A stretch of 64,000 nt of DNA from Streptomyces humicola (lineage in GTDB: Bacteria > Actinomycetota > Actinomycetes > Streptomycetales > Streptomycetaceae). Made by a program: the position numbers and the translations under genes. The stretch spans positions 186,001-250,000 of the forward strand of contig NZ_JANFNG010000006.1 in the NCBI RefSeq assembly GCF_024436035.1, read 5' to 3'. Positions within the stretch are counted from its first letter, which is position 1. Every line of letters starts with the position of its first letter. The notes beneath the pieces are model-generated. The model was not told the DNA's origin and did not search any database. It saw only the letters and a list, made by a program, of their open reading frames with translations. Positions 1 to 64,000 of the stretch are shown here, one piece after another.

Positions 1-34
1 CCGAGGACTTCCCACTCGTACGCTGGCGGTCGCC

Positions 35-334
35 TCACTGGCCCTCGCCCGCCGTGTGGAGGGCTGCGGCGAGGTCGGTGTCGATGCCGTCGTAGGAGTC
101 GGCGGCGTCCTGTGTGATGATCCCCAGGGTGCGGATCTTCTCGGCAAGCTCCTGCCGATGCAGCTTCCAGTTGTCGGAGAACTCGTCGAAGGCCCCGCTG
201 ATCTTAGGGTGTCCCAGTTCAGCGGGGCTGTAGCCGTCGGCGGGATTCGGCCGGTTGGTGAACTCGTCGTAGACCCTCTGCAGCCGGTCCGAGCACTCAC
301 GTATCAGTGTCGTGTCGGCTTTCAGATCACTCAT
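35..334 (-). CDS. WXG100/ESX-like small helical protein
   Basis: A 99-residue soluble, mostly helical protein with no signal peptide or membrane segment. A central Trp (W56) sits between two predicted helices, and the C-terminus carries Y81-x3-D85, matching the YxxxD/E signal of type VII secretion substrates. This suggests a WXG100/EspC-like ESX substrate or the antitoxin-like partner of a polymorphic toxin. The ATG at 334 was chosen because GAGGGGGAG precedes it at good spacing; the longer open frame upstream has no coding character. Its downstream partner would lie before position 1 and cannot be seen. Family placement is by pattern only; the fold could be an unrelated helical hairpin. Confidence 0.6.
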   Translation of the reverse strand: MSDLKADTTLIRECSDRLQRVYDEFTNRPNPADGYSPAELGHPKISGAFDEFSDNWKLHRQELAEKIRTLGIITQDAADSYDGIDTDLAAALHTAGEGQ

Positions 335-551
335 CAACTCCCCCTCGGAGTTGGGCCGCTCCCACGACCCGAAGGAAAAGATCTTACTCGGCCTCGAACA
401 GGACGTGAGGGGGCAGAGGCACGAGGCCATTGACCTGTAGCTTCGTGGCCTGCGCGGGTGTGGGTGGTCGTTGCCGTGGTGCACCGGTGTTCGCCGTGGC
501 TGAGACGGGAGCTTCCTGCGTTTGCCAGGCGCCGTTGTCATAGCGCTCCCG

Positions 552-557
552 TAGCTT
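552..557 (+). promoter_or_regulatory. -10 box of a leaderless promoter
   Basis: TAGCTT ends six bases before the ATG at 564, so transcription would begin at or next to the start codon. No Shine-Dalgarno sequence precedes the ATG. This fits leaderless expression of the methyltransferase/HNH pair. Confidence 0.45.
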
Positions 558-563
558 GGTGCC

Positions 564-1220
564 ATGGTTGGTGCAGGCGAGAACTCCGCTAGGCAGGGCG
601 GGCCGCCCGCGGTACGCCAGTTGGCCACGGGCGTTCAGCCCTATTACGCGCAAAACGCGAAATTTCTCGGGCAGCGGTACGGGGGCGTCACCTTCGAGGA
701 GGTGCATGGTGGGGTGTTGGATTTGCTGCCGCCGGCCCCGGCAGTTGTGGTGGACGTCGGGGCCGGTACTGGGCGGGACGCCGCGGCGCTGGCGCGGCGC
801 GGTTATCAGGTGGTCGCGGTCGAGCCGGTGCGTGAGCTACGGGAAGTGGCACAGCGCCTGCACCCGAGCGAGGACGTCGGTTGGGTAGAGGATTGCCTGC
901 CTGAACTGTCCCGGCTGGAGGGGACTTTCCAGCTGGCGCTGTTGTCGGCAGTGTGGATGCACCTGCCGCCGGTCGCACGTGGGCGAGCGATGGAGAGGCT
1001 GGTCACGCTGCTGGCTCCGGCGGGACTGCTGGTGATCTCGCTGCGACGTGGGGCACCGCCGACCGACCGGGTGATGTTCGACGTGCCTGCCGAGGAGGTC
1101 GCGCGTAACGGGGGGCGAGCGGGGCTGCGGTTGGTGCGGCTGGTAGAGGAGGGCGCGGACCGGCTCGGACGTTCCGAGGTATGGTGGCACACCGTTGTGC
1201 TTCGCAAGGGGGATGAGTGA
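564..1220 (+). CDS. Class I SAM-dependent methyltransferase paired with an HNH protein
   Basis: 218 residues with a Rossmann-type methyltransferase core. Motif I is VDVGAGTGRD near residue 63, followed by an acidic strand end (VAVEP) and the post-IV segment LLSAVWMHLPP. There is no NPPY/DPPY signature of DNA N-methyltransferases and no Pro-Cys pair of cytosine-5 enzymes. It therefore looks like a TehB/UbiE-type small-molecule, protein or RNA methyltransferase rather than a restriction-modification enzyme. The GTG of the HNH gene overlaps its stop by four bases (GTGA), so the two are translationally coupled and probably act together. Expression looks leaderless. The substrate is unknown. Confidence 0.8.
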   Translation: MVGAGENSARQGGPPAVRQLATGVQPYYAQNAKFLGQRYGGVTFEEVHGGVLDLLPPAPAVVVDVGAGTGRDAAALARRGYQVVAVEPVRELREVAQRLHPSEDVGWVEDCLPELSRLEGTFQLALLSAVWMHLPPVARGRAMERLVTLLAPAGLLVISLRRGAPPTDRVMFDVPAEEVARNGGRAGLRLVRLVEEGADRLGRSEVWWHTVVLRKGDE

Positions 1221-2230
1221 GCGGGCGGGAGTTCTACTCTCAGGATGCCTCGGCGCGTGCGTCGTGGAGGCTCGCCGTGCTGATGGGGGCCAACTCACGC
1301 ACCTACAAGTTCGCCCTTGGTCAAGCCTTGCTGGAGTTCGGGCGGCTCGGACAGGAGTCGGTCCCGCTTGCCGAGTTGGCTGCCACCTACAGCCTGGGCA
1401 TGGCACGCCATTTGGCCCACAACCCACAAGCGCCGCACGTTGCGGAGTTGGGAGATAAAGACTTCCTCACTGTTGCTGCCAAGGAGAGCGCCGCGACGCT
1501 GGGCACCGGCCGACCCACGGAGAGGCTGGTTGCGGCTGCGGTGCGCTCGATGCCGACGATGGTGATGCAGAAGTTTCACAACCTGCGCGGCGACAGTGCG
1601 GTGCCCCACACCTTCTACGAGTTGGCAGGGTCGGGGCGGCAGGGCGCCGTACGTCTGACCCCCGAATTGCTTCGGTTGGCGCAGTCGGAGCAGGCCCCGA
1701 GCCTTGTTGCCGAGTTGGGCGCGCGCTGGAGCATCGTGGAGAGCTCCTTCGCTGCTGGCGTAGGCCGCAGTCTGATGGAGGAGGGCGTCACCGTCGACTG
1801 GGACACACTAAAGATCACCGACAAGCGCCGCCGCCGCTCGGTGACCGGCATCGTTGAGGCCACGGTTGGTTTCCAACATGGCCGCTGCCTAATCTGTGAC
1901 AACGTCCTGGCCCTGAGCGATGCCATAGCCGTCGACCACGTCTTCCCCTTCTCCCTGATGCATCGCCTCGGCAGCGTCCGCTCCTGGCACGGCCCAGATC
2001 TGGATGCCCTTTGGAACCTCGCCCCTACGCACGCAGCCTGCAACGGAGCCAAAAGCGATCGGCTGCCCACCGAGGCCGAACTCGGCCGTCTGGCCAACCG
2101 CAACGAGGCAATCATGCAGTCGCCCCATCCCCTGCGCCGCACCCTGCAACTCAGCCTGAATGGCGCCTTGTCCGGCATCAACGTGTCCTCGTGGCCAGAG
2201 TTCCTCAGGGCAGTGCAGACGGCTGTGTGA
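1217..2230 (+). CDS. HNH endonuclease-domain protein
   Basis: 337 residues. The first ~195 are helical and match no family I recognise. The C-terminal third holds a zinc-supported HNH fold: C224-x2-C227, then D240-H241 in AVDHVFPFS, then WNLAPTHAACN and a following K (NGAKSDR). The His-Asn-His elements are all present, so nuclease activity is plausible. The GTG start overlaps the methyltransferase stop by four bases. A coupled methyltransferase plus HNH nuclease suggests a modification-linked defence pair, but the methyltransferase is not of DNA type, so target and logic are open. What is seen: the HNH residues and the coupling. What is inferred: a defence role, from neighbouring nuclease genes. 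Confidence 0.8.
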   Translation: MSGREFYSQDASARASWRLAVLMGANSRTYKFALGQALLEFGRLGQESVPLAELAATYSLGMARHLAHNPQAPHVAELGDKDFLTVAAKESAATLGTGRPTERLVAAAVRSMPTMVMQKFHNLRGDSAVPHTFYELAGSGRQGAVRLTPELLRLAQSEQAPSLVAELGARWSIVESSFAAGVGRSLMEEGVTVDWDTLKITDKRRRRSVTGIVEATVGFQHGRCLICDNVLALSDAIAVDHVFPFSLMHRLGSVRSWHGPDLDALWNLAPTHAACNGAKSDRLPTEAELGRLANRNEAIMQSPHPLRRTLQLSLNGALSGINVSSWPEFLRAVQTAV

Positions 2231-2444
2231 GTCGGACGCCCGCTGTAACCCCACGGGTACTAAAGCGAGTGCACCCGGCTCCGGAGAGCTCTTGCACTTA
2301 AACGTTTGAACAGCTCAGAGTCTCGGAGGCGGATGACCGCACTCTGCCGGCCCATGCTGAGTCCGCAGCCCAGCAAGGAACTGGTGACCGCCCTCATCCT
2401 CGCAGCTTCCGACGGATACTGGTGTGTCTGTCAGTGCGCTGATC

Positions 2445-2450
2445 TAGAGT
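2445..2450 (+). promoter_or_regulatory. -10 box of a leaderless promoter
   Basis: TAGAGT is followed by six bases and the ATG at 2457. No ribosome binding site precedes the ATG, so the nuclease mRNA is probably leaderless. Confidence 0.45.
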
Positions 2451-2456
2451 CAGGTC

Positions 2457-3578
2457 ATGACCACTAGCGTTGAGGGGATTGACCCCGGCGATGTCCGTAC
2501 GCGCGCGGAGATCCGTGCACTGTTCGGGGGGAGTCCACAGGGCGGGATCTGCCCCTCTGAGGACATGCACAGCGTGAACCTTTACTCGGACCCGGACGTG
2601 GGCGAGCAGGCCGGGTACTACGACGGCTGGCTGGCTGAAGAAGACGAGTTGGACCCGGTCTTTGAGTACACCGGCGCTGGGAAGTCCGGTGACCAGACCT
2701 TCGATGGCGTCGCCGGTTCAGGTAACAGGGCGATACTTCGGCACGCGGAGCAAGGCCGAGTGCTTCGTGTATTCACGCGAGTGGGAAAGCTGCCTGGCAG
2801 CCATACGAAGACGCACCGATACCTTGGGACGTTCACGCTGGACGGGTTGCAGCCGTATGTGTGGCGTAGGGTTCATGGCGAGGACGGCATCGAGCGCGAT
2901 GTTATCGTCTTCCGTCTGCGCCCCGAGGGAGCTGTTCAGCGCACCGCGCAGGACGTGATCCCTCCCGCTGAGGAAACCACGGCGGAGTTCGTGCCGTTTC
3001 AGCCCGTCACTGCGGCGATGTTCCAGTCAGATCCGGCGACAAGCGGCGCGTTGCCGCTCCCCAAGCAGCGCGTTCGTAAGGGGAGTTCCTCGTCCAAGGC
3101 GACTCCCAATGCAGAGACCAGCGGAAAGTTTGTGGCTCCTGAAGCGTTCGGTACAAAACTGAGTCTCCGGGCTTCCACTGCCGCCACCATCGCCGTCCGC
3201 CGCGAGGCGGAGCTAACTCAAGCGTACAAGGCCTACTTGGACTTTGCCGGGCACCAGACTGGTGCCTTCCAAATCAAGGTAAGAGGCCTCACCTCAACGC
3301 TCCGCACCGACCTGTATGACGCAACGGACCACGTGCTCTACGAGGCGAAGGGTTCGACCTCCCGAGAGGATGTGCGGATGGCTCTCGGGCAAATCCTGGA
3401 CTATAGCCGTTACGTCGAGGCGCCGGGGCACCAAGGTGAGCCCAAGCGCGTCATCCTCTTGCCGGCCGCTCCCGCTCCCGATATGTACACCCTGCTCGAC
3501 CGGTATGACGTTGGGGTCGTGTACCGATCTGACGATGGCCGTTTCGTCGGAGACACCGTCCCTAAGGCTAGCCAGTAA
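2457..3578 (+). CDS. SRA-like + PD-(D/E)XK modification-dependent restriction nuclease
   Basis: 373 residues. The first ~160 (ending in VFRLRPEG) resemble the SRA-like domain of ScoMcrA-type type IV enzymes, with the FTRVGK and YLGTFTLDG strands typical of modified-base-binding folds. A linker leads to a C-terminal PD-(D/E)XK nuclease: D285, then E296-A-K298, followed by a helix with Q and Y (GQILDYSRY). The architecture predicts cleavage of DNA carrying modified bases, which would exclude methylated or hypermodified foreign DNA. The start is supported by the -10 box at 2445. It sits alone on the plus strand next to the DUF6602 gene, which faces it. Domain naming is by eye; the SRA assignment is less certain than the nuclease. 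Confidence 0.75.
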   Translation: MTTSVEGIDPGDVRTRAEIRALFGGSPQGGICPSEDMHSVNLYSDPDVGEQAGYYDGWLAEEDELDPVFEYTGAGKSGDQTFDGVAGSGNRAILRHAEQGRVLRVFTRVGKLPGSHTKTHRYLGTFTLDGLQPYVWRRVHGEDGIERDVIVFRLRPEGAVQRTAQDVIPPAEETTAEFVPFQPVTAAMFQSDPATSGALPLPKQRVRKGSSSSKATPNAETSGKFVAPEAFGTKLSLRASTAATIAVRREAELTQAYKAYLDFAGHQTGAFQIKVRGLTSTLRTDLYDATDHVLYEAKGSTSREDVRMALGQILDYSRYVEAPGHQGEPKRVILLPAAPAPDMYTLLDRYDVGVVYRSDDGRFVGDTVPKASQ

Positions 3579-3642
3579 CGGGATCACTTTTCTGTCGGCA
3601 CCTTCGGAGCAAGCGACTGAGAGGTGATTTGCAAATGGTCAC

Positions 3643-4449
3643 CTAGATTGTCCACTTTTTTGTGATGTGCCCCAATGGCGTGGAGCCGGCATAGGGGGTG
3701 AGATCGAGCGGATTCATCCATGCATCGGAGAAATGGATGTTGAGGTGAAGGGCAAACGAGAGAAGGATGTCTTGCTCGGGCACAGTGTCGACTTGCATGA
3801 GTGATGCGCCTGCTACCGGCGATCTGAAGAGGGAGCGATTCCGTGGGTCGCCCCACTGCAGGTGCCCCTTCCCAACGACCCACACGCTGTCCGGCCAATC
3901 GATGGGATTGTGAGTACGACACCAGTCCACGAGATGATTGCCGATAGTTTCCAGCTTAAGACTGTCGAACGCGACGATCATGCCTGATGTCGGAAAATGA
4001 TCGTGCGTCTTACCGTACGCTTTAGTCGAGCGCGGAATCGTTCCGGGGATCGGTCGGTATGAAGTCTTTGGAATCCTCCGCATACGACTGATCTTGTTGC
4101 AGGCGTCCGTGAGCTGTGCCCCATCCAGCTTCGTCTTCACCTCGACTACGCCGTACACGCACTCGTTGGGAATAATCCTAAATCCGTTGAGGCTAGTGAA
4201 CGGCGGCGTCCCACGGTCTATGAGGACAATGTCACATTGCGGTGATACATCACCATTTACAGCGATAAGTTCCGCATTGTGCACCGCCTCCACGTGTGGC
4301 GGCAGATATCCGGACAGAAATTCTTGAATGAGCACCTCGCGCGACGTTCCGGCTTCGCCGTTATGATTAAAGTTCTGCGATTGCTCGAAGTCGGCCCGCA
4401 TCCTCTTTGCCACTGAGCTGAGGATCTTGCCTAGTTTCTCTGTGGTCAT
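3643..4449 (-). CDS. DUF6602-type PD-(D/E)XK-like protein
   Basis: 268 residues. Residues 30-110 carry a nuclease-like core: D73 in CDIVLID, then E103-V-K105 in YGVVEVKTKL, the spacing of a PD-(D/E)XK fold. The N-terminal segment TSREVLIQEFLSGYLP is typical of DUF6602 proteins. No partner domain such as a helicase is fused. It is convergent with the SRA nuclease and lies beside a transposase remnant, in DNA visibly poorer in GC than the chromosome. The ATG at 4449 is preceded by TAAGAT at leaderless spacing and has no ribosome binding site. Family function is not established; a defence nuclease is an inference from fold and context. Confidence 0.7.
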   Translation of the reverse strand: MTTEKLGKILSSVAKRMRADFEQSQNFNHNGEAGTSREVLIQEFLSGYLPPHVEAVHNAELIAVNGDVSPQCDIVLIDRGTPPFTSLNGFRIIPNECVYGVVEVKTKLDGAQLTDACNKISRMRRIPKTSYRPIPGTIPRSTKAYGKTHDHFPTSGMIVAFDSLKLETIGNHLVDWCRTHNPIDWPDSVWVVGKGHLQWGDPRNRSLFRSPVAGASLMQVDTVPEQDILLSFALHLNIHFSDAWMNPLDLTPYAGSTPLGHITKKWTI

Positions 4450-4455
4450 GAAGAG

Positions 4456-4461
4456 ATCTTA
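4456..4461 (-). promoter_or_regulatory. -10 box of a leaderless promoter
   Basis: On the minus strand TAAGAT lies six bases before the ATG at 4449, the same spacing as at 552, 2445 and 9251. Confidence 0.45.
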
Positions 4462-4556
4462 GTGGCGCGCGCCGGCGGAGAGAGTTACAGACGGCTTCAC
4501 CCTAAGCGATGTTCCGTAAGTAATCTTGCTGTGCGATGATCTTGGCCGTGGTTGGT

Positions 4557-4925
4557 GTGATCACGGCGTCGGAGCCCTCCTGGATAGGCCCGTTCACTGG
4601 GCTGAGCCCCCGTGCCTTCGGCAAGTTGGTGACCATGCTGCGGCGCGAAGGGGCCCATGCGCCGAAGCGGGGGCGGCCATAGGGGCTGCCGCTGGAGGAC
4701 TGGGTGCTGCTGGTGGCGACGTACCGGCACACCAACCTGACCATGCCGCAACTTGCCCCGTTGTTCGGGGTGTCGAAATCGGCAGCGGACCAGATCATCA
4801 ATCACCTCGGCCCGCTGCTGGCGCTGCAGCCGCGCAAGCGGTTCCGCAAGGACAGCGTGCTCATCGTAGACGGAACCTTGGTTCCCACGCGGGATCACAG
4901 CATTGCCGAGCCGTCGAATTACTAG
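4557..4925 (+). pseudogene. IS5-type transposase, inactivated N-terminal remnant
   Basis: Reading from GTG 4557 gives an N-terminus typical of Streptomyces IS5-group transposases (SWIGPFTGLSPRAFGKLV). An in-frame TAG at 4680-4682 interrupts it right after RGRP. The frame then continues through LPLEDWVLLVATYRHTN, the helix-turn-helix FGVSKSAADQIINHLGP and VLIVDGTLVPTRDHS, and ends at 4925 after SNY, before the catalytic DDE core would be complete. The gene is dead twice over: a nonsense codon and a C-terminal truncation. No matching inverted repeats are visible, so only a scar remains between the DUF6602 and DUF262 genes. It indicates past insertion or recombination in the cargo region. Confidence 0.85.
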
Positions 4926-4942
4926 GTAGTGAGGCGTGAACC

Positions 4943-6712
4943 CTACTGAAACCGTTTCCCTACCTCCAACGTCCTGGCCAGATCAGTTACTTCAACGGTT
5001 TCGTCGCCTTCACGAACGAAGACGCGCCCATCAAGGAGGGATACCTCCTGCTGCTCGGGCACTCGAATTATGATCACGCCCAGACCGTAGTAATCGGCGT
5101 AAGCAATGCTTGACAGAACCGAATTTCGCAATGCTGGACTCAAACCAGATGACCGAATGTCGGCCTTCCACCGTCCGAAGTATCGCTCACTGGACTCTCC
5201 TAGGATTTCGGCCTCGCGACGCACACCAACAACGAAATGCTGTCCGTTCCCCACTCGACGGGGTTCGACTTGATCGAGCGCCTGAATTCTCATCGCATCT
5301 TGCTCCTTGTCGGCGACCCCGATAAGGATGGTGCCAGCTCTGTCTTTGCCATTATTGGCAATTGCGCAAATGGTTTTGAGAATCTTGTCAACTACCGTCG
5401 CATCGACCCTGCGGCTACTGTCGAGGCGGAGAAACCCCTGTTTAAGCTCGTAATGTGGAGCTTCCACCCCTGAGCGCCTAATGATATTGTCGACATCTAG
5501 ACTAGTATGGTCGCCATAGATGTCCTTATGGGTCGCATCAATCAAGTGAGGACGAATAAGGCCCTTGATCGTGTCAACGTTCTTTCGGCGCTCGCTGCGA
5601 GCTGTTGAGGCCTTTCCCGTCTGGATCCTACGGTCGAGGCCCGTGAGTGCCGCCTTAATCCCTGCGTAGTCGGCAACCTTCTTCTTTTCGCCGAACAGCA
5701 ATTCATGGAAGGATACACAGAGTAGGGCGAATACGGCCGGAAAGGGGCTGGTATTACTCCTGGAAAAGAGAATCGATCGGAGCTTTCGGACCTCTTGAGT
5801 CTCACATATTGCTTCGATCTGCTCGAGACAGTACTTGAATTCCGCCTTGAACCGCTCCACTCCGTAACCGTCCAGACACCTGGCCATTCGGTTGTTTTCT
5901 TGGGTTCCAGACTGATAAACTTCATCCAAGGTAACTTTAGATCTTTCGAGTATGGATCCACCAATAATTGAAGCGGCGATGTCGGCAATACACTGCTCAT
6001 CCATGGAGTCTCGCAGATCAGTCGACCGCAAGATCCCCTGGGCTACCCAGAAAACTTCCTCCGCCTGGACATCGTACCCATGCTTGGTCATGGGAAGGTC
6101 GATGCTAATCGATGGCATTTTAGAGAGGTTGAGAACATCACTCGACGCATCCCCTCGAACATCACATGCGAGTTCACGTACGAGAGATGAAAAATCGTCG
6201 CGAACGCCAGCCTGTCGCCGCTCTTGATCGCTCAGCCGATGCCCGTAAGTATTGATGCGCGAGAATACATCGTCAATCTCCTCGTTGGTGGCACCACGCA
6301 TGATTGAAACCGCGAGCGAATAGTCGAGGATCGTGCCGACTTCGCGGGCGGAAAGTTTACTCCCGGGCGTTACGGCGAATGCACTCTCTTCCACCGAGCG
6401 AGTCTTTGCGGTCACGAATTGATCGACGTCAAAGAGCTTTCCGTCAGTTGTTGGAAAGGCCGTCTCGATGAATGAAACCAGGGTGTGGAGTCGCTGCAGG
6501 CCATCAATTACTTCATAGTCCCCGGCCTCCCGCTCAGCCAAAAGAATAGCGGGGATGGGGTACCGCTTAAGGACCGACTCGATGAGTTTCTGCTTCTCCT
6601 CCAAGGTCCACACCAGCTTCCGCTGGTAACGCCTATTAACCCAGAGCTTATTCTCGCTGTACCAGGCGTAGATGGATTGGATCGACTTTGGCTGTGAGTC
6701 GAGTTCTGCCAT
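4943..6712 (-). CDS. DUF262 - AlbA_2 (Schlafen-type) fusion protein
   Basis: 589 residues. The N-terminal half is DUF262 (GmrSD/ParB-like): RRYQRKLVW, the signature VIDGLQRLHTL with D70-G71-x-Q73-R74, and the later SRINTYGHRLSDQE motif. In GmrSD enzymes this domain hydrolyses nucleotides and is paired with a DUF1524 HNH nuclease. Here the C-terminal ~175 residues (from ~415) look instead like AlbA_2/Schlafen: E422-L-K424 in HYELKQGF, then IANNGKD and TILIGVADK. The nuclease module seems to have been replaced by a putative nucleic-acid-binding or RNA-cleaving domain. A 6-kb defence-like neighbourhood and lower GC suggest transfer. The ATG at 6712 is the first in frame; no clear ribosome binding site is seen. 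Confidence 0.8.
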   Translation of the reverse strand: MAELDSQPKSIQSIYAWYSENKLWVNRRYQRKLVWTLEEKQKLIESVLKRYPIPAILLAEREAGDYEVIDGLQRLHTLVSFIETAFPTTDGKLFDVDQFVTAKTRSVEESAFAVTPGSKLSAREVGTILDYSLAVSIMRGATNEEIDDVFSRINTYGHRLSDQERRQAGVRDDFSSLVRELACDVRGDASSDVLNLSKMPSISIDLPMTKHGYDVQAEEVFWVAQGILRSTDLRDSMDEQCIADIAASIIGGSILERSKVTLDEVYQSGTQENNRMARCLDGYGVERFKAEFKYCLEQIEAICETQEVRKLRSILFSRSNTSPFPAVFALLCVSFHELLFGEKKKVADYAGIKAALTGLDRRIQTGKASTARSERRKNVDTIKGLIRPHLIDATHKDIYGDHTSLDVDNIIRRSGVEAPHYELKQGFLRLDSSRRVDATVVDKILKTICAIANNGKDRAGTILIGVADKEQDAMRIQALDQVEPRRVGNGQHFVVGVRREAEILGESSERYFGRWKADIRSSGLSPALRNSVLSSIAYADYYGLGVIIIRVPEQQEVSLLDGRVFVREGDETVEVTDLARTLEVGKRFQ

Positions 6713-6944
6713 AGAGGGAGTGTGTCACGACACGGCAACGCGAGGAAGCAGTATCGTCGAACTCGTCGGCCTTCAGCACTGCAACCGCCGAAGCACGACC
6801 GCTCGCTGGTATCCAGTCAACCCGTGGAGAAGGTTGTTACTCAGTGAGAGCTGGGGGCAAGCTCAGCATTGTCCTGGAGTCGGCAGGCTGCTCCACTTAC
6901 AGCGCCATGGGCTCGTGTCTCCCTGTCCTCTCCTGCCCCCAAGG

Positions 6945-7688
6945 TCAACTTGGTTGGCGCGATGTGATCACCGATGCCTCTGCCCAGACTCGTTCGAAGG
7001 ACTCCAGATATGCGGTCGCAATGGTGGCCTCATCGGTCTGCCTCAGGTGCAGGACGGGTGAGTGCGTTGCAGCCTGGCCGTAGACGTGCGCGTTGCAGAG
7101 CAGTTCGTTGTCAACACGGAGGATCGAGTTGTAGAGGGTCGTGCCGTGGGTGCGGATCTCGATGCTTGTCTCCCAGACAACGGGACGCAGCAACACGAGC
7201 GCGTTCCGGATGCGGGCGGCCATGGATTCGCCGATGCCCTCCTCCCCACCCCGGGTGGTGACGTACTGGCTCGTCGGGTCGCCCAGCAATAGACGGACGT
7301 TGACTCCTTCGGCGGCTTTCGCTGCCCAGGTCTGGACGACCGCTGCGTCCTCGATGAGGAAGAGGCCGCTGTAGACCAGGACGCCAATCTCGTTCTTCGC
7401 ACGGGCGAAGAAGGAGCGCCAGACGTCCTGGGGGACCTGCCAGCGGTGGGGATAGATCGCCAGGATTTCTGGGCCGAGCTGCGCTTGTCTGGGTCGACGG
7501 CCTACGTCGGGCCACAGATCAGACTCTGGCGTGCCTACCAGCGCGCTGAGGCGCTCTCGGTGACGGCGGTGCGGTACTCGGCCATCGATCCAACGGTCGA
7601 CCGTCTTCGGGTCGACCTCCAGGCACGCCGCCACGTCGACGCGGCTCAGTCCGGCCTGCGCTAACGCCTGTCTCAGGGCGTGGTTCAT
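6945..7688 (-). CDS. XRE-family regulator with C-terminal PLD-like domain (paralogue 1)
   Basis: 247 residues from ATG 7688, preceded by GGGAG. Residues ~3-55 form a helix-turn-helix of XRE type (LSRVDVAACLEVDPKTVDRWI). Residues ~90-240 form a degenerate phospholipase-D-like domain: VLVYSGLFL, VRLLLGDP, then H-x-TTLYNSILRVDN and a second His in AHVYG. The Lys of HKD motifs is missing, so catalysis is doubtful and a ligand-sensing role is more likely. It may be what Pfam calls DUF5919 (from memory). It is about half identical by eye to the protein at 10303-11040. An operator-like inverted repeat at 7709-7738 lies just upstream, suggesting autoregulation and control of the divergent HATPase operon. 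Confidence 0.75.
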   Translation of the reverse strand: MNHALRQALAQAGLSRVDVAACLEVDPKTVDRWIDGRVPHRRHRERLSALVGTPESDLWPDVGRRPRQAQLGPEILAIYPHRWQVPQDVWRSFFARAKNEIGVLVYSGLFLIEDAAVVQTWAAKAAEGVNVRLLLGDPTSQYVTTRGGEEGIGESMAARIRNALVLLRPVVWETSIEIRTHGTTLYNSILRVDNELLCNAHVYGQAATHSPVLHLRQTDEATIATAYLESFERVWAEASVITSRQPS

Positions 7689-7708
7689 CGGCGGCTCCCG
7701 GCTTCGCA

Positions 7709-7758
7709 GGGACGTCTTCAATGTACCGAAGACGTCCCAAGACGTCCCAAGAACGTGG
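7709..7758. promoter_or_regulatory. Operator: 11-bp inverted repeat plus direct repeats
   Basis: GGGACGTCTTC (7709-7719) and GAAGACGTCCC (7728-7738) are perfect inverted arms around an 8-base spacer. The right arm continues as direct repeats: AAGACGTCCC at 7729 and 7739, and the variant AAGAACGTGG at 7749. The site lies between two divergent genes (starts 7688 and 7841). A related GGGACGTCC/GGAGACGTC pair lies upstream of the paralogous regulator at 11063-11088. Binding by the XRE proteins is inferred. Confidence 0.7.
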
Positions 7759-7840
7759 TACTTGGCTGAGCGAGCCGTCGCGAGACTCCTGCACATGCAA
7801 AGCCTGTTCGGCGTCAGCCGCTACGTGTGGGGAATCTCCC

Positions 7841-8296
7841 GTGAGCATTCAGAACAGTAGGCCGCCGGCCACAGAAGTCCTGCACCCCGTCGAGCTGCTC
7901 GGCTCGCTGGTGCTGAGGAATGATCCCGCGTCCGTCCCTCTTGCCCGCCGGTTCGCTGACGTGGCGCTGATGGCCGGAGGTTACGACGACTGTGCGGACG
8001 TCTTCGAAGTCGTCGTCTCCGAACTGGTCACCAACGCGGTTGTCCACAACCAGGGGATAAGCGCTTCGCCGATTCACCTGCGCATGGTGAGGCGTGGCAC
8101 GACAGTTCGACTCGAGGTTCACGACGAAGGCGAGTGCAAGCCCGTGGTACGGCGAGTGCGCTCGGGGGATGAGTCGGGGCGCGGGCTGCACATCGTTGAA
8201 GCTCTCACCACTCGGTGGGGGACCTACCGAACGAACACCGACAAGTGCGTCTGGTGCGAACTGGACATCTCCGCTGTGCCGGAGGTTTGGTCATGA
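7841..8296 (+). CDS. HATPase_c_2 (RsbW-like) ATP-binding protein
   Basis: 151 residues from GTG 7841; the open frame upstream is not protein-like. It has the GHKL ATPase signatures of anti-sigma/serine-kinase proteins: N-box SELVTNAVVHN, G1-type VHDEG, and G2-type GRGLHIVEAL. Such single-domain proteins are abundant in Streptomyces and bind or phosphorylate STAS-type partners, or act as anti-sigma factors. No STAS protein or sigma factor is encoded next to it, so the partner is unknown. Its stop overlaps the next start (ATGA at 8293), opening a tight operon with the hypothetical, GntR-type and HD genes. Confidence 0.75.
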   Translation: MSIQNSRPPATEVLHPVELLGSLVLRNDPASVPLARRFADVALMAGGYDDCADVFEVVVSELVTNAVVHNQGISASPIHLRMVRRGTTVRLEVHDEGECKPVVRRVRSGDESGRGLHIVEALTTRWGTYRTNTDKCVWCELDISAVPEVWS

Positions 8297-8733
8297 GGCA
8301 GACCGGCTCTCCCGTCGTACGCAGCGGGTACTGGTGTGAGTGCGCGGTGAGGGCGCCGATGACGGACGCCGAGCTCAAGGGCGTTGCCTCGATCGACGCC
8401 TACACGCCGGAGCAAGCGGTCCGGTGGGTCCGTGTTGCACTTCGCACTCTCGTCTCTGCGCTCTCGCCAGACGAGTCGCAAGCAGCGCACGCCTGGCTCG
8501 ACACTGGCAGGGAAAAGGCAATCCGCGCTCTCCGGAGCGGACGGCTCTTTGAGCTGGCCGTCACTCACGGGGCGACGCGGGTTCTCTGGACGATTCGACC
8601 CGTCGGGTTTCTGCGACTGGCACATAGGGAGCAAGGGGCGCTTCCGTCTTGTGTCGACTGGTTCCCGGGGATGCGGATGCCCGGGCGCAAGTACGGCGTG
8701 ATGGTGCCGATGCGGAGGGACGATTCGACATGA
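8293..8733 (+). CDS. Hypothetical protein coupled to the HATPase
   Basis: 146 residues from ATG 8293, which overlaps the HATPase stop as ATGA; the longer open frame begins inside the upstream gene and is less likely. No motif is recognised. The N-terminus has WCECAVRAPMTD, the middle is helical (TPEQAVRWVRVALRTLVSAL) and the C-terminal half is strand-rich with several Trp and Arg (VLWTIRPVGFLRLAH). No signal peptide or membrane segment is seen. Coupling and codon use resembling the neighbours argue that it is a real gene. A partner or target role with the HATPase is possible but unsupported by motif. Confidence 0.6.
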   Translation: MRQTGSPVVRSGYWCECAVRAPMTDAELKGVASIDAYTPEQAVRWVRVALRTLVSALSPDESQAAHAWLDTGREKAIRALRSGRLFELAVTHGATRVLWTIRPVGFLRLAHREQGALPSCVDWFPGMRMPGRKYGVMVPMRRDDST

Positions 8734-8782
8734 TGGCGTCGCTGCACCAGCGCGCATGGTCCGGAACCGGTGAGAGGACAGA

Positions 8783-9253
8783 GTGAGCCGACGATCGACA
8801 GCCTGGGGCGCGTACACGCAGATCGCCGGCGCGCTACGTGAGCGGATCCGCTCCGGGGCACTGGCCGCGGGCGAGCTGCTTCCCTCTGAGCTCGCCCTCT
8901 CCGCCGAGTACGGAGTCGCCCGTAACACGCTGCGGCGTGCGCTTGCCCAGCTCGAAGAGGAGGGGCTGATCGAGTCGCTTCCCGGCCGCGGACGGGTCGT
9001 TCGATCGGCTGCCGAGCGGGGCACGGCACGGGCCGACCCGAGGCCGCCCCAGTACCGGCAGATCGCGGCCGACATCCGGGCGGCGATCGAGAGCGGCGAG
9101 CTGGCGGAGGGGGCCTCTCTGCCGAGCGAGGCGGCGTTGACGGCGCGCTACGAGGTATCGCGCGGCACGGCGAGGCAAGCATTGGCCGATTTGTGTGGAG
9201 CTGGACTTGTCGAATCTGTGCAAGGCAAGGGATGGTTCGTCCGCAGACGTTAG
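8783..9253 (+). CDS. Double GntR-type winged-helix regulator (KorSA-like)
   Basis: 156 residues from GTG 8783, with AGAGGA upstream. It consists almost entirely of two consecutive GntR winged-helix domains: residues ~8-75 (YTQIAGALRERIRSG ... PSELALSAEYGVARNTLRRAL) and ~90-155 (YRQIAADIRAAIESG ... PSEAALTARYEVSRGTARQAL). There is no effector domain. The two halves are clearly homologous, an internal duplication that would let one chain bind a whole dyad. GntR-type KorSA represses transfer genes in the AICE pSAM2, so the same role is inferred here. The dyad at 11237-11259 is a candidate target. Its stop codon overlaps the -10 box of the HD gene. Confidence 0.75.
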   Translation: MSRRSTAWGAYTQIAGALRERIRSGALAAGELLPSELALSAEYGVARNTLRRALAQLEEEGLIESLPGRGRVVRSAAERGTARADPRPPQYRQIAADIRAAIESGELAEGASLPSEAALTARYEVSRGTARQALADLCGAGLVESVQGKGWFVRRR

Positions 9254-9256
9254 CCT
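9251..9256 (+). promoter_or_regulatory. -10 box of a leaderless promoter
   Basis: TAGCCT, whose first three bases are the stop codon of the GntR gene, lies six bases before the ATG at 9263. The HD gene can therefore be transcribed separately and leaderless. Confidence 0.4.
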
Positions 9257-9262
9257 CGCTGT

Positions 9263-9814
9263 ATGGACGTCTCGTGGGCTCGCGATCTCGCACGGCGGTT
9301 GCTTGAGGAACCGCTCCCCCGCCGCTGGGCGCATTCCCAGGGTGTTGCCGCCCGCGCGGAGAGCTTGACCCCGATCCTGGGTGAGGACGCCGAACTCGTG
9401 GAGGCCGCCGCGTGGCTGCACGATATCGGCTACTCCCCGGCGATTGCCAAGACCGGGTTTCATCCATTGGACGGTGCTCGGTACCTGCGAGACATCGAGC
9501 GGGCCGACGTGCGGCTGTGCAATCTCGTCGCGCACCATTCGTGCGCGCTGATCGAGGCAGAGGAACGCTCCTTGGATAGGGAGCTCTCCGCAGAGTTCAG
9601 TTTCGAGGACGAGCATCTTGTCGAAGCACTGATCTACTGCGACATGACGACGACTCCTCACGGTGACGAGACGAGCACGGAGGAACGTCTCCGCGAGATC
9701 CTCTCTCGCTACGGGCCCGGGCATGTCGTGACCCGCTCCATCGAGCGGGCCGCGCCGATACTGACCTCCGCATCGAGGGCAGTCACGGAACGGTTGGCAG
9801 CCAAGGAGGGGTGA
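9263..9814 (+). CDS. HD-domain phosphohydrolase
   Basis: 183 residues with a compact HD fold: H24 in WAHSQGVAAR, the HD pair in WLHDIGY (~residue 52), a later H-H in VAHHSCAL and a D in YCDMTTTP. These are the metal ligands expected for a YqeK/HDIG-like phosphohydrolase. Substrates of such stand-alone proteins are usually nucleotides or small phosphoesters; none can be assigned here. It ends four bases before the convergent Nudix stop. HD and Nudix hydrolases together in an element suggest nucleotide-signal turnover, but that is inference. Confidence 0.75.
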   Translation: MDVSWARDLARRLLEEPLPRRWAHSQGVAARAESLTPILGEDAELVEAAAWLHDIGYSPAIAKTGFHPLDGARYLRDIERADVRLCNLVAHHSCALIEAEERSLDRELSAEFSFEDEHLVEALIYCDMTTTPHGDETSTEERLREILSRYGPGHVVTRSIERAAPILTSASRAVTERLAAKEG

Positions 9815-9817
9815 GCG

Positions 9818-10294
9818 TCAGCCGAGATGGGGTTCGGCTCGCTTGGAGAGGAAGTCGTTGAGGCGAATGCGCATGGACCTGTCCATTTGCAGGTCGACGG
9901 CTCTCTCTGGGCTCACCCATTCGACTTCGCGCGATTCGTCGCTCGGGGTCGGGATGCCGGACACTGCCCGCGCTGTGAACACGACGGAGAACTCCTGGCG
10001 GCACTCGCCGTTGCTGGTGTAGAGAATGACGTGCCGCGGGTCGGTATAGATGCCGACAAGGCCCGTGATCTCGCACCTGATCCCGGTCTCCTCTTCCACC
10101 TCGCGTACGGCCGTGTAGGGCAGTGATTCGCCCAGATCCATGGCTCCGCCTGGCACGGCCCAATTCCCGTTGTCGCTACGACGAATCATCAGGATCTCGT
10201 CGCGCTCGTTCAGCACGACCACGTTGGCCGACGGGACCAGGCTGTTGGCCTTCGGCGCGTTGGGGTCGTCGTAGTAGTCGATCCTCGATGCCAT
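9818..10294 (-). CDS. Nudix hydrolase (Pif-like)
   Basis: 158 residues. A full Nudix box starts at GGAMDLGES and runs through the REVEEETG segment, giving the GX5EX7REUXEEXGU pattern, in a fold starting VVVLNERDEILMIRR. The enzyme should hydrolyse a nucleoside diphosphate linked to another moiety. In pSAM2 the Pif protein, which blocks transfer between element-bearing cells, contains a Nudix motif, so a transfer-immunity role is plausible. It starts only 8 bp after the stop of the XRE/PLD-like gene at 10303, on the same strand, and AAGGA precedes its ATG. Cotranscription with that regulator is likely. Substrate not known. Confidence 0.8.
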   Translation of the reverse strand: MASRIDYYDDPNAPKANSLVPSANVVVLNERDEILMIRRSDNGNWAVPGGAMDLGESLPYTAVREVEEETGIRCEITGLVGIYTDPRHVILYTSNGECRQEFSVVFTARAVSGIPTPSDESREVEWVSPERAVDLQMDRSMRIRLNDFLSKRAEPHLG

Positions 10295-10302
10295 GCGTGT
10301 CC

Positions 10303-11040
10303 TTACGTAAGCGGTTTGGCCTGAGTCCAGACCCTCTCGAAGCTCTCAAGGTAGGTGTTGACCATTTCTCCGCCCGGAATGTGCTTGAGGTGAAGAATAG
10401 GAGCATGTGAGGCAGCGAAGCCGTAGACGTGGGTGTTGACCAAAACCTGGTCATCAGCCCGATAGATGGAGTTGTACAGAACGGTGTCGTGCAGGCGCAG
10501 TTCGATCCCGTCAACCCTGCCGATGGCCCGGTCGTAGAGCACCATCACGTTGCGGATCTTCGCCGCCATCGCGTCGTGAATGCCCTCGTCCACGCCCCGG
10601 TTGGCGACATGCTCGCTGTCCGGGTCGCCAAGCAGGATGCGCACGCGTATGCCAGAACGAGCCTTCTCGGCGAAGGTGCGCAGGACGCCCGTGTCCTCCG
10701 CCAGGAAGAGGCCGCTGTAGACCAGCACCCCGATCTCGTGTTCCGCGGTCGCGAAGAGACGTCCCCAGGCGTCCCGCGGCACCGCCCAGCGGTGTGGATA
10801 GACGTTGACGATCTCGCTCTCGGATGCGCTCGCGACCTGCTGGCGAGGCAAGGCGTCAGGCCACAGGTAGCCCTCGTCCACGCCCAGGAAGGTGGCAACG
10901 GCGAAGCGATGCCGACGGTAGGGCATCCGTCCGCCAATCCAGCGTTCGACCGACTTCGGGTCGACGTCGACAGCGCTGGCCAACGCGGCTGGCGTCACGC
11001 CGCGTTCCAGCAGTACCGCCCGCAATCTCTCGTTCGGCAT
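10303..11040 (-). CDS. XRE-family regulator with C-terminal PLD-like domain (paralogue 2)
   Basis: 245 residues from ATG 11040 (upstream GGGAG). Same architecture as 6945-7688: helix-turn-helix with VDVDPKSVERWIGGR, then a PLD-like domain with EIGVLVYSGLFL, RILLGDP, RLHDTVLYNSIYRADD and THVYG. Again the Lys of an HKD motif is absent, so it is probably a sensor rather than a phospholipase. The two paralogues flank the whole control block and point the same way. ACGTC-type repeats at 11063-11100 upstream match those of paralogue 1, so cross-regulation is likely. The Nudix gene follows after 8 bp. Confidence 0.75.
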   Translation of the reverse strand: MPNERLRAVLLERGVTPAALASAVDVDPKSVERWIGGRMPYRRHRFAVATFLGVDEGYLWPDALPRQQVASASESEIVNVYPHRWAVPRDAWGRLFATAEHEIGVLVYSGLFLAEDTGVLRTFAEKARSGIRVRILLGDPDSEHVANRGVDEGIHDAMAAKIRNVMVLYDRAIGRVDGIELRLHDTVLYNSIYRADDQVLVNTHVYGFAASHAPILHLKHIPGGEMVNTYLESFERVWTQAKPLT

Positions 11041-11062
11041 GTACTCCCATCCGGGACGCCCA

Positions 11063-11100
11063 GGGACGTCCATGCCCCTGGAGACGTCTTGCACACGTCC
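11063..11100. promoter_or_regulatory. Operator-like ACGTC repeats upstream of paralogue 2
   Basis: GGGACGTCC (11063-11071), GGAGACGTC (11080-11088) and ACACGTCC (11093-11100) lie 23-60 bases upstream of the ATG at 11040. They share the GGGACGTC/GAGACGTC half-sites of the stronger operator at 7709-7758. Confidence 0.55.
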
Positions 11101-11236
11101 AGTCATGTGGTGATCTCGTCCCATCCTCTCACCGGATGCTCATTGTCGTGCGGATTCGTCCGCACACATCCACCGTCAACTGCGGTCCGAGAGAAGCCAT
11201 CTTGACAGCCACGAGCGGTGTGACGACGCTGAGAAC

Positions 11237-11259
11237 TTGAACATGCTGTACATGTTCAA
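11237..11259. promoter_or_regulatory. Perfect 9-bp dyad, probable operator
   Basis: TTGAACATG (11237-11245), spacer CTGTA, CATGTTCAA (11251-11259): a perfect inverted repeat in AT-rich sequence between divergent genes (starts 11040 and 11318). It would overlap a promoter for the plus-strand transfer operon. Binding by the double GntR protein is the first hypothesis. Confidence 0.7.
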
Positions 11260-11317
11260 TAGAGCGGCATCCCACGCATCGGCTTCCGTCTCGGTCCCGC
11301 ACCGGAGAGGAGGTCTG

Positions 11318-11530
11318 ATGCCACGCAAAGAGAGGAACTGTCAGCAGTCAGAGTCCGAGGCACCCCGCATCTGCCCGTGCGGCGCGCAGATCGAGGGACG
11401 CGGCGACCTGTGCCGCAAGTGCCGAGGCCGAGTCCGCTGGTTGCGACGCACCAACGGGAGGCGCCGCGACCAGTGGCGCGAGTTCATCCAGTCCAACTCC
11501 TACTTCACCGAGGCGGTGAGCGCATCGTGA
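11318..11530 (+). CDS. Small zinc-ribbon protein heading the transfer operon
   Basis: 70 residues from ATG 11318, chosen because a strong GAGAGGAGG precedes it; a longer reading lacks such a site and would cross the operator at 11237. The centre has two Cys pairs, C-x-C in CPCG and C-x2-C in LCRKC, which could bind one zinc, followed by a very basic stretch (RGRVRWLRRTNGRRRD). A nucleic-acid-binding role is possible. Its stop overlaps the next start (GTGA). Such small genes commonly precede tra in AICEs; no specific function is recognised. Confidence 0.65.
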   Translation: MPRKERNCQQSESEAPRICPCGAQIEGRGDLCRKCRGRVRWLRRTNGRRRDQWREFIQSNSYFTEAVSAS

Positions 11531-11811
11531 CTGTGCAGACCACTCAGCTGCTCCCCGCCAAGGACAAGGGCCGTCGACCGTGGGCCAAGTCGCCGACGGC
11601 CGTGGAGATAAGCGCCGTCTCTGTCCGGCCCGCCGCCCACTTCACGCGGATGTGGTCGGCGACCGCCGAGGCCGTTCCCTTCGCCTTCCGTCTCTCCGTC
11701 CTGCCCGTTCGTGCGCTCGCGCTCTTCGTGCTGTGGGCCACGTCGTCTCCGCAGCGGTTCACCTTCGCCGTGGCGCTGACCAGCGTCGTCGCCCTCGTAG
11801 TGCTCGCGTAG
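11527..11811 (+). CDS. Small membrane protein, possible spread (Spd-like) factor
   Basis: 94 residues from GTG 11527, which overlaps the preceding stop by four bases. The N-terminal ~45 residues are polar and basic. Two hydrophobic segments follow (FAFRLSVLPVRALALFVLWA and FTFAVALTSVVALVVLA), predicting a two-span membrane protein. Position before tra resembles the spread genes of Streptomyces conjugative elements, which help transfer across hyphal septa. There is no sequence signature, so the role rests on size, membrane character and operon place. Confidence 0.6.
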   Translation: MTVQTTQLLPAKDKGRRPWAKSPTAVEISAVSVRPAAHFTRMWSATAEAVPFAFRLSVLPVRALALFVLWATSSPQRFTFAVALTSVVALVVLA

Positions 11812-11832
11812 GCGAGTCGGAAAGGAGCTCCG

Positions 11833-12027
11833 GTGATTCTCTCCCTGTCGGCGATCGTGCTGCTCGGGGGCGCGATATTCGCCCTCTGGCGGTACGGACG
11901 CCTCGCCACCTCGCATGCCGTCGTATGCACGCTCTTCGGCTTCTTCCTGGCGTCCAGCGCGGTCGCGCCGTACATCAGCGCGACCGTCCGGGCCGGCGCC
12001 CGGCTCCTGTCAGGTATCCACCCGTGA
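11833..12027 (+). CDS. Small membrane protein, possible spread (Spd-like) factor
   Basis: 64 residues from GTG 11833, preceded by GGAAAGGAG. Two hydrophobic helices, residues 1-17 (ILSLSAIVLLGGAIFAL) and ~29-48 (AVVCTLFGFFLASSAVAPYI), make it a minimal membrane protein. It lies 21 bp after the previous small membrane gene and 22 bp before tra, clearly in the same operon. Role in intramycelial spread is inferred from context only. Confidence 0.6.
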   Translation: MILSLSAIVLLGGAIFALWRYGRLATSHAVVCTLFGFFLASSAVAPYISATVRAGARLLSGIHP

Positions 12028-12049
12028 ACAACCAACTGTGAAAGGAGGA

Positions 12050-13888
12050 ATGCCCTTGAATCGAACCACTCGCAGAAGTACGCGGCGGCTTCGCAAGCAG
12101 TTGACGAGCCGCGACGCGCCGCCCTTCATGCTCGTCGTCAACGATCGGCACTCTGGTGAGTTGCTCGAAGCCGTCGGGCGCTTGCTCTTCCGCTACCGGT
12201 CAGAGCTGGCGCCGATTGCGCTCGGACTCTGGACGGGGCTCGCAGGAATCATCCTGCACGCCACCCATCCCGGTGCCTGGCCGTGGATCCTTCTCGGCTC
12301 GCTCGTCGCGTCCGGCGCCGTGTTGAAGGGCTGGCTACTTCGCCGGCTGGACCGCGTCGAGGAACGGGTCTACGCCGCCGCGACGACCAGCGCGGCGGGA
12401 GGCTGGCTCGCCAGCGCCACGGCGCTGGGCGTGAGCCGCCTCCCGCTGCCGTGGCTGCTCCTCACCGGCACCGCGGCAGCCGGGGTGCCATGGTGGACGC
12501 ACCGACGCCGACGAGCGCGCGTCACGGTCGATCGCACGATCCGGGCATGGCCCGAAGTCGCGGAGTCAATCGGTCTCATGGGATCGCAGATCGTCTCAGC
12601 GACCGTAGACGCGTGGGGCTGGCGAGCCAGGGTCAGCCTGCGGCGTGGCCAAACCGTGGCGGATGCGGTCAGCCGCGTACCGGCCATCGAATCCGGGCTC
12701 GGCACGCGCAGGGGCGCGGTCCGGGTCACGCCCGACGAGACCCGAGCCGACCGTTTCGCCTTGCGCGTGCTCGCCCGCGACCCGCACGCGGAACCCGTCG
12801 TGTGGACCGGCCCATCTGCAGTCTCCATCTGCGACCCCATCGAGCTGGGCGTCTATGAGGACGCCTCGCCCGTCCGCGTCTCGTTCCTCCGTCGTCACGC
12901 GCTGATCGGCGGCATCGCCGGTTCCGGCAAGAGCGGAGTTCTCAATGTCATCCTCGCGAATCTCGCGGCATGCCCGGACGTCGTCCTGTGGGGCATCGAC
13001 CTTAAGGGCGGCATGGAGCTACGGCCGTGGGCCGCCTGCCTCGACCGCCTGGCGACAACGGCCCAGGAGGCTGCCGATCTACTGCGCGACGGCGTAGGGG
13101 TGTTGGACGGCCGCGCAGGGGCGCTGAGCCACAGAGGACTTCGAGTCTGGGAACCGAGCACGCTGGAACCGGCGCTTGTGATCGTCGTGGACGAGTACGC
13201 GGAGCTGGCGGAGGAGGCTCAAGATGCCCTCGGTTACGCCGACTCGATCGCGCGACGCGGGCGCGCCGTGGCCGTGACGCTGCTTGCCGCGACTCAGCGG
13301 CCAACGCAGCAAGCCATGGGCAAGAAGGCCGTGCGGTCGCAGATGGACGTACGCCTGTGCCTGCGCGTTCGGGAGCGGCGAGACGTCGACCTCGTCCTCG
13401 GACAGGGCATGCTCGCCGCGGGCTGGGCCGCCCATGCCTTGGACGCTCCGGGGAAGTTCCTCCTCTCCGCGCCCGAGGCGAACACGCCACAGCACGCCCG
13501 CGCCTACCTCATCACCGACGCCGAGGTCAGCGCGACCGCCGGCCGGTACGGGCCGACGCGTACCCCACTCGACGCCCTCTCGCAGTCGGCTACTCAGCCG
13601 CCCGAGGACCCAGGCGAGGACGCCGACGTTATCGACGCCGAACTCGTAGAGGCGGCCGATGAAGTGACCGCCGAGGCGGGGCCGGAGACGGCGTTGCTCC
13701 AGGCGCTCAACGACGCACCGCTCGACGGTCGTTCCGTCGCCGACCTGATGCGGGTCACCGGTATGGGCCGTACCTGGGTCTACGGCCGGTTGCAGGAGTA
13801 CGCGGCGGCCGGACGCGTCGTCCAGGTCTCCCGGGGCCGTTGGCGCTCGCGGCGGGAGCGCGGAACGGAGGCGACCATGACCGGCTGA
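12050..13888 (+). CDS. tra: FtsK/SpoIIIE-type DNA transfer ATPase (TraSA/TraB-like)
   Basis: 612 residues from ATG 12050, with AAAGGAGGA directly upstream. The N-terminal ~150 residues hold several hydrophobic segments (IALGLWTGLAGIIL, WPWILLGSLVASGAVL, LPWLLLTGTAAAGVPWW). The motor has Walker A GIAGSGKS (~288-295), Walker B LVIVVDEYAEL (~376), and the AATQRPTQ segment. The C-terminus (~545-600) is a winged-helix-like domain (SVADLMRVTGMGRTWVYGRL), equivalent to the gamma domain that reads short DNA repeats. It should pump double-stranded element DNA between cells in a hexameric ring. Repeats just downstream (13890-13975) may be its loading site. No relaxase is present, as expected for this transfer mode. 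Confidence 0.9.
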   Translation: MPLNRTTRRSTRRLRKQLTSRDAPPFMLVVNDRHSGELLEAVGRLLFRYRSELAPIALGLWTGLAGIILHATHPGAWPWILLGSLVASGAVLKGWLLRRLDRVEERVYAAATTSAAGGWLASATALGVSRLPLPWLLLTGTAAAGVPWWTHRRRRARVTVDRTIRAWPEVAESIGLMGSQIVSATVDAWGWRARVSLRRGQTVADAVSRVPAIESGLGTRRGAVRVTPDETRADRFALRVLARDPHAEPVVWTGPSAVSICDPIELGVYEDASPVRVSFLRRHALIGGIAGSGKSGVLNVILANLAACPDVVLWGIDLKGGMELRPWAACLDRLATTAQEAADLLRDGVGVLDGRAGALSHRGLRVWEPSTLEPALVIVVDEYAELAEEAQDALGYADSIARRGRAVAVTLLAATQRPTQQAMGKKAVRSQMDVRLCLRVRERRDVDLVLGQGMLAAGWAAHALDAPGKFLLSAPEANTPQHARAYLITDAEVSATAGRYGPTRTPLDALSQSATQPPEDPGEDADVIDAELVEAADEVTAEAGPETALLQALNDAPLDGRSVADLMRVTGMGRTWVYGRLQEYAAAGRVVQVSRGRWRSRRERGTEATMTG

Positions 13889-13889
13889 T

Positions 13890-13975
13890 CGTCCGCGTCC
13901 GCGCGAACGTCCGCGCCCCCTCGCGCGCCTGCGCGTATGGGCCGCGGACGGCACGGCGGACGTTCACGCGGACGA
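13890..13975. repeat. GTCCGCG heptamer cluster with 18-bp imperfect inverted repeat
   Basis: The 116-bp gap between tra and xis carries three GTCCGCG copies on the left and two CGCGGAC copies plus a near copy on the right. The arms 13897-13914 and 13956-13973 are complementary at 17 of 18 positions. The place, directly after an FtsK-type transfer gene, fits a clt-like locus recognised by the Tra winged helix. A regulatory site for xis/int is the alternative. Confidence 0.6.
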
Positions 13976-14004
13976 CGTCCTAACCAGCCAATCCACGAAA
14001 GGAG

Positions 14005-14223
14005 GTGATCACCACGACGATCACGAACTCGACCGAACGCCTCGTCTACACCGTCGCGGAAGCCGCGCACGCCCTACGGATCGGCAGGAGCAAGCTCTAT
14101 GAACTTCTCGCCTCGGGTGAGATCGAATCCATCCACATCGGCCGGAGCCGCAAGATCCCCGCCCGCGCGCTCCTCGACTACGTCAACCGACTGCGCGAAC
14201 AGGAACAGGAGGAATCCACATGA
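14005..14223 (+). CDS. xis: Excisionase-type helix-turn-helix protein
   Basis: 72 residues: a MerR/BldC-like winged helix of the excisionase class, with YTVAEAAHALRIGRSKLYELLASG as the DNA-binding segment and ESIHIGRSRKIPARALLDYV as the wing. It should bend attachment-site DNA and steer the integrase toward excision. The only in-frame start, GTG 14005, touches the perfect Shine-Dalgarno AAAGGAGG, leaving almost no spacing; initiation may be inefficient or use a non-standard codon a few triplets on. The stop overlaps the int ATG (ATGA), so the two are coupled. Confidence 0.8.
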   Translation: MITTTITNSTERLVYTVAEAAHALRIGRSKLYELLASGEIESIHIGRSRKIPARALLDYVNRLREQEQEEST

Positions 14224-15845
14224 GCAAACGACAACCCAACGGACACACCAAGATCTATCTGGGCGCCGATGGTTGGTACCACGGGTACATCACCATCGGT
14301 CTGAAGGACGACGGCTCGCCGGACCGGCGCCACCGCATGGGCAAGACGGCGACAGAAGTTCGCAACAAGATCCGCGAGTTGGAGCAGAAGCGCGACGCGG
14401 GTCACGTGCCTGGAAAGGGTCGCGTGCCCACCGTCGAGGAGTGGGTGAACACCTACCTCGACACGATCGCCGCCCGCACGCTCGCACCCCGATCGCTGGA
14501 CGACTACCGGTCCAAGGCGAAGAACTGGATCATTCCGGGCCTCGGGCAACACAAGATCGACCGACTCCAGCCCGAGCACCTTGATCGGCTCTACGCCAAG
14601 ATGCTGGACGCCGGGAAGGCGCCAAGCCACGTGCTCAAGGTCCACCGCGTGCTCTCCCGCATGCTCACCATCGCAGTCCGACGCGGCATCGTCTCCCGGA
14701 ACGTCGCCAAGCTCGTCGACCCACCCACTGTCCGCGAGACGGAGATCATTCCGTTCAGCCAGGAGGAGACGCGCGAGATCCTCACCGCCGCCCGGGAGCG
14801 GCCCAGCTTCGTCCGATGGGCGGTGGGGCTCGCACTCGGGCTCCGGCAAGGCGAGGCGCTCGGGCTGCGCTGGCAGTACGTCGACCTCAACACCGGTCGC
14901 GTACGCGTGTGGTGGCAGCTGCAGCGGAACACCTGGCAGCACGGGTGCGACGATCCCCACGCGTGCGGCGCGAAGCGGCACAAGATCAAGCCGTGCCCGA
15001 AGGAGTGCAAGCAGCACAAGCGCGCCTGTCCGCCGCCGTGCCCGAAGGATTGCGCACGGCACGCGAGCATCTGTCCGAAGCGCAAGGGCGGCGGGCTCGT
15101 CTTCCGCGAGCCCAAGGGCAAGAGCAGGCGCACGGTCATGCTCCCGCCCGAACTGCTCCCCATCCTGCGGGCGCACCGAGCCGAGCAGGAACGCCGGCAG
15201 GCACACACGTGCTCCGCACGGCAAGAACACGACCTCGTGTTCTGCCAGCCGGACGGGCGGCTCATCGACCCACGGGACGATTGGGAGGATTGGAAGGAAC
15301 TGCTGCGCGCGGCCGGAGTCCGAGACGCCCGCGTGCACGACGGACGTCACACGTCGGCCACGCTGCTGCTGGAGTACGGCGTAGACGTGCGGATCGTGAT
15401 GGAGATCCTGGGGCACTCCGACCTACGCGTCACGACGCGGTACACGCACGTCGCGACGCCGCTGGCGCAGGAAGCCGCACGCCGCATGGGCGAGGCCCTG
15501 TGGGGTGGACAGCAGCAGCAGCCCGAGCCGCCCGACCCATACGGCCATGAGTGGGCACCCGCCATCGACGGCAGTGAACACCGGTACTGCACGCTGTGCG
15601 GCTACGCCGACTGGCAGCCGCAGGCCAAGCAGCCGTGTGCAGACGCCCCCGGCTGCGGCTCGGTCGTGGCCCTCCCGAGCCCGCCAAGCAGCTCCGGCCC
15701 AGCTGGCGCTACTGCAACTGGCTATGCAACTAAGAAAGCCCAGGCCAGCGACGGAAATGTCGTTGACCTGGGCCGATACCGGAGCCGCCTGAGGGAATCG
15801 AACCCTCGACCTACGCATTACGAGTGCGTCGCTCTGGCCGACTGA
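14220..15845 (+). CDS. int: Tyrosine site-specific integrase of an AICE
   Basis: 541 residues. An N-terminal arm-binding region and a SAM-like core-binding domain (~75-165) lead to the catalytic domain with LALGLRQGEALGL (first Arg), HDGRHTSATLLL (His-x2-Arg), the GHSD His and the nucleophile Tyr in TRYTHV (~400). A Cys-rich insertion between the first Arg and the rest (repeated CPKEC/CPKDC units, ~250-285) is common in actinomycete element integrases and may bind zinc. The gene ends inside the tRNA-Thr gene: the last ~20 residues are antisense to the tRNA. It therefore integrates at that tRNA, and the C-terminus spans the attachment core. Confidence 0.92.
   Translation: MSKRQPNGHTKIYLGADGWYHGYITIGLKDDGSPDRRHRMGKTATEVRNKIRELEQKRDAGHVPGKGRVPTVEEWVNTYLDTIAARTLAPRSLDDYRSKAKNWIIPGLGQHKIDRLQPEHLDRLYAKMLDAGKAPSHVLKVHRVLSRMLTIAVRRGIVSRNVAKLVDPPTVRETEIIPFSQEETREILTAARERPSFVRWAVGLALGLRQGEALGLRWQYVDLNTGRVRVWWQLQRNTWQHGCDDPHACGAKRHKIKPCPKECKQHKRACPPPCPKDCARHASICPKRKGGGLVFREPKGKSRRTVMLPPELLPILRAHRAEQERRQAHTCSARQEHDLVFCQPDGRLIDPRDDWEDWKELLRAAGVRDARVHDGRHTSATLLLEYGVDVRIVMEILGHSDLRVTTRYTHVATPLAQEAARRMGEALWGGQQQQPEPPDPYGHEWAPAIDGSEHRYCTLCGYADWQPQAKQPCADAPGCGSVVALPSPPSSSGPAGATATGYATKKAQASDGNVVDLGRYRSRLRESNPRPTHYECVALAD
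15738..15773 (-). terminator. Rho-independent terminator of tRNA-Thr, inside int
   Basis: On the minus strand the arms 15759-15773 and 15738-15752 form a 15-pair stem (two G-U pairs possible) with a 6-base loop, followed by TTTCTTAG. It lies 10 bases past the tRNA 3' end, on the element side, and is also coding sequence for int. Confidence 0.75.
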
Positions 15846-15856
15846 GCTAAGGCGGC
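15783..15856 (-). tRNA. tRNA-Thr (anticodon CGT), element attachment site
   Basis: Reading the minus strand from 15856: acceptor GCCGCCT, D-arm AGCTCAGTCGG, anticodon stem ACGCA/TGCGT around the loop CTCGTAA (anticodon CGT, Thr), T-arm GGGTTCGATTCCC, and the closing acceptor strand AGGCGGC at 15784-15790. All stems pair. The discriminator is T, followed by CC. The 3' half faces the integrase, so this is the intact copy (attR side) of the attachment tRNA. Confidence 0.97.
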
Positions 15857-15954
15857 ATGCTGCCTACCAACCCTCGCGCGGGGCGCGGGCGGGATCGGCA
15901 ACGGCGACAAGTCTACACAGTGCGGCGGGGTGCTCCGTACGGACTTCTGCGGCG

Positions 15955-17592
15955 CTACTGGCTACAGCGCTCTCCCTTCGGCGGGACCTTGTCCTGGAGG
16001 AGGTAGGCGTTGACTGCCGTGTCGATGCAGTCGTTGCCCATCGCGTAGATGGTGTGGCCGTCGCCGACGTACGTGAGCAGGCGGGCCGACTGCAGCTGGG
16101 AGGCGAGCGACTGGGCCCACGCATACGGCGTGGCCGGGTCGCGGGTGGTGCCGATCACGACGATCGGGGCGGCGCCCTTGGCCTCGATGCGTTCGGGGCG
16201 GCCCGTCGCCGGGACCGGCCAGGAGGAGCAGCTCAGGCTCATCCACGCGAAGTCGACGCCGAAGTGCGGTGACGCCTTGCGGAAGGCTGGAAGCGCGGCC
16301 TCGATGTCGGCCGGGGACTTGGCGGCTGGCGGAAGGTCGAGGCAGTTCACGGCGGCGTTGGCGTACATCAGATTGGAGTACTGGCCGCTGGTGTCGCGCT
16401 CGTAGTACGCGTCGGAGAGTGCGAGCAGGCCGGAGCCGTCGCCGTTGTTCGCCTGGGCGAGGGCGTTGCGCAGTGTGGGCCACTGCTGCTTGGCGTACAT
16501 CGCCTCCAGCAGGGCCGTCGTGCCGAGCGCCTCGACGAGAGGACGGCTCTGGCCGGTGGGCAATGGGTGCGCATCAAGACGGTTCAGGAAGCCGCTGATG
16601 TACGAGTTCGCCGCGCCGAGGCTCTGGCCCATCGGGCAGTCGGGCTGCTGGACGCAGTCCTTGGCAAAGGACTCGAAGGCGGTCTCGAAGCCCGCGGCCT
16701 GGCTCCTGCTCTCGTCGAGCGAGTTCAGCGAGGGGTCGAGCGCGCCGTCGAGGACGAGGTGGCCGGCACGGGACGGGAAGAGGCCGGCGTACGTCGCGCC
16801 TAGGAGCGTGCCGTAGGACTTGCCGACGTAGTTGAGCTTGGCGTCGCCGAGCAGCGCGCGGAGGACGTCCATGTCGCGCGCCGACTCGATGGTGCTCACG
16901 TGGCCGAGCAGCTTGCCGGAGTGCTGCTCGCAGCCGTGCGCGAACTGCTTGTCGGCCTGAGTGATCGCGTTGATCTGGGCCTGGCCCGACGGAGTGTTGT
17001 CGACCTCCGTGTACTTGTCCATCTGCGCGTTGGTCAGGCACTCGATCGGTTCGCTGCGGGCCACCCCGCGCGGGTCGACGCCGACCATGTCGTAGCGTGC
17101 GCGCACCGGCGCCGGGAAGCTCGTGGCCGCATCCACCATGTAGTCGATTGCGGAGCCACCCGGGCCGCCCGGGTTGACCAGCAGCGAGCCGATGCGCTGC
17201 CCGGGCCCGGTGGCCGGCTTACGGGCGACGACGAGCCGTAGGTCGGTCGAGGGCGACGGGTGGTTGTAGTCGAGCGGGACCCGCATCGTCGTGCACTGGA
17301 AGCCGCTGGACGTCGATGAGCCGGGTCCCGTGGCGCTGCCTGGGGTCGAGGTACTGCAGCCGCGCCAGTTGAGTTTCTGCTGGTAGTAAGGCTTGAGATC
17401 GGCCGGGATAGCGGCCGGCAACGGCTGCAGGGTGGCCGAGGAGGCACCTTTGGCGGTCACGGATCGCGCGGAGGCACCGGGCGCATTGTATTGCGTGTCG
17501 TGTTGCGAGCCGCCGGTCGAGCACCCGGAGAGAAACATGCCAGCGACGGCGATCATGATGCCGGGGGTACGGAGCAGGCGCGCGGTGTCCAT
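15955..17592 (-). CDS. Secreted lipoprotein tripeptidyl aminopeptidase (alpha/beta hydrolase, SlpD/E-like)
   Basis: 545 residues from ATG 17592; an upstream start is less likely because the signal peptide begins here. The N-terminus is a lipoprotein signal (TPGIMIAVAGMFLSGC, lipobox LSGC). The mature part is a TAP-family hydrolase: oxyanion segment LLVNPGGPGGS, DMVGVDPRG, nucleophile elbow GKSYGT, acid and His near the end in IGTTRDPATPY and GDGHTIY, with a C-terminal TAP-like domain. It should release tripeptides from proteins outside the membrane. It is the first chromosomal gene beyond the element, 98 bp from the tRNA. Confidence 0.88.
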   Translation of the reverse strand: MDTARLLRTPGIMIAVAGMFLSGCSTGGSQHDTQYNAPGASARSVTAKGASSATLQPLPAAIPADLKPYYQQKLNWRGCSTSTPGSATGPGSSTSSGFQCTTMRVPLDYNHPSPSTDLRLVVARKPATGPGQRIGSLLVNPGGPGGSAIDYMVDAATSFPAPVRARYDMVGVDPRGVARSEPIECLTNAQMDKYTEVDNTPSGQAQINAITQADKQFAHGCEQHSGKLLGHVSTIESARDMDVLRALLGDAKLNYVGKSYGTLLGATYAGLFPSRAGHLVLDGALDPSLNSLDESRSQAAGFETAFESFAKDCVQQPDCPMGQSLGAANSYISGFLNRLDAHPLPTGQSRPLVEALGTTALLEAMYAKQQWPTLRNALAQANNGDGSGLLALSDAYYERDTSGQYSNLMYANAAVNCLDLPPAAKSPADIEAALPAFRKASPHFGVDFAWMSLSCSSWPVPATGRPERIEAKGAAPIVVIGTTRDPATPYAWAQSLASQLQSARLLTYVGDGHTIYAMGNDCIDTAVNAYLLQDKVPPKGERCSQ

Positions 17593-17710
17593 GGATGCCA
17601 GGTCCTCCCGTCGTGTCCCGCGAGCGTAACCGTCCTGGAGGCTCGGCGCTCGTTCGCGCAACTCTCACGGGTGAGAGCGGGTGCGACGCGTGCGACACGC
17701 CGGGCAGCGA

Positions 17711-18946
17711 TCAGCCCGCGCGCAGCGCCATCGTCATCGCCTCGACGGCGAGAAGCGGCGCCACATTGGTCTCCAGAGCCTCGCGGCAGGCGAGTACGGC
17801 CTCTATCCGGCGCAGTGTGTTCTCCGGCCGGCAGGACGCCGCGACGGTGTCGATCGTGTCGCGCGCTTCGGCGTTGGCGACCGGGACCGGGCTGCCCAAC
17901 TGCACTGCCAGCACGTCCCGGTAGAAACCGGCGAGGTCGACGAGGGCGAGGTCGAGGGTGTCGCGCTGGGTGCGGGTGGCACGGCGCTTTTGCCGGTCGG
18001 CGAGCTCCTTCATCGCCCCGGCCGTGCCGCGCGGCATCCGGCTGCCGCCGCCCGGCGCGGCGCCCAGGGCCGCCCGCAGCTCCTCGGTCTCCTTCGCGTC
18101 GCTCTCCTCGGCGACCTGTTTGGCGTCCTCGGTCGCCGAATCGACGAGGGTCTGGGCGGCCCGCAGGCAGCCGCCCACATCGCCGAGCTGCAGCGGAAGG
18201 CGGAGCACCGCGGAGCGGCGGGAGCGGGCGCGCTCATCTGTGGCGAGCCGCCGCGCCCGCCCGATGTGGCCCTGGGTCGCGCGGGCGGCGGCCGCGGCCA
18301 GCTCGGGCTCGATCCCGTCACGCCGGACGAGCACGTCGGCGACGGCGTCCACGGGAGGGGTGCGCAGGTTGAGGTGGCGGCAGCGGGAGCGGATTGTCGG
18401 CAGAACGTCCTCGAGTGAGGGGGCGCACAACAGCCACACCGTGCGGGGCGCGGGCTCCTCGACCGACTTCAGCAGGACATTTCCGGCGCCCTCGGTGAGT
18501 CGGTCGGCGTCCTCGAGCACCATCACCTGCCAGCGGCCCCCGGCCGGGGAGAGCGAGGAGCGGCGGACGAGGTCACGGGTGTCCTTCACACCGATCGACA
18601 GCTGGTCGGTGGCGACCACCTCGACGTCGGCGTGGGTGCCCACCAGCGTCGTATGGCAGCCGTCGCAGAAGCCGCAGCCGGGGGTGGCGCCCAGCGCCCG
18701 GTCGGGGCTGACGCACTGCAGCGCGGCGGCGAAGGCCCGCGCCGCGGTGGATCGCCCGGAACCGGGCGGTCCGGTGAACAGCCAGGCGTGCGTCATCCTC
18801 GACGCCGCACGAAAGGCATCAGCGGCCGCCTGCTCCGTCTCCCCCGCGTGCGATGCCTCCGTCACCAAGGCGTCTGCATCGCGCGCGGCGGCGCTGAGCT
18901 GCTCCACGACGGGCCCTTGCCCGACCAGGTCGTCCCACACGGCCAT
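17711..18946 (-). CDS. holB: DNA polymerase III subunit delta'
   Basis: 411 residues from ATG 18946. An AAA+ clamp-loader subunit: FTGPPGSGRSTAARAFA (P-loop), a four-Cys zinc module in the CGFCDGCH region, VLEDADRLTEGAGNVLLKSVEEP (Walker B and sensor region), and SRCRHLNLRTPP (SRC motif). Delta' is the rigid stator of the clamp loader that opens the beta clamp. The P-loop retains Gly-Arg-Ser where ATPases have Gly-Lys-Ser, so it probably does not hydrolyse ATP, as in other delta' proteins. It is downstream of tmk on the same strand, the usual tmk-holB order. Confidence 0.92.
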   Translation of the reverse strand: MAVWDDLVGQGPVVEQLSAAARDADALVTEASHAGETEQAAADAFRAASRMTHAWLFTGPPGSGRSTAARAFAAALQCVSPDRALGATPGCGFCDGCHTTLVGTHADVEVVATDQLSIGVKDTRDLVRRSSLSPAGGRWQVMVLEDADRLTEGAGNVLLKSVEEPAPRTVWLLCAPSLEDVLPTIRSRCRHLNLRTPPVDAVADVLVRRDGIEPELAAAAARATQGHIGRARRLATDERARSRRSAVLRLPLQLGDVGGCLRAAQTLVDSATEDAKQVAEESDAKETEELRAALGAAPGGGSRMPRGTAGAMKELADRQKRRATRTQRDTLDLALVDLAGFYRDVLAVQLGSPVPVANAEARDTIDTVAASCRPENTLRRIEAVLACREALETNVAPLLAVEAMTMALRAG

Positions 18947-19034
18947 GCCCGCACCTCTCCTCCGTGCCGACTCCCATTCTCGGGCACACCACTGACACAG
19001 CCGGGTGACCGCGCCTACCGCTGCCGAGCGCCGC

Positions 19035-22000
19035 CTACCGCCGCGGGTGGCCGTCCTCGTCGTGCGGGCCGAGGAGTTCGTCGGCGAGGGTCGGCAGGTC
19101 GTCCATCGGCGTCTCCTCCGCCCAACTGGGGCGGGGACGCTTGCGGCCGCCGACTTGCGGGAGCTCGCGGGTGCGTTCGACCGGGGACTGCGCCTGAGGC
19201 TCCTCGGGCCGGAACAGCCACGGCGGGACGCGGTCCGCCGGATCCCCCTCACGCCCCTGCAGCCCCTGCGGCGGTACGGGGGGCAGTACCGCCGTCTCCT
19301 CGGCGTCCGGGAAGTGCGGGACCTCAAGGGTGCGGGTGGCTTCGTCGTCGGGCGTGCCGTCCGTGCGGTGCGTGCCGTGCGCGTCCGGGACGACGTGCGG
19401 GGTTTCGATCGTCCGCGTCGCGTCGTCCTCGGGCGCCGGCCCCGCCGTCGGCTCCGGTTCGATATGCGGGGTCTCGATCGTCTGCGTCGCCTCGGCGTCC
19501 CCGCCCCGTGCCGCTTCTGCCGCTTCTGCCGCTTCTGCCGCCTCCGCAGACTCCGCAGCCTCCGCCGCAAGGCGGGCCTGCTCGGCGCGGAGCAACGCCT
19601 CTTCCGCCTTGCGCTGCTTCTCCAGCCTGCGGGCCTCGGCCTCCGCGCGCAGCCGGTCCTGCTCCTCCTTCTGGCGGCGCAGCCGTTCCTGCTCCTCGGC
19701 CCGGGCGCGTTCCTCCGCCTCGCGGCGCGCACGCTCCTCCTCCGCGAGCCTGCGCGCCTCCTCCGCACGCTTGCGCGCCTCCTCGGCCTGCCGCTCTTCC
19801 TCCTCGCGGCGGCGCTGCTCCTCGGCGAGGCGCTTGCGTTCCTCCTCCTCGGCGCGCAGCCTGGCGATCTGTTCCTGGCGCTCGCGCTCCAGCCGCTCCT
19901 CCTCGGCCTTGCGGGCGGCTTCCTCCTCGGCCCGCCTGCGGGCCTCCTCCTCCGCCTTCCGCTCGGCCTCCGCCCGCGCCTCGATCTCCTGCGCGGACAG
20001 CGGCAGCAGTTCGTCGAGCCGGTGGCGCACAGTGCGGGAGACCGCCTCCGGCTCCTGGCCCGCGTCGACCACGAGGTAGCGGGACGGGTCGGCGGCGGCG
20101 AGGGCCAGGAAGCCCTTGCGCACCCGCTCGTGGAACTCCGCCGGCTCGGACTCCAATCGGTCCGGCGCCTCGGTGAAACGTTCGCGCGCCGTCTCCGGAG
20201 AGACATCGAGCAGCACCGTCAGGTGCGGTACGAGACCGCCCGTCGCCCACCGCGAGATCCGCGCGATCTCGACCGGGTCGAGATCGCGCCCCGCGCCCTG
20301 GTAGGCGACCGAGGAGTCGATGTAGCGGTCGGAGATGACGATCGCGCCCCGCTCGAGAGCGGGCCGCACCACCGAGTCGACGTGCTCGGCCCGGTCCGCC
20401 GCGTACAGCAGCGCCTCGGCGCGGTGCGAGATGCCCGTGCTGCCGACGTCGAGCAGGATCGACCGCAGCCGCTTGCCGATCGCCGTCGCGCCCGGCTCCC
20501 GCGTGACCACGACCTCGTGGCCCTTGGCCCGGATCCATTCGGCGATCGCTTCGACCTGGGTCGACTTGCCTGCTCCGTCGCCTCCCTCGATCGCGATGAA
20601 GAAGCCCGTCGCGGCCGGCGCCTGCGCCGGGTCACCGCCGCGCAGCGCCTCGCGCAGATCATGCCGCACCGGCACGCCCTGCCGGTCGTCGAGCTTGCCG
20701 AGGACCAGCGCGGCCACCGGCAGCAGCAGCGCGCCCACCAGCATCAGGGTGTAGGCGGCACCGCCGTGGTCGAAGGTGAAGTGCCCGTCCGCCAGCCGGT
20801 GCGGGCCGATGGCGCCCGCCACCAGCGGCGCGCCGACGACCGCCACGGCGACGGCGACACGCACCACGGCGTGCAGGTGCTCGGCCGTACGGGCCCGGCG
20901 CGGTTCCTCGGCCTCCTGGTCGATCAGGGCGTGGCCGGTGTTGGCTGCGACCCCGGCGGCGTACCCCGCGAGCACGACGAGCAGCAGCACGGTGGTCGTA
21001 TCCGGTACGAGGCCGGCGAGGAGCAGCCCCGCGCCCTCGACGGCGATCGCGATGGCGAGCAGGCGGCGCCGCGAGAAGCCGGGCAGCACCCGCGTCGCGG
21101 TGCGGATGCCGAGCACCGGCCCTGCGGTCAGTGCCGTGACGAGCAGGCCGAACTCCACCGGCCCGGCGTCGAGGTCCGCGGCCTGCAGTACGGCGACGCC
21201 CACGGCCGCGGCGACGGCCCCCGCCAGGGCCGCGCAGGCGAGCACCAGGATGGGCAGCGCGCCGGTGCGGCCGCGCTCGGCGCCCGCCCGTCCCTTGGGC
21301 AGCCGCAGCCCTTCGAGCGGGGAGCGGGGGCGTGGCGTCGCGTCGTCCGGCAGCTCGAGGAAGTACATCAGGGCGATGGACGCGGCGAACAGGCCCGCCG
21401 CCACGTAGGAGGCGAGCGCGATCTGGTGGAGGCTGAACCACGCGGACACGACGCCCAGCAGATTGTTGAGCAGGCCGGTGAGGACCAACGCGACGGCGGC
21501 GACGGGGAGGGCGACGAAGCCGGTCCGCAGGTCGAGCCGGCGCAGCGCGTCGAGATGGTCGGGCACTGGCCGCACGGCGCCGCCGTCGGCCGGGGGCGGG
21601 GGCGGGGGCAGCAGCGCGGGTGCGGCGGTGTCCTTGGCGACGTTCCAGAACCGCTCGGCGACGCCGGTGACGAAGACCGTAACGAGCAGCCAGGTGAGCG
21701 CGCTGCCCGGCGCCCAGTCGATCCACAGCGGCGCGATGACGAAGAGCACCAGCCGGATGCCGTCCGCCCCGATCATTGTCCAGCGCCGGTCGAGCACCCC
21801 CGCGGGTGCGGTGAGGGCGGCAAGCGGGCCAAGGAGCACGGCGCCGAAGAGCAGCGTGGCGAGCAGCCGTGCGCCGAAGACCGAGGCGACGGCGAAGGCG
21901 ACGCCGCGGTATCCCCCGCCGTACGAACCGGTCAAGAGCGCCGCCTCGACGGCGAGGACGACGAGCGCAAGCAGCCCGAGCCGGTCCCCGATGGAGCCGG

Positions 22001-22133
22001 TGAACTGGGCGGTCCACAGCTTGCGCAGGGTCGGGATACGCAGGAGCGAGGTGACGGCGCGCTCGCGGGAGTCCGCGGCGAGTGCGTCGCTGAAGTCGGG
22101 GGCCTCGCCCATTGGCTGCTCGGCTCGCGTCAT
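19035..22133 (-). CDS. tmk: Thymidylate kinase fused to an MFS-type membrane domain and coiled coil
   Basis: 1032 residues. Residues ~25-500 are a 10-12 span MFS-like membrane domain (GSIGDRLGLLALVVLAVEAAL at the first span). Residues ~508-715 are thymidylate kinase: P-loop EGGDGAGKST, DR motif SDRYIDSSVAYQGAGR, LID region with TEAPDRLE. It makes dTDP from dTMP. A highly charged E/R/A coiled coil (~720-890) follows, then a Pro/acidic tail with three repeats of the form (D/E)AT(R/Q)T-x-E-x-PH. The fusion is known in Streptomyces, where Tmk is about 1000 residues, so it is not an assembly error. It tethers the kinase to the membrane; the transporter substrate is unknown. Confidence 0.92.
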   Translation of the reverse strand: MTRAEQPMGEAPDFSDALAADSRERAVTSLLRIPTLRKLWTAQFTGSIGDRLGLLALVVLAVEAALLTGSYGGGYRGVAFAVASVFGARLLATLLFGAVLLGPLAALTAPAGVLDRRWTMIGADGIRLVLFVIAPLWIDWAPGSALTWLLVTVFVTGVAERFWNVAKDTAAPALLPPPPPPADGGAVRPVPDHLDALRRLDLRTGFVALPVAAVALVLTGLLNNLLGVVSAWFSLHQIALASYVAAGLFAASIALMYFLELPDDATPRPRSPLEGLRLPKGRAGAERGRTGALPILVLACAALAGAVAAAVGVAVLQAADLDAGPVEFGLLVTALTAGPVLGIRTATRVLPGFSRRRLLAIAIAVEGAGLLLAGLVPDTTTVLLLVVLAGYAAGVAANTGHALIDQEAEEPRRARTAEHLHAVVRVAVAVAVVGAPLVAGAIGPHRLADGHFTFDHGGAAYTLMLVGALLLPVAALVLGKLDDRQGVPVRHDLREALRGGDPAQAPAATGFFIAIEGGDGAGKSTQVEAIAEWIRAKGHEVVVTREPGATAIGKRLRSILLDVGSTGISHRAEALLYAADRAEHVDSVVRPALERGAIVISDRYIDSSVAYQGAGRDLDPVEIARISRWATGGLVPHLTVLLDVSPETARERFTEAPDRLESEPAEFHERVRKGFLALAAADPSRYLVVDAGQEPEAVSRTVRHRLDELLPLSAQEIEARAEAERKAEEEARRRAEEEAARKAEEERLERERQEQIARLRAEEEERKRLAEEQRRREEEERQAEEARKRAEEARRLAEEERARREAEERARAEEQERLRRQKEEQDRLRAEAEARRLEKQRKAEEALLRAEQARLAAEAAESAEAAEAAEAAEAARGGDAEATQTIETPHIEPEPTAGPAPEDDATRTIETPHVVPDAHGTHRTDGTPDDEATRTLEVPHFPDAEETAVLPPVPPQGLQGREGDPADRVPPWLFRPEEPQAQSPVERTRELPQVGGRKRPRPSWAEETPMDDLPTLADELLGPHDEDGHPRR

Positions 22134-22165
22134 CCTGCCAGCCTAACCGGAGGGGGTGTCACCAT

Positions 22166-22195
22166 CTGCCCCGGCCGAACAAACGGCCGGGGCAG
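22166..22195 (-). terminator. topA terminator
   Basis: CTGCCCCGGCCG (22166-22177) and CGGCCGGGGCAG (22184-22195) form a perfect 12-bp stem with loop AACAAA, immediately after the topA stop at 22201 on the minus strand. Confidence 0.8.
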
Positions 22196-22200
22196 GTGTC

Positions 22201-25095
22201 TCAGTCGGTCTCCTGGACGCTCGCTGCGGCCTTGGCAGCGACCTTCTTGGCGGCGGTCTTGCTCGCCGTCGTCTTCTTGGCCGCCGTCTTCTTCGCCGCC
22301 GTCTTCTTGGCCGCCGTCTTCTTCGCCGCCGTGGTCTTCTTGGCGGCCGTCTTCTTCGCGGCGGCCTTCTTGGCCGGAGCCTTCTTCGCCACCTTCTTGG
22401 CGGTCTTCTTCGCCGGGCCCTTGGCACGCTTCTCGGCCAGCAGCTCGAACCCGCGCTCCGGCGTGATCGTCTCGACGTCGTCGTCCCGACGCAGCGTGGC
22501 GTTGGTCTCGCCGTCGGTGACATACGGGCCGAAGCGGCCGTCCTTGACGACCACCGGCCGCTCGCTGACCGGGTCGGTGCCCAGCTCCTTCAGCGGCGGC
22601 TTGGCTGCGGCCCGGCCGCGCTGCTTGGGCTGCGCGTAGATCGCGAGGGCCTCCTCCAGTGTGATCGTGAAGATCTGCTCCTCGGACTGGAGCGAGCGCG
22701 AGTCGGTGCCCTTCTTCAGGTACGGACCGTAGCGGCCGTTCTGCGCGGTGATCTCAGTGCCCGACTCGGGGTCGGTGCCGACGACGCGCGGCAGCGACAT
22801 CAGCTTGAGGGCGTCCTCCAGCGTGACCGTGTCGAGCGACATCGACTTCAGCAGCGATGCGGTGCGCGGCTTGACGGCGTTCTTGCCCGTCTTCGGGGTG
22901 CCTTCCGGCAGCACCTCGGTGACGTAGGGGCCGTAGCGGCCGTCCTTGGCGACGATCTGGCGGCCGGTCTCGGGGTCGGTGCCGAGCTCGAACTCGCCGC
23001 TCGGCTTGGCGAGCAGCTCCTCGGCGAGCTCGACGGTGAGCTCGTCCGGCGGCAGGTCACCGGGGACGTCGGCGCGCTGGTGGCCTTCCTCGTCCTTCGC
23101 GCCCCTCTCGACGTACGGCCCGTAGCGGCCGACGCGCAGCACGATGTCGTCACCGACCGGGAAGGACGAGACCTCGCGTGCGTCGATCGCGCCCAGGTCG
23201 GTGACGAGCTCCTTCAGCCCGCCGAGGTGGTCGCCGTCGCCGTTGCCCGCGTCGGCGGCCCCGCCGGCCTGGCCCGCGCCCTCGCCCTCGCCGAAGTAGA
23301 AGCGACGCAGCCACGGCACGGCCTGGGCCTCGCCGCGCGCGATGCGGTCGAGGTCGTCCTCCATCTTCGCGGTGAAGTCGTAGTCGACGAGGCGGCCGAA
23401 GTGCTTCTCCAGCAGCCCGACGACGGCGAAGGAGAGGAAGGAGGGGACGAGCGCGGTGCCCTTCTTGAAGACGTAGCCGCGATCGAGGATGGTCCCGATG
23501 ATCGTCGCGTACGTCGACGGGCGGCCGATCTCGCGCTCTTCGAGCTCCTTGACGAGGCTCGCCTCGGTGTAACGGGCCGGGGGCTTGGTGGCGTGGCCGT
23601 CTGCCTCGATGTGCTCGGCGGCGAGCGGGTCGCCCTCGGCGACGTGCGGCAGGCGGCGCTCGCGGTCGTCGAGCTCGGCGTTGGGGTCGTCGGCGCCCTC
23701 GACGTATGCCTTCATGAAGCCGTGGAAGGTGATGATCTTGCCGGAGGCCGAGAACTCGGCGTTGCGGCCGTCGCTCGCCGTGCCGCCGACCCTGACGGTG
23801 ACGGACTGGCCGACCGCGTCCTTCATCTGTGAGGCGACGGTGCGCATCCAGATCAGCTCGTAGAGCTTGAACTGGTCGCCGGTCAGACCGGTCTCGGCGG
23901 GGGTGCGGAAGCGGTCGCCGGAGGGGCGGATCGCCTCGTGCGCCTCCTGCGCGTTCTTGACCTTGCCGGCGTAGACGCGCGGCTTGTCGGGCAGATAGTC
24001 GGCACCGTACAGCTGGGTGACCTGGGCCCGGGCGGCGGCGACAGCGGTCTCCGACAGCGTGGTGGAGTCCGTACGCATATAGGTGATGTAGCCGTTCTCG
24101 TACAGCTTCTGGGCGACCTGCATCGTCGCTTTGGCGCCGAAGCCCAGCTTGCGGCTGGCCTCCTGCTGCAGTGTCGTCGTGCGGAACGGCGCGTACGGGG
24201 AGCGGCGGTACGGCTTGGACTCGACGCTGCGCACGGAGAACGCGGAGTCGGCGAGCGCGGCGGCCAGCGCGCGGGCACTGTCCTCGTCCAGGTGCAGTAC
24301 GTCGGTGGTTTGCTGGACGCCCGGCTTGAGCTGCCCGTTCGGGCCGAAGTCGCGGCCCTGGGCGACGCGGCGGCCGTCCACCGTGGTCAGGCGCGCCGAG
24401 AAGGTGCCGGGGTCGGAGGAGTCACCGGCGCGGCCGGTTGCGAAAGTGCCGGTCAGGTCCCAGTACTCGGCGGAGCGGAAGGCGATGCGCTCCCGCTCAC
24501 GCTCGACGACGAGGCGGGTGGCCACCGACTGGACGCGGCCGGCGGAGAGCCGCGGCATGACCTTCTTCCACAGCACCGGGGAGACCTCGTAGCCGTAGAG
24601 GCGGTCGAGGATGCGGCGGGTCTCCTGGGCGTCGACGAGGCGCTGGTTCAGCTCGCGCGGGTTGCTGACCGCCTCCTGGATCGCCTGCTTGGTGATCTCG
24701 TGGAAGACCATCCGGCGCACCGGGACCTTGGGCTTGAGCACCTCTTGCAGGTGCCATGCGATGGCCTCGCCCTCGCGGTCCTCATCGGTGGCGAGCAGCA
24801 GCTCGTCGGCGTCGGCGAGCAGCTCCTTGAGTTTCTTGACCTGGCTCTTCTTATCGGCGTTGACGACGTAGACCGGCTGGAAGTCGTGGTCGACGTCGAC
24901 GCCGAGGCGCCGGGCCTCGCCGGTGTACTTGGCAGGGACCTCGGCGGCGCCGTTTGGCAGGTCACGGATGTGTCCGACGCTCGCCTCGACCACGTATCCA
25001 GGGCCCAGGTAGCCCTTGATCGTCTTCGCCTTTGCCGGCGACTCGACGATGACGAGACGGCGGCCGCCCTGTGCGGTCTCGGTGGTCGGGGACAA
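22201..25095 (-). CDS. topA: DNA topoisomerase I
   Basis: 964 residues from TTG 25095 (LSPTTETAQGG...), supported by GGAGAG upstream and by the usual Streptomyces TopA N-terminus; the open frame extends further but without TopA similarity. Toprim domain RLVIVESPAKAKTIKGYLG and DEDREGEAIAWHL, the active-site region YITYMRTDSTTLS (Tyr ~340), and four TOPRIM-associated C-terminal repeats with R(Y/F)GPY motifs. The last ~70 residues are Lys/Ala repeats (KKTAAKKT...), the processivity tail known in actinobacterial TopA. It relaxes negative supercoils. About 250 bp upstream has no gene and should hold the supercoiling-sensitive promoter. Confidence 0.96.
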   Translation of the reverse strand: MSPTTETAQGGRRLVIVESPAKAKTIKGYLGPGYVVEASVGHIRDLPNGAAEVPAKYTGEARRLGVDVDHDFQPVYVVNADKKSQVKKLKELLADADELLLATDEDREGEAIAWHLQEVLKPKVPVRRMVFHEITKQAIQEAVSNPRELNQRLVDAQETRRILDRLYGYEVSPVLWKKVMPRLSAGRVQSVATRLVVERERERIAFRSAEYWDLTGTFATGRAGDSSDPGTFSARLTTVDGRRVAQGRDFGPNGQLKPGVQQTTDVLHLDEDSARALAAALADSAFSVRSVESKPYRRSPYAPFRTTTLQQEASRKLGFGAKATMQVAQKLYENGYITYMRTDSTTLSETAVAAARAQVTQLYGADYLPDKPRVYAGKVKNAQEAHEAIRPSGDRFRTPAETGLTGDQFKLYELIWMRTVASQMKDAVGQSVTVRVGGTASDGRNAEFSASGKIITFHGFMKAYVEGADDPNAELDDRERRLPHVAEGDPLAAEHIEADGHATKPPARYTEASLVKELEEREIGRPSTYATIIGTILDRGYVFKKGTALVPSFLSFAVVGLLEKHFGRLVDYDFTAKMEDDLDRIARGEAQAVPWLRRFYFGEGEGAGQAGGAADAGNGDGDHLGGLKELVTDLGAIDAREVSSFPVGDDIVLRVGRYGPYVERGAKDEEGHQRADVPGDLPPDELTVELAEELLAKPSGEFELGTDPETGRQIVAKDGRYGPYVTEVLPEGTPKTGKNAVKPRTASLLKSMSLDTVTLEDALKLMSLPRVVGTDPESGTEITAQNGRYGPYLKKGTDSRSLQSEEQIFTITLEEALAIYAQPKQRGRAAAKPPLKELGTDPVSERPVVVKDGRFGPYVTDGETNATLRRDDDVETITPERGFELLAEKRAKGPAKKTAKKVAKKAPAKKAAAKKTAAKKTTAAKKTAAKKTAAKKTAAKKTTASKTAAKKVAAKAAASVQETD

Positions 25096-25343
25096 CTTCG
25101 GCTCTTCTCTCCATGTCGAAAGGGTGACGCTGCGGAGTGTGACCGTAACCCAGCCCCCCGTGTCAAACGGGAAAAGTCCGCAACGCCACTCGAACGGTAA
25201 CCCGACTCCCGGGCATTCCGCCCCGCACACCCCTTGATCCGGTCGATTCGCGACAGCGCCCGACGGCCCGACCGTGCCCCTGGGACACGCGCGGGACACG
25301 CTCAGCAGACACGCGGAGGACGCCCCTGAAAGGCCCCGGGACC

Positions 25344-26960
25344 TCAGCTCACGGGCTGGTTCACGGGCTCCAGGAAGCCCTGCTCGACGAGGAGGCGGAT
25401 GGACGCGGGCGTCCGGTCGCGCAGCACGACCGGATCCTCGCCGAGCAGCTGGGCGATCGCATCGACGATGCGGCCCGCCGGCAGTGATCCGTCACACACC
25501 CCGGCGAACCCGGCTCCGACGGTGTCCACCTTGGTGGCCCGCCTCATTCCCCGGTTCGACCGCAGCACCACATGCTCCGGGTCCTCGGCGCCCGGCAGCC
25601 CGACCTGCTCCTGGACGACCTCGTCGGCGAGGCGGAAGCGGGCGGCTAGCAGGGAGGCGTCGTCGTGCGTACGCAGGAAGTCCTGGCGCTCGAACCAGCG
25701 GCGGATCTCGGCGCCGAGCGGCTGTTCGACGGGGTGCGGCCACTCCTCGGCGATGACGACGGGACGGTCCGAGCCGCAGGCACGCAACGTGATCCAGCCG
25801 AATCCGATGGCCTTGACCTTCAGCCGTTCGAACTCTTCGAGCCAGGCCTCGTAGCGGACGGCGTACGCCGCCGGGTCACCGCGGTGATCGCCGCCGTCGC
25901 GCAGCCACAGCTCGGCGTACTGCGCCGGGTCCTGCACCTCGCGCTGGACGATCCATGCGTCGCAGCCGCGCGGTACCCAGGACGAGACGCGCTCCCGCCA
26001 GTCCTCGCCGTCGACGTGCTGCCAGTTGGCGAGCAGCTGGCAGAAACCGCCGTCGGTGAGGTGGCGGGGCGCGCGCTCGATGATCGTCCGGCACAGGTCG
26101 TCACCGGCCATGCCGCCGTCGCGGTAGACGAAACGTTCACCTGGGGAGATCACGAACGGCGGGTTGGAGACGATCAAGTCGAAGGTCTCGCCGTTCGCGC
26201 TGGTGCCGCCGGTGCCGCCGGGCCCCTCCCCGACCGGCTCGAAGAGGCTGCCCTGCCGCAGGTCGGGCTCCGGCGCCCCGGAGAGCGCGAAGGTGAGCCG
26301 GGCGATCCGCAGCGCGCGGGGATTGACGTCGGTGGCGACGACGCGGGTGGCGTGAGCGGTCGCGTGCAGCGCCTGGACGCCGCAGCCGGTGCCGAGGTCG
26401 AGGACGGAGTCGGCGGGGGTCCTGATGGTGATGCCCGCGAGCGTCGTGGAGGCGCCCCCGACGCCGAGCACCAGGCCCGCCCTCTCCTCGGCGGGGGCGG
26501 AGCCGATGCCCGCGGCGCCGCCGACGCCGCAGCCGAGGTCGGCCACGATCCACCAGTCCTGGCCGTCGGGGCCGGCGTACGGGCGCACGTCCACCGTCGC
26601 CCGGACCGCGCCGGCCTCCTCCGCTCCCTCCGCGCCGTCCGCGCCCTCCGGCTCCTTGGCCTGAAGCCATCCGTCGGCGAGGCAGTCGTCGAGCGGGAGC
26701 GCGGCCGCCGCCTGCCGCCGGGTGACCGGCTGCTGCAGCAGGAAGAGCCGCACCAGCGTCTGGAGCGGACCGTCGGCGCGGGTGGCGCGCAGCGCTGGGA
26801 CGGTCTCGCCGCGGGACAGGGCCGCGTACGCGGTCGCCCCGAGCAGGTCGAGGCAGCCGTCGGCGGTGAAGTCCGCCGAGCGCAGGGCGTCGCGGAGACG
26901 GGCGATGCTGTCGGGGTGCGGGACGGGGAGGGAGTCGGTGCGCACGCTGTTCTGGCTCAC
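25344..26960 (-). CDS. Class I SAM-dependent methyltransferase (PrmC/HemK-like NPPF type)
   Basis: 538 residues. An N-terminal helical domain (~1-150) precedes a Rossmann methyltransferase with VLDLGTGCGVQALHA (motif I), VVATDVNPRALRIARLTF, and catalytic NPPF in FDLIVSNPPFVISPGE (motif IV), which is the Gln/N6-type NPP signature. The C-terminal ~200 residues are an extra domain (EEWPHPVEQPLGAEIRRWFERQD). The motif fits methylation of a glutamine amide or an exocyclic amine. A release-factor role is not implied, since true PrmC is much shorter. It lies between topA and a lipoprotein gene, all minus strand. Confidence 0.8.
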   Translation of the reverse strand: MSQNSVRTDSLPVPHPDSIARLRDALRSADFTADGCLDLLGATAYAALSRGETVPALRATRADGPLQTLVRLFLLQQPVTRRQAAAALPLDDCLADGWLQAKEPEGADGAEGAEEAGAVRATVDVRPYAGPDGQDWWIVADLGCGVGGAAGIGSAPAEERAGLVLGVGGASTTLAGITIRTPADSVLDLGTGCGVQALHATAHATRVVATDVNPRALRIARLTFALSGAPEPDLRQGSLFEPVGEGPGGTGGTSANGETFDLIVSNPPFVISPGERFVYRDGGMAGDDLCRTIIERAPRHLTDGGFCQLLANWQHVDGEDWRERVSSWVPRGCDAWIVQREVQDPAQYAELWLRDGGDHRGDPAAYAVRYEAWLEEFERLKVKAIGFGWITLRACGSDRPVVIAEEWPHPVEQPLGAEIRRWFERQDFLRTHDDASLLAARFRLADEVVQEQVGLPGAEDPEHVVLRSNRGMRRATKVDTVGAGFAGVCDGSLPAGRIVDAIAQLLGEDPVVLRDRTPASIRLLVEQGFLEPVNQPVS

Positions 26961-27040
26961 GGGCTCATTCTCGCGGATCGGGTGCGGCCGGGCGCCGTCC
27001 GCGCGCCGCCCGTGCGCGAGCTTTCGCGAGGCCGGAACGG

Positions 27041-27077
27041 CCGCGTCCCGGCACCTCCTGGGGGTGCCGGGACGCGG
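27041..27077 (-). terminator. Terminator after the lipoprotein gene
   Basis: Perfect 15-bp arms, CCGCGTCCCGGCACC (27041-27055) and its complement (27063-27077), with a 7-base loop, lie 25 bp beyond the stop at 27102. Confidence 0.75.
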
Positions 27078-27101
27078 GATGCGGGGACGCGGTGGCGCCG
27101 G

Positions 27102-27770
27102 TCAGCTCTTCGTCGACGGGGACGCCGAGGCCGCGGCGGACGGCGTCGACGGCGTGGCCGACGCCGGCTCCGAGGGGGCTTGCGTGGCAGGCGGCGGCGC
27201 CGGATTGCCCGAGCCGGCGCTCGGCGAGCCGGAGGCCTTCCGGCAGCCCGGCTGCTTGGCCATCGCCTTGCCGACATCGCCCGACTGGAGCTTGCTCAGG
27301 GCGTCGTCACCGCCCTTGCTCAAGGTGGTGAGCTGGCCGGCCACACCCTTGAGGCCGTTGGCGAACGCCACCTGGTCGCCGGTGTTGAGGCCGTCGACGG
27401 TCTTCTTCAGGCCGGCGTAAGCGGTGGAGGTGTCATTGAGCTCCTTGACCGCGTTCTGCTGCAGCGCCGCGCCGTCCTTGACCGGTGGCGCGCCGGCGTT
27501 GTTCACGGCGTTGGAGAGGGCCTTGTAGGCGTCGGAGATCTGCTGGAACGCAGCGGAGTCGGTCGACTTGACGTCATCCGGCTTGGAGCTGCCTCCGGAG
27601 ACGGACGTGATGGAGTTGTTGGCGTTCTGGATCTTCTGCAACTGCGGCTGGACCTGGTCGCAGACCGACTTGGCGTAGTCGTCGATCTTGCTGCTTGAGC
27701 TGCCGCAGGCGGAGAGCGCCATCGTCAAAGTCGCCACACCGGACAGCGCAGCCGCGAGCTTCTTGTTCAC
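27102..27770 (-). CDS. Small secreted lipoprotein
   Basis: 222 residues from GTG 27770, with GGAAGGA upstream. Signal peptide NKKLAAALSGVATLTMALSAC ends in the lipobox LSAC, so the protein is lipid-anchored outside the membrane. The mature part is helical and Gln/Asn/Ser-rich (YAKSVCDQVQPQLQKIQNANNS), with one further Cys late in the chain (QPGCRK), and finishes in a Pro/Ala/Ser tail that may span the wall. No enzymatic motif is seen. Similar small secreted proteins next to hppA exist in other Streptomyces, from memory; function unknown. Confidence 0.75.
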   Translation of the reverse strand: MNKKLAAALSGVATLTMALSACGSSSSKIDDYAKSVCDQVQPQLQKIQNANNSITSVSGGSSKPDDVKSTDSAAFQQISDAYKALSNAVNNAGAPPVKDGAALQQNAVKELNDTSTAYAGLKKTVDGLNTGDQVAFANGLKGVAGQLTTLSKGGDDALSKLQSGDVGKAMAKQPGCRKASGSPSAGSGNPAPPPATQAPSEPASATPSTPSAAASASPSTKS

Positions 27771-27919
27771 CGGATTGGTTCCTTCCGTGGCTCTACGGCC
27801 CCGGAACATACACGTAACCGGGGTGCGGGCCGCGAGACGGACGATCGGTACGACCTGTATTACAGCCATTTGCACCAAGATCAGACCGCGCCTGACGCAC
27901 CGTTGACGCAGCCTACGCA

Positions 27920-27956
27920 GCGGCGGGCGGTGCGCTCAACGCGCACCGCCCGCCGC
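27920..27956 (-). terminator. hppA terminator
   Basis: GCGGCGGGCGGTGCGC (27920-27935) pairs perfectly with 27941-27956 around the loop TCAAC, 30 bp past the hppA stop at 27986. Confidence 0.8.
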
Positions 27957-27985
27957 GATATTGACGATCTGTCCGTTCTCACGTG

Positions 27986-30391
27986 CTACGACACCACCGC
28001 CGGATCGACCTGTCGTGTCGCGGACTCATTGTTGCCTTCATCACCCACCGCGATCCCTCGGCGCTTGGAGATGTAGACCGCGCCGACGATGACGGCGAGC
28101 GCGAGCACCGAGATCCCGATACGGAGGCCGAGGCTCGCCTTGTCACCGTACGAGTAGGTAACGATCGCCGGTGCGATCAGCAGCGAGACCAGGTTCATCA
28201 CCTTCAGCAGCGGGTTGATCGCGGGGCCCGCGGTGTCCTTGAACGGGTCGCCGACGGTGTCGCCGATGACGGTCGCCGCGTGGGCCTCACTGCCCTTGCC
28301 GCCGTGGTGTCCGTCCTCGACGAGCTTCTTCGCGTTGTCCCACGCGCCGCCCGAGTTGGCGAGGAAGACCGCCATCAACGTGCCGGCGCCGATGGCTCCC
28401 GCCAGGTACGCGCCGAGAGAACCGACGCCCAGGCCGAAACCGACGGCGATCGGCGCCATGACGGCGAGCAGACCGGGGGTGGCCAGCTCACGCAGCGCGT
28501 CCTTGGTGCAGATGTCCACCACGCGCCCGTACTCCGGCTTCTCCGTGCCGTCCATGATCCCGGGGTGCTCGCGGAACTGACGGCGCACCTCGAAGACGAC
28601 CGAACCGGCCGACCGCGACACCGCGTTGATCGCGAGCCCGGAGAAGAGGAAGACGACTGCCGCACCGATGAGCAGCCCAACGAGGTCGTTGGGCTGGGCG
28701 ATCACCAGGTTGAGGCTCAGACCGTGCGCGGCCGGGCCCACTCCCGCCTTCGCGGTGTCGATCGCGTCGGTGAAGGAGCCGAACAGCGCCGTGGCGGCGA
28801 GCACCGCGGTGGCGATGGCGATGCCCTTGGTGATCGCCTTGGTGGTGTTGCCGACGGCGTCGAGGTTGGTGAGCACCTTGGCGCCCTCGCCCCGCACGTC
28901 GCCGGACATCTCGGCGATGCCCTGGGCGTTGTCGGTGACCGGACCGAAGGTGTCCATGGCGACGATCACGCCGACGGTGGTGAGCAGGCCAGTGCCGGCG
29001 AGCGCCACCGCGAGCAGGGCGAGCGGCAGGGAGCCGCTGCCGAGCAGGAACGCGCCGTAGACGGCGAGACCGATCAGCACGGCGGCGTACACGGCGGACT
29101 CCAGGCCCAGCGAGATGCCGGAGAGGATGACCGTCGCGGGACCGGTGAGCGAGGTCTTGCCGACATCGCGTACGGGGCGGCGGTTGGTCTCGGTGAAGTA
29201 GCCGGTGAGCTGCTGAATGAGCGCGGCGAGCACGATGCCGATCGCGACGGCGACGAGGGCGAATACCCGCGGGTCCCCGCTGTGGCTCGTGATCGATGCC
29301 GGAACGCCCTTCAGATCGGCGAACCGCGACGGCAAATAGGCATATGCCGCTGTCCCGACGAGGACAAGAGAGATCACAGCCGCGATGAAGAATCCACGGT
29401 TGATCGCGCTCATTCCGCTGCGGTCCTTGCGGCGCGGCGCGACGGCGAAGATTCCGATCATCGCAGTGATCACACCGATCGCCGGGACGAGCAGCGGAAA
29501 TGCCAGTCCGGCATTGCCGAATGCGGAGGTGCCGAGGATCAATGCGGCGACGAGCGTGACCGCGTAGCTCTCGAAGAGGTCGGCCGCCATGCCGGCGCAG
29601 TCGCCCACGTTGTCCCCGACGTTGTCCGCGATCGTCGCGGCGTTGCGCGGGTCGTCCTCGGGGATGCCCTGCTCGACCTTGCCGACGAGGTCCGCGCCGA
29701 CGTCTGCGGCCTTGGTGAAGATGCCGCCGCCGACACGCATGAACATCGCCAGCAGCGCGGCTCCGAAGCCGAACCCCTCGAGCACCTTGGGGGCATCGGC
29801 CTTGTAGATCAGGACGACGACGGAGGCGCCGAGCAGACCGAGGCCCACGGTGAACATGCCGACCACGCCGCCGGTGCGGAACGCGATCTTCATACCGCGG
29901 TGCGAGACCGTCGTCAGGTCCGCGGAGGGCTCTCCGGGCTCCGGGGTTGCGGCGCGGGCGGCCGCGGCGACGCGCACGTTGCTGCGCACCGCGAGCCACA
30001 TGCCGATGTAGCCGGTGGACGCCGAGAAGACCGCGCCTACCAGGAAGAACGCCGAACGCCCGATGCGCTGCGTCCAGTTGTCGGCCGGCAGCAGCATGAG
30101 CAGGAAGAAGACGACCACACCGAAGATGCTGAGCGTCCTCAACTGCCGCATGAGGTAGGCGTTCGCGCCCTCCTGCACCGCCGCGGCGATCCGCTTCATG
30201 TTCTCCGTGCCCTCGTCAGCAGCGAGCACCTGGCGGACCAGGACGATCGCGACGAGCAGCGCGGCGACGGCCACCACGGTGGTGATCAGTACGAGATTGC
30301 GGTTGCCGCCGGTCAGTGTGGCCGCCGCGGCCAGCGGGTGAAGCTGGGGAAGTTGTGAAAGGTCCTGCGCTGGGGTGAGAAGCCCCGCCAT
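27986..30391 (-). CDS. hppA: Membrane-bound proton-pumping pyrophosphatase
   Basis: 801 residues from ATG 30391, with AAGGAGG upstream. About 16 membrane spans. Signature DVGADLVGKVEQGIPEDDPRN and DNVGDNVGDCAGMAADLFE carry the Asp and Lys residues that bind Mg-pyrophosphate, and a second Asp-rich site DTVGDPFKDTAGPA lies near the C-terminus. The GNTTKAITKG segment has Lys where potassium-dependent pumps have Ala, so it is the K-independent, H+-pumping class. It couples PPi hydrolysis to proton export. The 456 bp before it contain its promoter and the 3' repeats of the next gene upstream. Confidence 0.95.
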   Translation of the reverse strand: MAGLLTPAQDLSQLPQLHPLAAAATLTGGNRNLVLITTVVAVAALLVAIVLVRQVLAADEGTENMKRIAAAVQEGANAYLMRQLRTLSIFGVVVFFLLMLLPADNWTQRIGRSAFFLVGAVFSASTGYIGMWLAVRSNVRVAAAARAATPEPGEPSADLTTVSHRGMKIAFRTGGVVGMFTVGLGLLGASVVVLIYKADAPKVLEGFGFGAALLAMFMRVGGGIFTKAADVGADLVGKVEQGIPEDDPRNAATIADNVGDNVGDCAGMAADLFESYAVTLVAALILGTSAFGNAGLAFPLLVPAIGVITAMIGIFAVAPRRKDRSGMSAINRGFFIAAVISLVLVGTAAYAYLPSRFADLKGVPASITSHSGDPRVFALVAVAIGIVLAALIQQLTGYFTETNRRPVRDVGKTSLTGPATVILSGISLGLESAVYAAVLIGLAVYGAFLLGSGSLPLALLAVALAGTGLLTTVGVIVAMDTFGPVTDNAQGIAEMSGDVRGEGAKVLTNLDAVGNTTKAITKGIAIATAVLAATALFGSFTDAIDTAKAGVGPAAHGLSLNLVIAQPNDLVGLLIGAAVVFLFSGLAINAVSRSAGSVVFEVRRQFREHPGIMDGTEKPEYGRVVDICTKDALRELATPGLLAVMAPIAVGFGLGVGSLGAYLAGAIGAGTLMAVFLANSGGAWDNAKKLVEDGHHGGKGSEAHAATVIGDTVGDPFKDTAGPAINPLLKVMNLVSLLIAPAIVTYSYGDKASLGLRIGISVLALAVIVGAVYISKRRGIAVGDEGNNESATRQVDPAVVS

Positions 30392-30751
30392 TCGTCCTCC
30401 TTGACGTTTGGCACATGGGCGCGCGACTCCTGCGACCGCAACAGCCGCCGCGCTCAGGCGGGCTGAGCAAAGATGCACGGATTGTAAGGAGCGCGAGGGG
30501 ATCAAAACAGAGCGCAGCAACGAGAATTCGCCTGCCGCGGGGGTGGACAATTTGCGGCGGCCGAAGAAATCACTGATTACGGTGAAGGATCGGGCGCCGA
30601 GTGGACCCCCGTAATTGATCGCCAGGAAAGATCGCCAAGAGACTCGAAGATCGCGGGGACCTGGTGATCCAATGGATCAGAAGTCCTGGTGGAGCAGCGG
30701 AGACCCAGATGGATCAGCGAGGGGGCGGGATCCGTTTCGGGCGCGAACGCC
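30392..30751. other. Gap between hppA and the RsbW-like gene
   Basis: No gene is supported here. The first ~120 bases upstream of hppA are comparatively AT-rich (for example GGGATCAAAACAGAG) and should hold its promoter. The remainder is the 3' region of the minus-strand anti-sigma-type gene and leads into the tandem repeats at 30752-30854. Confidence 0.5.
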
Positions 30752-30815
30752 GTCAGGAGACGAGGGGGTCAGGTGGGGACGATGTCAGGCTGGGACGACG
30801 TCAGGGGAGGGCGCC
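30752..30815. repeat. Four tandem 16-bp units beginning GTCAGG
   Basis: Units start at 30752, 30768, 30784 and 30800 with exact 16-bp period; the first six bases GTCAGG are identical in all four, and the two middle units also share GGGACGA. They lie just beyond the stop of the anti-sigma-type gene (30848, minus). Confidence 0.8.
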
Positions 30816-30826
30816 CTCGAGGAGAG

Positions 30827-30854
30827 GGCGGCTTCAGGAGGGCGGCTTCAGGGG
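30827..30854. repeat. Two tandem 14-bp units GGCGGCTTCAGG(A/G)G
   Basis: 30827-30840 and 30841-30854 differ at one base. The second copy contains the stop codon of the minus-strand gene ending at 30848, so the repeat straddles coding and non-coding sequence. Confidence 0.75.
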
Positions 30855-31315
30855 AGGGCGACGGCCGGATTGGTCGGCCAGCTCATACGGATGACTCCGC
30901 CGCCGGGGCCCTCGATGACCTCGACGTCGTCAACGAGGCCGCTGATCACCGCAAGGCCCATCTGGCCCTCGTCCTCGCCGCTGTCCGGCGCCGAACTGCC
31001 GGGGTGGGCCCTGGCCTCGTCGTCCGCCCGCGCGGCCGGCACGCCCGGACGGTCCCCTGTGGCACCGGGAGCCTCCTCGCCGACCTCGATGGAGAACTTC
31101 TTCTCCTCCTCGGTCAGCAGCACGCGCACGGGCAGATTCGCACCGTTGGCACGGTGCAGGCCGACGGCGCGCGTGCACGCCTCGCCGACGGCGAGACGGA
31201 CCTCGTCGAGTACGGCCTCGTCCACACCGGCGCGGCGCGCCACTGCGGCCGCCACCAGTCGTGCGGTCCGGACGTGCTCCGGCAGTGCGCTGAAGCGCAG
31301 TTCGACGGTGGCCAT
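30848..31315 (-). CDS. RsbW-type anti-sigma/ATP-binding protein downstream of bldG
   Basis: 155 residues from ATG 31315; an upstream in-frame ATG at 31351 is possible. GHKL-type features are partial: DEVRLAVGEACTRAV (N-box-like, with E and A in place of the usual E-x3-N), then a Pro/Ala/Asp-rich insert, then GQMGLAVISGLVDDVEV. The Asn of the N-box is not conserved, so ATP binding may be weak. In S. coelicolor the gene directly after bldG (SCO3548) encodes such an anti-sigma-type partner. A hairpin at 31353-31382 separates it from bldG, which could make its expression a read-through fraction of bldG transcription. Confidence 0.75.
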   Translation of the reverse strand: MATVELRFSALPEHVRTARLVAAAVARRAGVDEAVLDEVRLAVGEACTRAVGLHRANGANLPVRVLLTEEEKKFSIEVGEEAPGATGDRPGVPAARADDEARAHPGSSAPDSGEDEGQMGLAVISGLVDDVEVIEGPGGGVIRMSWPTNPAVALP

Positions 31316-31352
31316 GACGGCTTCCCCCTCGGTCTTGCGGGCGTGCATCACA

Positions 31353-31382
31353 GGGGTCCGGGCCCCTCAGGCCCGGTACCCC
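31353..31382 (-). terminator. Intergenic hairpin (attenuator) between bldG and its partner
   Basis: GGGGTCCGGGCC (31353-31364) pairs with the sequence to 31382, with one bulged T and loop CCTCA. It lies between the bldG stop (31430) and the next start. bldG is reported to give both single-gene and two-gene transcripts; this hairpin could be the branch point. Confidence 0.55.
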
Positions 31383-31429
31383 CGTACTCGGACGATCACA
31401 TCGGCATAGCGGCGCGAGCGCCGCCACCG

Positions 31430-31771
31430 TCAGTCGGTCGCCGCGACAGCCTCGTCGACCGAGGTGTGAATCGGGAACACCTTGGTCAGACCGGTGATTC
31501 GGAAAATCTTGAGGATGCGCTCCTGGTTGCACACCAGACGCAGCGAGCCCTCGTGCGCACGCACCCTCTTCAGCCCGCCGACGAGCACACCGAGGCCGGT
31601 GGAGTCGAGGAAGTCCACGCCCTCCATGTCCACGACCAAGTGGTAGCTCCCGTCGTTGACGAGCTCGACCAGCTGCTCGCGCAGCTTGGGCGCGGTGTAA
31701 ACATCAATCTCGCCACCGACCTCGACGACCGTACGGTCGCCGACGGTCCGAGTCGACAGGGACAGGTCCAC
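31430..31771 (-). CDS. bldG: Anti-anti-sigma factor BldG
   Basis: 113 residues from GTG 31771, preceded by GGAGGATCC; an in-frame ATG 24 bases upstream is less well placed, and BldG of S. coelicolor has the same length. STAS fold with the phosphorylation site in [14 protein letters not shown]57. BldG is required for aerial growth and antibiotic production; dephosphorylated BldG binds anti-sigma factors and frees their sigma factors. The divergent neighbour upstream is a helicase, leaving 167 bp for both promoters. Sequence agreement with known BldG is nearly complete from memory. Confidence 0.95.
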
Positions 31772-31938
31772 GGATCCTCCAGCACCTTGCATCAAGCATC
31801 AAGCCGCTCGCCCCCTGGGGTCTCCCCACCGGGGGAGGGGACGGATCGGCAGCCGCAACGGCATTCAATCACTTACCGGCGGGCGAGCACGACGCCTTAC
31901 GACGATTGTCCATCGCGCCGGTGACACACTGACTGTCA

Positions 31939-34302
31939 ATGGCCCACGATCAACCACCGCAATCGGTACCCGGCCGCCCCGATCCGGCCACAGCTCTGGA
32001 CCGGCTCGTCTCTGGGGCGGGCCGCGCCGCGCGCATCACTCATACGGAGCACTTGCCCCCGAGGACCGGCCGCCATGCGGACTGGCCTGATCGGATCCGC
32101 CCCGAAGTGATCGAGGCGATCAGAGACGCCGGTATCGAGCGGCCCTGGGAGCACCAGGTGCGCGCCGCGGAGCACGCGCTGCACGGTGAGTCGGTGGTCG
32201 TTGCCACGGGTACGGCGTCCGGCAAGTCGCTGGCGTATCTCACCCCTGTGCTCAGTACGCTGCTGGACGGCTCGGAAGCGGCCAACGGCAGAGGGGCCAC
32301 CGCCTTGTATCTGGCGCCGACGAAGGCGCTCGCCGCCGACCAGTGCCGCACGGTGGCGGAGCTCGCCGGCGGCCCGGCGATCGGCGGCTCCCGGATCCGG
32401 CCGGCCGTGTACGACGGCGACACGCCGTTCGAGGAACGCGAATGGGTGCGCCAGTACGCGACGTATGTGCTCACCAACCCCGACATGCTGCACCGCGGCA
32501 TCCTGCCCGCCCATCCGCGCTGGTCCTCCTTTCTGCGCCGGCTGCGCTACGTCGTGGTCGACGAGTGCCACACCTACCGGGGTGTCTTCGGGTCGCATGT
32601 CGCCCAGGTGCTGCGGCGGCTGCGCCGCGTGTGCGCCCGCTACGGAGCGCAACCGGTCTTCCTGCTCGCCTCGGCCACCGCGGCCGACCCGGGAGAGGCG
32701 GCCACCCGGCTGACGGGCGTACCAGTCGCCGAGATCACCGAGGACGCCTCCCCACGCGGCGAACTCGTCTTCGCGCTGTGGGAACCGCCGCTCACCGAGC
32801 TCAGCGGAGAGCGCGGCGCCCCGGTGCGCCGCACGGCGACCGCGGAAGCCGCTGACCTGCTCACCGACCTGGTGGTCCAGGGCACCCGCACTGTCGCGTT
32901 CGTCCGCTCCCGGCGCGCCGCCGAGCTGATCGCCCTGCTGGCGCAGGACCGGCTCGCCGCCGTCGACCGCTCTCTCCCCGGACGCGTGGCCGCCTATCGC
33001 GGCGGTTATCTGCCGGAGGAGCGTCGCGCACTCGAGCGGGATCTGCACAGCGGCCGCCTCCTCGGCCTCGCCTCGACCACCGCCCTGGAGCTGGGCGTGG
33101 ACGTCTCCGGCCTGGACGCCGTTCTGATCACCGGGTACCCGGGGACCCGTGCGTCGCTGTGGCAGCAGGCCGGGCGGGCCGGTCGTGCGGGCCAGGGCGC
33201 GCTCGCCGTTCTCGTCGCACGCGACGACCCACTGGATACGTATCTGGTGCACCACCCCGAGGCACTGTTCGACCGGCCGGTGGAGTCGACCGTGCTCGAC
33301 CCCGACAACCCGTACGTGCTCGCCCCCCACCTGTGCGCCGCAGCCGCCGAACTCCCGCTCACCGAGGCCGATCTCGCCCTCTTCGGCCCGGAAGCGCCGG
33401 GCCTCATACCGCAGTTGGAGATGCGCGGGATGCTGCGCAAGCGCAAGGGCGGATGGTTCTGGACCCGCCGGGAGCGGGCTGCGGACCTCACCGACATCCG
33501 CGGCGAGGGCGGCCGGCCCGTCCAGGTGGTCGAGGCGGCGACCGGCCGGCTGCTCGGCACCGTCGACGTCTCCTCCGCGCACGCCACCGTCCACGACGGC
33601 GCAGTCCATCTGCACCAGGGCCGCACCTATGTGGTCAAGCAGCTGGACCTGGAGGACTGCGTGGCGCTGGTCGAGGAGGACGATCCGCCGTACTCCACGA
33701 TGGCCCGTGAGACCACCGCCATCTCGATCCTGGACACGGAGACCGAACAGCCGTGGGGCGAGGCGCGCTTGTGCTTCGGATCCGTCGAAGTCACCCATCA
33801 GGTGGTCTCGTTCCTGCGCCGCAGGCTGATCACGGGCGAGGTGCTCGGCGAGACCAAGCTCGACCTCCCGCCGCGCACCCTGCGCACCCGGGCCGTGTGG
33901 TGGACGCTCACCGACGCGCAGCTGGAGCACGCCAGGATCCACCCCGAGGAGCTCCCTGGCGCCCTGCACGCCGCCGAGCACGCGTCCATCGGCATGCTGC
34001 CGCTCTTCGCCACCTGCGACCGCTGGGACATCGGCGGCGTGTCGATACCCCTGCACACCGACACCGGCCTGCCCACGGTCTTCGTCTATGACGGCCACCC
34101 GGGCGGGGCGGGCTTCGCCGAGCGGGCGTTCCGTACCGCTCGCAGCTGGCTCACCGCGACGCGCGAGGCGATCGCCGCGTGCGAGTGCGAGTTCGGGTGC
34201 CCCTCGTGCATCCAGTCGCCCAAGTGCGGCAACGGAAACGACCCGTTGGACAAGCTCGCCGCGATCCGCGTCCTCGACCTCCTCCTCGCCGCGCGGCAGT
34301 GA
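31939..34302 (+). CDS. Hrq1/MrfA-type DEXH helicase with DUF1998 zinc domain
   Basis: 787 residues. RecA domain 1: Q-region PWEHQVRAAEHAL, Walker A ATGTASGKSL, DECH box VVDECHTYRG, motif III LASAT. RecA domain 2: FVRSRRAAEL, STTALELGVDVSGLD, QQAGRAGRAGQG (motif VI). The C-terminal DUF1998 region ends with the four-Cys cluster in ECEFGCPSCIQSPKCGNGN. This is the MrfA (YprA)/Hrq1 family, a 3'-5' DNA helicase; in Bacillus MrfA works with the exonuclease MrfB in mitomycin repair. No MrfB-like gene is adjacent. A DNA-repair role is inferred from family. Confidence 0.9.
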   Translation: MAHDQPPQSVPGRPDPATALDRLVSGAGRAARITHTEHLPPRTGRHADWPDRIRPEVIEAIRDAGIERPWEHQVRAAEHALHGESVVVATGTASGKSLAYLTPVLSTLLDGSEAANGRGATALYLAPTKALAADQCRTVAELAGGPAIGGSRIRPAVYDGDTPFEEREWVRQYATYVLTNPDMLHRGILPAHPRWSSFLRRLRYVVVDECHTYRGVFGSHVAQVLRRLRRVCARYGAQPVFLLASATAADPGEAATRLTGVPVAEITEDASPRGELVFALWEPPLTELSGERGAPVRRTATAEAADLLTDLVVQGTRTVAFVRSRRAAELIALLAQDRLAAVDRSLPGRVAAYRGGYLPEERRALERDLHSGRLLGLASTTALELGVDVSGLDAVLITGYPGTRASLWQQAGRAGRAGQGALAVLVARDDPLDTYLVHHPEALFDRPVESTVLDPDNPYVLAPHLCAAAAELPLTEADLALFGPEAPGLIPQLEMRGMLRKRKGGWFWTRRERAADLTDIRGEGGRPVQVVEAATGRLLGTVDVSSAHATVHDGAVHLHQGRTYVVKQLDLEDCVALVEEDDPPYSTMARETTAISILDTETEQPWGEARLCFGSVEVTHQVVSFLRRRLITGEVLGETKLDLPPRTLRTRAVWWTLTDAQLEHARIHPEELPGALHAAEHASIGMLPLFATCDRWDIGGVSIPLHTDTGLPTVFVYDGHPGGAGFAERAFRTARSWLTATREAIAACECEFGCPSCIQSPKCGNGNDPLDKLAAIRVLDLLLAARQ

Positions 34303-34644
34303 TTGCGGCGGCCCGGCACGGGAGCGGGCGCGGGCCGGACCCAGCGGGGCGAGCACACCGCGGCTCGTGATTTCGGCGACGACGTCCGAGACCTCACCGC
34401 GCACGGAGCAGGAGACGAGCCGTGCCCCCTGAGCCGCGGCGACGTGCTCGGCCTCGCGGCAGGCGGCGGACGCACCGTCAAGGGCGTGGTCGGCAGCCGC
34501 GAGCGCCGCGAGGTCTGCGGCGCCTCCGGCCCTGTGACGTGCGCAGACCGCCTGGCCCATGGCGAGCACCGCAGCGAACACTGCACACAGCGCCCCCGTC
34601 ATCACCGTCGTCCACACGGTGGCCGAGCCGCGCTCGCGGCTCAC
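34303..34644 (-). CDS. TadE-like (Rv3654c-type) protein, stop codon not found
   Basis: The start ATG at 34644 overlaps the stop of the upstream TadE gene (ATGA). The first ~115 residues look real: a basic N-terminus, one membrane helix (TVMTGALCAVFAAVLAMGQAV) and a helical extracytoplasmic part (ADLAALAAADHALDG), as in Rv3654c/TadE-like proteins that end near 110-130 residues. No stop follows at the expected place; the frame stays open on the antisense strand of the helicase gene to 31936. I place the end at the helicase boundary, which is arbitrary. Loss of the stop by mutation, or a sequencing error, are both possible. Confidence 0.55.
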
Positions 34645-35042
34645 CGGACCGCGTCCTCGGCGAGGGCCGCCGCGTCCGCGCCGACCGTGACCGACATCAG
34701 TCCCGCCATCCGCCCGGGGCCCAGCGACTGCGCCGTCACACGGACCCGCACCAGATCACCCTCGCGCCGCAGCTCCACCGATGCTCCCCGTGGTGCGGCC
34801 GACTGCGCGGCGGCGAGCGCCGCAGCGCGCGGCTCGGACCGCGCGGCGGCCCGTGCCCCGGCCCTGGCGGCATCCACGCAGCGGATCTGTGCGGAGGCCG
34901 CCATCAGCCCCCACAACAGCATCCCGGTGAAGAGGACCAGCACCGGAACGACCACGGCCGCCTCAGCCGTCACATACCCGGCATCGGCTCGCACCGTCCC
35001 GCACCGCGGCTCCTCGCGCTGCGGCGTCTCAGAACGCGACAT
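34641..35042 (-). CDS. TadE-family minor pilin
   Basis: 133 residues. A short basic N-terminus is followed by GYVTAEAAVVVPVLVLFTGMLLWGLM, the prepilin-like hydrophobic helix of TadE proteins with a conserved Glu at its start (AEAAV). The remainder is a small helical and strand domain (RCVDAARAGARAAARSE, with the typical DAARAGAR). TadE proteins are minor pilins of Flp/Tad pili. It overlaps the Flp-like gene upstream by 14 bp and the next TadE-like gene by 4 bp, so it belongs to the tad operon. Confidence 0.85.
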   Translation of the reverse strand: MSRSETPQREEPRCGTVRADAGYVTAEAAVVVPVLVLFTGMLLWGLMAASAQIRCVDAARAGARAAARSEPRAAALAAAQSAAPRGASVELRREGDLVRVRVTAQSLGPGRMAGLMSVTVGADAAALAEDAVR

Positions 35043-35226
35043 CGAGCGCCCTCCTGATCAGTCCGCTCAACGCCGAGCTCACCGCGCCGCTGGTGATCAC
35101 CTTGTAGAGGACGGCGGCGAAGCCGCACGCCGCCAAGGTGCCCACCGCGTACTCGGCCGTGCTCATCCCCGCCTGCGCGGCCGCGCCGCACACCGCCGCC
35201 GAACGGCGCCGCATCCAACCCCACAT
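35029..35226 (-). CDS. Flp-type pilin (DUF4244)
   Basis: 65 residues: basic leader MWGWMRRRS, then AGMSTAEYAVGTLAACGFAAVLYKV, a prepilin segment where G-M-S-T-A-E-Y resembles Flp cleavage sites (G followed by Glu at +5 and Tyr at +6), one membrane helix, and a short tail. Actinobacterial DUF4244 proteins occupy the Flp position in tad clusters. It should be the major pilus subunit, processed by a prepilin peptidase encoded elsewhere; no TadV-type peptidase is in the window. Confidence 0.85.
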   Translation of the reverse strand: MWGWMRRRSAAVCGAAAQAGMSTAEYAVGTLAACGFAAVLYKVITSGAVSSALSGLIRRALDVAF

Positions 35227-35298
35227 GTCGATGGCCCCTCCCGTTTCCGTGGTTTCCCTGTACGTGCCCTTGTTGCGTCCGTCCTCCGGTCCGCCGGC

Positions 35299-36114
35299 TC
35301 AGACCTGCTGCGCGTGCGCCATCACCTCCGCGAGGCCGATCACCACCGGCACCACCCCGACTGCCAGGAAGGCCGGCAGGAAGCACAGGCCGAGCGGTGC
35401 GGTGGCCAGCACGGCCGCGCGGCGGGCCCTGCTGCCCGCCGAACGTGAGCGCTCCGCGCGGTACGCGGCGGCAAGCCGTGAGATCTCGGCGACCGGCGGG
35501 ACGCCTGTGGTGCCTGCGCGCTCCATCCAGCGGCCGAGCACGTCCGCCTGCGGGAGTGCGCGCACCCGGCTCCAGCACTGGGCCGGATCACCACCGAGGC
35601 GCAGCTCCGCCGCGGCGCGCGACAGCGCCTGGGCGAGGGGCCCTTCGAGGGTGCGGCCCACGGCGCAAGCCGCCGCGCCCGGCGCGGCACCGGATGCCAG
35701 ACAGGCGGCCAGCAGCTCGGCCGCGAGTGGGAGTTGACCGGTCACCTTGCCCGTGCGGTCGTCCTGGAGGGGGGCTCCGCGGGTGCGCCGACGTGACCGG
35801 AGCTGCCACCTCCGTACGCCGAACACCATCGCAAGTCCCGCGACGCAGCCGGGGATCCCGCCGATGAACACGGCGATCGCGCACCCGGCCGAGACCGCCA
35901 TCGCCCACTCCCGGGCCTTCGCACGCCCCGCCAGGCTCAGCCTCGGCCGGGTTCTGCGCCGCAGGCGTTCGATGCCGAGCAGCCACTCGCGCCTGCGCCG
36001 GGCCGCGTGTGCGCGTCGGGCGGAGGCGACCGCCCAACCGAAGCACAGCACGGCCGAGATCCCGGGCACCGCCGTCCCCAGGCTGTGGATGAACTCACCC
36101 CCCATCGCCGTCAT
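35299..36114 (-). CDS. Type II/IV secretion platform protein TadC
   Basis: 271 residues from ATG 36114, which overlaps the TadB stop (ATGA). GspF-type protein: hydrophobic segments near the start (VPGISAVLCFGWAVA, AVSAGCAIAVFIGGIPGCVAGLAMV) and at the end (FLPAFLAVGVVPVVIGLAEVM), with the cytoplasmic helical domain LPLAAELLAACLASGAAPGAA between. It forms the inner-membrane platform with TadB and receives energy from TadA for pilus assembly. Confidence 0.85.
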   Translation of the reverse strand: MTAMGGEFIHSLGTAVPGISAVLCFGWAVASARRAHAARRRREWLLGIERLRRRTRPRLSLAGRAKAREWAMAVSAGCAIAVFIGGIPGCVAGLAMVFGVRRWQLRSRRRTRGAPLQDDRTGKVTGQLPLAAELLAACLASGAAPGAAACAVGRTLEGPLAQALSRAAAELRLGGDPAQCWSRVRALPQADVLGRWMERAGTTGVPPVAEISRLAAAYRAERSRSAGSRARRAAVLATAPLGLCFLPAFLAVGVVPVVIGLAEVMAHAQQV

Positions 36115-37049
36115 CCCTTCTCGGCGGCACGGGCGATCGACGAGGTCCACAGCAGCCCCAGTCCCTCCAGCACCACACCGACCGCCAGGCAGACCTGCCC
36201 GCTCGGGGTGTGCAGCAGGACCCGCAAGGGCTGGGCGCCCATCGTCCAGCCCAGTACCAGGCCGAAGACCGGAAGCAGCGCGAGCATCGCGGCCGTCGAC
36301 CGGGGCCCTGCCAACGCGGCGCGCAGCTCCTCCAGTTGGTCGCGCTCGGCGCGCAGGGCAGCCGCGACACGGTCCAAGCCGTCCGCGAGCCCGGCACCGC
36401 CGACGGTGGCCACTTCCCAGCACGCGGCGGCCGCGGCCAGACCGTACGCCCCGGGCCTGCGTGCGGCCTGGCGGAGCGCCGCCGGGACGTCACCGCCGAA
36501 CCGCGCGGCCGCAAGTAGCCGACTCATGCACTCCCCAGCCTGTGGATCACCGAAGCCCCTGGCTTCCCGCATCCGTTCGACGGCGTCGGCCAATGCGGCA
36601 TCCGGCGGACGACCGGCGCGCAGATCACCGGCGACCGCCGTGCAGAGGGTGATCACCGACTCCTGCCACCGCTCGTTCTCCGACCGCCTGTGCTGCGCGC
36701 GCAGCTGACGGCCGAGCAGCGGCATGGCGACCGCGCCAGCGAGCGGCGGAAGCGGCGAATGCGTCAGCAGCCCCAGCAGCAGTCCGGCGGGCAGGCACAG
36801 CACCTCGGGCCCGACCGGTACGCCGAGCCGGTGCGCCGCCTGCTTCCGGCCACGCTCCAGTACGGCCCTGGCCTGCCCGGCGTACGACTGCCACCGCGCC
36901 CAGCCCGGAGGTCCGACCGGCGGCCGGCCGCAGTCGGCGAACATCAGCCGCGCCCGCCGCAGCGCCTCGTCCGTTGTGCACAACGACCACAGCCCGCCCG
37001 CGACGCAGAGCGCCGCGCTCAACACGGCCAAGGTCTCCGCGGTGTTCAT
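36111..37049 (-). CDS. Type II/IV secretion platform protein TadB
   Basis: 312 residues from ATG 37049, overlapping the TadA stop. Membrane segments at the N-terminus (TLAVLSAALCVAGGLWSL), middle (VLCLPAGLLLGLLTHSPLPPL) and C-terminus (MLALLPVFGLVLGWTMGA), with the GspF-type domain SVITLCTAVAGDLRAGRPPDAAL. It is the second platform protein of the tad system; two F-type proteins in tandem are characteristic of tad clusters. Confidence 0.85.
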   Translation of the reverse strand: MNTAETLAVLSAALCVAGGLWSLCTTDEALRRARLMFADCGRPPVGPPGWARWQSYAGQARAVLERGRKQAAHRLGVPVGPEVLCLPAGLLLGLLTHSPLPPLAGAVAMPLLGRQLRAQHRRSENERWQESVITLCTAVAGDLRAGRPPDAALADAVERMREARGFGDPQAGECMSRLLAAARFGGDVPAALRQAARRPGAYGLAAAAACWEVATVGGAGLADGLDRVAAALRAERDQLEELRAALAGPRSTAAMLALLPVFGLVLGWTMGAQPLRVLLHTPSGQVCLAVGVVLEGLGLLWTSSIARAAEKG

Positions 37050-38254
37050 GCCGCACCCCGTTCGCACAGCGCGGCCAACCGCGGCCATCCGCGCTCCCGC
37101 CGGTAGTCGCCGTCCGCGCCGAGGACGATCGCGGGAACGGTGGAGACCAGACCGCGCCGGTCGCGCTCGAAGACGTGGATCTCCGCGACCCTGCGGCGTC
37201 CGCTGCGATCGCGCGCGAGGTGGATCACGACGGAGAGCGCCGCCGCCAGCTGGCTGTGGAGTGCCGGGCGTTCGAGCCCTGCGGTCGAGCCGAGGGCTTC
37301 GAGGCGGGCGGGCACATCGCACGCGGCGTTGGCGTGTACGGTGCCGCACCCTCCCTCGTGGCCCGTGTTGAGTGCGGAGAGCAGATCCGTCACCTCGGCT
37401 CCCCTGACCTCGCCGACCACGAGCCGGTCGGGCCGCATGCGCAGCGCCTGCCGGACGAGGTCCCGAAGCGTCACCCTGCCGACGCCCTCCTGGTTGGCCG
37501 GACGGGCCTCGAGACGCACCACGTGGGGATGGTCGGGCCGCAGCTCGGACGAGTCCTCGGCGAGGACGATCCGTTCGCCGTGGCCGACCAGGCCGAGCAG
37601 TGTGCTGAGCAGAGTCGTCTTGCCCGTTCCGGTGCCGCCGCTGACGAGATAGGAGAGCCGGGCGTCGATCACGGCCCGCAGCAGGCGTGCCGTGCCGGCG
37701 TCCGTGCTGCCCGCGGCGACGAGTTCGTCGAGGGTGAAAGCGCGCGTCCGCAGCACGCGCAGGGACAGGCATGGCGCACCGACCGCGACGGGAGGCAGCA
37801 CCGCGTGCAACCGCGTGCCGTCCGGCAACCGCGCGTCGACCCACGGTCGTGCGTCGTCCAGCCGCCTGCCCGCGGCGGTGGCGAGCCGCTGCGCGAGCCG
37901 GCGCACCGCCGCCGCGTCGCCGAAGCGGATCCCGGTGTGCTCCAGGCCCGAGCCCCGGTCGACCCACACCTCCTCCGGCCCGTTGACCAGCACATCGGTG
38001 ACTCCCGGTTCGGCGAGCAGCGGTTCGAGCAGCCCAGCGCCGACCATTTCGGAGCGCAGGGTGCGGACCACCCCGAGGACCGCCGTGTCGCCGAGCAGCC
38101 GCCCCTGGGAGCGCAGTGCGGCGGCGACCCTGGCCGGGGTCGGTTCCTCTCCGGCTTCGGCAAGTTTGAGACGCACGGCATCCAGCAGCGCCGCCCGGTC
38201 GTCCTGCCCGGCCCGGGGCTCACGCGCCTCCACGGCGCCTCGTACCCCGCTCAT
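37046..38254 (-). CDS. tadA: Tad pilus assembly ATPase TadA (CpaF-type)
   Basis: 402 residues from ATG 38254, coupled to the CpaE-like gene by ATGA. Secretion ATPase of the VirB11/GspE superfamily: EPGVTDVLVNGPEEVWVDRG in the N-domain, Walker A SGGTGTGKTTLLS, Asp box ERIVLAEDSSELRP, Walker B RLVVGEVRGAEVTDLL, and His box GHEGGCGTVHAN. It powers pilin extension at the membrane. The gene order cpaE-tadA-tadB-tadC-flp-tadE-tadE-like is a complete actinobacterial tad cluster except for a peptidase and an outer structure, which this group lacks. Confidence 0.93.
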   Translation of the reverse strand: MSGVRGAVEAREPRAGQDDRAALLDAVRLKLAEAGEEPTPARVAAALRSQGRLLGDTAVLGVVRTLRSEMVGAGLLEPLLAEPGVTDVLVNGPEEVWVDRGSGLEHTGIRFGDAAAVRRLAQRLATAAGRRLDDARPWVDARLPDGTRLHAVLPPVAVGAPCLSLRVLRTRAFTLDELVAAGSTDAGTARLLRAVIDARLSYLVSGGTGTGKTTLLSTLLGLVGHGERIVLAEDSSELRPDHPHVVRLEARPANQEGVGRVTLRDLVRQALRMRPDRLVVGEVRGAEVTDLLSALNTGHEGGCGTVHANAACDVPARLEALGSTAGLERPALHSQLAAALSVVIHLARDRSGRRRVAEIHVFERDRRGLVSTVPAIVLGADGDYRRERGWPRLAALCERGAA

Positions 38255-39462
38255 GACGCGACGCTCCCGCCGCCGGCCAGCGCCTCGCTGAGGAACGCCG
38301 AACAAAAGCGGGCGAGCGGGCCGCGACCGCCGGCACCGGGTGGTCTGCCGCCGTCGACCGACGCCAACAGGCCGTTCTCCGCAGGGAGTTCACCAACGAG
38401 CCGCAGGTCGAGCAGGCGCGCGATCTCCTCGTCGTCGAGACCGGGCGGAAAGGGACCGCGGGCGACCACACGAAGATCACTGAGCACCATGCCGAACCGC
38501 GAGGCCACCCGGTCGGCCGCGGCGACGGCTCTCAGCTCCGCCGGGACGACGAGCAGCCCGACGTCGATCTGGGAGAGCGCTTCGATGACCGCGTCGTCCA
38601 CCCGTCGCGGCAGATCCACGACCACGACGCCGCCCCGCCGCCGCGCCGCACCGAGTACCGAGCGCATCGCCTCCGGGGTGATGACGACCGAATCGCTCCG
38701 GTCCCAGCTGAGGATGCTCAGATCGTGCAGCCGTGGAAGCGACTCCTCCAGTGCTCCGCTGCTGACGCGCCCCTGGGACTCGGCGAGGTCGGGCCAGCGC
38801 AGGCCGTCCGCGCGCTCGCCGCCGAGCAGGACGTCAAGGCCTCCGCCGAGCGGATCACCGTCGATGAGCATCGTGCGGTGGCCGCAGCGCGCCGCCGTCA
38901 CGGCGAGCGCGCACGCCAGTGTGCTGGCTCCCGCGCCGCCTCTGCCCCCGACCACGCCGATGGTCAGTGCAGGCTCGCCGACGCCCTCGGCCGCGTCGGC
39001 GATCCGGTCCACGAGCCAGGGCTCGGCGTCGGGGAGGAAGAGCACATGATCGGCGCCGATGCCGACCGCACGCCGCCACACCGTCTGGTCGTCCAGATCG
39101 TGTCCGATGAGGAGTACGCCGGGGCGGCGCGACATGCCGTGGAGGGAGGCCGCGCACTCGTCTCCCACCAGCACCATCGGTGCCGAGTCCCAGCTCCCGG
39201 GCCGGCCGGGCGGTCCGTAGGACACCTCGGCCTCGGCGCCGGCGGCGGCGCACAGCCGCAACAGATCGTCCAGCAGGCCCTCGTCCTCGGTGACGATCAA
39301 CGGGCGGCTCGACCGTCCGCCCGCCGCGCGGCGCCCGGACGGCAGACGTCTCGCCCCGACGGGTGGCCGGGGCATGCGCGGTGTGCCCTGTGGCGTGGCC
39401 TGCGATGTGCCCTGCGCTGTGTCCGGAGTGCCGGATGTGCCAGATGAGATGGATTCGGACAT
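38251..39462 (-). CDS. CpaE/Ssd-like MinD-family protein
   Basis: 403 residues. The N-terminal ~55 residues are low-complexity (TAQGTSQATPQGTPR). A degenerate receiver-like domain follows (LIVTEDEGLLDDLLRLCAAAGAE), then a ParA/MinD domain with GVVGGRGGAGASTLACALA, TMLIDGDPLGGG and VVVVDLPRRVD. The deviant Walker A lacks both signature lysines (R and A instead), so ATP use is doubtful; the mycobacterial homologue Ssd (Rv3660c) has a similar role in septum regulation and pilus loci. It starts the tad operon, and its 508-bp upstream region contains 6C RNA. Confidence 0.85.
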   Translation of the reverse strand: MSESISSGTSGTPDTAQGTSQATPQGTPRMPRPPVGARRLPSGRRAAGGRSSRPLIVTEDEGLLDDLLRLCAAAGAEAEVSYGPPGRPGSWDSAPMVLVGDECAASLHGMSRRPGVLLIGHDLDDQTVWRRAVGIGADHVLFLPDAEPWLVDRIADAAEGVGEPALTIGVVGGRGGAGASTLACALAVTAARCGHRTMLIDGDPLGGGLDVLLGGERADGLRWPDLAESQGRVSSGALEESLPRLHDLSILSWDRSDSVVITPEAMRSVLGAARRRGGVVVVDLPRRVDDAVIEALSQIDVGLLVVPAELRAVAAADRVASRFGMVLSDLRVVARGPFPPGLDDEEIARLLDLRLVGELPAENGLLASVDGGRPPGAGGRGPLARFCSAFLSEALAGGGSVAS

Positions 39463-39780
39463 GGCCCCCTCGCTTCCGCTGGTGGATACCGCGTTACTCG
39501 CTGGCCTTCACGGTGAACCGCCCCTGGGAATCGTGGGGATCTTGGTCAAAAACAGTGGATAACCCGAGGGTTGTGGAGAACTCCGCCACCCGCACGAGTG
39601 ACTTCTCGCCGACCGCGCAACGATTACGGATCGTCACACGTCGTACCTGACATCGATGCCTTGAGATCGATGGGAGAAGCCGGAAGGAAGCGGTACGAAG
39701 ACGCGCGAAGGGAAGGCAATGAAAACGGAAGCGGATCGACCGGGTCTCGGCACACCGGCCGCCGGCGGGAATTCCGGCCC
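39463..39780. other. Divergent upstream region of the tad operon
   Basis: No protein-coding gene is supported. The stretch contains AT-rich sequence near 39540-39560 (GGTCAAAAACAGTGGATAAC) that is a plausible promoter region for the minus-strand cpaE-like gene. The 6C RNA gene follows at about 39790. Confidence 0.4.
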
Positions 39781-39789
39781 TGACATTGG

Positions 39790-39876
39790 TCCGGACATGC
39801 GACGACCCCCGCCGGGGGGGAGAGCGGGGGTCGTCCCCACGGCCGACTCGGGGGGGGAGGAGTCGGACCGGGTTAG
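39790..39876 (-). ncRNA. 6C RNA
   Basis: On the minus strand two successive hairpins have C-rich loops: CCGACTC / GAGTCGG (39843-39866, loop of ten bases with eight Cs in a row) and GACGACCCCCGC / GCGGGGGTCGTC (39801-39835, 12-bp perfect stem, loop with seven Cs). Two stem-loops with six or more Cs in each loop define 6C RNA of actinobacteria (Rfam RF01066). The location between the ssd/cpaE-like gene and a HAD gene matches the mycobacterial homologue B11, which lies beside Rv3660c. Ends are approximate. Confidence 0.85.
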
Positions 39877-39970
39877 CACGGTCGCGAACGATCCGTGACT
39901 TCCATGGTGTACCCGAGAGCCTTCTCAGGCAAACCCACGCGCCTCAGCTTACGCCGAATGGTGGGTGCCT

Positions 39971-40801
39971 ATGCTCGTCCTCGTGGAAAACCACTCCTTG
40001 CCGCGGACTGCCGCCTTCTTCGATCTCGACAAGACGGTCATCGCGAAGTCGAGCACCTTGGCCTTCAGCAAGTCGTTCTACCAAGGCGGCCTGATCAATC
40101 GTCGGGCCGTGCTGCGTACCGCATACGCTCAGTTCGTCTACCTCCTCGGCGGGGCGGATCACGATCAGATGGAGCGCATGCGCGAATATCTCTCGGCGCT
40201 GTGCCGCGGCTGGAACGTGCGGCAGGTGCGGGAGATCGTCGCCGAGACGCTCCACGATCTGATCGACCCGCTCATCTACGACGAGGCCGCCTCCCTCATC
40301 GAGGAGCACCACGCCGCGGGTCGGGACGTCGTGATCGTCAGCACGTCGGGGGCTGAGGTGGTGGAGCCGATCGGCGAGATGCTGGGCGCGGACCACGTCG
40401 TCGCCACCCGGATGGTGGTGGAGGACGGCCGCTACACGGGTGAAGTCGAGTACTACGCCTACGGCCCGACGAAGGCGGAGGCGATCGCGACCCTGGCCGC
40501 ATCGGAGGGGTACGACCTGTCGCGCTCCTACGCCTACAGCGACTCGGCCACGGACATCCCGATGCTGTCCGCAGTCGGCAACCCGCATGCGGTCAACCCG
40601 GACCGCGCCCTGCGCCGCGAAGCCAACGCCCGCGGGTGGCCGGTGCTGGTCTTCAGCCGCACCGTCCGGCTGCGTCAGCGCGTGCCGTCGATGCCGCCCC
40701 GCCCGGTGCTCGCGGCGTTCGCCGCGGCGGGCGCGGCCGCCGCGACCGCAGGTCTGGTCTGGTACGTATCGCGCAGGCGGAGGCCCGAGTATTCGCTATG
40801 A
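39971..40801 (+). CDS. HAD-family (subfamily IB) hydrolase
   Basis: 276 residues from ATG 39971; homologues often begin at GTG 39983 (VENHSLPR), and GTG 39965 is also open. Motif I FFDLDKTVI, motif II VIVSTSGAE, motif III Lys in GPTKAEAI, motif IV YSDSATDIPML. It belongs to the SerB-like IB group of phosphatases that act on phosphoserine-like or lipid-phosphate substrates. A hydrophobic helix near the C-terminus (VLAAFAAAGAAAATAGLVWYV) followed by basic residues anchors it to the membrane. Flanked by two small RNA genes, as is Rv3661 in M. tuberculosis. Confidence 0.88.
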   Translation: MLVLVENHSLPRTAAFFDLDKTVIAKSSTLAFSKSFYQGGLINRRAVLRTAYAQFVYLLGGADHDQMERMREYLSALCRGWNVRQVREIVAETLHDLIDPLIYDEAASLIEEHHAAGRDVVIVSTSGAEVVEPIGEMLGADHVVATRMVVEDGRYTGEVEYYAYGPTKAEAIATLAASEGYDLSRSYAYSDSATDIPMLSAVGNPHAVNPDRALRREANARGWPVLVFSRTVRLRQRVPSMPPRPVLAAFAAAGAAAATAGLVWYVSRRRRPEYSL

Positions 40802-40841
40802 TCTCGCGGCCTATACGAGCCAATGCCCGATTCAATGCAGT

Positions 40842-40871
40842 TTGATGTGATTCGAGGCATTAGTTGTTAAT
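40842..40871 (+). promoter_or_regulatory. Candidate promoter of the Ms1-like RNA
   Basis: TTGATG (40842-40847) and GTTAAT (40866-40871) with 18-base spacing would start a transcript near 40878. The surrounding DNA is AT-rich for this genome. Confidence 0.4.
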
Positions 40872-40877
40872 TGAGCT

Positions 40878-41155
40878 CAAAAGTAAAGAACCGTAGCCAG
40901 GGGTTCCGCTTCACCCACCCGTGCAGTACAAAGGACTCAACGGCCCGCGAGACCACGGACATCCGAGAGGAAGTCCGTCGCATCAGGCCCCACGGACCGA
41001 GCACGAACGCCGGGCACCCACGCGAAGCCAGCCCGCTGACCGGGTTGCCCAACCAGGTGACGGGCAGAAGTTCCCGACCTGATGGGCAAAAGAGTGCACG
41101 CATGGTCACCCGGCGGACGTGCCAGCGGCGGCACTCCAGGGTGCCGCCGCAACCC
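40878..41155 (+). ncRNA. Ms1/6S-like small RNA
   Basis: The 417-bp gap between the HAD gene and the convergent Fic-like gene contains no protein gene but long-range pairing: TCCGC (40905) with GCGGA (41113), CGTGCA (40920) with TGCACG (41095), and CATCAGG (40981) with CCTGATG (41078). This leaves a large internal bubble (55 and 10 bases), the architecture of 6S-type RNAs that mimic an open promoter. The strong hairpin at 41125-41150 would end it. In mycobacteria Ms1/MTS2823 occupies the same slot, between Rv3661 and Rv3662c, on the HAD strand; S. coelicolor has scr3559 there (from memory). Strand and ends are inferred. Confidence 0.7.
41125..41150 (+). terminator. Hairpin ending the Ms1-like RNA
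   Basis: GCGGCGGCAC (41125-41134) and GTGCCGCCGC (41141-41150) pair perfectly around TCCAGG, then AACCCTTT. It may also serve the convergent gene ending at 41219. Confidence 0.7.
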
Positions 41156-41218
41156 TTTGCCGCAACTCTTTCCTGTACGCGCCGTTCGTCGCCTCTACGT
41201 CTCGTCGCCTCGACGCCC

Positions 41219-42040
41219 CTAAGCCGCGCCGCGCTGCAACGCCTCGCAGACAGCCGTGGTCTCGCGCACACCGAGCCCGACCGCCTCCGCGCAGTGCGCG
41301 ATCCAGGCCGCGAGCCCCTCCGGCGTGCCCGACGCGTAGCCCCCGAGCGCCTTGACGTACTCGGCCCGCCCGAGCTCCGCGTGCCCGACCTCCGCCGGAC
41401 AGATCGACTTCGGGTCCAGGCCGCTGCCGACGAGCACGATCCGCTGCGCCGCCCGCGCCACCGGCCCGTTGTACGAGCCGAACGGCCGCAGCGCCAGCAA
41501 CTCGCCGTGCACCACAGCCGCCACGACCAGGGCGGGCGCGTCACTGCCCGCGATCACCAGATCGGCCAGGCCCTCCAGACGCGCCGCGACCTCCGAGGCG
41601 TCCGGCAAGGCAACCCCCACCTGCTCCCCCTCGACCGGCTCGCCGTCACGCCGGGGCCGGCCCACCGTGTCACCGTCCGCGATGCCTCCCGCGGCGACGA
41701 GATGGAGCCTCGCCAGCGCCTGCGCCGGTGAGTGCCGCCAGATGCTCAGGAGTTGACCGGCCTCTGCGGTCAGCCGCAGCGCGGCGCCCACGGTACGGGC
41801 CTCGTCGTCGACGCCGAAGTCGCTGCGCCGCCGCACCTCCTCCAGCGGCCAGTCCGCTCCGGCCAGCGCGGCCGATCCGCGCGCTCCGCGCAGCGCCGCC
41901 TCGGCGGCCACCTCGTTCGAACGGCGCCGCATCACGCGGTGGCCGTAGACCCGGTCCATGGCCTGTCGTACGGAATCGACCGACTCGGGCACCCCGGGCA
42001 GCGTTCCCAGCACGGCGAGCGGATCTTCCTTCTTACCCAT
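41219..42040 (-). CDS. Fic-related protein with degenerate motif
   Basis: 273 residues from ATG 42040; a GTG 18 bases upstream is also in frame. A helical protein with ALRPFGSYNGPVARAAQRIVL in the position of the Fic motif HPFxxGNGRxxR. The catalytic His is replaced by Arg and the GNGR by YNGP, so AMP transfer is unlikely. The mycobacterial protein at this position (Rv3662c) is of the same kind. Often annotated as an oxidoreductase in Streptomyces, for which I see no cofactor motif. Divergent from the ParA-like ATPase, with 111 bp between. Confidence 0.7.
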   Translation of the reverse strand: MGKKEDPLAVLGTLPGVPESVDSVRQAMDRVYGHRVMRRRSNEVAAEAALRGARGSAALAGADWPLEEVRRRSDFGVDDEARTVGAALRLTAEAGQLLSIWRHSPAQALARLHLVAAGGIADGDTVGRPRRDGEPVEGEQVGVALPDASEVAARLEGLADLVIAGSDAPALVVAAVVHGELLALRPFGSYNGPVARAAQRIVLVGSGLDPKSICPAEVGHAELGRAEYVKALGGYASGTPEGLAAWIAHCAEAVGLGVRETTAVCEALQRGAA

Positions 42041-42151
42041 GAGTAAGACCCTACGCACCACCCATCACGGCGCACCTCCGCCCCTCATTGGAGTGGTTTT
42101 CTTCACCCTCGACCCTCACCACCTGCATATGTACGACTACCTTTGGTGAAC

Positions 42152-43135
42152 ATGAAGATCGCATTCGTTGGCAAGGGCGGCAGCGGCAAGACCACGCTCT
42201 CCTCGCTGTTCATCCGCCATCTCGCCGCCGCCCGCATCCCCGTCATCGCCGTCGACGCCGATATCAACCAGCACCTCGCCCCGGCACTCGGTCTCGACGA
42301 GGCGGAGGCGGCCGCGCTCCCCGCCATGGGCGGGCATCTGCCGACGATCAAGGAGTACCTGCGCGGCGCGAATCCCCGCATCACCTCCGCCGAATCCATG
42401 ATCAAGACCACACCGCCCGGGCGCGGCTCGCGCCTGCTGCGCGTCACCGAGGACAACCCGGTCTACGCGGCGTGCGCCCGCACCGTGCAGCTGGAGGACG
42501 CCTCGGTACGGCTGATGGTCACCGGCCCCTTCAACGAATCCGACCTCGGTGTGGCCTGCTACCACTCGAAGGTGGGCGCGGTCGAGCTCTGCCTCAACCA
42601 CCTCGTGGACGGCCGCGACGAGTACGTCGTCGTCGACATGACGGCGGGCAGCGACTCGTTCGCTTCGGGCATGTTCACCCGCTTCGACATGACGTTCCTG
42701 GTCGCCGAGCCCACCCGCAAAGGCATCGCCGTTTACCGTCAATACAAGGAATACGCAAGGGACTTCGACGTCGCGCTGCGCGTGGTCGGCAACAAGGTGC
42801 AGGGGCCGGACGACATCGACTTCCTGCGCGACGAGATCGGCGACGACCTGTTCGTCACCGTCGGCCACTCCGAGTGGGTGCGGGCGATGGAGAAGGGCCG
42901 CCCGCCGCGGTTCGACCTGCTGGAGGAGTCCAACCGGAACGCGCTGCGGGCGCTCCACCAGGCTGCGGACACCGCCTACGAGCGGCGTGACTGGGGCCGC
43001 TACACCCGCCAAATGGTGCACTTCCACCTGAAGAACGCCGAGGGTTGGGGAAACGCCAGGACGGGCCTCGACCTCGCAGCGCAGATCGACCCGGACTTCA
43101 CGCTCGGCGAGGAGCCGGCCGCGATCGGCGTCTGA
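42152..43135 (+). CDS. ParA/CooC-like P-loop ATPase
   Basis: 327 residues from ATG 42152. N-terminal deviant Walker A GKGGSGKTTLSSLF, then VIAVDADINQHLAPALG, and YVVVDMTAGSDSFASGMF (switch region). CooC-type proteins insert nickel or move factors using ATP; the family is wider than that, and no metalloenzyme is nearby. The C-terminal ~60 residues (YTRQMVHFHLKNAEGWGNA) resemble no known domain. TACCTT lies eight bases before the ATG, and there is no ribosome binding site, so a leaderless mRNA is likely. A 10-bp terminator hairpin follows. Confidence 0.8.
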   Translation: MKIAFVGKGGSGKTTLSSLFIRHLAAARIPVIAVDADINQHLAPALGLDEAEAAALPAMGGHLPTIKEYLRGANPRITSAESMIKTTPPGRGSRLLRVTEDNPVYAACARTVQLEDASVRLMVTGPFNESDLGVACYHSKVGAVELCLNHLVDGRDEYVVVDMTAGSDSFASGMFTRFDMTFLVAEPTRKGIAVYRQYKEYARDFDVALRVVGNKVQGPDDIDFLRDEIGDDLFVTVGHSEWVRAMEKGRPPRFDLLEESNRNALRALHQAADTAYERRDWGRYTRQMVHFHLKNAEGWGNARTGLDLAAQIDPDFTLGEEPAAIGV

Positions 43136-43182
43136 CCGCCGCCGGCCCGGCGAACCAGCCGGCGAAACAAGCCAGTGATTGT

Positions 43183-43211
43183 GGCGCCCGCCTCGATGCC
43201 CGGCGGGCGCC
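43183..43211 (+). terminator. Terminator after the ParA-like gene
   Basis: GGCGCCCGCC (43183-43192) and GGCGGGCGCC (43202-43211) pair perfectly around a 9-base loop, 48 bp after the stop. Confidence 0.7.
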
Positions 43212-43391
43212 GCGTTCATTCCGCCTGTCACTGATCGGAGTGAATCGGCACCGAACGCCCGATTCCGCCTTTCCCGACTCCAGCCTCTCCCATTACTCTC
43301 CATTTACTGAATCTTGAGAGTGACGGAGCCACCGCACTCCGCGACCGCGACGCTCATGCCCCATGTCACCGCCGGCCTGCTGGAGACGCTC

Positions 43392-44069
43392 ATGCCCGAA
43401 TCCCCCGTCCGCCATCCCCTGCTCGGCGGCGTCAGCGCCTTCCAGCGCGACACCGCGCCCCTGGTGCGGGAGGAGCTGGCCCGGCTGGCCCGCGAAGGCC
43501 AGCGTCCCACCCAGCTCTTCCTCACCTGCGCCGACTCCCGGCTGGTCACCAGCATGATCACCTCCAGCCGCCCCGGCGAGATGTTCACCGTCCGCAATGT
43601 CGGCAATCTGGTGCCACCGCCCGGCACGGAGTCGGCGTGCGACTCCGTCGCCGCCGCCATCGAGTACGCGGTCGAGGTGCTCCAGGTCGGTTCGATCACC
43701 ATCTGCGGCCACTCCGGCTGCGGAGCGGTCCAGGCGCTGCTGAACTCCGGTCACGGATCCTGCGCCCAGACCCCGTTGACGCGCTGGCTCAGGCACGGCC
43801 GCCCCAGCCTCCGGCGACTCGCGCGCCAGGAATCCGCGCTGCTCGCCGACCGTCCGGAGGCCGACAAGGCCGAGCTGCTCTGCCTCGTCAACATCGTGCA
43901 GCAGCTGGACCACCTCGGCGCGCACCCCTGTGTCGCGCGCCGTGCCGCGGCCGGAGAGCTGCGTCTGGACGGCATGTACTTCCACGTCGCCGAGGCCCAG
44001 GCATACCTGCTCGACCGTGAGCACGGGACCTTCGCCGCCGTCCACCCAGGGGCGACCGCACAGGTCTAA
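43392..44069 (+). CDS. Beta-class carbonic anhydrase
   Basis: 225 residues from ATG 43392, chosen for GGAG at good spacing; the frame is open upstream to a TTG at 43314 and could start earlier. Zinc ligands and catalytic dyad are present: C-A-D-S-R (FLTCADSRLV), H-x2-C in CGHSGCGAVQ. The enzyme interconverts CO2 and bicarbonate. The C-terminal segment (GELRLDGMYFHVAEAQAYLLD) is typical of the beta class. It lies between a ParA-like ATPase and acs, suggesting carbon metabolism but with no overlap or coupling. Confidence 0.88.
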   Translation: MPESPVRHPLLGGVSAFQRDTAPLVREELARLAREGQRPTQLFLTCADSRLVTSMITSSRPGEMFTVRNVGNLVPPPGTESACDSVAAAIEYAVEVLQVGSITICGHSGCGAVQALLNSGHGSCAQTPLTRWLRHGRPSLRRLARQESALLADRPEADKAELLCLVNIVQQLDHLGAHPCVARRAAAGELRLDGMYFHVAEAQAYLLDREHGTFAAVHPGATAQV

Positions 44070-44183
44070 ACCAATTGTGCGCCGTAGCCCTTGTCAGCGC
44101 GCCCCCGGACTGATGAGCTATGGCTTGGGACACATTGGACATCCCCGGACCTCGGAAGACCCGGCTGATCATAGGGAGATGGC

Positions 44184-46148
<1,965 letters not shown>

Positions 46149-46173
46149 CACAAGGACTGACACCTACCGCTAC

Positions 46174-46212
46174 CGCAAGGGGCGCCCGACAACGTGCCGG
46201 GCGCCCCTTGCG
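46174..46212 (+). terminator. acsA terminator
   Basis: CGCAAGGGGCGCCCG (46174-46188) and CGGGCGCCCCTTGCG (46198-46212) form a perfect 15-bp stem with a 9-base loop, 25 bp past the stop. Confidence 0.85.
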
Positions 46213-46377
46213 CACGTAATGTGACGACCGTCGGATTGGCCCGTCTCAGCCCGTCATAACCGCCGGGTAAAGTGTTCGAAAAGTAAAGAACGCGAAAAGA
46301 ATCTGTCGTGCCGGGACGTCTGGTCGGCAACCGCCACAGCCGAGTCCAGCTGCCGAACCCGACCGGAGGTCACCTCG

Positions 46378-47799
46378 TTGTCCGCTGCGCCGCCCCGCCG
46401 CCGCTCCGTCTTCCTCGGACGCATGTCCCTGCCGGAGCGGAACTTCGTCGCGGACGCGCTGCGCACCGAAACCGTCGGCGGCGTGCTGCTCCTGGCGGCC
46501 GCCGTGCTCGCGGTGATCATGTCCAACACGCCGCTCAGCCCGGCCTACGATGCGGTCCGCGACTTCCGGATAGGGCCGGAGTCACTCCATCTGAGCCTCT
46601 CGCTCGCCAACTGGGGCAAGGACGGCCTGCTCGCCATCTTCTTCTTCGTCGCCGGCATCGAGCTCAAGCGGGAACTCGTCGCGGGCGAGCTGCGCTCCCC
46701 CTCCGCCGCCGCGCTACCCGTCGTCGCGGCCGTCTGCGGCATGCTCACCCCCGCGCTGGTGTACTTCGTCGTCAACACGGCCGGCAAGGGTGACCTGCAC
46801 GGCTGGGCGGTTCCCACCGCCACCGACATCGCCTTCGCCCTCGCTGTACTCGCCGTGATCGGCACCTCGCTTCCCTCGGCGCTGCGCGCGTTCCTGCTCA
46901 CGCTCGCGGTCGTCGACGACCTCGGCGCGATCCTGATCATCGCGATCTTCTACACGACCACGGTCGACCTGCCCATGCTCGGCCTCGCCTTCGTGGGCTT
47001 GTTCGTCTTCTGGCTGCTGATCCGCAAGCGGGTGCGCGGCTGGTACATCTACGTGCCGCTCGCCCTCGTCATCTGGGGGTTCATGCACGCCAGCCATGTG
47101 CACGCCACCATCGCAGGCGTCGCCATGGGTCTGATGCTGCGCTGCACCAAGGACGCTCACAGCGGGGAGGAAGCCGAGGAAGGAAAGGAGTCCCAGGCCG
47201 AGCACATCGAGCACCTGGTCCGCCCGGTATCGGCCGGGCTCGCCGTCCCGCTCTTCGCACTCTTCGCCGCCGGAGTCCCGCTCACCGGCGCGGCGATGCG
47301 CGGGGTGTTCACCAGCCCGGAGACGCTCGGCGTGGTGCTCGGCCTCTTCGTGGGCAAGGTCGTCGGTGTCTTCGGCGGATCGTGGCTGGCCGCCCGCTTC
47401 ACCAGGGCCGAGCTCAATCCGGAACTGGCGTGGGCGGATGTGTTCGCCGTCGCGTGCCTGGCCGGCATCGGCTTCACCGTCTCCCTGCTCATCGGCGAAC
47501 TCGCCTTCCCCGCCAACCCGGTGATCGCCGACAACACCAAGGCGGCCGTGATGGTCGGCTCGCTGATCTCGGCGGTGGCCGCGGGCATCGTGCTGAAGAT
47601 CCGCAACGCCAAGTACCGCGCACTGTGCGACGACGAGGAGCGCGACGAGGACCTCGACGGCATCCCCGACATGTATCTGCAGGACGATCCGGAGTACCAC
47701 GTGAGGATGGCCGCGATCCTCGAGGCGAAGGCCGCCGAACACCGCAGGCTCGCACAACTGGCCCGCAGCGGTACGAACGACGACGATGATCCGGCATGA
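46378..47799 (+). CDS. nhaA: Na+/H+ antiporter NhaA
   Basis: 473 residues from TTG 46378 with GGAGGT upstream. Twelve-span NhaA: FFFVAGIELKRELVAGELR (conserved loop), AVPTATDIAFALAVL, and the ion-binding pair LLTLAVVDDLGAILIIA (Asp-Asp). The C-terminus adds ~70 hydrophilic residues (DDEERDEDLDGIPDMYLQDD), acidic and longer than in enterobacterial NhaA. It extrudes Na+ in exchange for H+. The 13-mer AAAAGTAAAGAAC ~90 bp upstream also occurs at the start of the Ms1-like RNA. Confidence 0.93.
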   Translation: MSAAPPRRRSVFLGRMSLPERNFVADALRTETVGGVLLLAAAVLAVIMSNTPLSPAYDAVRDFRIGPESLHLSLSLANWGKDGLLAIFFFVAGIELKRELVAGELRSPSAAALPVVAAVCGMLTPALVYFVVNTAGKGDLHGWAVPTATDIAFALAVLAVIGTSLPSALRAFLLTLAVVDDLGAILIIAIFYTTTVDLPMLGLAFVGLFVFWLLIRKRVRGWYIYVPLALVIWGFMHASHVHATIAGVAMGLMLRCTKDAHSGEEAEEGKESQAEHIEHLVRPVSAGLAVPLFALFAAGVPLTGAAMRGVFTSPETLGVVLGLFVGKVVGVFGGSWLAARFTRAELNPELAWADVFAVACLAGIGFTVSLLIGELAFPANPVIADNTKAAVMVGSLISAVAAGIVLKIRNAKYRALCDDEERDEDLDGIPDMYLQDDPEYHVRMAAILEAKAAEHRRLAQLARSGTNDDDDPA

Positions 47800-47872
47800 T
47801 CGGGGCATAGCACCGTTACCCCAACGGCACCATCCTCAACACCTGAGACGACCCAAGACGACGGAGGACGCG

Positions 47873-48316
47873 ATGAGCGCAGCCGACGGAGCCGACGCGC
47901 GGAGCCTCGGCCAACTGGTCTCCACCGCGACCGCGGAGCTGTCCGCACTCGTGCACGACGAGATCGCGCTCGCCAAGGCCGAACTCCGGCAGGACGCAAA
48001 GCGCGCCGGGATCGGCGGCGGAGCGATCGCCGCGGCCGGTGTCCTCGCGCTCTTCGCCCTGCCTGTGCTGAGCTTCGCCGCGGCATACGGCATCCACAAC
48101 CTCGGTCTCGGTCTCGCCTGGTCGTTCCTGATCGTCGGCGCCGCCTACCTGGTGATCGCCGGCCTCCTCGGGCTCTTCGCCAAGGCGAAGCTGAAGAAGA
48201 TCAAGCCGCCGGAGCGGACGATCGCCTCGGCGAAGGAGACGGCCACGGCGCTGCAGGGCGTCAAACCGCATCCGAGGGCTCTCGCCGACGGCCACCCGGT
48301 CGCACGCCGGATGTGA
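47873..48316 (+). CDS. Holin-X family (phage holin 3_6-like) membrane protein
   Basis: 147 residues from ATG 47873, with ACGGAGGA upstream. An N-terminal amphipathic region (SLGQLVSTATAELSALVHDEIALAKAEL) precedes two membrane helices (GAIAAAGVLALFALPVLSFAAA and LAWSFLIVGAAYLVIAGLLGLF), then a basic C-terminus. This is the actinobacterial holin-X/DUF1469 family, present in chromosomes without phage; a role in lysis is not shown. Follows nhaA by 73 bp and precedes the hydrolase by 13 bp. Confidence 0.8.
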   Translation: MSAADGADARSLGQLVSTATAELSALVHDEIALAKAELRQDAKRAGIGGGAIAAAGVLALFALPVLSFAAAYGIHNLGLGLAWSFLIVGAAYLVIAGLLGLFAKAKLKKIKPPERTIASAKETATALQGVKPHPRALADGHPVARRM

Positions 48317-48329
48317 CACGCTTTTGGAC

Positions 48330-49268
48330 ATGACGGTCGCTGACTCATCCGGCCCATGGGGCTTGTCGGGTGTACGCATCGAAGGGCCCTGGACGCACCG
48401 GGACGTCGCCGCGAACGGCGCCCGCTTCCACATCGCCGAGATGGGCGACGGCCCGCTGGTGCTGCTGCTGCACGGCTTCCCCCAGTTCTGGTGGGCCTGG
48501 CGGCACCAGCTGCCCGCGCTGGCGGAGGCCGGGTTCCGCGCGGTGGCGATGGATCTACGCGGCGTGGGCGGCAGCGACCGTACGCCCCGCGGCTACGACC
48601 CGGGCAACCTCGCCCTCGACGTGACCGGCGTGATCCGCTCGCTCGGTGAGCCCGACGCGGCGCTCGTCGGCCACGATCTGGGCGGCTATCTGGCGTGGAC
48701 CGCCGCCGTGATGCGGCCCAAGCTGATCCGCCGGCTCGCCGTCTGCTCGATGCCGCACCCCAGGCGGTGGCGGTCCGCGATGGTGGCGGACGTCCGGCAG
48801 ACCGCCGACAGCTCATACATCTGGGGGTTCCAGCGGCCCTGGCTGCCCGAGCGGCAGCTGGTCGCGGACGACGCGGCGCTGGTCGGGCGGCTGGTGCGGC
48901 AGTGGTCGGGGCCGCGACTGCCGGACGACGAAGCCGTCGGGATCTACCGCAGGGCGATGCAGATCCCGTCGACGGCCCACTGCTCCATCGAGCCGTACCG
49001 GTGGCTGGTGCGGTCGATGGCACGGCCGGACGGAGTGCAGTTCTACCGCCGCATGAAGCGCCCGGTGCGGGTGCCGACGCTGCACCTGCACGGTTCACTC
49101 GATCCAGTGATGCGTACCCGTAGTGCGGCCGGTTCCGGGGAGTACGTCGAAGCCCCGTACCGCTGGCGGCTCTTCGACGGGCTCGGCCACTTCCCGCACG
49201 AAGAGGACCCGGTGGCGTTCTCGACGGAGCTGGTCAACTGGCTCAAGGACCCCGAGCCCGACAGGTGA
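48330..49268 (+). CDS. Alpha/beta hydrolase, epoxide hydrolase-like
   Basis: 312 residues from ATG 48330. Oxyanion motif HGFPQFWWAW, RAVAMDLRGVGGSDR, nucleophile elbow VGHDLGGYLAW with Asp as nucleophile (G-H-D-x-G), His near the end in DGLGHFPHEE. Asp at the elbow is the mark of epoxide hydrolases and haloalkane dehalogenases. A Trp follows the HGxP motif, supporting an epoxide hydrolase. Substrate unknown. Runs closely behind the holin-X gene. Confidence 0.85.
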   Translation: MTVADSSGPWGLSGVRIEGPWTHRDVAANGARFHIAEMGDGPLVLLLHGFPQFWWAWRHQLPALAEAGFRAVAMDLRGVGGSDRTPRGYDPGNLALDVTGVIRSLGEPDAALVGHDLGGYLAWTAAVMRPKLIRRLAVCSMPHPRRWRSAMVADVRQTADSSYIWGFQRPWLPERQLVADDAALVGRLVRQWSGPRLPDDEAVGIYRRAMQIPSTAHCSIEPYRWLVRSMARPDGVQFYRRMKRPVRVPTLHLHGSLDPVMRTRSAAGSGEYVEAPYRWRLFDGLGHFPHEEDPVAFSTELVNWLKDPEPDR

Positions 49269-49409
49269 CCGCGCCGCGGCGCACGCCGTGTCAGCACCGG
49301 ACCGCAGACCGGTATGACTGTCAGACGATCCGCCAAATGCCGGGCGCATAAGCCAATTGAGCGACCGGAGCGCGGTTATCGACCACGAGCGCCGGGCACG
49401 TAGCTCGGT

Positions 49410-49601
49410 ATGGGCTGGACGCACGACTACCGTGACGTATCACGCAACCACCACAGCACCGCCGCCTCGGGCCAACCGTCGCATTCGGCCGTGTTGTCGG
49501 ACGAGCTTCCCGAACGGGGACAACTGCTCGCTATCCCACGCATCCTGGGGCGTCGCGCCCGCTGGGTGAGCGCAAGGCTGCGTCACTCGGCGCGCAGCTG
49601 A
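49410..49601 (+). CDS. Small hypothetical protein
   Basis: A 63-residue frame in the gap between the hydrolase and the MarP-like gene: MGWTHDYRDVSRNHHS, then a polar middle (DELPERGQLLAIPR) and a basic C-terminus (ILGRRARWVSARLRHSARS). Third codon positions are about 78% G or C, lower than neighbouring genes but above chance. No ribosome binding site is obvious. Coding status is uncertain; the rest of the 379-bp gap (49269-49647) shows nothing else. Confidence 0.4.
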   Translation: MGWTHDYRDVSRNHHSTAASGQPSHSAVLSDELPERGQLLAIPRILGRRARWVSARLRHSARS

Positions 49602-49647
49602 CACCCGCCCAGCCGACGCCCCGGCAGCGCATCGGACCCCGTATCGC

Positions 49648-50847
49648 TCACAGCGCGCACTGCTGGGTGCTTGCCTGATGCGAAGCCGTGCGACCCGCCG
49701 TGATGTCGGAACGCACCTCGTTCGAGGTGAGCGCGTACCCGGTCGAGTCGTCGTCGAGGGACTTGGCAAAGACCACCCCGTACACCTTGCCGTCCGGGGT
49801 GAGCAGCGGGCCGCCGGAGTTGCCCTGACGGATCATCGTGAAGAGCGAATAGACGTCACGGCTGACATCCGAGCGCCGGTAGATGTCCGGCCCGTGGGCC
49901 TGGATGCGCGCCCGTACGCGTGCCGCCCGCACGTCGTAGCCGCCGTTCTCGGGGAAGCCGGCCACGATCGCTCCGTCGCCGGTGTAGGCGACGGCGTCGG
50001 TGAACTGCAGGGAGGGCGCATCCAGCGACGGCACGTCCAGCACGGCGATGTCGCGCTGCCAGTCGTAGAGCACCACCGTGGCGCTGTAGAGCTTGCCCTC
50101 GCCGCCGATCTGGACGGTCGGATTGGTCACCCCGCCGACCACGTGCGCATTGGTCATCACACGGTGCTTGGCGAAGACGAAGCCGCTGCCTTCGAGCACC
50201 TTGGAGCAGCTCGGCGCCGTCCCGACCACCTTGACGATGCTCTTCTCGGCGCGAGTCGCCATGGCGCTCTTGGCGAGCCTGGGGTCGGGCGGCGGCACCG
50301 AGGTGATCGGCTCGTTGGAGAACGGCGTGAAGACCTGCGGGAACCCGTTCTGCGCCAGCACCGAGCTGAAATCGGCGAACCAGATGTCCGCGCGTTGCGG
50401 GATCATCCGGGAGACGCCGGTGAGCACCTTGGACGAGCGCACCTCCCGCCCGATCGTCGGCAGTGCTGTCCCCGCAAGTGCGGAGCCGATCAGCCAGGCG
50501 ACCAGCAGCATCGCCAGGACGTTGACGAGCGCGCCGCCCGTGGCGTCGATAGCCCGCGCCGGTGACCAGGTGATGCGGGTGCGCAGCCTGCTGCCCAGGT
50601 GGGTGGTGAACGCCTGCCCGACAGAGGCGCACACGATCACGACGACGACCGCGGCGAGCGCCCCGAAGGTGCCCGGCTGGGCATTGCCCGTCACCTGGTC
50701 CCATACGACGGGCAGGACGGCGACGGCGACGAGTCCGCCTCCCAGAAAGCCCAGCACCGACAGGATCCCGACGACGAATCCCTGTCGGTAGCCGACGATC
50801 GCGAACCACACGGCCGCGAGCAGCAGCAGGATGTCCAGCGCGTTCAC
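49648..50847 (-). CDS. MarP-like membrane serine protease
   Basis: 399 residues. Four hydrophobic segments at the N-terminus form a CvpA-type membrane domain (DILLLLAAVWFAIVGYRQGF as the first). The C-terminal ~200 residues are a chymotrypsin-like protease with the triad H (MTNAHVVGG), D (RDIAVLDV), S (RQGNSGGPLL). Two Cys (SCSKVLEG and the last residues QQCAL) can form the disulfide seen in mycobacterial MarP, which senses acid and oxidative stress in the periplasm. Three bases of gap-like spacing to the Nudix gene (12 bp) suggest cotranscription. Confidence 0.9.
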   Translation of the reverse strand: MNALDILLLLAAVWFAIVGYRQGFVVGILSVLGFLGGGLVAVAVLPVVWDQVTGNAQPGTFGALAAVVVVIVCASVGQAFTTHLGSRLRTRITWSPARAIDATGGALVNVLAMLLVAWLIGSALAGTALPTIGREVRSSKVLTGVSRMIPQRADIWFADFSSVLAQNGFPQVFTPFSNEPITSVPPPDPRLAKSAMATRAEKSIVKVVGTAPSCSKVLEGSGFVFAKHRVMTNAHVVGGVTNPTVQIGGEGKLYSATVVLYDWQRDIAVLDVPSLDAPSLQFTDAVAYTGDGAIVAGFPENGGYDVRAARVRARIQAHGPDIYRRSDVSRDVYSLFTMIRQGNSGGPLLTPDGKVYGVVFAKSLDDDSTGYALTSNEVRSDITAGRTASHQASTQQCAL

Positions 50848-50859
50848 CGGGATACCGTC

Positions 50860-51531
50860 TCACGCATAGGCGCTGAGCGGGACTTCCTTACTCCGGTCCC
50901 ATTTCTCTTCCCACCCCGAAAAATGCAGGATCCGGTCGATCAAACCGGCCGTGAAACCCCAAACCAGGGCATCCTCCACAAGAAACGCCGGCCCGCGGAA
51001 GCCGCTCGGATGTGTGACAGTCGTACGGTTATCCGGGTGAGCAAGATCGGCCACCGGAACGGTGAACACCCGTGCGGTCTCGGCCTCGTCGACGGCCCCG
51101 ACGGCGCTCGGCTCGCGCCACCATCCGAGCACCGGCGTCACGACGAAACCACTCACCGGGATGAACAGCTTGGGCAGGACGCCGAAGAGCTGCACACCGG
51201 ACGGATCGAGCCCCGTCTCCTCCTGCGCCTCGCGCAGCGCCGCCCGCAGCGCGCCGACGCCGTCCGGATCGCCGTCCTCCGGATCGAGCGCGCCGCCGGG
51301 GAACGACGGCTGCCCGGCGTGCGAGCGCAAGGACCGGGCGCGCTCCAGCAGCAGCAGCTCGGGGCCGCGCTCACCCTCCCCGAAGAGGATCAGCACCGCA
51401 GACGGCCGTCCGCCCCCCTCCGGCGGCAGAAACCGGCTCAGCTGCTCAGGCCGTACGGCCCGGACCGCCTCGACGACCGGTGTGAGCCACTGCGGCAGCC
51501 CGCGGACCGACACCGCGGGCGCGGTCGTCAT
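50860..51531 (-). CDS. CoA pyrophosphatase-type Nudix hydrolase
   Basis: 223 residues from ATG 51531, overlapping the nth stop by four bases. The UPF0035-type signature [21 protein letters not shown] precedes a Nudix box that continues as [10 protein letters not shown], the spacing seen in CoA/NADH pyrophosphatases (NudL/PCD1 group). It should hydrolyse CoA or its oxidised forms to phosphopantetheine. In an operon with nth and the MarP-like protease. Confidence 0.85.
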
Positions 51532-52460
51532 CCGGCCTCCCGCGGGGGCTTGGGCTGGCCGGGGAGCGTCTTCAGGTAGTCCACGTAGGCGGCCGGGGGC
51601 TTGAGCCGCTGGCCGTCGCCGCCGCCCATCTCGTACTTGAGCAGCTTCGCGGCCTTGTCCGGGTCCGTCTCGCCCTCCCCGTACGAGGGGCACAGCGGCG
51701 CGATCGCACACGCGCCGCACGCGGGCTTGCGGGAGTGGCAGACGCGGCGGCCGTGGAAGATCAGGCGGTGCGAGAGCATGGTCCACTCGCTCTTGGGGAA
51801 GAGAGCGCCGACGTCCCGCTCGATCGTCTCGGGATCCTCGGACGTCGTCCATCCGAAGCGGCGGGCGAGGCGCCCGAAGTGCGTGTCGACCGTGATCCCT
51901 GGCACCCCGAAGGCGTTGCCGAGCACGACGTTCGCCGTCTTGCGGCCGACGCCCGGCAGCGTCACCAGGTCCTCCAGGCGGGCGGGCACCTCGCCGCCGA
52001 AGCGGTCGCGGATGGCCGCCGACAGACCCAGCAGCGACTTCGCCTTGGCGCGGAAGAACCCGGTCGGCCGGATCAGCTGTTCCAGCTCCTCGGGGTCGGC
52101 GGCGGCCATCTCGTCAGGGGTGGGGTAGCGGGCGAAGAGCGCCGGCGTCGTCTGGTTGACGCGCAGATCCGTGGTCTGGGCCGAGAGCACCGTGGCGACG
52201 AGCAGCTGGAAGGCGTTGTCGAAGTCGAGCTCGGGGTGGGCGTACGGATACACCTCGGCCAGCTCCCGGTTGATCCGCCGGGCGCGCCGGACGAGGGCGA
52301 CCCGCGACTCGGGCTTCGCGGGGCGCTTGGCCGGCTTGCCCTCGGCCGGAGCCTTGGCCTTGCGGAGGGCTTGTTCGCTCGTAGCGGAATCCGGAGTACG
52401 TTTCACCCGAACGGGTCGCGTACCCTGCCGCTTGTCACTCGCACTTGGCGTATCAGACAC
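51528..52460 (-). CDS. nth: Endonuclease III
   Basis: 310 residues. A basic, Lys/Ala/Pro-rich N-terminus of ~55 residues precedes the HhH-GPD fold: [13 protein letters not shown], helix-hairpin-helix [13 protein letters not shown] containing the catalytic Lys, catalytic Asp in [11 protein letters not shown], and the iron-sulfur cluster C-x6-C-x2-C-x5-C in the segment [17 protein letters not shown]. It is a DNA glycosylase/AP lyase for oxidised pyrimidines. The N-terminal extension is longer than in E. coli but common in Streptomyces. Divergent from crp. Confidence 0.95.
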
Positions 52461-52583
52461 CCGGCCAGCCTAAGGCTCACCACTGACATATGGCGGTGGT
52501 ACCGCGCTGACCACCAAAATCACCGCGCGTCCACCACGTACCCCGACCCCGCGGGGCAGCGTCGCGCGGCTATAGGACACACT

Positions 52584-52599
52584 TGTGATTGATCGCACT
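52584..52599. promoter_or_regulatory. Candidate Crp box upstream of crp
   Basis: TGTGA-N6-GCACT at 52584-52599 resembles the CRP consensus TGTGA-N6-TCACA (seven of ten conserved bases). It overlaps the promoter region between nth and crp, 63 bp before the GTG at 52662, and could serve autoregulation. Confidence 0.5.
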
Positions 52600-52661
52600 G
52601 TTTTGCCGTCCGGCATGATGGGGACTGGATCCGGTCGGTGAAGTCAACAAGGAGAGACCTC

Positions 52662-53336
52662 GTGGACGACGTTCTGCGGCGCGCACCGCTTTTCGCGGCG
52701 CTCGACGACGAGCAGGCCGCTGACCTGCGTGCCTCCATGACGGAGGTCACGCTTGCGCGTGGGGACTCGCTCTTCCACGAGGGCGACCCGGGTGACCGGC
52801 TCTACGTGGTCACCGAAGGCAAGGTGAAGCTGCACCGCACCTCGCAGGACGGCCGCGAGAACATGCTCGCGGTGCTCGGTCCCGCCGAGATGATCGGCGA
52901 GCTCTCCCTCTTCGACCCGGGCCCGCGCACCGCCACGGCGACCGCGCTCACCGAGGTCAAGCTGCTCGGCCTGGGCCACGGCGACCTGCAGCCGTGGATC
53001 AACGCGCGGCCCGAGGTCGCCATCGCGCTGCTGCGCGCCGTCGCGCGGCGGCTGCGGCGCACCAACGACAACATGTCGGACCTGGTCTTCTCCGACGTCC
53101 CCGGCCGCGTCGCCAAGGCGCTGCTCGACCTGTCGCGCCGCTTCGGCGTCCAGTCCGACGAGGGCATTCACGTCGTCCACGATCTGACGCAGGAGGAGCT
53201 GGCCCAGCTGGTGGGCGCCTCGCGCGAGACGGTCAACAAGGCGCTCGCGGACTTCGCCGGCCGCGGCTGGCTGCGCCTGGAGGCGCGGGCCGTGATCCTG
53301 CTGGATGTGGAGCGGCTGGCCAAGCGGTCGCGCTGA
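52662..53336 (+). CDS. crp: Crp/Fnr-family regulator Crp
   Basis: 224 residues from GTG 52662, with AAGGAGAG upstream, the same length as S. coelicolor Crp. cNMP-binding beta-barrel (LFHEGDPGDRLYVVTEGKVKLH, then GELSLFDPGPRTATATA in the phosphate-binding cassette) and a winged helix (HDLTQEELAQLVGASRETVNKALADF). It is a global activator linked to germination and antibiotic production in Streptomyces; cAMP binding is conserved in the cassette (GELSLF ... RTATATA). Flanked by a possible own box at 52584. Confidence 0.95.
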   Translation: MDDVLRRAPLFAALDDEQAADLRASMTEVTLARGDSLFHEGDPGDRLYVVTEGKVKLHRTSQDGRENMLAVLGPAEMIGELSLFDPGPRTATATALTEVKLLGLGHGDLQPWINARPEVAIALLRAVARRLRRTNDNMSDLVFSDVPGRVAKALLDLSRRFGVQSDEGIHVVHDLTQEELAQLVGASRETVNKALADFAGRGWLRLEARAVILLDVERLAKRSR

Positions 53337-53381
53337 CGGGCGGTGCCCGCCGTGATCCGGCCTCTCGCCCTGATCCGTCAC

Positions 53382-53406
53382 CTGATCTGACGCTGCGTCA
53401 GATCAG
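53382..53406. terminator. Bidirectional terminator between crp and the MBL gene
   Basis: CTGATCTGACG (53382-53392) and CGTCAGATCAG (53396-53406) form a perfect 11-bp stem with a 3-base loop. It covers the stop codon of the minus-strand MBL gene (53398-53400). Confidence 0.7.
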
Positions 53407-54222
53407 TCCGTGCTCGCGCAAGTAGTCCAGTTGCGCGCGGACCGAGAGCTCAGCCGCAGGCCACAGCGCGCGGTCGACGTCCGCGTAGACGTGGGCGACC
53501 ACCGCGGGCGGTGTGGTGTACCCCAGCTCGACCGCCGTCTCGACCTGGGCGAGGCGGTGCGCACGGTGGGCGAGGTAGTACTCGACCGCTCCGCGCGCGT
53601 CGGCCAGAACGGGACCGTGGCCCGGCAGGATCGTGTCGATCGCGCCCTTCGCCGTCAGCGCCTGCAGCCGGCGCAGGGAGTCGAGGTAGTCGCCGAGGCG
53701 ACCATCCGGATGCGCCACCACGGTCGTACCGCGGCCGAGCACGGTGTCGCCGGTAAGCACCGCCGAATCCGCCGGCAGGTGGAACGAGAGCGAATCGGCC
53801 GTGTGCCCCGGAGTGGCGACGACGCGCAGTTCCAGGCCTCCCGTCGTGACGACGTCACCGGCCGACAGGCCCTCGTCCCCCAGCCGCAGCGCCGGGTCCA
53901 GCGCCCGCACGGTGCTCTTCGTCAGCTCCGCGAACCGTTCGGCGCCCTCCGCGTGATCGGGGTGGCCGTGTGTGAGCAGGGTGAGCGCGATGCGCTTGCC
54001 CGAAGCCTCGGCCGTCGAGACGACGTTACGCAGGTGCGTCTCGTCGAGCGGGCCGGGATCGATGACGACGGCCAGCTCCGATCCGGGCTCCGAGACGATC
54101 CACGTGTTCGTCCCGTCCAGGGTCATCGGCGACGGGTTCGGCGCCAGGACGCAGACCGCGCGCGACGTCGCGGGCCCTCCGACCATGGGCCTGGGGGCAC
54201 CGGGCATGATGGCGGCCGTCAT
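53398..54222 (-). CDS. Metallo-beta-lactamase-fold hydrolase (LACTB2-like)
   Basis: 274 residues. Zinc-binding motif THGHPDHAEG (H-x-H-x-D-H), the later His in VATPGHTADS, Asp in VLTGDTVLG and His in ILPGHGPVL. The C-terminal helical part (AHRAHRLAQVETAVELG) matches LACTB2/glyoxalase-II-type proteins. The start overlaps the upstream Nudix stop by one base (TAATG). Both are minus strand and probably cotranscribed. Substrate not assigned; ribonuclease activity is known for some family members. Confidence 0.85.
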   Translation of the reverse strand: MTAAIMPGAPRPMVGGPATSRAVCVLAPNPSPMTLDGTNTWIVSEPGSELAVVIDPGPLDETHLRNVVSTAEASGKRIALTLLTHGHPDHAEGAERFAELTKSTVRALDPALRLGDEGLSAGDVVTTGGLELRVVATPGHTADSLSFHLPADSAVLTGDTVLGRGTTVVAHPDGRLGDYLDSLRRLQALTAKGAIDTILPGHGPVLADARGAVEYYLAHRAHRLAQVETAVELGYTTPPAVVAHVYADVDRALWPAAELSVRAQLDYLREHGLI

Positions 54223-55100
54223 TACTCGGCTCCTCGGGGCGCCGGCGCAGTGGGGATGCGCTTGGTGAATTCCTCGTGTCCCGGCCAGCTCACCACGATC
54301 TCGCCGTCGGTGACGGCTGCGCGTGCCAGCACGGGCGTCAGATCGCGGGCAGCGCTCGCCGCCAGCGTGTCCGCGACCCTGGCGTACGGGACGAGGGCGC
54401 GCAGCGTCGCGATCGTCGGCGGCATCATCCGCAACTCACCCCGGTCGTACGCCTCGACCGCCTCGGCCGCGCCCAGCCACACGGTCCGGTCGGCCTCGCC
54501 CGACACGTCGCGGGTGCGCTGACCCTCGGGGAGCGCGGCCAGGAAGAACCAGGTGTCGTAGCGCCGCTCCTCGAACTCGGGGGTGATCCAACGGGCCCAC
54601 GGCCCCAGCAGGTCGGAGCGGAGCACGAGCGCGCGCCGTGCGAGGAACTCGGCGAACGACAGCTCCCGGGCGACCAGCGCCCGCCGGTCCACCTCCCACT
54701 CCTCGCCCGTGGTGTCCGCGACCACCGAGCCCGCATCGGGGCCGGCGAGGAGCACCCCGGACTCCTCGAAGGTCTCCCGCACCGCCGCGCAGACGGCGGC
54801 CTGCGCCTCGGCGGGCGTGGCGACGCCGAGCGCCTGCGCCCACTCCCCCGGGGTCGGCCCGGCCCAGCCGACCGCGCCCTCGTCACGCTGGTCGACGCCG
54901 CCGCCCGGATAGGCGTACGCGCCGGCGCCGAACGCCATGGAGGCGCGCCTGCGCAGCATGTGGACCTCGGGCCCGGCCGACCCGTCCCGCAGCAGCAGCA
55001 CGGTGGCGGCGCGCCGGGGCGTCACAGGAGTGAGCCGGCCGTCGACGAGCGCACGGATGCGGTCGGGCCAGCTGTGCGGGAACCAACCCGTCGTGGTCAT
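54222..55100 (-). CDS. Nudix hydrolase (NUDT19-like)
   Basis: 292 residues. A fold starting RRAATVLLLRDGSAGPEVHMLRR, with GAYAYPGGGVD before a long insertion and then AAVRETFEESGVLL; the Nudix box is split by ~35 residues, as in NUDT7/19-type CoA hydrolases. It is coupled to the MBL gene by a one-base overlap. The start ATG at 55100 is the first in frame. Function is likely hydrolysis of an acyl-CoA-like or diphosphate substrate; not certain. Confidence 0.75.
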   Translation of the reverse strand: MTTTGWFPHSWPDRIRALVDGRLTPVTPRRAATVLLLRDGSAGPEVHMLRRRASMAFGAGAYAYPGGGVDQRDEGAVGWAGPTPGEWAQALGVATPAEAQAAVCAAVRETFEESGVLLAGPDAGSVVADTTGEEWEVDRRALVARELSFAEFLARRALVLRSDLLGPWARWITPEFEERRYDTWFFLAALPEGQRTRDVSGEADRTVWLGAAEAVEAYDRGELRMMPPTIATLRALVPYARVADTLAASAARDLTPVLARAAVTDGEIVVSWPGHEEFTKRIPTAPAPRGAE

Positions 55101-55237
55101 GCCGGGATGGTATGTGTTCGCGCGCGGTTGTTCGACCCAGAACGGTCTACGGGACCGGGACGGGTCGGGGAAAGGCCGGCACAGGACGGTGCGGGGACAC
55201 GCCAGGGCCCCGGGAGCACGACCGGGGCCCGGCCCTG

Positions 55238-55711
55238 CTACGGCTCGATCTCGACCTGGAGCTCCACCTCGACCGGCGCGTCGAGCGGCAGGACGGCGAC
55301 ACCCACCGCGCTGCGGGCGTGCACCCCGGCCTCCCCGAGCACCTCGCCGAGCAGCTCGCTCGCCCCGTTGAGCACGGCAGGCTGCCCGGTGAAGTCAGGC
55401 GCGGAGGCGACGAAGCCCACCACCTTGACCACCCGCTTGACGCGGTCCAGATCGCCGATGGCCGACTTCACGGCGGCGAGTGCGTTGAGCGCGCACGTCG
55501 CGGCGAGCGACTTCGCCTCCTCCGGGGTCACCTCGGCGCCGACCTTGCCGGTGAGCGGCAGCTTGCCGTCGACCATGGGCAGCTGACCGGCGGTGTAGAC
55601 GTACGCACCGGAGACGACGGCAGGCTGGTAGGCCGCGAGCGGCGGCACGACCTCGGGAAGCTTCAGCCCCAGCGAGGCGATCTTCTGCTCGATGGCGCTC
55701 TCGCCGCTCAT
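55238..55711 (-). CDS. RidA-family protein
   Basis: 157 residues from ATG 55711, overlapping the DUF4177 stop by four bases (ATGA). RidA/YjgF fold: AAYQPAVVSGAYVYTAGQLPMVDG and LNALAAVKSAIGDLDRVKRVVKVVGFV. The Arg that positions the enamine substrate in RidA (near the strand VxVxRLP) is not seen; the equivalent strand reads AVGVAVLPLDAPVEVELQVEI, so it is probably of an Rid subfamily other than RidA proper. Members deaminate enamine or imine intermediates; here activity is uncertain. Confidence 0.85.
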   Translation of the reverse strand: MSGESAIEQKIASLGLKLPEVVPPLAAYQPAVVSGAYVYTAGQLPMVDGKLPLTGKVGAEVTPEEAKSLAATCALNALAAVKSAIGDLDRVKRVVKVVGFVASAPDFTGQPAVLNGASELLGEVLGEAGVHARSAVGVAVLPLDAPVEVELQVEIEP

Positions 55712-55866
55712 GCCTGCTTCTCCCGCTTGAGGTAGGCCACCAGCTGCTCGGGGTTGGGGCCCGGGACGACCTGGACGAGCTCCCAGCCGTCCTCGCCCCA
55801 CGTGTCCAGAATCTGCTTCGTCGCGTGCACGAGCAGCGGCACCGTCGCGTATTCCCACTTCGTCAT
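55708..55866 (-). CDS. DUF4177 small protein
   Basis: 52 residues from ATG 55866: TKWEYATVPLLVHATKQIL, DTWGEDGWELVQVVPGP, EQLVAYLKREKQ. The W-G-E-D-G-W-E-L segment is the DUF4177 signature. The stop overlaps the RidA start, so both are translated together. It is easily missed because of its length. Function unknown; the operon partnership with RidA recurs in Streptomyces, from memory. Confidence 0.8.
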   Translation of the reverse strand: MTKWEYATVPLLVHATKQILDTWGEDGWELVQVVPGPNPEQLVAYLKREKQA

Positions 55867-56004
55867 GGGTGCGACTGTAGTGCCAGATCAGCCGACTCCG
55901 TCGGCGGGGACATCGGGCCGACTCCGTCGACGGGGCCGCACCGGCGGACTGCCCCGGCGGGCCTCGCACGGACGGGCCCGTGCGTGGTACGGGTCCGGAC
56001 TGGT

Positions 56005-56010
56005 TAGGCT
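56005..56010 (+). promoter_or_regulatory. -10 box of a leaderless promoter
   Basis: TAGGCT, then seven bases to GTG 56018. The same hexamer and spacing recur at 59122 before the PBP gene. Confidence 0.5.
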
Positions 56011-56017
56011 CGCAAAT

Positions 56018-57061
56018 GTGAGCGCCCAACAACGAGCCGTCCAGGAGCCTGCCACGCCCGGCCCGCCCGCCCGGTTCCACATCGTGACGGGCAAGGGCGG
56101 CACCGGGAAGACCACGGTCGCCGCCTCCCTCGCGCTCGCCCTCGCGGGTGAGGGCAGGCGCACGCTGCTCGTCGAGGTCGAGGGGCGCCAGGGCATCGCC
56201 CAGCTCTTCGAGGCCGAGCCGCTGCCGTACGAGGAGCGCAAGATCGCCGTCGCGCCCGGCGGGGGCGAGGTGTATGCGCTGGCCATCGACCCCGAACTGG
56301 CGCTCCTCGACTACCTCGACATGTTCTACAAGCTCGGTCGCGCCGGCCGCGCGCTGAAGAAGATCGGTGCGATCGACTTCGCCACGACCATCGCGCCCGG
56401 CCTGCGCGACGTCCTGCTCACCGGCAAGGCCTGCGAAGCCGTCCGCCGCAAGGACAAGGCGGGGTGGCGCAGCTACGACGCGGTGGTGATGGACGCGCCT
56501 CCAACCGGTCGCATCACCCGCTTCCTCAACGTGAACGACGAGGTCGCGGGGCTGGCCCGGTTCGGGCCGATATACAACCAGGCGCAGGCGGTGATGCGTG
56601 TCCTGAAGTCGTCGGAGACCGCCGTCCACCTGGTGACGCTGCTGGAGGAGATGCCGGTCCAGGAGACGGTCGACGGCGTCGCCGAACTGCGCGCCGCCGG
56701 GCTGCCGGTGGGCGCTGCGGTGATCAACATGCTGCGTCCCGTGGTGCTCGACGACGTGGCGGTGGCGTCCGCGGGCGACGGCAACCGCCGTGCCGCCATC
56801 GCCAGGGCGCTGTCGCAGGCCGGCCTCGGCGGTGCACGCCGCGGCGGGCACGCCGAACGGCTGGTGGACCCGCTGCTGGAGCAGGCGCGCGAGCACGCGG
56901 AGCGCGTGGTGCTCGAACGCCAGGAGCGTGCCGAGATCGCCGCCCTCGGCCTGCCCACGTACGAGCTCGAACTGCTCGGCGACGGCGTCGACGTGGGCGG
57001 GCTCTACCGGCTGGCGGAGAGCCTTCGCAAGCAGGGATTCGCGCGTGAGGAGGCCCGATGA
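56018..57061 (+). CDS. Get3/ArsA-like ATPase, first of a pair
   Basis: 347 residues from GTG 56018; TAGGCT lies seven bases upstream and no ribosome binding site is present, so the mRNA is probably leaderless. P-loop HIVTGKGGTGKTTVAAS with the signature Lys, VVMDAPPTGRITRFL (switch II). Homologous to Rv3679 of M. tuberculosis, one of a Get3-like pair. No arsenic-binding Cys is evident. The pair may form an alternating dimer that handles a hydrophobic client. The stop overlaps a 23-codon ORF (57058). Confidence 0.88.
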   Translation: MSAQQRAVQEPATPGPPARFHIVTGKGGTGKTTVAASLALALAGEGRRTLLVEVEGRQGIAQLFEAEPLPYEERKIAVAPGGGEVYALAIDPELALLDYLDMFYKLGRAGRALKKIGAIDFATTIAPGLRDVLLTGKACEAVRRKDKAGWRSYDAVVMDAPPTGRITRFLNVNDEVAGLARFGPIYNQAQAVMRVLKSSETAVHLVTLLEEMPVQETVDGVAELRAAGLPVGAAVINMLRPVVLDDVAVASAGDGNRRAAIARALSQAGLGGARRGGHAERLVDPLLEQAREHAERVVLERQERAEIAALGLPTYELELLGDGVDVGGLYRLAESLRKQGFAREEAR

Positions 57062-57129
57062 GCGCGCGAGCGGCGGGCGGCAGTTACATCAGCCGCTTGC
57101 GCGGCGGGGCGAAGGGGAACGAGCGATGA
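57058..57129 (+). CDS. 23-codon ORF coupled to both ATPase genes
   Basis: ATG 57058 overlaps the stop of the first ATPase (ATGA), and its own TGA at 57127 overlaps the ATG of the second ATPase (57126, again ATGA). GAGGAGG stands five bases before the ATG, a strong ribosome binding site. The encoded peptide, 23 residues, is basic (SYISRLRGGAKG). It may be a true small protein, or a leader that couples translation of the two ATPases. Too short to be found by homology, so coding status is open. Confidence 0.5.
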   Translation: MSARAAGGSYISRLRGGAKGNER

Positions 57130-58439
57130 GCTGGGAAGCGCCGGTGCTCGAAGTCGATCCGCTGCTGGACGATCCGAAAACACGGATCATCGTGTGCTGC
57201 GGCTCCGGCGGGGTGGGCAAGACGACGACGGCTGCGGCGCTCGGCGTGCGGGCGGCCGAGCGCGGCCGCAGGACGGTCGTGCTGACGATCGATCCGGCGC
57301 GGCGGCTGGCCCAGTCGATGGGACTCACCCACCTCGACAACACCCCGCGGAAGGTGGCCGGGATCGACGAGTCCGCGGGCGGCGGGCTGCACGCGATGAT
57401 GCTCGACATGAAGCGGACGTTCGACGAGATCGTCGAGCAGCACGCCGATCCGGCGCGCGCACAGGCGATCCTGGACAACCCCTTCTACCAGTCGCTCTCG
57501 GCCGGTTTTGCGGGCACGCAGGAGTACATGGCCATGGAGAAGCTGGGCCAGTTGCGGGCGCGCGACGAGTGGGACCTGATCATTGTGGACACCCCGCCGA
57601 GCCGTTCGGCGCTGGACTTCCTGGACGCGCCGAAACGTCTCGGGTCGTTCCTGGACGGGAAGTTCATCAAGATGCTGATGGCGCCGGCGAAGGCGGGCGG
57701 CCGGGCCGGGATGATGTTCCTCAATGTCGGCATGTCGATGATGACCGGTGCGTTGAGCAAGGTGGTCGGGGCCCATCTGCTGCAGGACGTGCAGACGTTC
57801 GTGGCCGCGATGGACACGATGTTCGGCGGTTTCCGTACCCGCGCGGACGCGACGTACCGGCTGTTGCAGGCTCCCGGCACGGCGTTCCTCGTCGTCGCTG
57901 CTCCGGAGCGGGACGCGTTGCGCGAGGCGTCGTACTTCGTGGAGCGCCTCGCCGCGGAGGACATGCCGCTGGCGGGTCTGGTGCTCAACCGCGTGCACGG
58001 CAGCGGAGCGGCGGGGCTCACGGCGGAACGCGCTCTCGCGGCGGCCGAGGCGCTCGAGGAGCTCGCGGAGGCCAACGGGGGTGCCGAGGCCGCCGATCCC
58101 CCGGTGGAGGGCAAAGACGACGGTGAGTCGCCAACCCCCGTCCCCATTCAGGTGATTGATGACTCAGAAAATCTTCCGCATCGCAGCATTGTGGATCGCG
58201 ACAGCGGGAAGCCTGACAGTGAGCCCCCCGCGGAGTCGCTCGCCGTCGGTCTCCTGCGACTGCACGCCGAACGAATGCAGGTCGTCGCACGCGAACGCCG
58301 TACACGTGACCGTTTCGCCTCGGTCCATCCCGAGGTGCCCGTGGCCGAGGTCGCGGCGCTGCCCGGTGACGTGCACGACCTGGACGGTCTGCGCGTGGTC
58401 GGAGAACGGCTGGCGGAGGGTCAGCCGACCGCTGCGTAG
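57126..58439 (+). CDS. Get3/ArsA-like ATPase, second of a pair
   Basis: 437 residues from ATG 57126. P-loop VCCGSGGVGKTTTAAALG, VVLTIDPARRLAQSMG, switch II LIIVDTPPSRSALDFLDAP, and VLNRVHGSG. Homologous to Rv3680, the partner of Rv3679. The C-terminal ~110 residues are acidic and Pro/Glu-rich with a short structured end (LLRLHAERMQVVARERRTRDRF), longer than in most relatives. Coupled to the 23-codon ORF by ATGA. Its last 19 bases overlap the 3' end of wblA on the other strand. Confidence 0.88.
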   Translation: MSWEAPVLEVDPLLDDPKTRIIVCCGSGGVGKTTTAAALGVRAAERGRRTVVLTIDPARRLAQSMGLTHLDNTPRKVAGIDESAGGGLHAMMLDMKRTFDEIVEQHADPARAQAILDNPFYQSLSAGFAGTQEYMAMEKLGQLRARDEWDLIIVDTPPSRSALDFLDAPKRLGSFLDGKFIKMLMAPAKAGGRAGMMFLNVGMSMMTGALSKVVGAHLLQDVQTFVAAMDTMFGGFRTRADATYRLLQAPGTAFLVVAAPERDALREASYFVERLAAEDMPLAGLVLNRVHGSGAAGLTAERALAAAEALEELAEANGGAEAADPPVEGKDDGESPTPVPIQVIDDSENLPHRSIVDRDSGKPDSEPPAESLAVGLLRLHAERMQVVARERRTRDRFASVHPEVPVAEVAALPGDVHDLDGLRVVGERLAEGQPTAA

Positions 58440-58750
58440 TCCGCGTCCGCGTCGCTGGGCAGGAGGCCCACGCTGCGCTCGTACTCGTGGCGTGCGGTCT
58501 CCAGAAGTCTGCGCCAGGAGGTGACCGTGGGGCGGCGGCGCAGCAGAGCCCTGCGTTCGCGCTCGGTCATTCCTCCCCAGACGCCGAACTCGACACGGTT
58601 GTCGAGGGCATCCGCCAGGCATTCCGTACGCACCGGACATCCGGTGCATACCGCCTTGGCCCTGTTCTGTGCCGCCCCCTGGACGAAGAGCTCGTCCGGA
58701 TCAGTGGTGCTGCACGCTGCCTGCGCACTCCAGTCGGTAACCCAGCTCAT
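58421..58750 (-). CDS. wblA: WhiB-family regulator WblA
   Basis: 109 residues from ATG 58750. Four Cys ligands of an iron-sulfur cluster: C13, C35, C38 and C44 (AVCTGC, RTEC); GVWGG turn at ~56 followed by TERERRALLRRRPT, the DNA-contacting basic segment. WblA represses antibiotic production and promotes sporulation in Streptomyces. The near identity of the first 70 residues to WblA and the location between Get3-like ATPases and the PBP gene support the name. The 384-bp upstream region (58751-59134) is long and has two repeated dyads. Confidence 0.95.
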   Translation of the reverse strand: MSWVTDWSAQAACSTTDPDELFVQGAAQNRAKAVCTGCPVRTECLADALDNRVEFGVWGGMTERERRALLRRRPTVTSWRRLLETARHEYERSVGLLPSDADADYAAVG

Positions 58751-58904
58751 GCTGGCGCCGTCCTCTCCCGAATCGGGGCTCCCCCACGGCGGCAGCGGCA
58801 TATTCACCGCCGCCAGTTGAGGACGTTACGGAAGCAGGGCACGGCACAACAGCCCTTTCAGGCCCAATCTTGAATGGCCCGAAAGGACTATGCGTACGCG
58901 GCAG

Positions 58905-58923
58905 ATCACCCAACGGAGTGAGC
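58905..58923. repeat. 19-bp direct repeat copy 1 (ATCACCCA-N4-AGTGAGC)
   Basis: Shares 15 or 16 of 19 positions with 59017-59035; all mismatches lie in the central four bases. The outer halves form TCAC...GTGA dyads, which suggests an operator read by a dimer. Confidence 0.6.
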
Positions 58924-59016
58924 CCGACGCAAGTCCGACTCTTTGGACATAAAGGGCACTTCGCTCGGAGAGTGACCCCATACACATGGCATATGACGGG
59001 AATCCGGACACCTCTC

Positions 59017-59035
59017 ATCACCCACAAGAGTGAGC
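59017..59035. repeat. 19-bp direct repeat copy 2 (ATCACCCA-N4-AGTGAGC)
   Basis: Second copy, 112 bp from the first (start to start), with the same flanks and a different central tetramer. Closer to the PBP start than to wblA. Confidence 0.6.
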
Positions 59036-59121
59036 ACGAGAGACAGATGCGCGACTCGTAGACGCGCCCGCCTCTCACAGGGTAGGCGAACAGGTGGGCG
59101 CACGTCCTCAGAATCGCAACG

Positions 59122-59127
59122 TAGGCT
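59122..59127 (+). promoter_or_regulatory. -10 box of a leaderless promoter
   Basis: TAGGCT, seven bases before ATG 59135, the same arrangement as at 56005. No ribosome binding site precedes the ATG. Confidence 0.5.
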
Positions 59128-59134
59128 GCTCCTC

Positions 59135-61402
59135 ATGGCTTACAAGCGTTCGGGCGGTGGCGAGCCGACCGCCAAGCAGGCCGCGAAGTTCGTCGGCGCC
59201 AGCGTGATGGCGGGTGTGGTGCTCGCAGGTCTGGCCCTGCCCGCCACCGGTGCACTCGGACTGACCGCCAAGGGTGCGGTCGCCGACTTCAACGCCCTTC
59301 CCGGCGACCTCAAACGCCCGCCGCTGAGCCAGGCGACGCAGATCCTCGACGCCAACGGCGGTCTGATCGCCACCGTCTACTCGCGCGACCGCACCGTCGT
59401 ACCGCTGAACGACATCAGCCCGACGATGCAGAAGGCGATCGTCGCCATCGAGGACTCGCGCTACTGGCAGCACGGCGCGATCGACCCCAAGGGCATACTG
59501 CGCGCGCTCGACACCAACGCGGCCGACGGCGGCGTCGCCCAGGGCGCCTCCACCCTGACCCAGCAGTACGTCAAGAACGTCTTCATCGAGGAAGCCGGGG
59601 ACGACCCGAAGGCGCTGGCCGAGGCCACCCAGCAGACCCTCGGCCGCAAGATCAAGGAACTGAAGTACGCGATCCAGGTCGAAAAGGAGCTGGGCAAGAA
59701 GCAGATCCTGGAGAACTACCTCAACATCACCTTCTTCGGGGAGCAGGCGTACGGCATCCAGGCCGCCGCCGAGCGCTACTTCTCCACCGACGCCAAGAAC
59801 CTCGATCTGGCGCAGTCGGCGCTGCTCGCCGGCCTGGTCCAGTCGCCGACCCGCTACGACCCGATCGCCGACCCGCAGGAAGCCCTCAAGCGCCGCAACA
59901 CGGTGCTCAAGCGCATGGCCCAGCTCGGCGACGTCTCCACAGCGCAGGCCAAGGCGGCCGAGGCCAAGCCGCTCGGCCTCAACTCCAGCACGCCCAAGAA
60001 CGGCTGCATCACCGCCGTCAGCGGCGCCGGCTTCTTCTGCGACTACGTCCGCGAGACCTTCCTCAACGATCCGGCCTTCGGCAAGACGGAGGAGGACCGC
60101 GCCGCGCGCTGGACGCAAGGCGGCCTGACCATCCGTACCACCCTCGACCCGCAGGCCCAGGCCTCCGTCGAGGACTCGCTCAACAAGCACATCTACAAGA
60201 CCGACCCCGTCGCCGCCGCGGCCACCCTGGTCCAGCCCGGCACCGGCAAGATCGTCGCCATGGGGCAGTCGCGACCGTACGGCTTCGCCACCGACGAGAC
60301 GCAGATCAACTACAACGTCGACCAGGACATGGGCGGAGGCGGAGGCTTCCAGTCGGGTTCGACGTTCAAGCCGATCACCGCAGCGGCCGCCATCGAGGGC
60401 GGCACCGACCCCAACACGGTGCTCCCCGCGCCGTACTCGATGAACTACCCGAGCCCGGTCAACACCTGCGGCAACCCCTGGGTCAACGACAGCAACCCGC
60501 CGGCGCAGGTGCAGAACGAGAGCAAGTCCGAAGTCGGCCCGATGAACATGCAGAAGGCCACGGCGCTCTCGGTCAACACCTACTACGTGCAGCTCATCAG
60601 CAAGATCGGCATCTGCCCGGTGGTGCAGATGGCCCAGAAGATGGGCGTGCACCAGGCGAACGGGGTACCGCTCGGGCAAGTGCCGTCGATCACCCTCGGC
60701 ACCCAGCTCGTCACCCCGCTGACGATGGCATCGGCCTACGCCACCTTCGCCAACGGCGGCGTGTACTGCACCCCGGTCGCGATCGAGTCGATCTCGGACG
60801 CCAACGGCAAGTCGCTGCCGGTGCCGCAGACCTCGTGCACCCGCGCCATGTCGCCGAAGACCGCGTCCACCCTCAACACGCTGCTCAAGGGCGTGGTCGA
60901 GGACGGTACGGGCACGCAGGCGGGCCTGACCGGCCGTGACACGGCGGGCAAGACGGGCACCACCGACAGCCTCAAGAACGCCTGGTTCGTCGGCTACACC
61001 TCGAACATGGCCGGTGCGGTCTGGGTCGGCGACCCGCAACAGTCGGTCCAGATGTACAACATCACCATCGGCGGCGTCTTCCACAAGCAGGTCTTCGGTG
61101 CCGACACGCCGGGCCCGATCTGGCGGGACGCGATGAACGGCGCGTTGGCGGGCACCCCGTCGGCCAAGCTGCCGACGGTGTCGCTGAGCGGCTCGAACAA
61201 CCCGCCGTCACAAGGGAACCCGAGCCCGAACCCGTCCCCGAGCGGCAACGGCAATGGCAACGGGAACGGCAACGGCCAGGGAAACAACCCGTTTCCGGGG
61301 TTCTCCCTCCCGCCGGGCCTGATCGGCGGCAACGGAAACGGCGGCAACGGAAACGGCGGCAACGGGAACGGGAACGGCGGAGCCAACTTCCCGGGCGGCT
61401 GA
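59135..61402 (+). CDS. Class A penicillin-binding protein
   Basis: 755 residues. A membrane anchor near the N-terminus (VGASVMAGVVLAGLALPATGAL), a glycosyltransferase 51 domain (AIVAIEDSRYWQHGAIDPKG, QGASTLTQQYVKN, RKIKELKYAIQVEKEL) and a transpeptidase domain (SGSTFKP as the SxxK serine, SVN, KTGTT). It polymerises and cross-links peptidoglycan. The C-terminal ~70 residues are Pro/Ser-rich, then Gly/Asn repeats (GNGNGNGNG), an extracellular low-complexity tail. Adjacent to wblA as in S. coelicolor. Probably leaderless. Confidence 0.95.
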   Translation: MAYKRSGGGEPTAKQAAKFVGASVMAGVVLAGLALPATGALGLTAKGAVADFNALPGDLKRPPLSQATQILDANGGLIATVYSRDRTVVPLNDISPTMQKAIVAIEDSRYWQHGAIDPKGILRALDTNAADGGVAQGASTLTQQYVKNVFIEEAGDDPKALAEATQQTLGRKIKELKYAIQVEKELGKKQILENYLNITFFGEQAYGIQAAAERYFSTDAKNLDLAQSALLAGLVQSPTRYDPIADPQEALKRRNTVLKRMAQLGDVSTAQAKAAEAKPLGLNSSTPKNGCITAVSGAGFFCDYVRETFLNDPAFGKTEEDRAARWTQGGLTIRTTLDPQAQASVEDSLNKHIYKTDPVAAAATLVQPGTGKIVAMGQSRPYGFATDETQINYNVDQDMGGGGGFQSGSTFKPITAAAAIEGGTDPNTVLPAPYSMNYPSPVNTCGNPWVNDSNPPAQVQNESKSEVGPMNMQKATALSVNTYYVQLISKIGICPVVQMAQKMGVHQANGVPLGQVPSITLGTQLVTPLTMASAYATFANGGVYCTPVAIESISDANGKSLPVPQTSCTRAMSPKTASTLNTLLKGVVEDGTGTQAGLTGRDTAGKTGTTDSLKNAWFVGYTSNMAGAVWVGDPQQSVQMYNITIGGVFHKQVFGADTPGPIWRDAMNGALAGTPSAKLPTVSLSGSNNPPSQGNPSPNPSPSGNGNGNGNGNGQGNNPFPGFSLPPGLIGGNGNGGNGNGGNGNGNGGANFPGG

Positions 61403-61418
61403 GCCCGAAACGACGCGA

Positions 61419-61454
61419 CGAGGGGCGCCCCGGAGCATTCCGGGGCGCCCCTCG
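61419..61454. terminator. Terminator between the PBP gene and yqeY
   Basis: CGAGGGGCGCCCCGG (61419-61433) and CCGGGGCGCCCCTCG (61440-61454) form a perfect 15-bp stem with loop AGCATT between the convergent stops. Confidence 0.85.
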
Positions 61455-61470
61455 CGCATGCGGAGGCAGG

Positions 61471-61938
61471 TCAGCTGCCGAGTTGCTTCTTCACCTCGGC
61501 GGCCACCTTGCCGCCTTCCGCTCGTCCCGCGATCCTCGGGTTCACGATCTTCATCACCGCGCCCATCGCCCGCGGTCCCTCGGCGCCGTCGGCCGCGGCC
61601 TCCTTCACCGCCTGCGCGACCAGCGCCGCCAGCTCGTCCGCGGACAGCTGCTGCGGCAGATAAGCCTCGAGCACCTTGCCCTCGGCGCGCTCACGCTCCG
61701 CGGATTCGGCACGCCCGCCCTGCTCGAACGCGTCGGCCGCCTCGCGACGCTTCTTCGCCTCGCGCGTGATCACCTTCAACACCTCGTCGTCGGAGAGTTC
61801 GCGGGCGGTCTTGCCCGCGACCTCCTCCTTGGTGATGGCGGAGAGAGTAAGGCGGAGCGTGGCCGAGCGCAGCTCGTCCCGTTCCTTGATCGCGCTGGTC
61901 AGGTCGTTCTGCAACCGCTGCTTGAGCGTCGTGGTCAT
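61471..61938 (-). CDS. GatB/YqeY domain protein
   Basis: 155 residues from ATG 61938. The YqeY domain, found at the C-terminus of GatB amidotransferase, stands alone here: LKQRLQNDLTSAIKERDELR, KVLEAYLPQQLSADEL, MGAVMKIVNPRIAGRAEGGKVAAEV. It may bind tRNA or glutaminyl-tRNA and aid translation quality; function is not proven. Single gene, ended by a terminator shared with the PBP gene. Confidence 0.9.
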   Translation of the reverse strand: MTTTLKQRLQNDLTSAIKERDELRSATLRLTLSAITKEEVAGKTARELSDDEVLKVITREAKKRREAADAFEQGGRAESAERERAEGKVLEAYLPQQLSADELAALVAQAVKEAAADGAEGPRAMGAVMKIVNPRIAGRAEGGKVAAEVKKQLGS

Positions 61939-62016
61939 GCAAGGGAGTCTGCCATGCACAGCCGTACAAGGGCCGCAAGATTTCCTGGCGGTGTGCGGGT
62001 CTGCGACGATGAACGC

Positions 62017-62946
62017 ATGCGCGCGCGTTATGGGATCCCGTTGGGAGTCACGGCAGTCGGAGCGGCAGGGCTGGCCTACGCCGCCGGCTTCGAGGTCCGG
62101 TCCTTCAGGCTGCGGCGGGTCGAGGTTCCGGTGCTGCCGCCCGGGATGAGACCGCTGCGGGTGCTGCAGGTCTCCGACATCCACATGGTCTGCGGACAGA
62201 AGAAGAAGCGCCGGTGGCTGCAGGCGCTCGCCGCGCTGCGCCCCGACTTCGTGATCAACACCGGTGACAACCTCTCCGACCCTGACGCCGTCCCCGAGGT
62301 GCTCGACGCCCTCGGACCGCTGATGGAGCTGCCCGGCGCCTACGTCTTCGGCTCGAACGACTACTACGGGCCCAAGCTGCGCAACCCGGCCCGCTACCTC
62401 GTCGAGAGGGCGCGCGGCCGGCACGGCCTCAACGGCAACGCGCCGGTCCACGGTGCGATCCACAACCCGTGGGAGGAGCTGCGGGACTGCTTCGACACGG
62501 CGGGCTGGGTCGGCCTCAACAATGCCCGCGGCCGCCTCAAGTTCCCCGACGGCATCGAGATCGCCCTCACCGGCCTGGACGATCCGCACATCAAGCGCGA
62601 CAGGTACGCGACGGTGGGCGGCGGCGCGGAGCCGGGCGAGGGGCTGTCGCTGGCCGTGGTCCACGCCCCCTACCTGCGCGTTCTCGACGCCTTCACCGCC
62701 GACCGCTATCCGCTGATCCTCGCCGGGCACACCCACGGCGGCCAGCTGTGCGTCCCCTTCTACGGGGCGCTCGTCACCAACTGCGACCTGGACACGCAAC
62801 GGGTCAAGGGCCTGTCGCTGCACCGCGCGGGCGGCCGCGAGTCGTATCTGCACGTGTCGGCCGGCTGCGGTACGAACCGCTACACGCCGGTGCGCTTCGC
62901 CTGCCCGCCGGAGGCGACGCTGCTGACGCTCACACCACAGGAGTGA
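62017..62946 (+). CDS. Metallophosphoesterase (YkuE-like)
   Basis: 309 residues from ATG 62017; the open frame extends far upstream but antisense to yqeY. An N-terminal hydrophobic segment (IPLGVTAVGAAGLAYAAGFEV) suggests a membrane anchor or signal. Calcineurin-like motifs: VSDIHMVCG (D-x-H), NTGDNLSD (GD), FGSNDYYGP (N-D), VVHAP (H) and LAGHTHGGQL (GHxH). A secreted or membrane-bound phosphoesterase or lipid phosphohydrolase. Starts 79 bp from the divergent yqeY; no clear ribosome binding site. Followed after 21 bp by a membrane protein gene. Confidence 0.88.
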   Translation: MRARYGIPLGVTAVGAAGLAYAAGFEVRSFRLRRVEVPVLPPGMRPLRVLQVSDIHMVCGQKKKRRWLQALAALRPDFVINTGDNLSDPDAVPEVLDALGPLMELPGAYVFGSNDYYGPKLRNPARYLVERARGRHGLNGNAPVHGAIHNPWEELRDCFDTAGWVGLNNARGRLKFPDGIEIALTGLDDPHIKRDRYATVGGGAEPGEGLSLAVVHAPYLRVLDAFTADRYPLILAGHTHGGQLCVPFYGALVTNCDLDTQRVKGLSLHRAGGRESYLHVSAGCGTNRYTPVRFACPPEATLLTLTPQE

Positions 62947-62967
62947 CGGAACCGTTACCTTGGGTCG

Positions 62968-63726
62968 ATGACCGATCCGCACCTTTCATCCCTTACGCCG
63001 GTCCGCTCGCACATCATGGGCGCCCCGGGCCTGGCCTCGCGGCCCCGGCGACGGCGCCACCCGGCGGCCGCGGCGGTCCGCACGCTCATCGCGGCGGCGG
63101 CCGCCCTCGGCATCGCCCTCGACGCCCTCGGCGCACCGCGGGCCGTCGGCCTCCTGCACCTCCTCGCCTCGCCGGTCATCGAGGCGAACGCCCTGGTCGC
63201 TGTCGTCTGCGCAGCCGCCGCTCTGCGCGCCGCGACCGGACGCACCACGCTGCCCGCAGGGCTCACCGGGGCGGCGGTGCTCTACATCACAGCCACCGCG
63301 CTGGTGTACCACCTCGCCCTCGGCCACGACCACGGCGCGAGCGCACACACCGGGACGCAGACGATCACCGGCAGCCTGCTCCACACCGCCGTCCCGCTCG
63401 CGGTCGCCGCGGACTGGCTGCTGCTCACCCCCGCCGGCCGCTACCGCCTGCGGCACTCCTTCCGGTGGCTGCTCTACCCGTCGGCGTACCTGGCGTTCGT
63501 CCTGACCCGCGGCGCCCTGCTCACTCCGGGAACGCGCCACCGCTACCCGTACCCCTTCCTCGACGCCGGCGCCCACGGCTACCATCGCGTGCTCCTGGAC
63601 GCCATGCAGCTCGGCGTGGCCCTGTGGCTGCTCGCCCTGGGCCTCGTCGGCCTCGACCACCTGCGCCCTTCCCGCCGGGACGGGCATAACGCGATTTCGT
63701 CTCCGGCTGCGGGTCCGCTAGAGTAG
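62968..63726 (+). CDS. Pr6Pr-family membrane protein
   Basis: 252 residues. About six hydrophobic helices ([97 protein letters not shown]) with [18 protein letters not shown] between the last two. The shape matches Pr6Pr (FAR-17a/AIG1-like) membrane proteins of actinobacteria. No catalytic residue can be asserted. The C-terminus runs to within 12 bp of tRNA-Pro. Confidence 0.8.
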
Positions 63727-63738
63727 TCCCCGTTGCAC

Positions 63739-63815
63739 CGGGGTGTAGCGCAGCTTGGCAGCGCGCTTCGTTCGGGACGAAGAGGCCGTGGGTTCAAATC
63801 CCGCCACCCCGACCA
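63739..63815 (+). tRNA. tRNA-Pro (anticodon CGG)
   Basis: Acceptor CGGGGTG pairs with CACCCCG; D-arm GCGCAGCTTGGCAGCGC; anticodon stem CTTCG/CGAAG around TTCGGGA (anticodon CGG, Pro); T-arm GTGGGTTCAAATCCCGC; discriminator A and a genomically encoded CCA (63813-63815). All stems pair. Confidence 0.97.
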
Positions 63816-63824
63816 GTGAAACAC

Positions 63825-63869
63825 CAGATCAGGGCCGGTTTCCTCGTGAGGGAAACCGGCCCTGATCTG
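63825..63869 (+). terminator. Terminator after tRNA-Pro
   Basis: A perfect 19-bp stem, 63825-63843 against 63851-63869, with loop TCGTGAG, nine bases after the tRNA CCA. Longer than usual for a tRNA terminator. Confidence 0.75.
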
Positions 63870-63879
63870 TGCTGCGTGA

Positions 63880-64000
63880 CTATCTGCGCGACTACGGTTT
63901 CGGATCGGTCTTGACGATCTCGTGCATGCCGACCGCTCCACGTTGACGAGGCCGGGCAGCCTGATCATCGGTGACAACGTGGTTCGCGACGGCGCCCTCG
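63880..64000 (+). pseudogene. 5'-truncated O-methyltransferase remnant (runs off the window)
   Basis: The plus frame from 63880 reads [30 protein letters not shown], which matches the middle of catechol-type O-methyltransferases (family 3), where [15 protein letters not shown] is characteristic. There is no room for the ~120 N-terminal residues: the frame is closed by a stop at 63877 and a terminator hairpin lies directly upstream. The gene is therefore decapitated, probably by a recombination event beside tRNA-Pro. The rest lies beyond position 64000. Confidence 0.5.

Follow-up and report, generated by a model that had tools for sequence, protein, structure and literature searches.

The first two genes of the DNA considered here pose a question: what is a methyltransferase of the wrong kind for DNA doing in such close company with an HNH nuclease, and do the two proteins work as a unit? 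The sequence analysed (called the window below) is a stretch of 64,000 nucleotides from Streptomyces humicola. The features needed for the argument are as follows, with positions numbered from the first nucleotide of the window.

564–1220, plus strand: class I SAM-dependent methyltransferase (P0001), 218 aa, ATG start; from Pfam, 20 homologues and an AF2 model
744–788, plus strand: SAM-binding motif I (VVVDVGAGTGRDAAA) of the methyltransferase; from invariant residues in 20 sequences
1217–1220, plus strand: 4-bp overlap GTGA (GTG start/TGA stop); from the reading frames
1217–2230, plus strand: HNH nuclease (P0002), 337 aa, GTG start; from HNH residues, an AF2 model and phrog_338
1217–1786, plus strand: N-terminal domain of the nuclease (residues 1–190), winged-helix-like by model; from alignment and the AF2 model
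1304–1309, plus strand: invariant Y30-K31 pair at a helix start; from alignment and model
1886–2044, plus strand: HNH active centre C224-x2-C227, D240-H241, N267 and C275-N276; from 39 sequences and Cas9 HNH structures
2457–3578: gene next after the HNH gene, product of 373 aa with a REase-like C-terminus
3643–4449, minus strand: DUF6602/NucC-like PD-(D/E)XK protein
4943–6712, minus strand: fusion of GmrSD_N and Schlafen AlbA_2

The initial annotation had described two genes sharing 4 bp, and re-reading of the sequence returned both of them together with the GTGA, an arrangement implying that the methyltransferase and HNH genes would be translationally coupled. Each gene is present as a single copy in the 7.07-Mb host genome. 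The same 4-bp overlap occurs in 10 of the 21 actinobacterial loci where the nuclease is paired with a methyltransferase, and 4-bp overlaps are also found in two more distant loci (L079 and L070). Pairwise dN/dS is low for the nuclease (about 0.17, pairwise 0.14–0.24) and for the methyltransferase (about 0.24, pairwise about 0.2–0.3), three very close pairs being set apart in both cases, and both genes are therefore under purifying selection.

Family, fold and motif together support assignment of the methyltransferase to the small-molecule/protein type and not to the DNA type, as the initial annotation had proposed. It scores above the curated Pfam gathering scores of Methyltransf_23, _25 and _11, no DNA-methyltransferase family lies above the Pfam cut-off, and the NCBIfam matches are all sub-threshold and mostly to small-molecule enzymes. 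Motif I (DVGAGTGRD, residues 64–72) has D64, G66, G68, G70, R71 and D72 invariant in the 20 homologues. The NPPY, DPPY and Pro-Cys motifs, already reported as missing alongside an intact motif I, are found neither in this protein nor in any of its 20 homologues, the motif-IV region reading LLSAVWMHL. Structural comparison of the AF2 model (pLDDT 86) ranks methyltransferases of small molecules and of peptides first (Z about 20–23), and the nearest solved structures are UbiG/ChlM/DhpI/NodS/NTMT1-type enzymes.

A scan of 84,980 species genomes gave 42 nuclease loci besides the window (43 in total). In 21 of the 43 (the window and 20 others) the gene immediately upstream, in the same orientation, is the methyltransferase, and in 20 of the 43 its place is taken by a MazG-like NTP pyrophosphohydrolase (NTP-PPase) of about 100 aa, which is divergent and upstream in 19 loci and downstream in one (L034); none of the 43 has both. 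This small protein begins MGKLVRDKIPEII and matches the PRA-PH/MazG families of NTP pyrophosphohydrolases, and a Rhodococcus copy is annotated as nucleoside triphosphate pyrophosphohydrolase. Locus L019 runs off its contig; its partner is probably the methyltransferase, since a near-identical genome has it there. L037 has no partner, its genome carrying three partnerless copies of the nuclease. Neighbour families other than the partners recur in at most three loci (larger groups being antisense or alternative frames of the pair), which argues that the pair moves as a unit. With a methyltransferase in so many loci whose flanks are otherwise unrelated, and with purifying selection on both genes, the pairing is more than chance. 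Within a sample of 298 Streptomycetaceae genomes an intact nuclease with an adjoining methyltransferase was found in the window's genome, G1297 and G1191, and in G1214 a contig ends within the nuclease gene, a second contig having the methyltransferase at its own end. Rare adjacency in other genomes had been named at the outset as grounds for giving up the pair; as a methyltransferase stands beside every intact, untruncated nuclease found in Streptomycetaceae, that objection falls. An Aldersonia genome (G005) carries three full-length nuclease copies (L132, L133 and L134), none with an adjoining partner.

Distant full-length relatives of the nuclease (27–47% identity) come from plasmids and from other phyla (Pseudomonadota, Bacillota, Bacteroidota, Verrucomicrobiota and Cyanobacteriota). 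Among these the methyltransferase lies downstream in L052, L063–L066 and L070 (Roseomonas, viral contigs and Bacillota) and upstream in L054 and L079 (Acinetobacter and Verrucomicrobiota). The NTP-PPase lies downstream in Bacillota (L069), and is also found beside more distant HNH proteins in L061 and L072. A HIT hydrolase is encoded downstream in Hymenobacter and Persicobacter (L055 and L058). On cyanobacterial plasmids (L053, L060 and L062) an L5-gp82-like protein (PF25735, phrog_586, a family without stated function) is encoded divergently upstream of the nuclease (about 3404–3876, minus strand) and is a possible fourth partner type. Some distant relatives (L056, L059 and L109) are partnerless.

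A tree of 62 nucleases requires at least five changes of partner family and at least seven changes of arrangement. The actinobacterial clade paired with methyltransferases is nested among nucleases paired with NTP-PPases, and from this position it is most likely that the methyltransferase replaced the NTP-PPase in that clade, the direction being read from an unrooted tree. The partner methyltransferases joined the nuclease on at least two occasions and fall into two well-separated clades (actinobacterial and proteobacterial/Bacillota) with a Verrucomicrobiota outlier. Stand-alone kin of the window methyltransferase are common in Streptomycetaceae and have no neighbours in common, so that the actinobacterial partner appears to have been recruited from a resident methyltransferase family. 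The initial annotation had allowed that the enzyme might group with a housekeeping one: the close stand-alone relatives are there, but no known housekeeping enzyme is among them. The NTP-PPase motif EExxE...ExxD is kept in 23 of 23 partners, the HIT partners keep HxHxH and the methyltransferase partners keep motif I; since these catalytic residues are kept, the partners probably act as enzymes and not as mere binders. The pattern is that of one nuclease family accompanied by exactly one of several unrelated enzymes that are catalytically intact by motif, with partnerless exceptions.

The constant member of the pair lies below the Pfam cut-offs for HNH_4 and HNH. Across 39 homologues there is no variation at C224, C227, H241, N267, C275 and N276 and almost none at D240; of the residues originally picked out, the ‘later H’ (H272) lacks such conservation. 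The conserved residues make up an intact HNH centre, as is asked of the endonuclease domain in Type II restriction–modification. The AF2 model (pLDDT 87, pTM 0.88) has a C-terminal half resembling Cas9-type (Z about 6–7) and Cap5 HNH domains. The phrog_338 profile (HNH endonuclease) covers residues 12–290, the N-terminal domain included (E 6e-16), although this is a phage family without stated mechanism and the phage records searched gave no close homologue of the nuclease.

At the level of sequence the N-terminal domain stays without assignment, as it had been left initially, the approximately 190 residues giving no match in Pfam, PADLOC or PDB. Its conserved residues are R18, G24, N26, Y30-K31-F32, H121, E166, R170-W171 and E175. 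By structure the N-terminal 170 residues resemble the sulfur-binding domains (SBDs) of SprMcrA, Hga and ScoMcrA, as well as Orc/Cdc6 winged helices, at Z 6–8, which is of borderline significance; the best match, at the noise limit, is to the SprMcrA domain 7cc9 (VIA-align Z 8.1, 121 residues, 3.5 Å). Foldseek searches of PDB and viral models gave Cas9-type or short HNH matches only, from which no absence of the N-terminal fold is claimed. Sequence comparison gave no support to homology with the SBD: hmmsearch of PDB found no SBD match, and hhalign of the domain with aligned SBDs (from ScoMcrA, SprMcrA and the Methylibium, E. coli and Klebsiella enzymes) gave a probability of about 0. In ScoMcrA the pocket residues H116-R117 head a helix, R117 being lysine in most homologues (PMC6224610), and in SprMcrA Y31-Q32 do so (PMC7470945); by helix order in the model the Y30-K31 pair may correspond to these.

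Both the window nuclease and the phosphorothioate-dependent Type IV enzymes SprMcrA and ScoMcrA have an N-terminal winged-helix-like domain (in our case by model) followed by HNH, with an aromatic-Lys pair that would head the same helix. Unlike them, the window nuclease shows no sequence or profile similarity to that group and, as far as an insecure positional alignment allows, has no YP/MP-F-W (Tyr-Pro-Phe-Trp) stretch at the place of the sulfur pocket (Y164-P165 in ScoMcrA); the described enzymes also have no coupled partner gene. A search of four host genomes for dndC gave no match. The wH-HNH N6-methyladenine-dependent endonucleases, compared by description, likewise join a winged helix and HNH in one chain and should function with no DNA methyltransferase; they measure 224–283 aa without PUA and 375–496 aa with PUA and reportedly seldom have methyltransferase neighbours (PMC11037411), whereas the window nuclease has 337 aa, an N-terminal domain that seems to be of another kind and, regularly, a partner that is not of DNA type. 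To judge from the model the nuclease perhaps works like a modification-reading nuclease and is at most a candidate member of that group.

By their sequences the HNH gene and the genes at 2457, 3643 and 4943 would make a four-nuclease island, and since these three match nuclease domains the early description of the region as nuclease-rich is borne out. The 2457–3578 product is 33–34% identical to the products of L017:8640–9965 and L020:8652–9977, two Streptomyces loci where the counterpart follows a nuclease of this family at a distance of about 1.6 kb; its N-terminus looks SRA-like by eye. Also by eye, an IS transposase fragment lies between nuclease genes at 4526–4939 on the plus strand, suggesting an insertion in the island. 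Restriction–modification genes adjoin the module in the window, L010, L041 and L054–L056, and a position among restriction genes fits a defence role for the pair. PADLOC searches of flanking genes gave a patchy defence enrichment in the actinobacterial loci, and the control set likewise gave matches, to helicases and to mad2. For the methyltransferase itself mad2 ranks first in PADLOC (3e-15), but this profile (PDLC04134) also matches HsdM, Type I/II methyltransferases and three of 52 control proteins, and this non-specific match is the only sign of a mad1–mad8 set among the window's first five genes. Membership of MADS was rejected for these reasons, and a match to mad2 alone should not be read as MADS. 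The pair has partner families in common with the MazG-like/COG4997-type NTP-PPases and HIT hydrolases of nucleotide-linked conflict systems, and the MazG NTP-PPase is among the predicted, unvalidated defence domains of DefensePredictor (PMC13092281). The pairing of this HNH nuclease with such partners was not found in Pfam, PADLOC or NCBIfam, and the literature searched gave no account of MazG, HIT and methyltransferase proteins that replace each other beside a single family of HNH nucleases.

The reading that we tentatively prefer, at somewhat less than even confidence, is that of a two-gene module in which a mobile defence nuclease is served by an interchangeable partner acting on a small molecule of nucleotide type. 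The constant part would be an HNH DNA endonuclease whose winged-helix-like N-terminal domain probably picks DNA for cutting in a Type IV-like manner, and the variable part a small enzyme (methyltransferase, MazG-like NTP-PPase or HIT hydrolase) whose substrate is most likely a nucleotide or a compound derived from one. Enzymes of unrelated families alternate next to this nuclease, from which we would expect the partners to handle compounds of one kind, removing or converting a common class of ligand. HIT and MazG-like enzymes have nucleotide substrates, and for this reason a nucleotide-type substrate may be proposed for the methyltransferase; that this nuclease is accompanied in other genomes by an NTP-PPase or a HIT enzyme gives the idea indirect support. 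Methyltransferases rarely stand in for hydrolases in nucleotide metabolism, so that a common partner substrate is a guess. The partner could remove a trigger, make an inhibitor or exclude an odd nucleotide from host DNA. It might keep the nuclease quiet in uninfected cells until a phage-altered nucleotide pool frees it, or it might keep unusual nucleotides out of host DNA, with only invading DNA being cut. In either case the role of the module would probably be anti-phage. Against the module reading stand the intact nucleases without any partner in L037, L056, L109, L132 and L133. A more specific scheme, ‘restriction-sanitation’, seems to us rather doubtful: here the nuclease would cut DNA containing an unusual nucleotide and the partner would keep that nucleotide, or a nucleotide signal, from the host pool, giving self-protection without marking of host DNA and leaving the partners interchangeable since the same compound class is handled.

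Should the partner control the nuclease via a small molecule, immunity would rest on two genes and follow a logic other than that of restriction–modification, with self told from non-self by the nucleotide pool and not by DNA marks; the chance that the module has a new self/non-self logic is a real one. Since methyltransferase, NTP-PPase and HIT hydrolase already replace one another in nature, they form a ready comparative set for finding any common substrate, and the widespread unassigned N-terminal domain and the orphan NTP-PPases of the MGKLVRDKIPEII type are given a context.

An enzymatic toxin–antitoxin system, in which a self-toxic nuclease is neutralised by its partner (through protein methylation, or through nucleotidyl removal by HIT or NTP-PPase), is rather unlikely. 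The tight gene overlap, the partner coming first in many loci and its small size would all suit such a system, the exchange of partners resembles antitoxin swapping, and the peptide N-terminal methyltransferases NTMT1/NRMT are among the nearest structures. Three unrelated folds would, however, all need to act on one protein, and the NTP-PPase of L043 is frameshifted. In L022 the methyltransferase has lost its first half, with an IS transposase in its place, and the nuclease frame is intact, and this locus, together with the partnerless nucleases listed above, leads us to disfavour an obligatory antitoxin role as far as gene content can tell.

It is unlikely, too, that the protein is a stand-alone Type IV-like modification-dependent HNH nuclease with house-cleaning neighbours that merely hitch-hike in defence islands and have no common mechanism. 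An SBD or winged helix with HNH is a Type IV architecture (PMC6224610, PMC11037411), full-length nucleases do occur alone, and the abundance of stand-alone methyltransferase kin in Streptomycetaceae would be in keeping with this. The idea is weakened by the actinobacterial set, where in 41 of 43 loci either of two partners, never both, stands at a fixed distance and in a fixed orientation, since hitch-hiking does not predict such mutual exclusion, and by the recurrence of overlap coupling with different partner families.

More improbable still is that the methyltransferase modifies tRNA or other RNA, with the HNH protein acting on RNA or being controlled by its state. A weak PHROG match of the methyltransferase to a phage tRNA methyltransferase, and CmoM and METTL6 among its many structural neighbours, are what speaks for it; against it, matches of this quality extend to hundreds of class I methyltransferases, the HIT and MazG partners are not RNA-modifying, and HNH domains are mostly DNases. 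Classical restriction–modification, with the methyltransferase shielding host DNA from the adjoining HNH nuclease, had been discounted by the initial annotation and is ruled out with near certainty here, given the lack of any amino- or C5-methyltransferase catalytic motif in a protein whose best families are small-molecule methyltransferases and the pairing of the same nuclease elsewhere with enzymes unable to methylate DNA.

The combination of a nuclease with an NTP-PPase may be a wider theme. A second, unrelated-looking HNH-like/MazG-type pair adjoins the module in L043 (7024–8369), L017 (11993–12987) and L020 (12004–12993), overlapping by 4 bp in L043. Still more distant HNH proteins, which match in the HNH part only, were seen beside an NTP-PPase in L072 (1504–2264) and beside a HIT protein in L087 (596–1809). 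Finally, a GIY_YIG_2 nuclease gene adjoins the module in unrelated hosts (L018, L021, L041, L066 and L128), and in L066 it overlaps the methyltransferase gene.
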